Shown: positions 1-39,057 of the stretch, piece by piece
Position numbering within the stretch: the first letter of the stretch is position 1
How the letters are laid out: every line of letters begins with the position of its first letter
Assembly: GCA_026692845.1 (NCBI GenBank)
Contig: JAPLNM010000146.1
Location: 1 to 39,057, forward strand
Source of the DNA: Planctomycetota bacterium
GTDB taxonomy: Bacteria > Planctomycetota > Planctomycetia > Pirellulales > Pirellulaceae
Length of the DNA stretch: 39,057 bases
Reading direction: 5' to 3'
Translations under genes and position numbers: made by a program
The notes under the pieces: model-generated
What the model saw: only the letters and a program-made list of their open reading frames with translations
Told to the model about the DNA's origin: nothing
Databases searched by the model: none

Positions 1-1
1 C

Positions 2-3000
2 CAAGTCCACCAACCGGTTGCCATGGCCTTTGACCACCGAGGACGACTCTGGATCGCCGAAGCTTACACCTACCCCAAACGCGCACCCGAAGGGCAGGGG
101 ATCGATCAGATCGTCATCCTCGAAGACACCGATCAAGACGGCGTTTTTGATTCCCGAAAACCCTTCATCGAAGGACTCAACCTCGTCAGCGGTCTGGAGG
201 TCGGATTCGGTGGCGTTTGGGTCGGGGCGGCTCCCTATCTGATGTTCATCCCCGATGCCGACGGCGATGATGTTCCCGACAGCAAACCCCAAATCCTCTT
301 GGATGGATTCGGATACCAAGACACCCACGAGACGCTCAACGCGCTGAACTGGGGACCCGATGGTTGGCTCTACGGATGCCACGGGATATTCACGCATAGC
401 AAAGTCGGCAAGCCCGGGACCCCCGATAACCAGCGAACGCCTATGAACGCGGCCGTCTGGAGGTACCATCCGACCGAGCACCAATTCGAGGTTTTTGCCT
501 GGGGGACCTCCAATCCATGGGGTGTCGATTTCAATGACTACGGCCAAGCCTTCATCACCGCCTGTGTGATCCCACACCTGTACCATGTCATCCAAGGGGC
601 ACACTATCAGCGTCAAGCCGGCGAGCATTTCAACCGCTACGTCTACTCGGACATCAAAACCATCGCCGATCACCTGCACTACGCTGGAAGTATCGGCGAC
701 CATGCTTGGTGGGGCCACGAACCTGGCATTCAAGACGACACCTCCGATGCAGGAGGAGGACACGCCCACTGCGGTGCGATGATCTACCTCGGAGACAATT
801 GGCCCGATCGGTATCGCAACCAGATTTTCTTCAACAACATCCATGGAAACCGGGTCAACATGGATCGGTTGGTTCGTGACGCAAGCGGCTACGTCGGAAA
901 ACATGGCGACGATCTACTCATGTCCAACGACCGCTGGTTCCGCGGCATCAACCTACGTACCGGACCCGATGGCTCGGCCTACCTGATCGACTGGTACGAT
1001 CGAAACGCTTGCCACCGCGTCAATCCAGAAATTTGGGACCGTACCAACGGCCGAGTCTACAATGTCGCTTACGGGATCCCTAATCGCCAGCAAGTCGACT
1101 TGTCGAAACAATCCGACACGGACCTGGCGAAACTCGCTTGGCATAAAAACGATTGGTTCGTTCGGGTCTCTCGCCGACTCCTTCAACAACGAGCCTCCAC
1201 GGGAAAAATGGATACCGCTGCTGTCGGAAACGAGATCGAAAAGCTTCTTTCAAGCGATCAGGAAACGCGCGTCCTGCGCGGAATCTGGTTGGCTCATGCG
1301 ACGGGACTCCTCGACGATGCAAAACTCCAATCCCTCCTAGACCACCCGTCCCCCTACGCGGTGGCTTGGGCGATCCAATTGCTTTGCGAGGACAAACAAG
1401 TCCCTGCAGCGGCGCTTGCGCGGTTTGCCGAACTCGCTGCGAACAAACAAACCGATGCGATCGTTCGACTCTATCTCGCGTCGGCCATCAACCGACTCAA
1501 ACTCGAAGACCGCTGGGGAATTGCCCAAGGGTTGGTAGGTAACCAAGCAGACGCCACGGACAAAAACATTCCGTTGGTCGCTTGGTACGGAATCGAACCG
1601 CTGGTCGCTCAGAACCCAAAACGAGCCCTGGAATTGGCCAGCAACAGCAAGATCGACCTGATCCATCAGTACATCGTCCGAAGGGCTGCGTCGGACCCCC
1701 AGGGACTCGAAGCACTCGTTGCCGAATTGGTTGGCTGGCCGGAAAAACAGCAAGCCGAAACCCTCGAGCAAATCCTTCAATCGATGGAAGGACGCGTCAA
1801 TGTCCCCCAACCCATCAACTGGAAAGAAGCCTACGAACAACTTGCCAAAGCCGACTCGCTGGAGATCCAGGAACTTGCACTCCGCGCTGCGGTCGCTTTC
1901 GGCGACCAACGGGCCTTTCCTCAACTGCGTCAACGCCTCGTCGATCAATCCCGACCTCTGGAACAACGCAAGCAAGCGCTCGATATCCTCGTTCGAGGTC
2001 GCGACAAAGAACTCGCCCCGAGCCTCTATGCGGTCTTAGACACCGAGGCACTTCAGTCCCCGGCCATTCGAGCCCTCTCGGCGGTCGCGGATGCGAACAC
2101 TCCCGATAAGCTGCTCGGACTTTATCCTCAATTGAACAAAACCGCTCGTGAAGATGCAATCGCCACACTCGTGTCGAGAGCCCCATTCGCCGAAAAACTC
2201 CTCAACGCCGTCGAAACAGGAAAAATCGCAAGATCCGATATCCACGCTTTCCATGTCCGTCAAATCGTCAGCCTCAACGACAAGCCCTTGGTCGATCGAA
2301 TCAACCAGTCGTGGGGCAAAGTCGGGACCTCCTCCGAAGAGCAAAAACAAGCCATCGAAAAATACAAATCGCAACTCCCCAAAAACGTACTTGCCAAAGC
2401 CGATCTGAGCCAAGGCCGCTTGCTCTTTAACAAGCACTGCATGGCCTGCCATCAACTCTTCGGCGAGGGCCAAAAGGTCGGTCCTGATCTGACCGGCTCG
2501 AACCGAGCAGACCTGAACTACATTCTCGAAAACCTCGTTGCCCCCAATGCGGTCGTCGGCAAAGACTACCAAATGACCCTCCTGCAACTCAACGATGCAC
2601 GGGTCCTCTCAGGATTGATCACCAAAGAGACCGATAGCGCCGTGACGCTCAAAACCATCAATGATCTGGTCGTTGTCCCCAAAGACGAAATCGATCAGCG
2701 AAAACTCTCGGAACTCTCGCTCATGCCCAACGGCCTACTCGAGCAAATGCAGCCCGAGGAAATCCGTGACATCATCGGGTACCTGGCCAGCCCAGCCCAA
2801 GTCCCCTTGCGTGGACCCCGACCAGAGTTTGACCCCAAAGGAAACGTGCCCGGGGCCATCGAAGCCGAAGCGATGAAGGTTCTTCAGAAGACGCGGGGAA
2901 ACATCCAAGGCCAAGACATGCGGGCTTTCCCGAACGATCGTTGGAGTTCCAACAACCAAATCTGGTGGAGCGGGGCACAGCCCAACGACACGTTGAGCCT

Positions 3001-3289
3001 GGAATTCGAAATCGCCAAAGCAGGTAAGTTCGAACCTCAAATCGTTCTGACCAAAGCGCGAGACTATGCCATCATCCAACTGCTGATCGATGAAATCCCC
3101 ATAGGAGAACCCGTCGACGGATTCAACGCAACGGATGTTATCACAACCGGAATCATCAAACTGCCAGCCAGAGAATGGACCCAGGGCAAGCACACCCTCA
3201 AGGTCCAGATCCTCGGTAAGCATGCCGATGCCGCACCCGGTTACATGGTCGGCATCGACTTTCTAAGATGTTTGCCTATCGCAGACTGA
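2..3289 (+). CDS. PVC-type heme-binding membrane-bound dehydrogenase, 5' partial
   Basis: The frame is open to the left edge and residues before the first in-window Met (base 23) continue the conserved N-terminal block (QVHQPVAMAFDHRGRLWIAE), so the true start lies upstream. Counting from that Met, residues 1 to about 370 resemble the Pirellula/Verrucomicrobium dehydrogenase N-terminal beta-propeller (Asp-rich DxDxDG loops, GPDGWLYG, GPDGSAYLIDWYDR). Residues about 380-790 are helical and HEAT-like. Residues about 795-935 are the matching C-terminal heme domain, with CMACH at 806-810 and VGPDLTG after it. About 150 more residues form a beta-rich, possibly ligand-binding tail. The family is thought to be exported and to oxidise carbohydrates, but the substrate is unknown. 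The gene converges on the DinB-like gene 21 bp away. Family assignment is firm; function is inference. Confidence 0.92.
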   Translation, partial: QVHQPVAMAFDHRGRLWIAEAYTYPKRAPEGQGIDQIVILEDTDQDGVFDSRKPFIEGLNLVSGLEVGFGGVWVGAAPYLMFIPDADGDDVPDSKPQILLDGFGYQDTHETLNALNWGPDGWLYGCHGIFTHSKVGKPGTPDNQRTPMNAAVWRYHPTEHQFEVFAWGTSNPWGVDFNDYGQAFITACVIPHLYHVIQGAHYQRQAGEHFNRYVYSDIKTIADHLHYAGSIGDHAWWGHEPGIQDDTSDAGGGHAHCGAMIYLGDNWPDRYRNQIFFNNIHGNRVNMDRLVRDASGYVGKHGDDLLMSNDRWFRGINLRTGPDGSAYLIDWYDRNACHRVNPEIWDRTNGRVYNVAYGIPNRQQVDLSKQSDTDLAKLAWHKNDWFVRVSRRLLQQRASTGKMDTAAVGNEIEKLLSSDQETRVLRGIWLAHATGLLDDAKLQSLLDHPSPYAVAWAIQLLCEDKQVPAAALARFAELAANKQTDAIVRLYLASAINRLKLEDRWGIAQGLVGNQADATDKNIPLVAWYGIEPLVAQNPKRALELASNSKIDLIHQYIVRRAASDPQGLEALVAELVGWPEKQQAETLEQILQSMEGRVNVPQPINWKEAYEQLAKADSLEIQELALRAAVAFGDQRAFPQLRQRLVDQSRPLEQRKQALDILVRGRDKELAPSLYAVLDTEALQSPAIRALSAVADANTPDKLLGLYPQLNKTAREDAIATLVSRAPFAEKLLNAVETGKIARSDIHAFHVRQIVSLNDKPLVDRINQSWGKVGTSSEEQKQAIEKYKSQLPKNVLAKADLSQGRLLFNKHCMACHQLFGEGQKVGPDLTGSNRADLNYILENLVAPNAVVGKDYQMTLLQLNDARVLSGLITKETDSAVTLKTINDLVVVPKDEIDQRKLSELSLMPNGLLEQMQPEEIRDIIGYLASPAQVPLRGPRPEFDPKGNVPGAIEAEAMKVLQKTRGNIQGQDMRAFPNDRWSSNNQIWWSGAQPNDTLSLEFEIAKAGKFEPQIVLTKARDYAIIQLLIDEIPIGEPVDGFNATDVITTGIIKLPAREWTQGKHTLKVQILGKHADAAPGYMVGIDFLRCLPIAD

Positions 3290-3310
3290 GCAGACTGAGC
3301 AAACTGAGGC

Positions 3311-3787
3311 CTAAATCAAAACCGGTTTTTGAAGTTTCCGACGAATCGGCACCCATTGGCCCACATGCATCATCGTGTGGGCGACTAGGACGACCGCCAA
3401 ACTACCGATCGTCGGGAACTTGCCACTCCAAGCTTCCGGACTCGGTTGGTCAAGGTCCGCTTCGCTCAAACGATCGATCGCAGCCAAGATCGCATTGTCG
3501 AGTTTACTGAATAGCTCCACGTACTGATCCTTGGTCAAAAAATCCTTAGGATCGTCGCTGGCACTGTTCGACTTGCCATGCTTTTGATCGAAGCCCTCGG
3601 GCAAGCCCGGAGCCGCATCGGGCAAGACCGCATTGAGGATACTGGTATTCGAACTGATCAAGTGCCCGAGTTGCCAAGCGATGTGGTTGCAACCTGGACC
3701 GGGACGAAGCATCAACTCCTCGTCGGTCAAATCGCTGACATAGCTCGAATAGACCCTCTGCGTCATCTTCAACGATGCCTTCTTCAT
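3311..3787 (-). CDS. DinB-like (DUF664-type) four-helix protein
   Basis: A 158-residue protein with the DinB/YfiT layout: an N-terminal helix, a central His in HIAWQLGHL (about residues 35-43) and a C-terminal pair of His in HTMMHVGQW (about 136-144). Together these could form the three-His metal site of the superfamily. Members include thiol-dependent S-transferases and many proteins of unknown role; which applies here cannot be read from the sequence. A purine-rich AGAGGGAAG stretch lies just before the ATG and supports the start. The gene is monocistronic, convergent with the dehydrogenase on its left and divergent from the secreted protein on its right. Confidence 0.85.
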   Translation of the reverse strand: MKKASLKMTQRVYSSYVSDLTDEELMLRPGPGCNHIAWQLGHLISSNTSILNAVLPDAAPGLPEGFDQKHGKSNSASDDPKDFLTKDQYVELFSKLDNAILAAIDRLSEADLDQPSPEAWSGKFPTIGSLAVVLVAHTMMHVGQWVPIRRKLQKPVLI

Positions 3788-4132
3788 TTCTTCCCTCTTC
3801 TGAATATCTCTTTGTGAGACTGGTCAAAATACACAAGATACAACGTTGGGGATTCTAACCGCTTGCCTTGCCTTTGGAAAACGGCTCCCTAGGATTACAA
3901 AACACGCGGCAAGTTTTTGAAAAAACTGACAAAGCAATCTCAGTGTTGCTAGCAATCAACCCGAACGTTGAGGGCCCTTTTGTCAGTGCTTTTGAGAAAA
4001 ACCGTGTCTTTAGGAGTCTTATGTCCAGGATGGAACGTCAGTTGCTACTCCCTTTGGCTAGTCCCACTTTCTAGCTGTTCTCAGGCACCCAATGGTCGCT
4101 TGAAGTGACAGAATTCCACGGAGGTAAGAATA
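3788..4132. other. Divergent intergenic region with an inverted repeat
   Basis: These 345 bases separate two divergently transcribed genes and carry no convincing coding frame. Visible structure: inverted arms CTGACAAA (3926-3933) and TTTGTCAG (3979-3986), a 10-bp palindrome TTGCTAGCAA between them, and a good Shine-Dalgarno site at the right end. The region probably holds two promoters, but I could not pick reliable -35/-10 pairs. Confidence 0.4.
4120..4124 (+). promoter_or_regulatory. Ribosome binding site (GGAGG)
   Basis: GGAGG lies 8 bases before the ATG at 4133. Such strong sites are uncommon in this window, and this one decides the start of the secreted protein that follows. Confidence 0.75.
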
Positions 4133-5287
4133 ATGCTGGTTCTTTTCACATGCTACATGGTGATCCATGCGATCCGAGGACGATCGCAGTTGCTGGCTAT
4201 CCTTCTGGGAATGATTCTCGGAACGCATGCGGCAGGCCAAGTCACCTTTGACGTCAATGCGTCGGCCGCAGTGCGCCCCCTTTGCGCTCACACGGCATTC
4301 TCGCGTGCACCCAACTCCAGGCTCGTGGCCGTCGAACTTGATGTCTCAACATTCTTCCAGCCAGGCACAGAACAGACGATCAAAGAGGTCATGGTCCAAG
4401 CCGTCTGTCGCAGGGAAGAAGTCGTCGTCGTCGACTATTCTCCTCGTACCGAACTGCATTCAGACATCGATGGTCGGCTCCAAGTAGTGCAAGAAAAAGA
4501 CCAGTCGCGCGACGCGAACCTCCAAGGCTTCGGCGCCTACCCGGCCATCGGTGGACTTTCGGGAGCTTGGAACCAATCCGACTACCAAACCCAAAGCGTC
4601 CAATTCCTCCAAAGGCCAGCGATGGAACTGACCGTAGCTTCCGGGACGATCCAACGCCAGCGTGGTGTTTACTTCAAATGGCGGCCCAACAGCCAGACGA
4701 CCCTCGAAGGCTCTCGGACATTGGGGATCCTTTTGAGCGTTCCTGAAAATTGGCGTGCGGACTTGATGGATGTGACGCTCCAAGCCGTCGGGATGGAACC
4801 TCCTCATTTCCGTCGCGAATCGGTCATCGCTCGGCAATCGCTAGTCGTGGCCCTGTATCAAGAAAACGACACGGTCGCCTCGCAAGCCGCCGCCGAATAC
4901 GTGCGGCAACAAGCGAACCTTATCCGCTCGGTCAAACTCTACTCCAAAACGATCCAACAAAGGAACTTTCCCACACCGTTCCATAAGCTAGGAGCCAAAC
5001 TCGAATTGTACGAACCAGATGTCCCCGACGATTGGCTCGAGTCGATCGTCTATAAACCAGGCGCGTTCCATCACTCCCGACTCTCGGCATTACCGGTCGA
5101 TGTTCGCGTGGCGATCATGAATTTCCAAGACCAGAAAGTTCGCATGGAAACGCTCTCGGGTGCTCAGGTACGAATCGGCTCAGGATTGCACCCTAGTAGA
5201 CCAGCCAATCCTGCGAATCCATCGAACCCTTCACAGTCCTATACGCTCGGTTATCGACCCGGGGTCCAGAGACCGAGCAACCGCTAA
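4133..5287 (+). CDS. Secreted protein of unknown function
   Basis: I do not recognise a family. The 384-residue product starts with a long n-region and a hydrophobic stretch (LLAILLGMILGTHAAGQ, ending near residue 36) that looks like a signal peptide. The body is mixed alpha/beta without heme, Walker or metal motifs; two Cys occur early (in RPLCAHT and QAVCRREE). The C-terminus is low complexity, rich in Pro, Asn and Ser. A strong GGAGG fixes the start. The stop codon overlaps the stop codon of the convergent epmB gene (bases 5284-5287). It is probably a periplasmic or surface planctomycete protein; nothing further can be said. Confidence 0.75.
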   Translation: MLVLFTCYMVIHAIRGRSQLLAILLGMILGTHAAGQVTFDVNASAAVRPLCAHTAFSRAPNSRLVAVELDVSTFFQPGTEQTIKEVMVQAVCRREEVVVVDYSPRTELHSDIDGRLQVVQEKDQSRDANLQGFGAYPAIGGLSGAWNQSDYQTQSVQFLQRPAMELTVASGTIQRQRGVYFKWRPNSQTTLEGSRTLGILLSVPENWRADLMDVTLQAVGMEPPHFRRESVIARQSLVVALYQENDTVASQAAAEYVRQQANLIRSVKLYSKTIQQRNFPTPFHKLGAKLELYEPDVPDDWLESIVYKPGAFHHSRLSALPVDVRVAIMNFQDQKVRMETLSGAQVRIGSGLHPSRPANPANPSNPSQSYTLGYRPGVQRPSNR

Positions 5288-6327
5288 AGAATCAACGTCT
5301 TGCTGGGCTCTCCGGCGATCTCCCTGACAAACCTCGGGGTCGCATAGCCAGACAACTCCGCACGCAATCGAGCAACAATCGATTCACCGAGTTGCTCGTC
5401 GCACTCAAAGTGGGCAGTACCGGCCACACGGTCTAGTTGATGCAAGTAATAAGGCACGACACCTGCATCGGCCAAGCCTTTGCAAAGATCGCGTTGAGAC
5501 TCAAACGTAGCATTGACACCTCGAAGCAAGACCGCTTGATTGAGCAAAATCGCACCCGAGCGGCGAAGACGCTGACAAACCTCGACCAACGGACCGTCGA
5601 TCTCACGCGCATGGTTCACATGCAAAACGATCCACACCGGTTTGCCCTCAGGACCGAACGCAATCGCCTCGAGGCGTTCAAGAAAATCCGAATCGATCCG
5701 GCTTGGAATCATCACCGGAAATCGGGTGTGGATCCTGACTCGCGAAACATGCGGTAGGCTCGCAACGCGCGCTAGCAACCCAAAAAGCTTGGCATTCCCA
5801 AGCGACAGCGGATCTCCACCCGACAAGATCACTTCATCGATCTGAGGGTGCTCTTGAAGGTACCTTAGGGACTCGTCCCATTGAGCCAGACTCGCCGGGG
5901 ATTCCTCGTAAGGATAGTGGCGGCGAAAGCAGTACCTGCAATGCACCGCACACAAGCCCGTTGCGATCAGCAGTGCTCTGGATTGATACTTGTGGAGAAT
6001 CCCCGGCAGACGCGCCGAGGGTCCGTCTCCGACAGCATCCATACCGAACCCATCGACTTGCAAGTTCTCCTCTGCGCGGGGTAAGACCTGCGCGAGCAAT
6101 GGATCCCTGGGATTTCCAACTTCCATCCGCTGGACGTACTCCCTAGGTACCAAAAGTGGAAAACTAGATGTCGCATCAAGACCCGGCAATTCCTCTTTGG
6201 TCAAACGCAACAGACCGAGCAGTTCATCCAAGGAGCGAACCGCTTGCCGAAGCGACGTTTGCCAAGTCGCTACGGAAGGTGCTCCAATCGGTGCTTGAGC
6301 CGAAGCGATCGATGGATCAGATTCCAT
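5284..6327 (-). CDS. epmB: EF-P beta-lysylation protein EpmB (lysine 2,3-aminomutase family)
   Basis: A radical-SAM/PLP enzyme of the KamA family. In the EpmB branch it converts lysine to (R)-beta-lysine, which EpmA attaches to elongation factor P. The radical-SAM cluster motif CxxxCxxC is C126-AVH-C130-RY-C133 followed by FRRHYPY. VILSGGDPL follows, then the family's IHTRFPVMIP and the C-terminal YYLHQLDRV. The N-terminus (GNPRDPLLAQVLP) and the ending (REIAGEPSKT) match E. coli EpmB closely as I remember it, and 347 residues fits its length of about 340. The start overlaps the end of the upstream flippase-like gene by 11 bp, so the two are probably co-transcribed. No efp or epmA gene lies in the window. 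EpmB versus classical lysine 2,3-aminomutase is decided by length and tail. Confidence 0.9.
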   Translation of the reverse strand: MESDPSIASAQAPIGAPSVATWQTSLRQAVRSLDELLGLLRLTKEELPGLDATSSFPLLVPREYVQRMEVGNPRDPLLAQVLPRAEENLQVDGFGMDAVGDGPSARLPGILHKYQSRALLIATGLCAVHCRYCFRRHYPYEESPASLAQWDESLRYLQEHPQIDEVILSGGDPLSLGNAKLFGLLARVASLPHVSRVRIHTRFPVMIPSRIDSDFLERLEAIAFGPEGKPVWIVLHVNHAREIDGPLVEVCQRLRRSGAILLNQAVLLRGVNATFESQRDLCKGLADAGVVPYYLHQLDRVAGTAHFECDEQLGESIVARLRAELSGYATPRFVREIAGEPSKTLIL

Positions 6328-7411
6328 CGGAGATATCCGCTTGCTTGAGACTCGGAGAGTACTCGTTGATCACATAGAGCAATCCCGCAACGCAAAACGG
6401 GATCAGGTAGTAGATGATCCGGAACATGATCACAGCGCAAAGAATCGAACCCTTGCGATCGTCGGTCGGCCCCTCCAAAAAGGCGATCAAAATCCCTTCG
6501 AGCAACCCATACCCACCAGGCACGTGTGTCACGACGGCCGCGATTTGTGCCGTCAAATAAGCGATCAAAACGGTCGAGAAATTGATCTTGTCCGGGCCTA
6601 CGATGTCCGGTGGAAGCAGCACGTACAAAGTCATTGTAGCGAGCAAGAAATCCAATGCCGAGACGACCAACTGCATGGCAGATAATCGAAAGGGAGGCAA
6701 GGCGATCGAAAGCCCCTTGAATCGAATCGGTTTCCTGATGAACAAGCTAGCACCCAAATACGCAGCTACGCAACTCAAAAAGATCGCTCCGAACATGTGC
6801 TGACTCAGCTCGATATCACCGAAAAGCTTCGACTCGATCTTGAAAAAATCTTGCACCGACGGCGGCAAGTGGATCGGCAATGCCACGAAGGCCACACCGG
6901 CGAGCAAAAACAAACCCAACCAAAACGTCACCGATAGAATCGATACCAGACCGATGATTTCCATGGTGCTAAAGCCCCATTTCGAATACATCCGGTACCT
7001 TGCCAAATTCCCACCGAATAGCCATCCGAGCACATTTCCAGATGCGTAACCGACGATCGCGCCGGCCATCATTCTCGGAAACGATAGATGTTTCTTCATG
7101 AAACGGATCGCAATCCAGTCGTAACCGGTCAAAATCAAATAGTTGATCGCCGTGAGCAACAAAGCACCGACGATGTGAGACATCGGTAAATTGTCAAAGC
7201 CCTTTTGGACGTCATCCCAAGTCACCCCCTTGAGCTTCTTGGATACAAACCAGATCGCAAAGACCATCACCGCAATGACCGCAGTGAACTTGAACCCATC
7301 GCCAAAGCGACCGAGGATCGGACCTGCCCCATTTCCGTCCCCAGGCACCATGGTCGGCGCATAAGGGGATTGGGATTCTGGTGCTTGGTCGGGTTGATCA
7401 GGAACGGCCAT
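6317..7411 (-). CDS. Lysylphosphatidylglycerol synthase TM region / UPF0104-like membrane protein
   Basis: A 364-residue polytopic membrane protein with about eight hydrophobic helices. It resembles the flippase-like half of MprF (YbhN/AglD/UPF0104): TGYDWIAIRFMKKHLSF, GYASGNVLGWLFGGNLARYRMY and THVPGGYGLLEG are typical. The catalytic aminoacyl-transfer domain of MprF is absent, so lipid flipping or transport of an unknown lipid is more likely than synthesis. The first 40 residues are Pro/Gly-rich and cytosolic. It is the first gene of a pair with epmB. A lysine-related theme (lysyl lipid and beta-lysine) is tempting, but the sequence does not show it. Confidence 0.85.
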   Translation of the reverse strand: MAVPDQPDQAPESQSPYAPTMVPGDGNGAGPILGRFGDGFKFTAVIAVMVFAIWFVSKKLKGVTWDDVQKGFDNLPMSHIVGALLLTAINYLILTGYDWIAIRFMKKHLSFPRMMAGAIVGYASGNVLGWLFGGNLARYRMYSKWGFSTMEIIGLVSILSVTFWLGLFLLAGVAFVALPIHLPPSVQDFFKIESKLFGDIELSQHMFGAIFLSCVAAYLGASLFIRKPIRFKGLSIALPPFRLSAMQLVVSALDFLLATMTLYVLLPPDIVGPDKINFSTVLIAYLTAQIAAVVTHVPGGYGLLEGILIAFLEGPTDDRKGSILCAVIMFRIIYYLIPFCVAGLLYVINEYSPSLKQADISDGI

Positions 7412-7722
7412 GGAAACTCATCGAAGTTAGGACATGCTCATCAAGGACCTTAGTATAGCCACCTATCCTATTTTCGCCGAGTCTTATGCCCCCTTTCCTG
7501 GATAAGCCGTCGAAGGATCGAGAACCTCCGATTTCACAGACCGGATTTCTATGCAGACCGGATTTCGGGGAATAGCTTTGGGGGAATAGAGAAAACAGGC
7601 AGCTTTTTAGCATCGAATCGAAAACTGCGGTTTTTCTCTCTCTGCGGTCCGATACCGACACTTACCAGTGGTTTTACTTTTCTTATTCTGCCCCAAAACG
7701 GGTTTTTCCCGGCGAAACTTCT
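7412..7722. other. Divergent intergenic region with a 13-bp direct repeat
   Basis: This 311-base region between divergent genes has no convincing gene. It contains the direct repeat CAGACCGGATTTC at 7537-7549 and 7554-7566, 17 bases apart, a possible double site for a regulator. A small hairpin CGGG-TTTTT-CCCG at 7699-7711 ends 11 bases before the next ATG, where it could hide the ribosome landing site. Confidence 0.4.
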
Positions 7723-8721
7723 ATGCACAGCGACCCTCGAATTGCCCGTTGCTTTGTAACCCGAGGACTTGCGCCTCTTGGATTGCTCCTGGCCCTGGCC
7801 CTACCGTGCCTTGCTCAATCCCGAGGCGATATCGTCGTGCCAGGCACGGGTGTGCAGCTCAATCAAGTCGGCGACGACTTCGAAGAGGAGTCCTGGGATT
7901 TTATCCCCAACAACCCCAAAAGCACCGAAGACATCGATGAAAACCAACGCCAACCGATGGGCAAATCGACCAATGGCCGTTGGTACGAGGGTGCCAAACG
8001 TGGACATCCTGACGTCGTCAAACGAGTCCCCACTCCGCCAGGCGGGCTTGCAGGTAGCCAAGGCTCCATGCTGATGAAGTCCCTCTACACAGGGATACCC
8101 AACCGTCCGAGCAACAAAATGCATCAAGACGACTTCATCTGCAACGTCCAATACCGCCTAGGGGGTACCTTAAAAGTCTCTCAATCTCCGAATGTCACGA
8201 CCCGTGTCTTCATCCCTCCTTTGGACGAATGGGAAAACCGCAACGGACCCCACTTTGCCTTCCGTGCAGCCGTCGAAACGACGATCATGGAAAACAAAAC
8301 GAAGTTCCTCTTTTCGAGCAAATCGCAGAAAGATGAAGTTTACTGGCCTGGTTTGTTCATCCTGCGGGGCACCAAGCAAGTCGAAGGTAAAAACGTCCCT
8401 TATGCTTATTTCCGCGTCCGTGCAGACCGCAACGGCGGCGATTTCCTGGGACCTGAGATCCCCGAGACCGGATGGTGGACCCTCGGACTGTCTTTCACTC
8501 CCGACGGTCTGGTGCATTACTTTGCCCGCCAAGGGGTCGAAGAACTCCGTCGCGAGGACTACATCGCAACCTCCATGCCTTATGGCTACAGATGCGAAGA
8601 ACTGCGGTCCTTCTTTTACAACGTGGTCAATGGCGATAACGGCCGAGATTGGACCACCGACTGGATTGTCGATGACCCAAAACTCTACATCATTCAGACA
8701 ACCAGAATGGCCAAAAAATAA
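7723..8721 (+). CDS. Secreted protein of unknown function
   Basis: I do not recognise a family. The 332-residue product has a signal peptide (hydrophobic GLLLALALPCLAQ ending near residue 32). The mature part reads like a soluble beta-rich protein with many Trp, Gly and Pro. It is acidic early (FEEESWDFIPNN) and ends with ITQ-type segments and a basic tail. No catalytic motif stands out. It is monocistronic, with a divergent promoter region on its left and a repeat-filled convergent region on its right. No Shine-Dalgarno site is visible; the start was taken because it gives a clean signal peptide. Confidence 0.7.
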   Translation: MHSDPRIARCFVTRGLAPLGLLLALALPCLAQSRGDIVVPGTGVQLNQVGDDFEEESWDFIPNNPKSTEDIDENQRQPMGKSTNGRWYEGAKRGHPDVVKRVPTPPGGLAGSQGSMLMKSLYTGIPNRPSNKMHQDDFICNVQYRLGGTLKVSQSPNVTTRVFIPPLDEWENRNGPHFAFRAAVETTIMENKTKFLFSSKSQKDEVYWPGLFILRGTKQVEGKNVPYAYFRVRADRNGGDFLGPEIPETGWWTLGLSFTPDGLVHYFARQGVEELRREDYIATSMPYGYRCEELRSFFYNVVNGDNGRDWTTDWIVDDPKLYIIQTTRMAKK

Positions 8722-8750
8722 AGCGCAACCGCAGCATTAAATCCGCTATC

Positions 8751-9253
8751 GGTGAGCCAACCAGCGCAAGCGGTTGGGCGATTTAAATCCGCCCCCTACG
8801 ACGCTGCGTTTAGACTCCAGCAGGTAAAGAATTCCGGCCGTGTAGCACCATCGATTCGGTGCGGGGCTTATGGCAATCGCCCGCGGCTTGCGCCTCGCGG
8901 CTCACGGGGTAAATCACCTGTCGGTGAGCCAACCAGCGGTGAGCCAACCAGCGCAAGCGGTTGGGCGATTTAAATCCGCCCCCTACGACGCTGCGTTTGG
9001 GCCCCAGCAGGTAAAGAATTCCGGCCGTGTAGCACCATCGATTCGGTGCGGGGCTTATGGCAATCGCCCGCGGCTGGCGCCTAGGCGGCTCACAAGGTAA
9101 ATCACACCTCGGTGAGCCAACCAGCGCAAGCGGTTGGGCGATTTAAATCCGCCCCCTACGACGCTGCGTTTAGGCTCCAGCAGGTAAAGAATTCCGGCCG
9201 TGTAGCACCATCGATTCGGTGCGGGGCTTATGGCAATCGCCCGCGGCTGGCGT
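8751..9253. repeat. Three tandem copies of a ~172-bp hairpin-rich intergenic repeat
   Basis: Copies begin with GGTGAGCCAACCAGCG at 8751, 8938 and 9111; the second is preceded by an extra 15-bp duplication of its own start (8923). Copies one and two are complete, about 172 bp; the third ends near 9253 inside CCGCGGCTGGCG. Each unit starts with GGTGAGCC and ends near GGCTCAC, which are complementary. Inside are AACC-A-GC-GCAA-GC-GGTT, a hairpin with a GNRA-type loop, the palindrome GATTTAAATC, and CCGC-GGC-TTGC-GCC-TC-GCGG (first copy). Open frames across the array are an effect of the repeat. It could be a MITE- or REP-like element or a structured RNA. Confidence 0.85.
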
Positions 9254-9315
9254 TCCTTGGAGGATCGATCGACCTTGTCGCGCCTTGAGATCGAAATGTA
9301 TCCGTACTTAATTAA

Positions 9316-9546
9316 AAACAGCCGGATCTCTGCGGGAGATCCACTACCTTTGCGCCCTTGCGTTCTCTTTTTCCAAACAGCCGGATCTCTGCGGGAGATC
9401 CACTACCTTTGCGCCTTTGCGTTCTTTTTTCCAAACAGCCGGATCTCTGCGGGAGATCCACTACCTTTGCGTCTTTGCGCCCTTGCGTCTTTGCGTTCTC
9501 TTTTTCCAAACAGCCGGATCTCTGCGGGAGATCCACTACCTTTGCG
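9316..9546. repeat. Four direct repeats with GGATCTC/GAGATCC hairpin and TTTGCG spacer
   Basis: Units start with AAACAGCCGGATCTC at 9316, 9375, 9433 and 9508, so spacings are 59, 58 and 75 bp. Each carries the perfect stem GGATCTC (loop TGCGG) GAGATCC at 9324-9342, 9383-9401, 9441-9459 and 9516-9534, followed by CACTACC and a slippage-prone TTTGCG/CTTGCG run. The longer third spacer comes from extra TTTGCGYC units. This resembles the dispersed TTTGCG-type repeat of planctomycetes and cyanobacteria that is often mis-annotated as a short protein. It sits just after the stop of the minus-strand WD40 gene, so it may help terminate that operon. Confidence 0.85.
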
Positions 9547-9560
9547 ATGGATTCTTCTAT

Positions 9561-12047
9561 TTATTTCTTGTAGGACTCTTCAAAGAGTTTCTGCTGAGAG
9601 GAGACTCCACCGAGCTCGGCCTGAGCTTGCTGAAGCCTTGTCATCACCGCATCGAGCGCTTGCTGCTGCGGTGCCATCTCCTTGACCAAGTTGTTCTTAG
9701 CTTCCTGAGTGGCGACCATCATCGCCTGTAGCTCGGCCAACTGCTTCTCGAGTTGAGCGATCGCCGCTTGCGTCTGATCCATCTTGGACTTAACTGCCGT
9801 CAGATTGTTCTGGATCGGCTGGGCCTCGGCATTGACCTGCGCGATGGCTTGTTCAATGGCGGTCTTCTTAACCGCGAATTCATTCGCCAACCCGTTGAAG
9901 CGAACGAGTTCTTGCTCGAGCGTTGCGATCTCTGCAGCTAACCCATTGGCCGCTGCGTTGGCTCCATCGGCCTTGGCTTGGGCAGCAACCTGCTTGTCGG
10001 TTGCCACCTTCAACTCGGCGACCAATTCCTCCATGCGCTTGTCGGCCGCAGCTTTGGTCGTGATCAGCTCGGCAAGCTTCGTCATCGCATCGGCATATTC
10101 TTTGCTCTTGGCCGCGTTGGCTACGGAAAGCTCGGCGATCTCTTTGTCCTTTTGTGCTTTCTCCGCATTGAGTGCATTGAGCTCATTGGTGAATTGAGTC
10201 ACTACAGCCGCCTTGGCCTCAACGGCTTTGCCAGCTTCGGCGATCTGAGCGTCGAGGGCCGCAGGATCAGGGACTTGGCTCTCCTTCTGCTTTTGCAAGC
10301 CCACCAGGGCATCATCGGTCTGCTTCTTTTCCGCAGCGGTTTGTGTGACTTGAGCCGTTTTGGCGGCGATCCCCTCTGCGGTCTTGGCAACCTCGGCTTG
10401 CTTGGCCGCGATTTGAGTTGCGTAAGTATCGACCATGACCTTCAATTGGTTCGATCCATTGGTCAACTCGGTGATCTGTGCGACATAAGTAGCAATCAGG
10501 CTCTGATGATCGGTGTTGGCCTTTTGGACCGCCGCAGTTTGGGCCGCTTGTTGCGTCAGTTCCGCCGCCGCTGCTTGGGCTCCTGCAGCCAATGGAACAT
10601 GGCGCTCTTTGTTCGAAGCGACCGACATCTCCAGAGTGATCGGGTTGGCTGCCAGTCGCTTCTCGTCCTTCGGGTCGGCACGCAACCATACGCGCACGTT
10701 ACCTAACCAATCCCCGGAAACCACGTGCTTTGAATCGACGGTGATGGCGACCTCTTGGCCGGCCTCGTCCAAGGCAGGCATCTCGCCGGCAGCATTACCG
10801 GCCGCATCCCAGATCTTGACCTTGCGATCCTTGCCCGTCGAGACCATCACACCATCGTTGGCAATGGCGATCGCAGCAGCTCCACCCGGATGCGCATCCC
10901 AGGACTTCAAGAGCTTGCTCTCGTTCATATCCCACATCTTGAGCGTCCCGTCGAGCGAGGCGCTGACGACAGCCCCAGAATCGGGCCTCCAGGCCAAAGA
11001 GCGAATCTCGTTCTTGTGGGCTTGCAAGTCCGCGTACATCTTGCCCGTCGACGATTCCCAAATCACCAGACCCGCGGCGCGGTCGGCCGTGGCCAACAAT
11101 AAGCCATCAGGACTGAATCGCACCGCGTAGATCCAATCGGTGTGTTTCTTCTGCTCCCACTTGAGCTCACCGGTGAGCGTATCGTACACTCGCACCATCT
11201 TTTGTGGACCTGCAAGAGCGATCAGGCGGTTGTCGTCGCTGATATCGGCAGCCATCACAATATCCAACTCATCGCCAACCTTGGCGATCCGATTCCCCGT
11301 CGAAAGTTCGCACAAAACGGCAAAGCCGTCGACGCTGTGACGACCGCCACCGATCAAAATCAATTTGCCGTCGCGCGAGAAGGTGATCGACTGCGGCTCT
11401 CCCTCTGGGAACGGCAAAATACCGAGCAGTTGGCCTGTGATCGAATGGTACAAGGCCACCTGCCGTTGCCCGCCGACGGCGATCAAGGGTGACCAAGGTG
11501 CGGCGCCTAGGGCCGAGATCGAAGAGGCTTTGGCAGTGTACAGTGGTGTCTGCTTCAAGACCGTCGATGGCATCGGGGGTGGGCCCTCGGGCCTACCGGC
11601 TGCCGCCACGCTGATCGCGGCAGCACTTGCCATCGGTTTTCGAATCGCCGAGCCACTGTTCTCAGGCATTCCTTGCTCGATCCAGGTCTTGAGAAGATCG
11701 ATCTTCGCCTGCGCGATCTTGTCCTGCATCGGGGGCATCGTCGGCTGCTCTTTGTGGGCAGTTAAAGCATAAAGTCTCGACGAATCCAGATCTCCGGAAA
11801 CCAAAACCTCTCCGCTGCTGCCCCCGGCCATGGTCGCTTGGAAGTTCTCGAGGGACAACCCGCCCTTTTTGGCGTTGTTGTTATGGCAAGAAGAACAGTG
11901 CTCTCGAAAGATGGGCTTGATGTGGTCTTCATAAGTGATCTTCGCTGGCTCTTGGGCCCAAAGCGAGGAAGCACAAGCCACTGCCAAGACGGGAGCCAAA
12001 GCACGGCTAGCCACGGCGGTCATAAACTTATTCGTGTCGATGCGCAT
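9561..12047 (-). CDS. Planctomycete cytochrome c domain / WD40 / coiled-coil protein
   Basis: An 828-residue exported protein. After a signal peptide (cleavage near AWAQ, residue 32) comes a planctomycete type 1 cytochrome c domain with CSSCH at 51-55, a GLSLENF segment and PTMPP, where a Met ligand may lie. Residues about 165-480 form a WD40 propeller (VRFSPDGLLLATADRAAGLVIWE, SLDGTLKMWD). From about 485 to the end is a long Ala/Gln/Lys-rich coiled coil with no Pro over long runs. The combination suggests a heme protein carried on a propeller and a rod that could reach across the periplasm. It is the last gene of the four-gene operon, 27 bp after the DUF1549/1553 gene. Its biochemical role is not known. 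Confidence 0.9.
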   Translation of the reverse strand: MRIDTNKFMTAVASRALAPVLAVACASSLWAQEPAKITYEDHIKPIFREHCSSCHNNNAKKGGLSLENFQATMAGGSSGEVLVSGDLDSSRLYALTAHKEQPTMPPMQDKIAQAKIDLLKTWIEQGMPENSGSAIRKPMASAAAISVAAAGRPEGPPPMPSTVLKQTPLYTAKASSISALGAAPWSPLIAVGGQRQVALYHSITGQLLGILPFPEGEPQSITFSRDGKLILIGGGRHSVDGFAVLCELSTGNRIAKVGDELDIVMAADISDDNRLIALAGPQKMVRVYDTLTGELKWEQKKHTDWIYAVRFSPDGLLLATADRAAGLVIWESSTGKMYADLQAHKNEIRSLAWRPDSGAVVSASLDGTLKMWDMNESKLLKSWDAHPGGAAAIAIANDGVMVSTGKDRKVKIWDAAGNAAGEMPALDEAGQEVAITVDSKHVVSGDWLGNVRVWLRADPKDEKRLAANPITLEMSVASNKERHVPLAAGAQAAAAELTQQAAQTAAVQKANTDHQSLIATYVAQITELTNGSNQLKVMVDTYATQIAAKQAEVAKTAEGIAAKTAQVTQTAAEKKQTDDALVGLQKQKESQVPDPAALDAQIAEAGKAVEAKAAVVTQFTNELNALNAEKAQKDKEIAELSVANAAKSKEYADAMTKLAELITTKAAADKRMEELVAELKVATDKQVAAQAKADGANAAANGLAAEIATLEQELVRFNGLANEFAVKKTAIEQAIAQVNAEAQPIQNNLTAVKSKMDQTQAAIAQLEKQLAELQAMMVATQEAKNNLVKEMAPQQQALDAVMTRLQQAQAELGGVSSQQKLFEESYKK

Positions 12048-12074
12048 CGGATATCTTCAACGGTTGGTGTCGAC

Positions 12075-14660
12075 TTAGTGATTGAAAATGAACTCGCGGC
12101 TGTTGAGAACCGCCCAGAACACATCTTGTAGCCCTTGATCGGGATTGCCAGACTCGCTGATCATTTGCATGAGCCTAGCTCGCTCCCCCTCCGTGGGCTT
12201 GCGGGATAAACACCGCACATAGATTTTCTCAATGATCGCTTCTGGGGTCAGCCCATCCTTTTTCCAATTCGGAATCAGTTGCCCCTGATTAATCTTGCCA
12301 CTGACGGAGCCTCCATTGATCAAATGAAGTGCCTGCGAAAGCGATGGGTCGGTCGTTGCCTCTTCGGCACAGACCGTCGTTCGTGCGCTGCGGCCGAACG
12401 TGGTAAGGAAATAATTGCTAGTAGCTCCGTCGGCGATTTGCACGGCTCGAGCCCCGACAGGCAATCCCCGGAACTTCTCTTTGGTAACAGTAACCTGAGA
12501 GATGCAATCGAGCATGTTCTCGGCAGGAATCCGACGAACCGTTGCATGCGAGTAGTTCCGCAGATCCTCTTCGTTTCCAGGGACCGGGATCGTCGTGCGT
12601 TGATAGGTCTTCGAATTGCAAATGTCGCGCACCAACTGCTTGATGTCGTACTTGTACTCGATCAGCTTGGCACCAAGCGTATCGAGCAGTTCGGGATTGC
12701 TCGCAGGGTTACTCGCTCGGAAATCGTCCACAGGATTGACGATCCCCACGCCGGTAAAGTGTGCCCAAATGCGGTTCGCTACGCTCTTGGAGAAGAACGG
12801 GTTTTCATTGCTGGTCATCCATTCGGCCAAGACGACGCGTCGGTCCTTGCCGTCGGTCGCCGCTGGGCCTCCGCCGAGAAACCTCGGCTTGACGACCGCA
12901 CCGCCGACAGGATGGTTGACTTCACCACCACCGCCATTGAACACCAATATCTGTCGGTAGTCTTCGCTCTGCTTACGGCCGACTTGGGAGAAGAATGCAG
13001 CGAATCCATAGTAATCGTCCATCGTCCATCGATCGAACGGATGATTGTGGCACTGGGCGCACTGGGTACGAATCCCCATGAAAACCTGCGCGACATTCTC
13101 GGACATCTTCAATCGGTCCTGCTCGACTTGATAAAAATTCGTCGAAGGGTTTTGGAACGTCCCACCGGTGGCGGTGAGCAACTCTCGGACGATTTTGTCC
13201 AGTGGGGTGTTCGACGCGATCTGGTTAATAAGCCAATTGTAGTAGAGGTAAGCAGCCTTGTAGCTGACTTGATTGTTGCTCTTGATCATCAACAAATCAG
13301 CCCACTTCATCGCCCAAATCTCGCTGAACTCTTTGCGGCTAAGGAGCGTTTCGATCAATGCGGCCCGCTTGTTCGGATCCGTACTCGAAGTAAACCCTGC
13401 GGTCTCCTCCTCGGTCGGCAAAAGTCCGGTAATATCGACCGTCGCACGGCGAACAAACTCCTCATCGGTGCAAAGCCCACTGGCTGGCAAACGCAACTTC
13501 AAAAGTTTCGCATCGACCAACGCATCGATGTAACTGCCCTGACTGGGCTTGTACTCATACTGCATCCCAGCAGGCAAGGCCAAGACCTGGGTCCCTACCG
13601 TGTGCGTATCGAAACGGGCCATCACAAAAGCTTCACCGCGCACGCCACTGGTAACCGTGCCGGCGGCATCGACCGCGCCGGTCCGCTCGTTGTTGGTCGT
13701 AAAGCCAGCAAGGTCCCAAACGTCTCTTTGTGTTCCGTCTGCATAGGTCGCCACTGCGACAATTCGCTGCTTGGCTCCCTCGCCTTCGAGGACCGCTTGA
13801 GATGGATACACATCCACCTTGGTCACCGCCGGTGGTCTAGCAGCATCGGCGACAGCACCGGCTTGAAGCCATGCCAATACCGTCTGGTAATGCTTGCTTC
13901 CTGGCTCGATTTTCTTGCCGCCGGAATGCTGGACCGATCCGGTCGCCTTGAGAAGCAACAAACTTTGGTCGGGAACGGCCAAGTTGATGCGGCGAATCCC
14001 GATTTCACGGGTGATCCTCTGATAATCCCCAAGCGGGTCGAATCCGAATAGACTCAAACGAAATCCATCTTTGCCGCGCGCCGCGCCGTGACAGGACCCT
14101 GTGTTGCAACCGACCTTGGTGAAAATCGGCATGATGTCGCGCTCAAACTCGACCTTGCGCGCCGCTTGACTCTGGGTGATCTCCAACGAAGCTCGGGACT
14201 CCATGCCATTCCAGGTTCCGACAAGCTGCGTGGCCCCATCGGCAAGCGGATAAAGCACCAGATTCTCCAGTTTGGCAAACGCCGGATTCTCGAGCTTCCA
14301 CTGGACTTGATCCGTCACGTCGACGGTGATCCCATCGGCTCGGGTCGCGACGGCCACAATATGCTGCAAGTCGTTCTGCGCACTGATCTTGATCGACGGT
14401 GGAAAGACAGCCAGCGATTGATACACAACCGGTGCGGGTGCTGCGGGTGCTGCGGGTGCTGGTGGCTCTGCTGCTGGTGCCGGTGCCGGTGCTGCCGCTG
14501 GAGGCTCAGCCGCCGGTGCTGCGGCCGGATCTTGGCTCAAACCCACCCTAGGGGCCGCGCTGAGTGCCCAGAAGGCAAAACTGCCAACCAAAAACATTGA
14601 CTTCGCTGATTTAAAAGTTCGCATGTTCGGCAATTCGAAAGTGATAGGTTTCCATCGCAT
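12075..14660 (-). CDS. DUF1549/DUF1553 cytochrome protein with Ig-like N-terminal domain
   Basis: An 861-residue exported protein. A signal peptide is followed by a Pro/Ala/Glu linker (about 44-80), a bacterial Ig-like segment (about 85-165) and the family's CNTGSCHG motif (a CxxxxCH site) with GFRLSLFGFDP. A second Ig-like segment precedes DUF1549 (about 375-600, including CAQCHNHPFDRW, a classical CxxCH site), then DUF1553 (about 610-840, with SVANRIWAHFTGVGIVNP). The start ATG overlaps the stop of the PPC gene by one base (TAATG on the minus strand), which indicates translational coupling; a second Met 12 codons in is a weaker alternative. These proteins nearly always sit beside DUF1501 genes, as here. 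The role is unknown; exported redox or polysaccharide degradation has been suggested. Confidence 0.92.
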   Translation of the reverse strand: MRWKPITFELPNMRTFKSAKSMFLVGSFAFWALSAAPRVGLSQDPAAAPAAEPPAAAPAPAPAAEPPAPAAPAAPAPVVYQSLAVFPPSIKISAQNDLQHIVAVATRADGITVDVTDQVQWKLENPAFAKLENLVLYPLADGATQLVGTWNGMESRASLEITQSQAARKVEFERDIMPIFTKVGCNTGSCHGAARGKDGFRLSLFGFDPLGDYQRITREIGIRRINLAVPDQSLLLLKATGSVQHSGGKKIEPGSKHYQTVLAWLQAGAVADAARPPAVTKVDVYPSQAVLEGEGAKQRIVAVATYADGTQRDVWDLAGFTTNNERTGAVDAAGTVTSGVRGEAFVMARFDTHTVGTQVLALPAGMQYEYKPSQGSYIDALVDAKLLKLRLPASGLCTDEEFVRRATVDITGLLPTEEETAGFTSSTDPNKRAALIETLLSRKEFSEIWAMKWADLLMIKSNNQVSYKAAYLYYNWLINQIASNTPLDKIVRELLTATGGTFQNPSTNFYQVEQDRLKMSENVAQVFMGIRTQCAQCHNHPFDRWTMDDYYGFAAFFSQVGRKQSEDYRQILVFNGGGGEVNHPVGGAVVKPRFLGGGPAATDGKDRRVVLAEWMTSNENPFFSKSVANRIWAHFTGVGIVNPVDDFRASNPASNPELLDTLGAKLIEYKYDIKQLVRDICNSKTYQRTTIPVPGNEEDLRNYSHATVRRIPAENMLDCISQVTVTKEKFRGLPVGARAVQIADGATSNYFLTTFGRSARTTVCAEEATTDPSLSQALHLINGGSVSGKINQGQLIPNWKKDGLTPEAIIEKIYVRCLSRKPTEGERARLMQMISESGNPDQGLQDVFWAVLNSREFIFNH
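14434..14460. repeat. In-frame 9-bp tandem repeat in the Pro/Ala linker
   Basis: GCGGGTGCT is repeated three times exactly (14434, 14443, 14452), and related GGTGC units continue to about 14520. It encodes the Ala/Pro linker behind the signal peptide of the DUF1549/1553 protein, a stretch expected to vary in length between strains. Confidence 0.7.
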
Positions 14661-17206
14661 TATTTCTTAATACCTTTTTCCTGCCGGAGCTGTTCCAATC
14701 GGCTCAGGGGTTTGTCAGCAGGTGCTGCCGGGGCCGGCGTTGGCATCGGCATCGGAGCAACCGCCGCAGGGGCAGGGGGTGGGGCTACGGGCACATCGAT
14801 CTGTACCTCGGCGTTCCCATTGGTCTGCGAAATCAACCCCTTGTCGCTCGTGACGGTTCCTCGGCATACCAAGGTCTTGTAATTTCCTGCCCGGGTTTCG
14901 ACTGGGATCGTCAACGGGAAGATCAACTGCTTGGAATCTGCGGTCACCGCAATTTTCGCGGAAGCGCACGTCGTACCCGGGGGGAGCCCCAGCAGTTCGA
15001 CTTCAACGGTCCCTTCGGCGGGTCGGGTAAGTTCGATCCCAACGACGACGTCTGCGGGCTTGCCTTGCTCGGCCATCGTCTTGGCAAATTTGAATTTGAA
15101 CAATGCGTCTTGCACATCCAACTCAACAAACTCCGAGGCGATCGTTACGGGCCCAAAGCCACTGTCGGTAGTCGCCAAAACCAAAATCGGTGACTTGCGA
15201 ATCGCCGCGCCGTTGTTGGCCGTGATATTCATCTGAACAGTCGACTGATCCCCAGGAATGGTCACCGGGGAAGCTCCGATCCCTGCAGGGGCCGTGAGGA
15301 TCCTCAAGTTGATCGGCTTGTCAAACCCTGGATTCCGCTTGGCATTGATCGTCAAACTCATCGACCCATTGCGAACAATCGGGACCTGAGGCTGAACGAG
15401 TTCGATGTCAAAGGGGACTGCATCGACAATATTGACGGCCAAACGATCGTGCCACATCCCCCACACATCGACGTTGTTTTGTCCTCGGATCAGTTGGCTT
15501 CGTTGATTCAAAAACCCGGTCAACGTTCGCTCGGGGGAAACGACCAAGCTGGTCGATAGATCGACGAGCTTCGATGCGTTGGCTGCATCGGCTGGAGCTC
15601 GGAATATCATCTGAATCAAACTCTGGTCGGCAGGCACTAGGCCATCGGAGTGGGCGGCTCCGGCTGGCAAATCTGGAACGCTGATGCGTCCTTCGCCACC
15701 CACGTTCTTGCGGGCCAAGTTCGCTTCGATCGCCATTCGTGCTCCCTTGGGAATGTTGACCACTTGGGAGACATAACGCTCCTGCTCGTTGACGGTCGTT
15801 CCGACCTCGGCCTCGGCCGGTGCGACTTCGACTCGATACACAAAGTGCTTGCCTCCACGTCCGAGGTGATCCGAAACGCATACGGCGTATTTCCCATCTT
15901 CAGGGACTTTGAAACTCAAGTAACTGTCTGGACCTCCTTGGTCGTCATTGGAGGCCAATCCGCCCGCACCGACCTTGAAGATCTGCAAGACCGGATCGAC
16001 CTGGGAACGCAAAGGAGATCTTGCGTGCACGGAGATATCGAGTTGCTGGTCCTTCTTGGCTTCAAAGACCCAATAGTCCCGGTCTTGCTCGGTCTCGAGG
16101 ATTCCGTTGAAGGCCACCGGTAGAGGATGGGATGTGGGGATCGCGTTGTAATCGGAGTTCGGCTCGGTCTCTAAAACATTCGGCAGCGAGTTGACCCTCA
16201 GCATGTTCGGAGACGGAGCGATCAGCCCACCCTGTTGCGACCAAACCCCCGCAGATTTGGTCCGAGCATCGGTCGGCATCTCGAAGGTCTCTTGCCAGGT
16301 ATTCCCGAGCAAATCGATGCAGGTAGCATTCAGGGGCTGTCCGGCAGGTCCACCTGCGGGCAGGATTGCAACGGGCCGTGGATAGCCGCCGACGTGCATC
16401 CGATACTTGCATTGATCGCTCCCACCGAAACTGCTTTCGCGAACTTCGATGATGTAACGGCCTTTGGCCGGTGCGACCATCGAACACAAACAATCCTGCT
16501 GCAAAAAGACCGAGTCATCGCTCGCGGTGATCTCGAAGCGGTTGGCGTCGTAGATTGCTACATAAGGATCGAAGAAGTTGTTCAGGTAGGCATGGCGCAG
16601 TCCTTCGAGCTCGACGTTCAGACGCTGGCCTGCTTCCAATTCAACCGAGAAGTAATCGACATCCTCATTGAGAACCACTCCGTCGATCGTCGTGTTGATA
16701 GCGATCTCCTGAGCCTTGGAAAATTCGCTGTTCGGCTCGGTCTCGGCCAGCGTCGGCAGGGCCGAAACTCCAAAGAGTCGCAGGTTGCTCGTTCCGCTTG
16801 CGGTAACGACACGGAAGGGATGCAACTGAGGCTTCGCGTCCGCCGCTGCGGCAATCGTTACCTTGATGTTGTTGTCGTCGACCTTGGTGACATTGCTTGC
16901 GGTCAGTCCCGGTGTGTAGAAGAGCAACTCGCGCGCATCGCCCAGACGGGCCCCGGAGATCTGGACCTCGACGGACTGACCTCGCTGCACACCGACTACC
17001 GACAAGGCGTTGGCTTCGGGTTGCGAGGCCGCAGACCGATGGGCTCCGGACAATCCAAACGCGCAAGCAAGGACTGTTACGCAACTTATCGACGCAAGAC
17101 GAACTCTCGCAGCATTGAACCTGCGATGAACCGAAGTTCTTATTGCAGATCGCCGGTTGGAGGGCAGCACTGGGGACACACCGATGGCCTTCGACCAAAT
17201 CATCAT
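14660..17206 (-). CDS. Secreted PPC-domain protein (two pre-peptidase C-terminal domains)
   Basis: An 848-residue exported protein with a long n-region and a signal-like stretch near residues 38-60. An IPT-like or Ig-like segment (about 65-150) is followed by two PPC domains. The first (about 155-275) starts at ETEPNSEFSKAQEI and has VDYFSVELEAGQRL and YIIEVRESSFGG; the second (about 355-470) starts at ETEPNSDYNA and has DYWVFEAKKDQQL. More beta-sandwich sequence runs to about 800, then a Pro/Ala/Met tail ends in RLEQLRQEKGIKK. No protease motif is present, so it is not itself a peptidase. PPC domains may act in substrate binding or secretion. It lies between the DUF1501 and DUF1549/1553 genes, a common planctomycete order. 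Confidence 0.88.
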   Translation of the reverse strand: MMIWSKAIGVSPVLPSNRRSAIRTSVHRRFNAARVRLASISCVTVLACAFGLSGAHRSAASQPEANALSVVGVQRGQSVEVQISGARLGDARELLFYTPGLTASNVTKVDDNNIKVTIAAAADAKPQLHPFRVVTASGTSNLRLFGVSALPTLAETEPNSEFSKAQEIAINTTIDGVVLNEDVDYFSVELEAGQRLNVELEGLRHAYLNNFFDPYVAIYDANRFEITASDDSVFLQQDCLCSMVAPAKGRYIIEVRESSFGGSDQCKYRMHVGGYPRPVAILPAGGPAGQPLNATCIDLLGNTWQETFEMPTDARTKSAGVWSQQGGLIAPSPNMLRVNSLPNVLETEPNSDYNAIPTSHPLPVAFNGILETEQDRDYWVFEAKKDQQLDISVHARSPLRSQVDPVLQIFKVGAGGLASNDDQGGPDSYLSFKVPEDGKYAVCVSDHLGRGGKHFVYRVEVAPAEAEVGTTVNEQERYVSQVVNIPKGARMAIEANLARKNVGGEGRISVPDLPAGAAHSDGLVPADQSLIQMIFRAPADAANASKLVDLSTSLVVSPERTLTGFLNQRSQLIRGQNNVDVWGMWHDRLAVNIVDAVPFDIELVQPQVPIVRNGSMSLTINAKRNPGFDKPINLRILTAPAGIGASPVTIPGDQSTVQMNITANNGAAIRKSPILVLATTDSGFGPVTIASEFVELDVQDALFKFKFAKTMAEQGKPADVVVGIELTRPAEGTVEVELLGLPPGTTCASAKIAVTADSKQLIFPLTIPVETRAGNYKTLVCRGTVTSDKGLISQTNGNAEVQIDVPVAPPPAPAAVAPMPMPTPAPAAPADKPLSRLEQLRQEKGIKK

Positions 17207-17241
17207 TTGGACCTCGTCGTAGAAATCTTGGAGTCAAATTG

Positions 17242-17268
17242 AGCGAATCAGAAGCTGTCTGATTCGCT
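17242..17268 (-). terminator. Perfect 10-bp hairpin between DUF1501 and PPC genes
   Basis: Arms AGCGAATCAG (17242-17251) and CTGATTCGCT (17259-17268) flank a 7-base loop. In the minus-strand transcript the hairpin starts at the TAG stop of the DUF1501 gene and is followed by CAATTTGACTCC, without a clean U-run. It may be a partial terminator, an mRNA-stability element or a processing site that sets different levels of DUF1501 and the downstream genes. Confidence 0.5.
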
Positions 17269-18568
17269 ACGCGATCAAGTCGGTTACCACACGGCCACCG
17301 TCACAGATCTCGATTGGACGATCTCCCGGAGACATGAGCTCTTTGTCAGCGACGATACCCATCAAGTGGTACATCGTCGTGGCCAAATCTTCTGGGGAAA
17401 CCGCATCGAATTCAGGTTCAGTGGCTGTCGCGTCCGAGGAACCGTAAACCAAACCACCCTTGATGCCACCGCCTGCCAATAGCACGCTGAAGACCTTGGG
17501 CCAGTGATCTCGCCCCCCATCGTTGTTGATCTTCGGTGTGCGACCGAATTCGCTGCTGACCATCACCAAGGTCTTGCTCAATAGGCCACGGGATTCCAAG
17601 TCCTCGATGAGCGTCGCAAGCGCTTGGTCCAACGGCGGCATATCCCGACGCATGCTCCCTGCGATCTGAGCATGCATGTCCCAGCCACCGTAGGTCACCG
17701 AAACCATGCGAGAACCGGCTTCTACCAATCGACGCGCCATGAGCAAACGCTGTCCGGCGGCGTTGCGACCGTATTTGTCACGCAGCGCATTGTCTTCGGC
17801 CTCGATATTGAAGGCCTCTCGGGCCGAATCGCTACTGATGAGCGAGTAAGCTCGCTCGTAGAAGGTGTCCATCGCATTGAGATTGTCCGACTTTTGCTTC
17901 GACTCAAAGTACTCGTTGACGGCTTGGAGTGCCGAACGGCGACGACCAAAGCGGGCCATATCGACGTCCCCTTGAAGATTCAAATCTTGAACCTTAAATC
18001 CTTTGTTCGCAGGGTCAGCGCCCAGACTGAACGGGCCGTAGGAGGAGCTCAAGTACCCGGACCCGGAAAATTCGTTGGGGTTGCTAGGTATTGCGATGTA
18101 GGGAGGCAGATTGTTGCGAGGCCCATACTCGTGACTTACGACCGATCCGAAGCTCGGATACGAAAGGGCCGGCGAGGGCTTATAGCCGGTGAACATGTTG
18201 TGCGTGCCACGCTCGTGGGCCGCTTCGCCGTGCGACAACGATCGGATCACGGTGAACTTGTCGGAGATGCTCGCCAAGCGAGGAATCGTTTCGCAAAACA
18301 CATCCCCAGTCTTGGTCTTGATCGTCTTCATCTCTCCGCGATACTCAAGCGGACTGTAAGGCTTCGGATCAAACGTCTCCTGATGGGCGATCCCACCGGG
18401 TAGGAAAATGTGAATCACACTCTCGGCCTTGGCTTCGATGAAATCATAATTCTTCTTGTCGCCTCGAGCTTGCAAGCGAAACATATCGCCGAGCGTCAGG
18501 CCCAAGCCTCCAACGGCACCTACGGTCAGAAAGCCACGACGATCCATGGGGTTACCTAAGCATCTCAT
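17267..18568 (-). CDS. DUF1501 protein (Tat-exported, sulfatase/phosphatase-like)
   Basis: A 433-residue protein. MDRRGFLTVGAVGGLGLTLG (from residue 8) is a twin-arginine-like signal. The rest follows the DUF1501 pattern: FLPGGIAHQETFDPKP, RGTHNMFTGYKPS, GGWDMHAQIAGSMRRDMPPLDQA, then SSEFGRTPKINNDGGRDHWP. The fold belongs near the alkaline phosphatase/sulfatase superfamily, but the catalytic role is not established. A textbook AGGAG (plus-strand CTCCT at 18576-18580), 7 bases before the ATG, supports the start at MRCLGNP rather than the Met at residue 8. It is the promoter-proximal gene of the four-gene operon. Confidence 0.93.
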   Translation of the reverse strand: MRCLGNPMDRRGFLTVGAVGGLGLTLGDMFRLQARGDKKNYDFIEAKAESVIHIFLPGGIAHQETFDPKPYSPLEYRGEMKTIKTKTGDVFCETIPRLASISDKFTVIRSLSHGEAAHERGTHNMFTGYKPSPALSYPSFGSVVSHEYGPRNNLPPYIAIPSNPNEFSGSGYLSSSYGPFSLGADPANKGFKVQDLNLQGDVDMARFGRRRSALQAVNEYFESKQKSDNLNAMDTFYERAYSLISSDSAREAFNIEAEDNALRDKYGRNAAGQRLLMARRLVEAGSRMVSVTYGGWDMHAQIAGSMRRDMPPLDQALATLIEDLESRGLLSKTLVMVSSEFGRTPKINNDGGRDHWPKVFSVLLAGGGIKGGLVYGSSDATATEPEFDAVSPEDLATTMYHLMGIVADKELMSPGDRPIEICDGGRVVTDLIA

Positions 18569-18575
18569 CAGCGAA

Positions 18576-18580
18576 CTCCT
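18576..18580 (-). promoter_or_regulatory. Ribosome binding site (AGGAG) of the DUF1501 operon
   Basis: AGGAG on the minus strand, 7 bases before the ATG at 18568. It decides the start seven codons upstream of the twin-arginine motif. Confidence 0.7.
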
Positions 18581-19065
18581 ACGAGCGTTTCGAAATAGGT
18601 TAACGGCGGATTCTGTGCAAACCTAGTCGGTTCGAACAGCAATAAGGTGGGATATAGTCTACGGCAGCTGATCTTATGATCTCGGGAGATTTCTTTGCCG
18701 CAGTCTAGGTGGGTACCCTTCATTGTAGTGCATCAAAGTGGTAATTGTACCCTCAACTTTTTCGATTCTAGCGAGGGAAGGGGCATTATTTTCGCTGTGT
18801 CATCATTTTAACACCCGACGCGCTGCCGAATCGATACGCGCTAGAATCCAAGACACTTCGAACCGAACTCCCTTAACAGAATGGCAACAAAGGCGTTTTT
18901 TCCGCCTTTAACCGCGCTTTGGCCTCTGCCGAGCTTCCTGGAACTGGACAGCCCTCTACAATAAGACTCGGGTGCAACGCTACAGTCGGAAAACACTACG
19001 GCTCTGCATTCGAAAAGCTAACGCAAAACCTACCGGAAAGCGTCGAGTCACCTCGATCTTGAGAA
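18581..19065. other. Long divergent intergenic region
   Basis: Nearly 500 bases separate the DUF1501 operon from the Lon-domain gene. No gene is visible. It holds the perfect 7-bp hairpin AAAGGCG (18889-18895), loop TTTTTTC, CGCCTTT (18903-18909). The base composition is more AT-rich than its surroundings around 18640-18810, where the operon promoter probably lies. I could not assign a convincing -35/-10 pair. Confidence 0.4.
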
Positions 19066-19788
19066 ATGGGACACTGGGAAAAACTTAGACTGCCAGCCGA
19101 CTTTGACGGCACCGTGCGGCTTTTTCCGCTCCCGAACTTGGTCATGTTCCCTCACGTGATTCAATCCCTCCACGTTTTCGAACCTCGCTACTGCGAAATG
19201 CTAAGCGAAGCCCTCGAATCAGACCATTTGATCACCATGGCCGTGCTCGAACCAGGTTGGGAACACCACTTCGAACTCCACCCGGAGCTATCTCGGTTCG
19301 TTTGCATTGGAAGAATCGTCTCGCACACTCCGCTCGGAGATGGACGGCACAATATCCTCTTGGCCGGCATCCAGCGGGCCCGGATCCTCAAGGAGGTATC
19401 CGAGGATGTTCCGTTCCGAAAAGCCCAAGTCGAAATCCTTGAAGACCAACCGATGGCGGATCCTCAGGCCGAAGAAGCTGCCCGTCTGGAGCTGCTAAGG
19501 CTCTTTCGCCCGGCACTGCCAGCGGACCTTTCCGAAGCCTCCGCGCTGTCCGACCTGCTCTCCCAACACGTCCCACTGGGGATCCTTACCGATGTGGTCG
19601 CCTACGCCCTGAACTTCCCCACAGCGATCAAACAGAATTTGCTCAGCGAAAATCGCGTCGAGGCTCGCTACCAAATCCTCATCGAACAACTCGCCCATTG
19701 GCCGCAATCGAACAAGTTACCGGCCCGCACCCAAGAGAATCCCATTCGATCGATCAACGGTCAGGTTCCGCCATTTAGCGCCAACTGA
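19066..19788 (+). CDS. LON peptidase substrate-binding domain protein
   Basis: A 240-residue cytosolic protein that consists of the Lon N-terminal substrate-binding domain alone: VRLFPLPNLVMFPHVIQSLHVFEPRYCEM at the start, then the GRHNILLAGIQRARI motif and a helical C-terminal half. The ATPase and protease domains of Lon are absent. Stand-alone members are widespread and are assumed to bind unfolded protein or act as adaptors, without proof here. It is monocistronic, converging on the second DUF1501 gene. The gap to that stop is about 100 bases without a recognisable terminator. Confidence 0.88.
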   Translation: MGHWEKLRLPADFDGTVRLFPLPNLVMFPHVIQSLHVFEPRYCEMLSEALESDHLITMAVLEPGWEHHFELHPELSRFVCIGRIVSHTPLGDGRHNILLAGIQRARILKEVSEDVPFRKAQVEILEDQPMADPQAEEAARLELLRLFRPALPADLSEASALSDLLSQHVPLGILTDVVAYALNFPTAIKQNLLSENRVEARYQILIEQLAHWPQSNKLPARTQENPIRSINGQVPPFSAN

Positions 19789-19886
19789 GCTTCGATGGCC
19801 GGTTTGTCGATCCGCGCGGTATTCCAAATCCCGATTTTATGTTCGAGGCCCGGGGCGATCGGTTCTGGACGATCGGCTCAGCGCGT

Positions 19887-21323
19887 TCAGCTCAGCACTC
19901 CCTGAATGACCTCGCCGTGCACGTTGGTCAATCGCCGATCGATGCCATTGTGATAGAACGTCAGCTCGGTGTGATCGATCCCAAACAAATGCAAAACCGT
20001 CGCGTGGAAGTCGTGCCAAGTGACCGGATTGCTGACGGCCTTCCAGCCGATATCGTCGGATTCTCCATAAGCCATCCCGGGCTTAAGTCCCGCACCTGCC
20101 ATCCAGCAACTGAATGCGTAGCGATTATGGTCTCGACCTGGACCCGCCACATCCGATGCCGACTGCGAAAACGGAGTGCGCCCAAACTCGGTCGTAAAGA
20201 GGACCAAGGTATCCTCGAGCATCCCACGGGCATGGAGGTCCTCGAGCAGTGCTGCGATCGGCTGATCGATTCGACGGGCTTCGGCTGCATGATTTTCCAA
20301 TACGTTTTCGTGCGCGTCCCAACTGGTCCTAGGCGTGCCGGCAATGGGGCCTCCGGAATACAACTGCACGAAACGTACCCCTTGTTCCAACAGCCGCCGA
20401 CCGAGCAAGCATCGGCGGCCCATGTCGGACGTCTCGGCTCGATCCATTCCATAGCGTTGCTGGGTCGCTTGGGTCTCTTGCTCAAGCTCGGCGACCTTCG
20501 GCACCGACATCTGCATCTTGGCGGCTAACGCATAGCTCTCGATGCGAGCCGACAACAAATCCTCGGCTCCATGCTCGGCTTGATGCTTGCGATTGAGCAA
20601 ATCGACCATCTGCCAAGTGTCCCGGTCCTCTTGCTCGCTCAGCGCTCGGGCGGGTCGCAAGTCCCTGACCGGCTGACCACTGGCTTGAAAGACGACCCCT
20701 TGGTATTGTCCGGGCAAAAACCCATGGGTCCAATTCGAGGATCCCCCATTGGGCCCACCGCGACCATCGGGCAAGACCACATAGGCCGGTAGGTCCTGGG
20801 CGATCGATCCTAGGCCGTAGGACAACCAACTGCCCATTGAGGGGAATCCATTGAACTCAAAACCGCTGTTCTCGAAGAACAACGCCGGTGTGTGGTTGGC
20901 CGACTGGGTGACCATCGATCGGAACAAGGTCAATCGATCGCCTTGGGCGGCGATCTGAGGAAATAGCTCCGAGATTTGCAGTCCGCTTTGCCCCCTGGCG
21001 CGAAACTCCCAATCGCTTTTGCGCAGCAATCCCATCTGCCCGAAGAATATGTCGGGCTTCTCCTGGGTCTGGAGCGTTTTGCCGTGAAGCCGCTCAAGCT
21101 CAGGCTTGTAATCGAAGGAATCCAGATGGCTCAAGCCCCCGACCAAACAAATCTGAATCGCCCGCTTGGCCTTGGCCTGAGGTCTTGCCACGCTCCTAGG
21201 ATTGGCAGATGCCTTGCCGAGCAAGCCTTCCTGCGCAAGCAACGCCAAGACGGCCGTCGCCCCGAGTCCACGCTGCGACCATTGCAACCAACCTCTTCGA
21301 TTCCAAAGCTCAGGTCCGTTCAT
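19887..21323 (-). CDS. DUF1501 protein (second set)
   Basis: About 478 residues from the Met of MNGPELWNRRGW. An in-frame Met 13 codons earlier would overlap the upstream gene by 34 bp, whereas the chosen start lies 5 bases after its TGA. The N-terminal WNRRGWLQWSQRG and the hydrophobic run are a twin-arginine-like export signal. The body shows the DUF1501 marks: CLVGGLSHLDSFDYKPELERLHGK, SNWTHGFLPGQYQGVVF, SWDAHENVLENHAAEARRIDQP, TEFGRTPFSQ and GRDHN. It clearly differs from the DUF1501 protein at 17.3-18.6 kb and is the longer of the two. It is coupled to the DUF1549/1553-LamG gene upstream. Confidence 0.92.
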   Translation of the reverse strand: MNGPELWNRRGWLQWSQRGLGATAVLALLAQEGLLGKASANPRSVARPQAKAKRAIQICLVGGLSHLDSFDYKPELERLHGKTLQTQEKPDIFFGQMGLLRKSDWEFRARGQSGLQISELFPQIAAQGDRLTLFRSMVTQSANHTPALFFENSGFEFNGFPSMGSWLSYGLGSIAQDLPAYVVLPDGRGGPNGGSSNWTHGFLPGQYQGVVFQASGQPVRDLRPARALSEQEDRDTWQMVDLLNRKHQAEHGAEDLLSARIESYALAAKMQMSVPKVAELEQETQATQQRYGMDRAETSDMGRRCLLGRRLLEQGVRFVQLYSGGPIAGTPRTSWDAHENVLENHAAEARRIDQPIAALLEDLHARGMLEDTLVLFTTEFGRTPFSQSASDVAGPGRDHNRYAFSCWMAGAGLKPGMAYGESDDIGWKAVSNPVTWHDFHATVLHLFGIDHTELTFYHNGIDRRLTNVHGEVIQGVLS

Positions 21324-21328
21324 ATTTC

Positions 21329-24300
21329 TCAATCCAGTACTAAAAATTCGCTCGAATTCCACAACGCCCTGGCCAAAGCTCTTGCCCCGTGCTTGGCGAC
21401 CAATGCGCGGCTTTGCGATAACTCCTCGTCGGTGGGCTCTCGCAATAGCACACTACGAAACAACTTGGCAATCGTCGCATCGGCCTGCTGCGGGTTGTCC
21501 ATCCGATCGACCAACGCATCGGACATCTGAAACACAAAGGAACTGTTGAGCAAACTCAGCGCCTGAAGCGGCGTGGTGGTCATCGCCCGCTTGGGGGCCG
21601 TAGCCGAGGGGTCCGGACAATCCAATACGTCCAACATCGAGACTCGCTCACAGCGCGGATTGAAACGGTACACAGTTCGTCGGAAACACTCGGCGGGCTC
21701 TTGCGCCTTTGGGACGTAATACGTCGTCCCATTGGTGTCTTTGTAGTCGACATCCACATACCCAGGACCTCCGAGCGTTCGGTCCAACACGCCAGCGATC
21801 CAAAGCATCGCATCCCGAGCCGACTCCCCATCGAGTCGGCGAACCGGATATCGCCAAACCAGTCGATTCGCAGAATCCTTAGATAACCCATCCTCGCGAG
21901 GTCGACTCGATTGGCGATACGCGCTGGAAGTGACAATCCAACGATGCAGCGATTTGAGCTTCATCCCCCCATCCAAAAAAGCTTGGGACAACGCATCGAG
22001 CAGCTCTGGATGCGTCGGCCTAGCGCCGTTGAATCCTAGGTCGTTGGGGGTCTCGACGATGCCCACACCGAAATGATAATGCCATACGCGATTGACAATC
22101 ACCCGCGCTAGCAACGACCGATTGGCTTGCGTGATCCACTGCGCAAGTGCCATTCGGCGCTGCGCATCCGTAGCATCAGCGGCCAAACCGAAATCTCCAC
22201 GCGGACCACCGATTGTATCGATCCCGCCGGATCGGACCTCGGCCCCCTCCTGGTAAACATCTCCCCGCACTAGCACCTTGGTTGGTCCAACCGATGCGTT
22301 GGATACAACGCTGTAGATTCTTTTTCGGATCGATGCTTTCACATCGACCAACTCTCGATCGATCCGCCCGAGCTCGCCTCGGTAAGCTTGCCGCTGCTTA
22401 GCAAAAGACTCGCCGAGCTTCGTCCAAGCCTCCTGAAGGTTCCACCCGCGTTGAGGCTCCCTTGCCAACTGGGCAATCGCCTCGTCGCTCAAGGCCGTGT
22501 CGAAGCACACGGCCTTGTAGATCACCCCGGTTAGCAAGCGATTCCCACCGGCCGGCCCGTGGCGAAGCCCAAAGAGAAACTGCGACTTGCCCGCCTGAAA
22601 GCTCTGCAAACCCGTGCGGTACCCTTTGCCATAAGCAACCCCATTTCGAAACGCTTCGATCGTCCCGTCGGCGCGATAGCGCATCGCGATATGGACCCTC
22701 TGCAGGGTCTCTTGCGGTCCACCCAACGGAGCCGATCTGGCAAAGCCATTGCTCCCTGACATCCACTGGCGCGCTTCGCGCTCCGCATAGACGATCGCAT
22801 CGAAGAACGCGCCGTCGAGGGTCTGCAAACTCAATACCCCACCCCCAGATTGATCCAAAGGGTCGATCTTGACCCAAGCGGCCAGCGTTTTTTCCTGAAC
22901 CCCAAAGTCGATCGGATCGGTCTCTAAATAAGATTTGCCATCGAGCACCAATCCAACGGCATGCTCTCCTGGGGCCAAACCCGCTTCGGGAGTCTGGTCG
23001 ATCCGTCTCCAATGTCCAGCGAGTCCTCGCACCGTATCGTAAAAAATTCGCTTGTTGGTACCCCCAGTTGCAGCTTCTCCAGTTGCAGCTTCTCCAGATG
23101 CGAGTTCTCCAGTTGCGGGGGTTTCGAAATCCCAGGCAGCCACAGGAAGCGGAATCAACCCAACGGCTTGCAATCCAGACTGGCGATTCGATGGCTCGCT
23201 GGCAGGTGGCTCGCTGGCAGGTGGCTCGCTGGTAGATGAATCGCCGAGGGCTTTTTGCAAGGCTCCTTGCTCGAACTCCCGGAGTTGAGTCAACGCTTTT
23301 GCACGCTCGAGTTCCAAGCCCCGTTCGAGCCGTTCGAGGTCCTCGTCGATGACCTCGCGCTCCCCGTGCGATACCCCTTGGATCGAGGCAGCTAAACGAT
23401 AATAAGATTCCGAGCTGATCGGATCGAACTTGTGCTCGTGGCATCGGGCGCACTGGGCGGTCAATCCCAGGAAGGCCTGCGACATGGTTCCAATCTTTTC
23501 CTCTAGCTCGTCTTGGACCGCGATTCGCTTCATCCGATCGCTCGATCCTACGACCGTATTGTGCACGCCAGAGACCAAAAAACCCGCAGCAGCAATGCCG
23601 CTTGCGCCAGCCTGCATTTGATCCCCGGCGATCTGCATTTGGAGGAAGCGATCGTAAGGCATATCCTCATTGAGGGCTTGGATCACCCAATCTCGATAGG
23701 GCCAACTCTGGAGTCTCGGAAAGTTCCTCTCAAAACCGTCGCTCTCGCCGAAGCGAACCACGTCGAGCCAGTGCCTTGCCCATCGCTCCCCATAGGCCGG
23801 CGAGTTCAATAGTTCATCGACCAGCGACGCATAAGCCGCGTCGCTTGGATCGCTTTCAAAAGCCTGGATCTGTTCGAAGCTCGGAGGCAATCCGGTCAAG
23901 TCATTGAAGACGCGTCGCAGAAGCGACCGGGGCGATGCCCCTGGATTGGGCTTCAATCCACTCGAGCGAAGTTTCGCCAAGACATACGAGTCGACCAAAT
24001 TCCTGACAGGCCAGCCACCGGCGATATCGCTTTGCACCTGACCGAGCGCGATCGGCAATTGGGTTACTCCCAACTCTCGCAACGACCACCAATCGTATCC
24101 AGCCCGATAGTCCGAGCTGATCCCAAGCCGATCGATCGGTACGTCGGGCAAGTGAGCTCCCTGGGAAACCCACTTGGCTAACAGCGCTTTCTCCTTGTCG
24201 GTCAACTTTCCCTTCGGAGGCATCTGCTCGGTCGAGATCACTTCCCAGAGTTTGCTGGTCTCCCAGGTCTTTCCCAGCACGTCGCCGGAATCCGAACCCC

Positions 24301-24499
24301 GCTGCAATGCGCTGCTGGAAGTCAGATCCAGTCCGCCGGCAGGGTCGGACTGTCCATGGCATTCCAGGCAACGGCCCGCAAGCAACGAAACGACCGCAGT
24401 GTCGAACTTCTCGTGACTCTCCTGGGCGGCTTCCTGGGCAAAAAGTCCACGAGAGAGGAAAAACAAACCCACCGTCCAAAAGGCTCGCATCCGTGTCAT
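21329..24499 (-). CDS. Planctomycete cytochrome c / DUF1549 / LamG-like / DUF1553 protein
   Basis: About 1056 residues from the ATG at 24499, which has AGGA just upstream; the frame extends 9 codons further to a TTG. Order: signal peptide (to about residue 22), type 1 cytochrome c domain with CLECHG near 44, DUF1549 (NLVDSYVLAKLRSSGL onward, about 175-385, with CARCHEHKFDP), a repeat-rich linker, a LamG-like jelly roll (about 455-670, including AAWVKIDPLDQSGGG) and DUF1553 (about 770-1040, including RVIVNRVWHYHFGVGIVETPND). It carries two blocks of 15-bp in-frame repeats around the linker. It is followed by DUF1501, the usual two-gene planctomycete pair. Exported; the substrate is unknown, though the LamG domain hints at carbohydrate. 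Confidence 0.92.
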   Translation of the reverse strand: MTRMRAFWTVGLFFLSRGLFAQEAAQESHEKFDTAVVSLLAGRCLECHGQSDPAGGLDLTSSSALQRGSDSGDVLGKTWETSKLWEVISTEQMPPKGKLTDKEKALLAKWVSQGAHLPDVPIDRLGISSDYRAGYDWWSLRELGVTQLPIALGQVQSDIAGGWPVRNLVDSYVLAKLRSSGLKPNPGASPRSLLRRVFNDLTGLPPSFEQIQAFESDPSDAAYASLVDELLNSPAYGERWARHWLDVVRFGESDGFERNFPRLQSWPYRDWVIQALNEDMPYDRFLQMQIAGDQMQAGASGIAAAGFLVSGVHNTVVGSSDRMKRIAVQDELEEKIGTMSQAFLGLTAQCARCHEHKFDPISSESYYRLAASIQGVSHGEREVIDEDLERLERGLELERAKALTQLREFEQGALQKALGDSSTSEPPASEPPASEPSNRQSGLQAVGLIPLPVAAWDFETPATGELASGEAATGEAATGGTNKRIFYDTVRGLAGHWRRIDQTPEAGLAPGEHAVGLVLDGKSYLETDPIDFGVQEKTLAAWVKIDPLDQSGGGVLSLQTLDGAFFDAIVYAEREARQWMSGSNGFARSAPLGGPQETLQRVHIAMRYRADGTIEAFRNGVAYGKGYRTGLQSFQAGKSQFLFGLRHGPAGGNRLLTGVIYKAVCFDTALSDEAIAQLAREPQRGWNLQEAWTKLGESFAKQRQAYRGELGRIDRELVDVKASIRKRIYSVVSNASVGPTKVLVRGDVYQEGAEVRSGGIDTIGGPRGDFGLAADATDAQRRMALAQWITQANRSLLARVIVNRVWHYHFGVGIVETPNDLGFNGARPTHPELLDALSQAFLDGGMKLKSLHRWIVTSSAYRQSSRPREDGLSKDSANRLVWRYPVRRLDGESARDAMLWIAGVLDRTLGGPGYVDVDYKDTNGTTYYVPKAQEPAECFRRTVYRFNPRCERVSMLDVLDCPDPSATAPKRAMTTTPLQALSLLNSSFVFQMSDALVDRMDNPQQADATIAKLFRSVLLREPTDEELSQSRALVAKHGARALARALWNSSEFLVLD
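23066..23125. repeat. In-frame 15-bp tandem repeat (about four units)
   Basis: Units of AGTTGCAGCTTCTCC at 23066 and 23081 are identical, and those at 23096 and 23111 are degenerate. On the coding (minus) strand they give the repeated Ala-Thr/Ser-Gly-Glu pattern before the LamG-like domain. Confidence 0.8.
23191..23235. repeat. In-frame 15-bp tandem repeat (three units)
   Basis: Three units of about GTGGCTCGCTGGCAG (23191, 23206, 23221) encode Pro-Ala-Ser-Glu-Pro repeats in the linker of the same protein. They differ in sequence from the repeat at 23066, so this is an independent expansion. Confidence 0.8.
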
Positions 24500-24650
24500 C
24501 GGTCCTATCCGTCCGTTCGAGGGCAATCAAGGGCAATCGGGGGAGGAAAAACATCGCGGGAACTTCGTTGCGCAAAAAACAACAGCTCCCCCGGGGTCTT
24601 CCAGTATACTGTTTCTAATTCCTCGCCGCTAACAAAACGCCACGATGCAA

Positions 24651-24656
24651 AGGAGA
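24651..24656 (+). promoter_or_regulatory. Ribosome binding site (AGGAGA)
   Basis: AGGAGA stands 4 bases before the ATG at 24661, within AAAGGAGATAGC. It fixes the start of the membrane protein that opens the plus-strand operon. Confidence 0.7.
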
Positions 24657-24660
24657 TAGC

Positions 24661-25446
24661 ATGAGCCAGCCACCCTCGGTTCACCCCTTGGATGCCGATG
24701 ACGACGAGCTCGCAAGAGAAACGCCCCCTGCGAGCCCACGGACGCTCAAGCAAACGCTTTTGTTTATCATCATTATCACAGGCGCCTTGAGCTTCACGAC
24801 GACTCTCTCGGGTGCGGCATTGATCAGCAATGCACAGAATTCCTCAGGTGAGAAACTCGGCACGTTACTTCGGATCCTCGGTGGCGCAGGCTTGATCAGC
24901 TGCTGTTTCGCCCTCGTGGCGGTGACCCGTTCGACTCAAATCAAGGGACTCCTGGGGAAACGTACCGCTTCCAAACCCCGTGTTCACTCCGCTTGGTTCT
25001 CCCTTCTGAAGTGGAACATCTTGGTTTTCGTCGTTGCGATCCCTGTGCTGCATTTGGTCTACCTAACCCTCGGTATCAACAAAACCTTCTGGCTCCAGAG
25101 CCTGCTGTGGCCATTCGAAGCGGCCCTGGTAGCGACCTTGGCCAGTTTGTCCCAACGGGAGTACCGCGCCTACTGGATCGGCTTTGCAGTCATGATCGCC
25201 TTTTTCCTGATCGGATACGACATGAACGCCTATCTGAGGTACTTCCTTAGCGCTGCGAACAATAGATCCCCAATGTTCGGTTACCAACCAAGTGCAGTCG
25301 ACTATCAAAGCGTAGAACAATTGGCTTACTACCAACTCTCGAGGCTCGCTTGGGCTATGCTCTCGGGACTTCTGTGCAGCAGCATCGTGCCATGGATCCT
25401 GCCGAACTCCAAGCCCAGCTCCGACTCCATCGAAATCCGAAGTTGA
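24661..25446 (+). CDS. Six-helix membrane protein of unknown function
   Basis: I do not recognise a family. The 261-residue product has an acidic cytosolic N-terminus (DADDDELARE) and hydrophobic segments near residues 30-55, 68-90, 112-135, 138-158, 165-190 and 225-245. That makes six probable transmembrane helices. There are no conserved charged motifs inside the membrane. The gene is divergent from the DUF1549/1553-LamG gene and is followed closely by the cytochrome c'-like gene, with which it may form an operon. Confidence 0.75.
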   Translation: MSQPPSVHPLDADDDELARETPPASPRTLKQTLLFIIIITGALSFTTTLSGAALISNAQNSSGEKLGTLLRILGGAGLISCCFALVAVTRSTQIKGLLGKRTASKPRVHSAWFSLLKWNILVFVVAIPVLHLVYLTLGINKTFWLQSLLWPFEAALVATLASLSQREYRAYWIGFAVMIAFFLIGYDMNAYLRYFLSAANNRSPMFGYQPSAVDYQSVEQLAYYQLSRLAWAMLSGLLCSSIVPWILPNSKPSSDSIEIRS

Positions 25447-25545
25447 ACCGTTATCGACGAATCGGAAAATGCTATGATGAAGGGCATCGAAAATCCAAAG
25501 CAAGTACTCGGCTTGCAATCGACCCTTTCCACGGCGCGCTGGTCT

Positions 25546-26511
25546 ATGCCCCGATCATCCCACAGAAGCATGCTTTTGCCCGGCCTGCTGGTCCTGACGC
25601 TCCTGGCTAGCTACGCGGTTGCCCAGAAAACCATTCGCAAACCCGACCGAGCCAAACCACCCCAGTTTCAATCGAGTGAATTCTCCGGCGTGTTCTTCGC
25701 CGATGCGCGATCCCAACTCCAGGGCCAACCCTCGCTCGGATCCCCCTTGCCGTTAGCAACGTCGGAGGCCTCGATGGCCACCGCTGACGATTCGAGCCAA
25801 GCCGAACCGGCCGCCAAAGGGGACGATGCCTGGAAACAACTCATCACCGGCCCATCGATCGAGGACCTCGTCAAAGAATCCAAATCCCGAGTCGATGGGA
25901 TCATCACAACCCCAGCGAAATTCGCAAGCGGCGGCTACGGCGATGCTCGCCGCGAATTCACCCTGCTTGGCTCCTTGATGGGAATCATCGCTCAGTACCC
26001 CGAGGAGATCCGCTGGAAGACCTCGGCTCCCTACGCCCGAACCGCTTTTGCTCGCATGGCGGCCAACTGCAAAGTCGGTACGCAACCTGTGTACAACGAA
26101 GCCAAACTCAGGCAGCAAGACCTCCAAGACCTCCTCAAGGGAACCAAACTCAACGGCACGGCCGAAGAAACCGCTTGGGCCGATACGGCCGATCGAGGAC
26201 CCACCATGCAGATCCTCGAATGGGCACTGCGAGAGAACCTTGCTCCCCACACGAGCAACGAAGACAACTTTGCCAATAACCTCGACGAAATCACCAAGTA
26301 CGCCGAACTGGTCGCCGCTTATGGCCAAATCCTTCAACTCGAAGGAATGACCGATGCCGATGACGAAACGTACGCCCAATTCGCTGCGGCGATGCTCAAT
26401 GCCGCCAAAGAAACTCTCAAAGCCGTCAAAAACAAGGACGCCGAATTGGCCCGATCGGCCGTCGCGAAAATCGACCAATCCTGCAACAAATGTCACGAGA
26501 CTTATCGATAA
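25546..26511 (+). CDS. Secreted cytochrome c'-like protein (C-terminal CNKCH)
   Basis: About 321 residues from the Met that begins a clean signal peptide (MPRSSHRSMLLPGLLVLTLL to AVAQ). The frame opens 24 codons earlier at 25474, but that would give an unusually long n-region; the start is therefore uncertain. The C-terminal third is helical and ends with CNKCHETYR, a single heme motif at the very end, as in class II cytochromes c (cytochrome c'). The upstream part may include a second helical bundle (about 110-210). The expected role is a periplasmic electron carrier or gas-binding heme protein; the partner is unknown. The next gene begins 4 bp after the stop. Confidence 0.75.
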   Translation: MPRSSHRSMLLPGLLVLTLLASYAVAQKTIRKPDRAKPPQFQSSEFSGVFFADARSQLQGQPSLGSPLPLATSEASMATADDSSQAEPAAKGDDAWKQLITGPSIEDLVKESKSRVDGIITTPAKFASGGYGDARREFTLLGSLMGIIAQYPEEIRWKTSAPYARTAFARMAANCKVGTQPVYNEAKLRQQDLQDLLKGTKLNGTAEETAWADTADRGPTMQILEWALRENLAPHTSNEDNFANNLDEITKYAELVAAYGQILQLEGMTDADDETYAQFAAAMLNAAKETLKAVKNKDAELARSAVAKIDQSCNKCHETYR

Positions 26512-26515
26512 TACC

Positions 26516-27229
26516 ATGGGGATTCGATTCAGTTGCCACCTCTGCAACCATCCGTTGCATGTCAAAGACTACCAAGCCGGCAAGCGAGGCAAATGCCCCA
26601 AATGCCAAGGTGCCTTCAGAGTCCCCCCCAAAGACTCCGATTTCTCCCTTGCCGTCGACGAATCGGCAGCGGCCCTCAAACCCGCTGCCTCTGAGAAATC
26701 CCTATCCTCGTCCGACTCGGGCACCATCACCCCGATGGCCAATCCACCGTCCCACTCAAAAGCCCAAAAACCACCGGCCAGCCTCCCCCAATCGACGCCC
26801 GCTGCCAACACGCACCCGACGATGCCGGCGAGTCTGCTACCTCTGATCGATTCACGCTGGTATGTTCGCCCCCCCAGCGGCGGTCAATTTGGACCGGCCA
26901 CCACCCAAATGCTCCTGGATTGGATCGCTGAAAAACGGGTCACCGCCGACGCGCTGCTTTGGCGAGAAGGCCTCGATAGCTGGCTCTCAGCCCGCGAACT
27001 AGTCCCCGAATCCTTCGGCGGTCCCTCGGCCTCTTCAGGCGCCGATGTGCCACCACCTGCCGTGACTCGGCCGACAAACCCCGTGGCCCCCTCGGTGAGC
27101 ACCAAGGTAGCCGTCGCGGTCAAAAAGAAAAAACAGGTCAAGCGGCAATGGATGATCCTAGGTTTTTTGGCAACCATGGCCGTCTGCTTGGCCTCGGCCC
27201 TGATCGTTATCCTCACACGTAGCCTATGA
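26516..27229 (+). CDS. Zinc-ribbon / GYF_2 (DUF4339) membrane protein
   Basis: A 237-residue protein. The N-terminus is a CxxC-x(n)-CxxC zinc ribbon (FSCHLCNHPLHV, GKCPKCQGAF, residues about 6-36). A Ser/Pro/Ala linker follows. A GYF_2 domain (WYVRPPSGGQFGPA to WREGLDSWLSARELVP, about 118-170), a Pro/Val linker, a KKKKQVKR basic patch and one C-terminal transmembrane helix (about 210-233) complete it. GYF_2 domains bind proline-rich peptides, so the protein is likely a tail-anchored cytosolic adaptor. The start was set at ATG 26516, since earlier codons in the frame overlap the cytochrome gene. Its TGA overlaps the next ATG (ATGA). Confidence 0.85.
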   Translation: MGIRFSCHLCNHPLHVKDYQAGKRGKCPKCQGAFRVPPKDSDFSLAVDESAAALKPAASEKSLSSSDSGTITPMANPPSHSKAQKPPASLPQSTPAANTHPTMPASLLPLIDSRWYVRPPSGGQFGPATTQMLLDWIAEKRVTADALLWREGLDSWLSARELVPESFGGPSASSGADVPPPAVTRPTNPVAPSVSTKVAVAVKKKKQVKRQWMILGFLATMAVCLASALIVILTRSL

Positions 27230-28443
27230 GCAAACTCTTCCCCCAACTTCCCGACGACTCGAAACGCTACGCGATCGTCGGCGGCACAGCGATCCTTCCC
27301 GATCGATGCATCGAAAACGCCTACGTCGAGTGGTCCGAAGGCACCTTGACGCGCGTCGGACCTTTGCCCAAACGGATCCCCAAGTCGGTCGAAACGCTCG
27401 AGGCAATCGGGTCTTACATCGCTCCAGGTTGGATCGATATCCACGTCCACGGCGGGGCAGGGGCGGATTTCATGGACGGAACTGTCGAAGCGATCCAGAC
27501 GGCCTGCCAATCCCATCTCAAGCACGGTACGACCACCCTTTTCCCCACCACCACGACCGGGTCGCACGAATCGATACTTCGCATGATCGAAGCCGTCGAG
27601 GCGACCAAACGATCGGCCGATGCGAGCCTGCCATCGATCGAAGGGGTCCACCTCTATGGACCTTATTTCACCCCTGAAAAGTCCGGGTGCCACCGAAAAG
27701 AAGGATGCAGGGCTCCGGTACGCTCGGAGTTCGAGCAATATTTCCAAGCAGGCACCGTCGCGATAGCAACCTGCGCCGCAGAACTCGACGGCTGCGCTAA
27801 TTTCTATCGCTACGCAAAAAAACAAGGCTGTCTAGTCACCTGCGGACACTCCAACTCCAGCTGGACCGAGATGGCCACTGCCCACAAATGCGGAATGTCC
27901 CACGTCGATCACTTCTGGTGCGCCATGTCCTCGGTCGCCTCAGTCCGCACCCGTCTTGGAACCCCCATGCAAGGCAGCATGCTTGAATTTGTTCTGGCCC
28001 ACCCAACGATGAGCACTGAAGTCATCGCCGATGGATACCATCTTGCACCCGAACTCCTCGAGTTCGCTTGGCAAATGAAAAAATCGACCATGCTCTGCTT
28101 GGTCAGCGATACAAGCCGTGCCTTGGACATGCCCCCAGGCAAATACGCCTTTGGGCATCCGGAAGAAAACGTCTGGATCGAAAGCACCGGCAAGGTCGGA
28201 CTCAGCCCGGCCGGGGGACTCGCAAGCTCCGTCGTCGCCTTGGACCACTGCGTGCGTCACATGGCCAAGGCAACGAAGATCCCGCTCTGGGAGATCGTCC
28301 GCATGGCGACCCTGACTCCGGCCGAAAGGACCGGAATCGCCGCAGACCGCGGGAGCCTCGAGGCGGGCAAACGGGCTGACCTGCTCGTGCTCGACAAACG
28401 GCTGCAAGTTCAAAAGGTCTTTTACACGAGCACATCGCGGTAG
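27226..28443 (+). CDS. nagA: NagA-like N-acetylglucosamine-6-phosphate deacetylase, divergent metal site
   Basis: A 405-residue amidohydrolase of the NagA type, which removes acetate from GlcNAc-6-phosphate in amino-sugar catabolism. Visible: GWIDIHVHG (HVH 73-75), GTTTLFPTTTTG, CGHS (His208), SHVDHFWCAM (His226), ADGYH (His272) and LVSDTSR (Asp295, the presumed catalytic Asp), then SPAGGLASSVVALD and LTPAERTGI. The usual HLEGP loop reads HLYGP (Tyr144), so the Glu that binds metal in E. coli NagA is missing. It may therefore use another metal arrangement or another substrate. Its ATG overlaps the stop of the GYF protein by four bases. The stop faces the ABC ATPase stop with one base between. 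No nagB or transporter lies nearby. Confidence 0.8.
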   Translation: MSKLFPQLPDDSKRYAIVGGTAILPDRCIENAYVEWSEGTLTRVGPLPKRIPKSVETLEAIGSYIAPGWIDIHVHGGAGADFMDGTVEAIQTACQSHLKHGTTTLFPTTTTGSHESILRMIEAVEATKRSADASLPSIEGVHLYGPYFTPEKSGCHRKEGCRAPVRSEFEQYFQAGTVAIATCAAELDGCANFYRYAKKQGCLVTCGHSNSSWTEMATAHKCGMSHVDHFWCAMSSVASVRTRLGTPMQGSMLEFVLAHPTMSTEVIADGYHLAPELLEFAWQMKKSTMLCLVSDTSRALDMPPGKYAFGHPEENVWIESTGKVGLSPAGGLASSVVALDHCVRHMAKATKIPLWEIVRMATLTPAERTGIAADRGSLEAGKRADLLVLDKRLQVQKVFYTSTSR

Positions 28444-28444
28444 C

Positions 28445-29146
28445 CTACTGCCGCGTAACACTCCGGCGCATCGCCTCGGCGACCTCCTCGAGGATCGTCA
28501 AGCGACCTCCATAAGTCCGCTTGAGATTCTCCTCGGTGAAGACCTGCTCGATAGGCCCCCAAGCCACCGCATGAACGTTGATCAATAGAACATGATCAAA
28601 GTACTGCGGCACGGTGTGCAAGTCATGATGCACCACCAAAATCGTCTTGCCCAAATCGCGCTGCTGGCCGAGTACATGAATGATCGACTGCTCGGTCGCC
28701 GCGTCGACGGCCGCAAACGGTTCATCCAAGAGCATGATGTCCGAAGATTGGACCAAGGCCCTGGCCAAGAACGTTCGCTGCTGCTGGCCACCGGATAACT
28801 GACTGATCTGCCGGTCCTTCAAATCCGCGATCCCGACGCGATCCAGGGCTTCGATCGCTCGTTGGCGATGCTCACGCCTGGTCCTGCGAAACCACCCGAT
28901 CTCGCGATACATCCCCATGAGCACCACATCCAGAACCGTCGATGGAAAATCCCAGTCGACACTCTCTCGCTGCGGTACATACGCGATGCGATGACGCTGC
29001 GGTCCGATAGGCTCTCCAAGGACCCGGATCGACCCACTGACCCTAGGCACCAACTCCAAAATCGCTTTGATCAACGTGCTTTTGCCAGCACCGTTGGGAC
29101 CGACGATCCCGCCCAAGGAAATTTCAATCGCAGGTTCTGTATTCAT
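28445..29146 (-). CDS. Metal-type ABC transporter ATPase, N-terminal strands missing
   Basis: A 233-residue ATPase from the Met of MNTEPAIEIS; the frame is open 34 codons further to 29248 but those residues look unlike any ABC protein. Walker A GPNGAGKST sits at 16-24, then the Q-loop YVPQRESVDWDFP, the signature LSGGQQQR, Walker B IMLLDEP and the switch VVHHDLHTV. QRESVDWDFPSTVLDVVLMG is typical of manganese/zinc/iron importers (MntB/ZnuC/TroB type). In that family about 40-45 residues precede the Walker A Lys; here only 21 do, so the A-loop aromatic and first beta strands are lost. No permease or binding protein gene is adjacent. It may be a decaying remnant or an atypical ATPase. Confidence 0.8.
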   Translation of the reverse strand: MNTEPAIEISLGGIVGPNGAGKSTLIKAILELVPRVSGSIRVLGEPIGPQRHRIAYVPQRESVDWDFPSTVLDVVLMGMYREIGWFRRTRREHRQRAIEALDRVGIADLKDRQISQLSGGQQQRTFLARALVQSSDIMLLDEPFAAVDAATEQSIIHVLGQQRDLGKTILVVHHDLHTVPQYFDHVLLINVHAVAWGPIEQVFTEENLKRTYGGRLTILEEVAEAMRRSVTRQ

Positions 29147-29240
29147 ATCGAGCCATTTTACGTTACTATTTGACCTTCTCGTATAGGTTTTTCCGGATCG
29201 GTGTCCCGGAAATCCCCCCAACCTGCAGGAATCGATCGCC

Positions 29241-29858
29241 TTGTCCAAGCTGTACTTCTACTACTCGACGATGAACGCAGGCAAATCCACGATCCTGCTG
29301 CAATCGAGCTACAACTACCGCGAGCGGGGCATGCGCACGTTGGTTTTCGGACCAGAAATCGACGACCGTTTCGGAAAAGCAAAAGTCAGCTCGCGTATCG
29401 GCCTGTCGTCCGATGCAATCCCCTTCAAACCCGCCGACAACCTCTTTCGAATCACCCAGCGCGAACACGATGCCTCCTGCATCCATTGCGTCCTGGTCGA
29501 CGAAGCCCAATTCTTGACCAAAGCCCAAGTCCGCCAGCTCGGCGATATTGCCGATCGACTCTCCATCCCGGTGCTCGCCTATGGCCTTCGGACCGACTTC
29601 CAAGGCAACTTGTTCGAAGGTAGCCAATACCTGTTGGCTTGGGCCGATAGCCTCACGGAAATCAAAACCATCTGCCACTGCGGCCGCAAAGCGACGATGG
29701 TCCTGAGGATCGACTCCGAGGGTCGAGCCGTCCGCGATGGCGAACAGATCCAAATCGGCGGAAACGATCGTTACGTTACGGTTTGCCGAAGGCACTTCTA
29801 TGAAGGGCTCATCGAGCGATCCTCCGACCAACTCCCTTTCGAAGACCTCGGCAATTGA
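29241..29858 (+). CDS. tdk: Thymidine kinase (type II)
   Basis: A 205-residue enzyme that phosphorylates thymidine in the salvage pathway. The P-loop STMNAGKST comes early, followed by LVDEAQF (Walker B with catalytic Glu), [14 protein letters not shown] and a zinc ribbon with CHCGRKA and CRRHF. The start is TTG at 29241, since [16 protein letters not shown] matches the family N-terminus and no ATG is suitably placed; no strong Shine-Dalgarno site is present. Length agrees with E. coli Tdk (about 205). It is followed 10 bp later by the DUF423 gene and is divergent from the ABC ATPase. Confidence 0.95.
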
Positions 29859-29868
29859 ACCATCGAAC

Positions 29869-30309
29869 ATGACCAACCTAACTCGCATCCTTCTTTTCCT
29901 GGCAGCTATCTCCGGTGCGATCAGCGTGGGCATCGGCGCCATGGGCGCTCATAGCTTGCCCAAGCGACTTCAATCCCAAGGCTTTTCGCAAGAGCAGGTC
30001 GACAAGAAGCTCGATCAATGCGAGTTGGCCACCCGGTACCAAATGTTCCATGCCTTGGCGGTCCTGGTCCTGACCTTGAGCGGCCATGCCTCGCGTTCGA
30101 GACTGGCGCTGGCCGCCTCGGTCCTGATGCTCTTGGGCACCCTAGGCTTCTCAGGGGGACTCTATAGCATGGTCTTTGCTGACGAAATCATCCACTGGAG
30201 CATCGTCCCGATCGGGGGCTCGCTTTTCATCCTAGGCTGGCTGCATCTTGGAGCCTCGGCGCTCGGTAGCAGCTCAGTTACGGCTCCGCCGGGACAAGTC
30301 CGAATATAG
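29869..30309 (+). CDS. DUF423 small membrane protein (YwdK type)
   Basis: A 146-residue membrane protein of the DUF423 family. It has four hydrophobic helices and the family block GAISVGIGAMGAHSLP near the start. A conserved RYQMFHALAVLVL follows in the middle, then GLYSMVFA and IPIGG-like segments near the end. Function is unknown. The ATG at 29869 lies 10 bases after the tdk stop, so the two probably share a transcript. A longer upstream reading in this frame would overlap tdk and is not family-like. Confidence 0.9.
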   Translation: MTNLTRILLFLAAISGAISVGIGAMGAHSLPKRLQSQGFSQEQVDKKLDQCELATRYQMFHALAVLVLTLSGHASRSRLALAASVLMLLGTLGFSGGLYSMVFADEIIHWSIVPIGGSLFILGWLHLGASALGSSSVTAPPGQVRI

Positions 30310-30340
30310 GCTCTTGGCCACCGTTGGCTTTATGCCGAAC

Positions 30341-30426
30341 GTAGCCACCTGTCGCCAGACGTAGCCACCTGTCGCCAGACGGTGGAAGCCTGTCGCCAGA
30401 CGTAGCCACCTGTCGCCAGACGGTGG
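30341..30426. repeat. Four ~20-bp tandem repeats with CCACC/GGTGG hairpins
   Basis: GTAGCCACCTGTCGCCAGAC is present at 30341, 30361 and 30402, and a variant GGTGGAAGCCTGTCGCCAGAC at 30381. CCACC (30365-30369) can pair with GGTGG (30381-30385), and again 30406-30410 with 30422-30426. The array fills the convergent gap between the DUF423 gene and ppdK and may terminate both transcripts. Confidence 0.85.
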
Positions 30427-30493
30427 AGGCGTTACTCGCGCCGCTGTCCACCGCTTGGCAGCGGATGGCTACGATTCGACAGCAAAAGCCCAA

Positions 30494-33298
30494 CTATCGC
30501 TTCGAGACCGTCTTGGACTTCGTCGCTCCCTTGGCAGCCTTGGTGTCTTTGACCACCTTGGCCGAAGGTGCCTTGGCCGGATGCCGCAAGGCAGCTTGGG
30601 CGGCCGCCAAGCGTGCGATCGGCACGCGGAACGGACTGCAACTGACGTAGTTCAAACCGATCATGTGGCAGAACTCCACCGAGTTGGGATCTCCTCCGTG
30701 CTCACCGCAGATACCGATCTTCAAATCGCTGCGGGTCGATCGGCCCTTCTCGACTCCGATCTTCATCAATTGTCCTACCCCGCCGCGATCGATCGATGCG
30801 AATGGGTTGGCCTTGATGATGTCAAGCCCTTGGTAAGCCGGCAAGAACGAACCGGAATCGTCACGGCTCATTCCGAGCGCCGTTTGGGTCAAGTCGTTCG
30901 TGCCGAACGAGAAGAACTCGGCCGACTCGGCGATCTCGTCGGCGGTGATCGCTCCGCGAGGAACTTCGATCATCGTACCAACACTGTAAGCGAACTTCTT
31001 GCCCGCAGCCTTCATCACCTCGGCCGCGACGCGATGGACGATCTCGACCTGAAGATCCAACTCACGCTTGAATCCGACCAGAGGAACCATTACCTCAGGC
31101 TTGACCTTAACGCCCTCCTTGAGCACCGTGACGGCCGCTTGGAAAATCGCCCGAGCTTGCATCTCGGTGATCTCTGGACGGATGATTCCGAGTCGGCAAC
31201 CGCGGAAGCCGAGCATGGGGTTGAACTCGTGGAGCTCATTGACCATCTTGGCAACCTCGGCGACCGTTGTCCCGAGCTGCTTGGCGACTTCTTCTTGACC
31301 CTTCTTGTTGTCCGATTGGGGCAAGAATTCGTGCAACGGTGGATCGAGCAAACGAACGCATGCTGGCAGACCATCGAGGGCTCGGAAGATCCCTTCGAAG
31401 TCCTTCTGTTGGTAAGGCAAAAGCGTGGCCAATGCCGACTTGCGAGCGTCCTCGGACTTGGCCAGAATCATTTGCCGAACGGCGATGATCCGATCCCCTT
31501 CGAAGAACATGTGCTCGGTACGGCAAAGTCCAATCCCTTCGGCACCAAACGCGATAGCGTTGAGGACCTGATCGGGTTGATCGGCATTGGTGCGGAGTCC
31601 CAACGTGCGGTACTTGTCGGCAAGCTTCATCATGAAGTCATAGTATTGAAAAACCTTCGAGTCCTTGGGCTTGAGGGTCTTGCCTACCAAAACTTGCTTG
31701 AGCTCGCTGTCGGCCGTGTCGATCTTGCCATGGAACACCTCACCGGTCGTCCCGTTGATGCTGATCGGATCGCCTTCCTTGAGCGTGACTCCCTTGCACT
31801 TAAGCACGCCCTTGTGGTAGTCGATCTCGATGTCACCGGCGCCGGCAACACAGACCTTACCCATCTGACGGGCCACGAGCGCCGCGTGGCTCGATACACC
31901 ACCGCGAGCTGTGAGGATCCCGTCGGCTGCGATCATCCCGCGAAGATCTTCTGGGCTCGTTTCGATCCGAGCCAAAACGACGTTTTGGCCCTTTGCGGCA
32001 AGCTCTTCGGCTTTGCCTGCGGTGAATACCACCGCCCCGGATGCGGCTCCAGGACCGGCAGGCAATCCAACGGCCAACAATCGACCGTCCTTCTTGGCTT
32101 TGTCGTAAGCCTTGATGTCGAAGATCGGCTGAAGCAATTGGTTCAAGGCTTCTGGATCCCCGGACTTGATCGCATGCTCAGGGGTCATGAGCTTCTCTTT
32201 GACCATGTCGTGCGCGATTTTCACGTAAGCCAACGCGGTACGCTTACCGTTTCGCGTCTGCAACATGTAGAGAGTCTTGTTCTCGATCGTGAACTCAAAG
32301 TCCTGGACGTCTCCAAAGTTCCTCTCGAGGATCTTGCGAACATCGACAAGCTCTTTGTAAGCAGGTCCGAGGATCTTGTCCTTGGCCATGTCGGAAATCT
32401 TCAGCGGTGTTCGTACACCCGCTACGACGTCCTCGCCCTGGGCGTTGACCAAGTACTCACCATAGAAAACGTTCTCGCCGTTGGCTGGATCGCGTGTGAA
32501 GGCTACGCCCGTTGCGCAGTCTTCGCCCATGTTGCCAAAGACCATGCTCTGGATGTTGACCGCAGTGCCCCATTCGTCGGGAATTCGGTACTTCTGTCGG
32601 TAAAGAATCGCTCGCTCGTTCATCCAAGATCCAAAGACGGCTTGAACGGCACCCTCAAGTTGCTTCATCGGCTCGTTGGGGAAGGCCTTGCCTGTCCACT
32701 CCTTGATGAGCTTCTTGTAGCGCTTGACCAACTCCTGCAAATGCTCAGCCGTCAAATCGGTATCCTCTTTGACTTTGACCTCACGCTTCAGACCGTCCAT
32801 GACCTCTTCAAACGGTTCGTGGTCGTTCTCGTTCTTCTTCTGAATGCCCATGACCACGTCGCCGTACATCTGGATAAAGCGGCGATAGGAATCCCATGCG
32901 AATCGAGGATTCTTGGTCGCTACGGCCAGCCCTTCGGTGGCCGCATCGTTGAGCCCCAAGTTCAAAATAGTGTCCATCATCCCAGGCATCGAATCGCGAG
33001 CACCCGATCGGACCGAGACCAACAATGGATTCTTAATGTCCCCAAACTTTTTGCCAGTCTCCTTCTCAAGCCACTTGACGGCCTTCTCCAACTCACTGGA
33101 CAATTCTGCTGGATACTTACGTCCATTCTTGTAATAGTTGACGCAAACCTCCGTCGTGATCGTAAAACCCGACGGAACTGGAAGTCCAATCTTGGTCATC
33201 TGAGCTAGGTTGGCTCCCTTGCCTCCCAGCAAGGACTTCATGTCCCCGCCGCCGTCGGTTTTGGATTTGCCAAAGAAATAGATGAGTTTAGTTGCCAT
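30494..33298 (-). CDS. ppdK: Pyruvate, phosphate dikinase
   Basis: Interconverts ATP, phosphate and pyruvate with AMP, pyrophosphate and PEP; links glycolysis and gluconeogenesis in the cytosol. About 934 residues from the ATG at 33298 ([13 protein letters not shown], then [10 protein letters not shown]). An extension to 33379 is open but not family-like. The nucleotide-binding domain has [16 protein letters not shown]. The swivelling domain has [12 protein letters not shown] with the phosphorylated His471, and the PEP/pyruvate barrel ends with [10 protein letters not shown], where Cys864 is the expected catalytic residue. The length is a little above the usual 870-910. The excess is a Lys/Ala-rich tail ([20 protein letters not shown]) of unknown role. 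It is monocistronic. Confidence 0.96.
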
Positions 33299-33522
33299 AG
33301 CTGGACTGAAGACTCCAAAATAGTTGTGCGAAATCAAAGGGAATGTCGGCTTCCTACCGCCGTTAACCCCACCTGTCACTGTCAGACCGAAAGTTTAAGC
33401 CTGCCCGGTATAACCGTCAATTACCGAACAACCCGTAAAACCATGGTCCGACCCCACCCTCGACCGTGACTCGATGCTCCCCCCAGAATCCCATATCGGA
33501 TCTATCAAAAGAATTTTGTGCG

Positions 33523-34347
33523 ATGCCCACAGATCCAAAGCCCGCCTCTCGAATCGATTCCCCCTGCGACTGGCATTCAATCGCCCCCTGGATGACTTGC
33601 TCGCTGATCCTTTGCTCGCTGGCCATGGTCATGCTGCCTGCCTGGACCTTCGCCCAATCCGACGAAGAGTTGCCCAAACCCATCCTCAAACCGAACCAAC
33701 TCGGAATCACCCAGTCGATCCAAAAGTCCAAACTCCCTATCGATCTGCCTATCGACCGCGAAATCTGTGTAAAGAAATCCAAAGGCCGATTCACCTTGAA
33801 CCTGGACAAAGCGTTCGAATGCAATCTCCAGATCCTCCCGGCCAAGACCCTCGAACTCGTCGGGCAGTCCCAAGGCCAATGGCGAATCAAGTCCGAAAAC
33901 CTCGACGCCGAAATCATCCTTACGGTTCAAAGCGAACCCGCCTTGGACTGGCACGTCTCCTGCGCCGTGCAGATCCCCTCGGAAACCGATGGTCCCCTGG
34001 TTGCCCTCGGACCCGATGACCCCGAATCGGTTCTTCGACGTCTAAACGCCTACGACCACTGGCTAAAAAACACCGTCGATCGATGGAATTTTTCATCGGC
34101 AAGTTCCCCCAAGCTCACCCGCCCTAGCAGCTCTACACGCCCAAGAAACGCTATCCGCCCGAACACCGAGCAAACGGCCAGATCGTATGCGGCTAGTTCG
34201 TATGCGGCTCGCTCGTATGGAGCTCGGCAAAAGGAAACCCAACGCTCGGTGGAACGATGGACTCAAATCGAACAACTCGCCTCGCAAATTTTCAACGCGG
34301 CTCATGTCCAGTGCGAACTGATCCCCGCGCCGATCGATGGCCCCTAA
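33523..34347 (+). CDS. Secreted protein of unknown function with SYAAR repeats
   Basis: I do not recognise a family. About 274 residues from the ATG at 33523; a GTG at 33466 would add 19 residues. The signal-like helix MTCSLILCSLAMVMLPAWTF ends near AQS. The mature part is beta-rich to about residue 190, then Ser/Arg-rich and repetitive (SYAASSYAARSYGAR), ending in a helix. Three 15-bp units cause the repeat. It lies upstream of the riboswitch in the same direction, but the riboswitch has its own promoter, so the two need not be linked. Confidence 0.7.
   Translation: MPTDPKPASRIDSPCDWHSIAPWMTCSLILCSLAMVMLPAWTFAQSDEELPKPILKPNQLGITQSIQKSKLPIDLPIDREICVKKSKGRFTLNLDKAFECNLQILPAKTLELVGQSQGQWRIKSENLDAEIILTVQSEPALDWHVSCAVQIPSETDGPLVALGPDDPESVLRRLNAYDHWLKNTVDRWNFSSASSPKLTRPSSSTRPRNAIRPNTEQTARSYAASSYAARSYGARQKETQRSVERWTQIEQLASQIFNAAHVQCELIPAPIDGP
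34183..34227 (+). repeat. In-frame 15-bp tandem repeat (three units)
   Basis: TCGTATGCGGCTAGT, TCGTATGCGGCTCGC and TCGTATGGAGCTCGG are adjacent units that encode the SYAAS/SYAAR/SYGAR pentapeptides of the secreted protein. Confidence 0.85.
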
Positions 34348-34365
34348 AAAGTTCTTGGCCGCCAG

Positions 34366-34393
34366 TTGACTATCGATTGGTTTTGAGTAAACT
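34366..34393 (+). promoter_or_regulatory. Probable sigma-70 promoter of the riboswitch transcript
   Basis: TTGACT (34366-34371) and TAAACT (34388-34393) are separated by 16 bases and match the -35 and -10 consensus at 5/6 and 4/6. Initiation near 34400 would leave about 40 bases before the aptamer. It follows the stop of the secreted protein by only 18 bases. Confidence 0.45.
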
Positions 34394-34437
34394 TATGGCA
34401 CTCCTTTGCGATTCGTTAAGAATGCTTTGGAGTAAAG

Positions 34438-34695
34438 CGCATGGTGACCTTCGAGCTTCAAAACTCCTAGGGCAACAGGGAACTCCGGTGCAATTCCGGG
34501 ACGGTCCGGCCGCTGTAAGTCGTCGCTGCGAACCCTTAAAGGTTCCCAGCAACGCATCCTCCTTCTGTTGATTTCATTCAAATTGAAGCGTGCCATTGGC
34601 ATCGACCGCATCTTGCAATAGCGAGCAATGCGGATCGATCGGCTGAGAAGGCAGTGAGGGTGTGGGAGACGGCAAGTCAGAAGACCTACCATGCG
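34438..34695 (+). promoter_or_regulatory. Cobalamin (AdoCbl-type) riboswitch aptamer
   Basis: The closing helix P1 is perfect over 8 bp: CGCATGGT (34438-34445) with ACCATGCG (34688-34695). The core reads AGGGAACTCCGGTGCAATTC from 34477, followed by CGGG, GGTCC and GGCCGCTGTAAG, the hallmark P3-P5 region of B12 riboswitches. The 3' B12 box AGTCAGAAGACCTACC lies at 34675-34690. Between them is a longer than usual variable region, with ATCGA-CCGCA (34601-34610) pairing to TGCGG-A-TCGAT (34629-34639). Aptamer length of about 258 is slightly large for the class because of that insert. Family knowledge: binding of adenosylcobalamin normally represses the downstream gene. Confidence 0.95.
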
Positions 34696-34752
34696 AAATC
34701 GTAGCCTAGTGCCTCCCGAGTCTGAGGCCGTTGCGGTGCCCATCCCTATCCC

Positions 34753-34794
34753 GGCTCCTTCGTGTCGATCATGACGAGGGTGCCTTTTGCTTTT
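34753..34794 (+). terminator. Rho-independent terminator of the riboswitch expression platform
   Basis: Stem GGC-T-CCTTCGT (34753-34763) pairs with ACGAGGG-T-GCC (34774-34784), with one T/T mismatch, one G/T pair and a 10-base loop. TTTTGCTTTT (34785-34794) follows. It ends 18 bases before the next ATG. The stretch GGAG-A-CGG (34665-34672) inside the aptamer can pair with CCG-G-CTCC (34751-34758). That would form an antiterminator when no ligand is bound, which is an inference. Confidence 0.75.
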
Positions 34795-34812
34795 CCATAG
34801 AAGGGTATTGCC

Positions 34813-35670
34813 ATGCTTTTGGCTAAGATCTTGCGCGCACTTCGCATCGCGTCCTGCACGCTGCTGACGATCGCTGCAATGGGTTCGATAGGCCGTTCGG
34901 ATATTGTCGGTTTCGAGGACAACACTCGCTATTCCCAAGGATCCAACGGCCAGTTCTACAACGGGGACTTGGGAAACAACACCACCAACACCCAAGGTTG
35001 GTCCAGCAACGGTGTCCACTTCTCAAACTCCTACACCTTCGATACCCAGCTCAACTACGGCTACTGGACAGGATCCTCCTACTCGCGTGTCAACGCGGGG
35101 AACCTTGCGGGATTCGAAAACCAGTATGCCGCAAAACCTGGGATCGGGAGCGATGGCTCGGCGCATTATGCAGTCGTCTACAACTCCTTCTCGGGCGATG
35201 CGGTCGTGACCTTTGGAGCCCAAGTCCAACTCTCCTCGATCGACGTCTCGAACACGGCTTACACTTACTTTTCCATGCGAGACGGGGACCCGTTCGCAAA
35301 GAAATTCGGCGGTGATAGCGGTAACGAAAAAGACTTTTACAAACTCGAAATCCAAGGATTCCGAGGAACCGCCGCAACCGGCTCGGTCGATTTCTTTCTG
35401 GCTGACTATCGGTTCGACAACAATTCCCAAGACTACCTCGTCGATCAATGGACGCGCGTGAACCTATCGAGCCTCGGGCCAGTCGACTCGCTCCAGTTTG
35501 CTTTGAGCTCGAGCGATGTCGGGCAATTCGGCATGAACACGCCTGCCTACTTCGCCATGGATCGCATCGAATTCTCTGCGGTACCCGAACCTAGCAGCAT
35601 CGCGCTGCTGGGCTCTGCGGGAGCCGCAGCGTGGCTCCGAAGAAGATGGAAACGCAGATCGGCTCGCTAA
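34813..35670 (+). CDS. DUF4465 secreted protein with PEP-CTERM sorting tail, B12-riboswitch controlled
   Basis: A 285-residue protein. Signal peptide to about residue 28, then a DUF4465 domain: GFEDNTRYSQGSNG, FSNSYTFDTQLNYGYWTGSS, AYTYFSMRDGDPFAKKFGGD, SVDFFLADYRFDNNSQDYL and GQFGMNTPAYFAMDRI. These fit the family pattern as I remember it. Residues 257-285 are a PEP-CTERM signal (VPEPSS, a short hydrophobic segment, RRRWKRR), expected to lead to exosortase processing and retention at the cell surface. AGAAGGG precedes the ATG by 7 bases. It is the only gene behind the cobalamin riboswitch, so it should rise when B12 is scarce. A role in binding cobalamin at the surface is inference. No TonB receptor or btu gene is adjacent. 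Confidence 0.88.
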   Translation: MLLAKILRALRIASCTLLTIAAMGSIGRSDIVGFEDNTRYSQGSNGQFYNGDLGNNTTNTQGWSSNGVHFSNSYTFDTQLNYGYWTGSSYSRVNAGNLAGFENQYAAKPGIGSDGSAHYAVVYNSFSGDAVVTFGAQVQLSSIDVSNTAYTYFSMRDGDPFAKKFGGDSGNEKDFYKLEIQGFRGTAATGSVDFFLADYRFDNNSQDYLVDQWTRVNLSSLGPVDSLQFALSSSDVGQFGMNTPAYFAMDRIEFSAVPEPSSIALLGSAGAAAWLRRRWKRRSAR

Positions 35671-35683
35671 GGATCCGTCGATC

Positions 35684-36832
35684 TCAAAGCATCCTGCGGG
35701 CTGCGATGACCCGACCGGCCTCAGCAAGTGCCGCGACCAAAGATCCCTGGTCGGTCTGATGACTCCAAGACAATCGGACCGCACCGCTGAGTTGCGGCTC
35801 GCAAAGCCCCATGGCCGATAACACGTGGCTTGCTGTCGCACATACGCTCGTGCAAGCCGCCCCGTCGGAGATCGAAATCGACTCGCGCACCGATTCGAGT
35901 AGATCGTCGGCATCCCATCCTGGAAACGAAACGTTCAGTACATGCGGCATGCGGTACTGGGGGCTGCCGTGAATCTGACCTCCATGGGACTCTGCCCAGT
36001 CGATCACGATCCTGCCGATGCGCTCGCAAGCCTCCTTGCGAACCGCGTGCTCCTGAAGTGCCAACTCGGCGGCTAGCCCAAGTCCAACAATCAACGGAAC
36101 AGCCAGCGTCCCGGATCGAAGCCCCAATTCCTGACCTCCGCCAACAAAGACCGGTTCGAGGACCGGCCCATCCTTGCGCTGTCGCCTGACGATCAATGCT
36201 CCAATCCCCTGAGGCCCGAAAATCTTATGACCGCTGATGCTTATCGAAGCAATTCCCGGATGTGCAAGCGGTTCGAGGTCCCGACCGAATCCTTGGGCCG
36301 CGTCGACATGCAACCAAACCCCTCGGTCCTCGGCCGCTCGTGCCACTTGGGAAATCGGCTGAATGACCCCTGTCTCATTGTTCGCATGCATCAAACTCAC
36401 AAGCAACGTGTCGGTACGGATCGAATCGATCAAATCCGCACTGCGAATGCGACCATCGCCCTGCGGCTCGACATGCGTTACTTCAAATCCCCACGACCGC
36501 ATCCGTTCAAGCGGTTCGAGCACCGCCTTGTGCTCAATCGCCGAACTGACGATATGAAGCTTGCCCGACGCGAGTCCGTATTGGGCAAGTCCAAGGATCG
36601 CAAGGTTGTTGCTCTCGGTCGCCCCACTGGTGAAAAAGACTTCATTCCGTTTGGCTCCAACCACCCGACCAATCCGATCGCGAGCCCCATGCACCGCATC
36701 TTTGGCGTTGTGCCCATGGACATGCGGACTCCCCGCATTGCCTGGCAACAAGCGATAGGCATCGAGCATCGCTTGCAAGACCCTCGGATCGATCGGATTC
36801 GATGCATTGCAATCGAGATAGACTGGGCTCAT
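35684..36832 (-). CDS. Cysteine desulfurase, DndA-like
   Basis: A 382-residue PLP enzyme that takes sulfur from cysteine as a protein persulfide. Seen: LDCNASNPIDP, SGATESNNLAILGL, IEHKAVLEPLE (His101), MHANNETGVIQP, the PLP lysine in SGHKIFGPQG (Lys203) and the active-site loop SDGAACTSVCATASHVL (Cys327, with a second Cys331). GGGQELGLRSGTLAVPLIVG and the overall wording resemble the DndA branch of IscS-type enzymes more than housekeeping IscS or SufS. No dndBCDE, iscU or thiI gene is in the window. Its ATG overlaps the TGA of the cyclase gene (ATGA), so it is translationally coupled to terpenoid-type genes. The sulfur acceptor is unknown. Confidence 0.88.
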   Translation of the reverse strand: MSPVYLDCNASNPIDPRVLQAMLDAYRLLPGNAGSPHVHGHNAKDAVHGARDRIGRVVGAKRNEVFFTSGATESNNLAILGLAQYGLASGKLHIVSSAIEHKAVLEPLERMRSWGFEVTHVEPQGDGRIRSADLIDSIRTDTLLVSLMHANNETGVIQPISQVARAAEDRGVWLHVDAAQGFGRDLEPLAHPGIASISISGHKIFGPQGIGALIVRRQRKDGPVLEPVFVGGGQELGLRSGTLAVPLIVGLGLAAELALQEHAVRKEACERIGRIVIDWAESHGGQIHGSPQYRMPHVLNVSFPGWDADDLLESVRESISISDGAACTSVCATASHVLSAMGLCEPQLSGAVRLSWSHQTDQGSLVAALAEAGRVIAARRML

Positions 36833-38937
36833 TCAAAGTCTCGCATCTGTTGGATCAACCGCACAAGAGCTTCGAGACGCTCCAAAACTGCAACACGCTC
36901 CAAGGCTGCGACACTGTAACAAATCGGATAGTGCTTCTCGAAATACCAAAGCTTGGCAAAGTAAAATCCGATCGGACTTGGCGCAAACTCCGTCCCATGC
37001 TTGGTGCGTCGGGCGATCCAGGCGACCCCAACATCAACGGCCTTTCGGCAATCCTCGATAAGCTTCGGCTCGCAAGGAAACTTCCCAGGACCTATCGACG
37101 TGCGACAGCAAAGGTCGGCCAATGCTTCGACAGCTAACGCGGTTTCCTCAAGCGACCCCAAGGCTTCTATTGGCTCGCTTTGATGCTGGTCCTGCAACGA
37201 GGCGCGATCCGATCCGGTCCAACTCCCATCGGACTGCTGAGCCCCTACGAGCCAACGGGCGGCCATCGCAATACGAGAATGAACCTCGAGCTTGCTGCTT
37301 TGCATCAGCCATGGCGCCTCGGTCGCAGCAAGCCAAGCCAATAGCACGCGGCTGGTTCCATACGTCGGATTCTCTTCATCCCGAACGTATTGATTGCCAA
37401 ACCACAGCGGAACCCATGATCCGTCGAGCCGCTGGCGTCGCTTGAGAAAACCCATGGCTCGCAGGATCGATTTCCGCATGCGAAATTGCAAATTTGCATC
37501 GGCAAGGTCGAACCAAGCCAACCAAGCTCGGATCGCATGCGCGGTGATGTCCGGATTGGAGCGATCAAAAGGCAGCGTCCCCCAACCTTTGCAGAACGTC
37601 GGGATCCCGCCGTCGCGATTCTGCAAATCCAATAACCACACCGCTCCGGCAAGAGCCCGCTTCGGAAGCTTCTCGTCACGCTCGATCGCATCGGGGCTCC
37701 CCTGCGAGTCCGGAGCATCGTAGTAGGCTCGCAAAGCGAGCATCGCCCCGGGAGTATCGTCCGCGTCGGGAACTCCGCCGCTCAGTGGGGTCCATGACCA
37801 CCCACCAGGGGCCGCATTGGTGAACGGATGGACTCGGGTGTACTGCTGCTCGCAAATCCATCGCTTTAGCGATAATTCGCCGGAGCCTAATCGGTCTTGC
37901 CAGCCACTCGAGTGGCTCAAGGCATTGACCGAGAGGGTCGATACCCAGGTTGCAAGGTGCGTGTCGATCGCCCAACTCCCGTCGGATCGAAACGTATCGA
38001 GCAAAAACGCGATCCCTTGGTCCACGGCGCGATGGCCGCCGAATCCAGCTCCGATCAGTGCGATGGCCACGAAGCTCGTCAGCGGGATCGCTTCGAGAAA
38101 CCCACCGCTCTGAGGCTGAATCGATTCGAGAACCCGCAAACACCTTGGGGTCGTCGCGTTGCGTATCTGACGCGCCAGCGCATTGCGCGATGGAGCCTGT
38201 CGATGCCGAACCAATCCGATCGCGATCAAGGCTGGCAAGGCATAACTGACGACCGGCAGCTTCATCGCCGCGAACCAACTGCGAGGAAACGCAGCCAGTT
38301 CAAAGGGTAGTTGCGGTACAAGCTTCCATCCCTGTTTCGCAGACTCCCCGAGCCGTCGCGTCGATGCCAAGGCCATCAAGATCGGAACCGAAAACGTTTG
38401 GTCCTTGCCATAGCGAGCCCGGACGGCTCGCGCAATGTCCTCAGGAGCTAAACTCCCGGCAGCTTGCTCGATCCAAGCCTCTGCCCGGGAAACCTCACCG
38501 GAAACCTCACCGGAAACCTCACCGGAAACCTCACCCAAAACGGCTTGCGAGCCTCCAGCGGCTCGCGCCTGCTCTGGCCCCTGCAGGGTGCTTAACGCCC
38601 CCCAGACCAAAAGCGTCGTGCTGATGTTGCTCATGCTCTTGACGGTATCTCCCCAGCCTCCATCGGAGTTCTGGTTCTCGATCAACCAACGCCTGGCGCG
38701 AACGATCCGATCGAGGATCGTTTCGCGAATGCGAGCATCAAGACTCCGGCAATCGCAAAGGTGGGCTTCCAACGCACAGACGGCCGTGGCGGTCGAAAGA
38801 GCACTGCTAGATAGCTCGCCTTCCCAATACCCATGGGCATTGCGAGCTTCCAATAGCGACTGGCGCGCGTTGGCCAAGAGGGCATCGAAGGATGTGGGCT
38901 GCTCTGGCCGCTGCGGCTCTAGGACGGGGTCATTCAT
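36829..38937 (-). CDS. shc: Squalene-hopene-cyclase-like triterpene cyclase
   Basis: A 702-residue alpha/alpha-barrel protein. The class II cyclase acid motif DxDD is DADD at 391-394 (GGVPDADDTPGAMLAL). QW-type repeats include QNSDGGWGDT (89-98), RLDGSWVPLWFGNQ and QQSDGSWTG, and AHGYWEGEL opens the first domain. The family cyclises squalene to hopene on the membrane. The usual FGRWGVNYLYG block is replaced by LWFGNQYVRDEENPTYGTSR, so the substrate could differ from squalene. Four 12-bp repeats (GEVS) lie at residues about 135-150. The start, MNDPVLEP, lies 4 bases after the stop of the upstream toroid protein. The downstream gene is the coupled cysteine desulfurase. Confidence 0.85.
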   Translation of the reverse strand: MNDPVLEPQRPEQPTSFDALLANARQSLLEARNAHGYWEGELSSSALSTATAVCALEAHLCDCRSLDARIRETILDRIVRARRWLIENQNSDGGWGDTVKSMSNISTTLLVWGALSTLQGPEQARAAGGSQAVLGEVSGEVSGEVSGEVSRAEAWIEQAAGSLAPEDIARAVRARYGKDQTFSVPILMALASTRRLGESAKQGWKLVPQLPFELAAFPRSWFAAMKLPVVSYALPALIAIGLVRHRQAPSRNALARQIRNATTPRCLRVLESIQPQSGGFLEAIPLTSFVAIALIGAGFGGHRAVDQGIAFLLDTFRSDGSWAIDTHLATWVSTLSVNALSHSSGWQDRLGSGELSLKRWICEQQYTRVHPFTNAAPGGWSWTPLSGGVPDADDTPGAMLALRAYYDAPDSQGSPDAIERDEKLPKRALAGAVWLLDLQNRDGGIPTFCKGWGTLPFDRSNPDITAHAIRAWLAWFDLADANLQFRMRKSILRAMGFLKRRQRLDGSWVPLWFGNQYVRDEENPTYGTSRVLLAWLAATEAPWLMQSSKLEVHSRIAMAARWLVGAQQSDGSWTGSDRASLQDQHQSEPIEALGSLEETALAVEALADLCCRTSIGPGKFPCEPKLIEDCRKAVDVGVAWIARRTKHGTEFAPSPIGFYFAKLWYFEKHYPICYSVAALERVAVLERLEALVRLIQQMRDFE
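38489..38536. repeat. In-frame 12-bp tandem repeat (four units)
   Basis: GAAACCTCACCG occurs exactly at 38489, 38501 and 38513 and, with one change, at 38525. On the coding strand it gives GEVSGEVSGEVSGEVS in the cyclase, between the first QW-type repeat and the next helix pair, probably a surface loop. Confidence 0.9.
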
Positions 38938-38941
38938 CGCA

Positions 38942-39057
38942 TTACCAAAAACTCAGGTGCCCGAGGCTCAAGAGTCCATAATAGGTGTATTCGATGTCCA
39001 ACGCATCGTCCTCCCAGCTCCCGACAAAACCACCGCGAGCGGTCCATAGCGTATCGA
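38942..39057 (-). CDS. Prenyltransferase/terpenoid-cyclase-toroid protein, C-terminal end only
   Basis: The minus strand is open from the right edge to TAA at 38942-38944, about 38 codons. It ends DTLWTARGGFVGSWEDDA, then LDIEYTYYGLLSLGHLSFW. DIEYTYYGLLSLGHL resembles the last helix pair of prenyltransferase beta-subunit-like and squalene-oxidase-repeat proteins. The gene stops 4 bases before the cyclase start, so the two are very likely co-transcribed. Most of the gene lies outside the window. It was read directly from the sequence. Confidence 0.65.
   Translation of the reverse strand, partial: DTLWTARGGFVGSWEDDALDIEYTYYGLLSLGHLSFW

Follow-up and report, generated by a model that had tools for sequence, protein, structure and literature searches.

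The window, a stretch of 39,057 nucleotides, belongs to the draft genome of a Pirellula-like planctomycete, which comprises 5.24 Mb, is distributed over 182 contigs, and is 96.2% complete. Toward its end lies a gene for a secreted DUF4465 protein, preceded on the same strand by a candidate promoter, a cobalamin riboswitch, and hairpins in the leader; the features of this unit, along with those of related loci, are provided in Table 1. The gap between the end of the aptamer and the start of the gene measures 105 nt. The preceding open reading frame (ORF) stops at 34347, upstream of the candidate promoter, and the downstream neighbor (35684-36832; PF00266, cysteine-desulfurase-like) is convergent to the DUF4465 gene. 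Judged from this arrangement, the unit thus appears to be monocistronic and looks like a single-gene transcript. RF00174 and DUF4465 each had one match in this 96.2% complete draft, namely, those of the window. A squalene-hopene-cyclase-like gene (PF13243; 36829-38937, minus strand) is found beside the cysteine-desulfurase-like gene and is also convergent to the DUF4465 gene.

Table 1. Features of the riboswitch-DUF4465 unit in the window and of related planctomycete loci (L numbers)
Feature	Position	Strand	Basis
Promoter TTGACT-16-TAAACT (candidate)	34366-34393	+	consensus scan
Cobalamin riboswitch aptamer, RF00174	34425-34707	+	cmscan, 64.8 bits, E 6e-14, full model 1-189
Hairpin just after P1, where a regulatory P13 stem would lie	34698-34737	+	covariation, 8 leaders
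Terminator-like hairpin with T-rich tail	34753-34794 (hairpin 34753-34784)	+	-14.8 kcal/mol
Ribosome-binding site GAAGGG (34800-34805), can pair with CUUUUC (34790-34795)	34790-34805	+	by eye; RNAfold of leader
Gene for secreted DUF4465 (BtuJ-family) protein with PEP-CTERM tail, 285 aa	34813-35670	+	ORF and Pfam
Putative signal peptide, probable cleavage before D30	34813-34899	+	by eye from alignment
DUF4465 domain, residues 81-252	35053-35568	+	PF14717, 168.8 bits (gathering score 25)
Y150, counterpart of BtuJ1 Y146, DE-loop B12 contact	35260-35262	+	alignment to 9FCT, numbered by hand
MNTPAYF, HI-loop B12-binding motif (N242, T243, Y246)	35533-35553	+	alignment; BtuJ1 N241/T242/Y245
PEP-CTERM tail: VPEP, hydrophobic segment, basic end	35578-35667	+	PF07589, TIGR02595
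Riboswitch-linked prepilin-type genes	L093 487-1380; L034 401-1336; L091 502-1368	-	riboswitch loci
Other riboswitch-prepilin loci	L026, L028, L032, L036, L039, L047, L048, L049		
X genes	L051 6567-7472; L057 6993-8030; L059 784-2055; L060 8581-9756	+	
X genes	L056 6200-7327; L086 305-1312	-	
Order DUF4465, X, prepilin, then periplasmic-binding-protein, ABC, FecCD genes (BtuF/D/C-like)	L056		
Order X, DUF4465, prepilin	L057		
Order DUF4465, X, prepilin	L060		
Order prepilin, X, DUF4465	L051		
Order prepilin, DUF4465, BtuR/CobO	L052		
Order DUF4465, DUF1559 prepilin	L050		
Order DUF4465, X	L059		

Pfam assigned only DUF4465 and PEP-CTERM to the window protein. The PF07589 match covers residues 256 to 278 (24.2 bits; cutoff, 20.7), and TIGR02595 also matched the tail (25.2 bits; cutoff, 16). 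The initial annotation, made from the sequence alone, had described a secreted DUF4465 protein with an exosortase-type tail and had proposed a HMMER search with both models; both scored above their cutoffs, no different family was found, and PF14717, PF07589, and TIGR02595 support the description. By eye, an A-x-A motif precedes D or E in the relatives L016 and L017, and a similar one is seen in L019. Lipobox-like tetrapeptides are present in 3 of the 18 planctomycete DUF4465 proteins, namely, IASC in the window protein, VTSC in L015, and LIGC in L017, with a spacing of 3, 6, and 5 residues, respectively, after the last K/R. In the window protein, IASC occupies residues 12 to 15, and its Cys is only 3 residues from R11; the same N-terminal column holds Cys in five of seven close sequences and another residue in L014 and L018. 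On these sequence features, lipidation of the window protein looks unlikely.

The predicted structures were of low confidence (pLDDT of 33.6 for the full protein with 7 rows and 32.7 for the mature domain with 6 rows), and a jellyroll fold is predicted from the strong sequence homology to solved folds. Among the PDB sequences, matches were obtained to D5EK51 of Coraliomargarita akajimensis (9HMU; 6.1e-32), which is the closest solved homologue, 9QPM/9QPN (2e-19), BtuJ1 (9FCT; 6.4e-19), and BtuJ2 (9I2L; 3.5e-9), as well as to 4JQR and 4E9K, which are labeled only "hypothetical protein." Another homologue, "Pan," comes from Mucisphaera calidilacus, which we take to be a planctomycete. DUF4465 (IPR027828) corresponds to the BtuJ family, shown in 2025 and 2026 to bind B12 tightly (PMC12751083, PMC13398666); BtuJ1 has a reported Kd of 0.16 nM (PMC12751083), and B12 binding was reported for eight divergent DUF4465 members, including "Pan" (PMC13398666). 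In its accessible part, the main text of the latter article makes no mention of PEP-CTERM, exosortase, or Planctomyc, and its discussion of riboswitches concerns gut species and Bacteroides thetaiotaomicron. The residues named as B12 binding in BtuJ1 are Y146, N241, T242, Y245, and Y97 (PMC12751083). Four of these five are identical in the window protein (Y150, N242, T243, and Y246, in the same order), and Y97 is replaced by F101; across the 18 DUF4465 sequences, Y246 is invariant and Y150 nearly so. By its sequence, the window protein is thus a member of the BtuJ/DUF4465 family, with a PEP-CTERM tail and predicted riboswitch control.

BtuJ1 and BtuJ2 of B. thetaiotaomicron share with the window protein the Pfam domain, the MNTP[SA]Y loop, and the DE-loop Tyr, and their loci are likewise controlled by cobalamin riboswitches and encode exported products. 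However, both are lipoproteins encoded in multigene operons with BtuB, BtuG, BtuC, BtuD, or BtuF genes (PMC12751083), whereas the window unit comprises one gene, its product has a PEP-CTERM tail, and no TonB plug was detected in the draft genome. The initial annotation had left it undecided whether DUF4465 and BtuH are the same fold; DUF4465 is BtuJ and not BtuH. Like the window protein in the proposed reading, BtuH of B. thetaiotaomicron is a riboswitch-controlled surface B12 binder, but BtuH2 has a different architecture, consisting of Ig-like PKD domains and another C-terminal domain, and the accessible part of its description does not use the term "DUF" (PMC8941943). The identification as BtuH was rejected on the grounds that Pfam returned only DUF4465 and PEP-CTERM, that no PDB match was named BtuH, and that the description of BtuH sets it apart.

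The aptamer score is well above the RF00174 gathering score of 31.5 bits. In the proposed check of the leader with the Rfam cobalamin model, the full-length match thus confirmed the claim of a complete B12 aptamer. The initial annotation also described a perfect P1. This is true only of the inner helix, in which all eight pairs, read by eye from the alignment, are Watson-Crick, whereas cmscan flagged 3 of the 4 outer pairs as nonstandard. The claimed promoter is at chance level when taken alone (one found in the consensus scan versus 0.5 expected), but the pattern TTGAC and TA...T, defined post hoc after inspection of the alignment, recurs with a spacing of 16 nt in 8 loci (the window, L014 to L019, and L050) of the 10 that were checked from a set of 18; of the exceptions, L055 has a spacing of 18 and L053 lacks the pattern. 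The distance from this pattern to the aptamer varies among the loci that have it.

Two hairpins in the leader are candidates for the switching element. For the hairpin directly after P1, 96.2% of the cells were paired (13 pairs in 8 leaders), 7 of the 13 pairs had changed on both sides, and none of 500 shuffles reached the observed pairing and covariation, figures that are flattered by the relatedness of the leaders and by the derivation of the structure from one of them. When the partners were slid by -3 to +2 columns, 24 to 45% of the cells were paired, with 71.1% at +3. This hairpin may act as a P13-like regulatory stem, although in the window it lies 62 nt upstream of the ribosome-binding site. 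The claimed terminator does exist as a hairpin with a T-rich tail, but it is not conserved: four of the six relatives' leaders have no counterpart, and those in L015 (-7.5) and L019 (-11.0) are poorer. A simple terminator scan did not list it either, reporting one site only, on the other strand. The label "terminator" is thus weak, and termination as a conserved control mechanism was rejected, since no good counterpart is kept in the relatives.

The initial annotation had proposed a search for conserved riboswitch-DUF4465 pairs in other planctomycetes, and such pairs proved to be the rule. RF00174 was found upstream and on the same strand in 17 of 18 planctomycete DUF4465 genes (the window, 6 relatives, and 11 others); the 18th, L059, starts at the end of its contig, and its upstream region cannot be judged. 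In the six Pirellula-type relatives (Pirellula sp., Planctomycetota bacterium, or Planctomycetaceae bacterium; best-segment identity of 63 to 88%), the riboswitch is always present and ends 62 to 236 nt before the aligned start codon. The other planctomycetes have it in 10 of 11 cases, the 11th being the gene at the contig end, and one or two ORFs separate riboswitch and DUF4465 gene in L051, L052, and L057. In a sample of 392 genomes of the phylum, DUF4465 occurred in 11 and RF00174 in 337. One might argue that the neighborhood arose by chance, the riboswitch serving another purpose or the protein binding another ligand, given that B12 binding of the window protein is predicted from its sequence. 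The conservation of the pair, the retention of the pocket residues, and the B12 binding of eight family members (PMC13398666) make this highly improbable. The initial annotation was thus right in linking this exported protein to B12, as judged from the conserved pair and the B12 binding of DUF4465 relatives.

The tail is also widespread: PF07589 matched 15 of the 18 DUF4465 proteins (3 were without a match), and a VPEP-type motif near the C terminus is present in 16, the exceptions being L058 and L060. We identified three matches to the exosortase model PF09721 in the genome of the window (best, 6.1e-58). Exosortases were present in all 11 genomes with DUF4465 versus 1 of 7 same-family genomes without it (Fisher P = 0.0004, uncorrected for relatedness and with a DUF4465-lacking group drawn from one family). 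For the comparison with published counts, we assume that IPR013424 denotes PEP-CTERM. C-terminal extracellular targeting motifs have been reported for DUF4465 proteins, with IPR013424 in 88 and IPR026444 in 229 of 824 sequences (PMC12751083). Such sorting is thus not new, and the suggestion of a new version of such a system was largely pre-empted.

To place the unit in the B12 economy of the cell, we inspected the draft genome and those of relatives. The genome encodes MetH (1,233 aa; L109 2888-6589; PF02965, 407.8 bits), which also has PF02574, PF00809, and both B12-binding domains, as well as two more genes with B12-binding domains. No match was obtained in the 96.2% complete draft to MetE (PF01717), to CbiC (PF02570; absent from all 18 genomes searched), or to the TonB plug (PF07715), and no true BtuC was detected in a search confined to FecCD. 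The sole FecCD match (30.5 bits, above the Pfam cutoff) was rejected: the protein is an ABC-3 permease, scoring 143.3 bits with that family versus 39.4 bits with FecCD. A cell that has MetH but no match to MetE or CbiC would have to take in B12. This raises the question of how B12 is obtained when neither a TonB plug nor a true BtuC was detected.

Same-family relatives offer a comparison. In seven of eight (G121, G205, G327, G333, G339, G353, and G381), RF00174 ends 267 to 365 nt upstream of a same-strand TonB plug domain; G333 has a riboswitch-DUF4465 pair in addition. The eighth, G274, has no match to plug or DUF4465, and a prepilin-type gene follows the sole riboswitch found. Judged from the riboswitch, the linked TonB receptors presumably carry B12. 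These BtuB-type receptors thus resemble the window protein in the riboswitch family before their genes but differ in being beta-barrels, of which the draft genome has no PF07715 match. In five of the plug-bearing relatives (G205, G327, G339, G353, and G381), the FecCD matches are also low (best, 44 to 50 bits, above the Pfam cutoff), so that the lack of a strong BtuC match is not special to the genome of the window. A plug gene is present in 7 of the 11 DUF4465 genomes and missing from G000, G357, G105, and G137. DUF4465 is therefore not simply a substitute for a TonB receptor; only some of the genomes that carry it are receptor-less. A riboswitch also precedes the MetE gene in G121 (C2 227075-227297) and G339 (C1 3372092-3372311), the order expected for B12 repression of the B12-independent enzyme.

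Taken together, we consider it likely that the riboswitch-DUF4465 locus serves to capture B12 by means of a single gene. Computation directly supports the riboswitch, the domain with its pocket residues, the tail, the exosortase, and the conservation of the pair. At low cellular B12, the riboswitch would leave the transcript active, assuming this direction of control. The BtuJ-type protein would then leave the cytoplasm through Sec, an exosortase would process its PEP-CTERM tail, and the product would probably be exposed on the cell surface or in the surface matrix. Its jellyroll loops may bind cobalamin tightly, by analogy to the relatives with published binding, and the captured B12 would be handed to a transporter. 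With ample B12, the occupied aptamer would switch the gene off, perhaps via the conserved hairpin after P1. This reading is supported by L056, in which DUF4465 belongs to the same gene run as periplasmic-binding-protein, ABC, and FecCD genes, and by L052, where it is located beside BtuR/CobO.

As no known receptor or inner-membrane transporter was found, the delivery step is missing from the capture reading, and two alternatives address this point. (i) The protein may be released as a matrix or vesicle sponge that hoards or shares B12 instead of feeding the producer cell. In B. thetaiotaomicron, extracellular vesicles are where BtuJ1 and BtuJ2 act (PMC12751083), and with neither TonB plug nor true BtuC detected in the draft genome, there is no known hand-over partner. 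However, the tail with its hydrophobic segment suggests anchoring, a B12 riboswitch as the control element is consistent with self-supply, and the gene run in L056 also argues against a sponge, which we consider improbable. (ii) The unit may be accessory to a complete B12 importer that is encoded at another site and went unrecognized, such as a permease of the ECF or BtuM type combined with a non-TonB outer membrane route; this would supplement rather than exclude capture. The implied entry of B12 and the low-scoring FecCD matches of the five plug-bearing relatives favor such an importer, whereas no such gene was identified in a genome search confined, among importer families, to FecCD and the TonB plug; we give it somewhat less than an even chance. 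The core reading as a capture unit is right but largely known, since its basic function is known from relatives. What is new is that the unit consists of one gene and lies in a genome in which no standard B12 uptake genes were detected: with the usual receptor gene not found in the draft, surface BtuJ may be one alternative capture route. Also new are the links from riboswitch to prepilin and from DUF4465 to a family termed X, described below.

Prepilin-type proteins, marked by N_methyl, DUF1559, and H-X9-DG, recur next to planctomycete cobalamin riboswitches. Of the 30 riboswitch loci with the best scores, 9 had the prepilin motif downstream and on the same strand; this set was selected by score, includes close relatives, and offers little downstream DNA in L042 (144 nt) and L045 (913 nt). 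The motif was absent from 42.8 kb upstream of the same 30 riboswitches (exact flanks) and from 99 kb comprising the window and L014 to L019. A profile of six riboswitch-linked prepilins had full-length matches in 7 of 18 genomes. Six of these are the sequences that make up the profile; the seventh, in G231 (3.4e-70), is new and directly follows the DUF4465 gene. The prepilin profile A3 had 37 matches in the genome of the window, a number that shows how common prepilins are; the best one (8.4e-26) is N-terminal only (model positions 6 to 69). The literature searched held no report of a link between cobalamin riboswitches and prepilin-type proteins.

X is a secreted family that is not covered by a dedicated Pfam model, although some members have dockerin or PEGA regions. 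In blastp, every pair among the six X proteins and the N-terminal part of the L058 protein gave a match (worst, 2.7e-27), which indicates that the L058 protein is a fusion of X and DUF4465; in it, X-like sequence starts at about residue 31, and DUF4465 covers residues 519 to 693. In G357, the X gene (L086) has a riboswitch of its own. Planctomycete riboswitches before TonB plug, DUF4465-PEP-CTERM, or prepilin-type genes point to alternative routes, at the envelope, for obtaining a vitamin that is scarce. A tentative and rather doubtful extension is that many planctomycetes take up B12 free of TonB receptors by riboswitch-controlled surface capture, in which PEP-CTERM-anchored BtuJ, X, and dedicated prepilin-type proteins, which might draw in B12 or display it at the envelope, would be interchangeable; the genome of the window would have kept BtuJ alone, controlled by its one riboswitch.

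In L055, divergent cobalamin riboswitches stand back to back (10596-10721, minus strand, and 10926-11130, plus strand), one facing a DUF1559 prepilin-type gene (9491-10540, minus strand) and the other a DUF4465-PEP-CTERM gene. L045 and L049 encode, from position 1944 of the reversed locus, another secreted protein after the cobalamin riboswitch (GPPGLDDIEFWVG..FVIDWNDG), which has a PEP motif close to its end. Right behind it in L049 lies a prepilin ORF.
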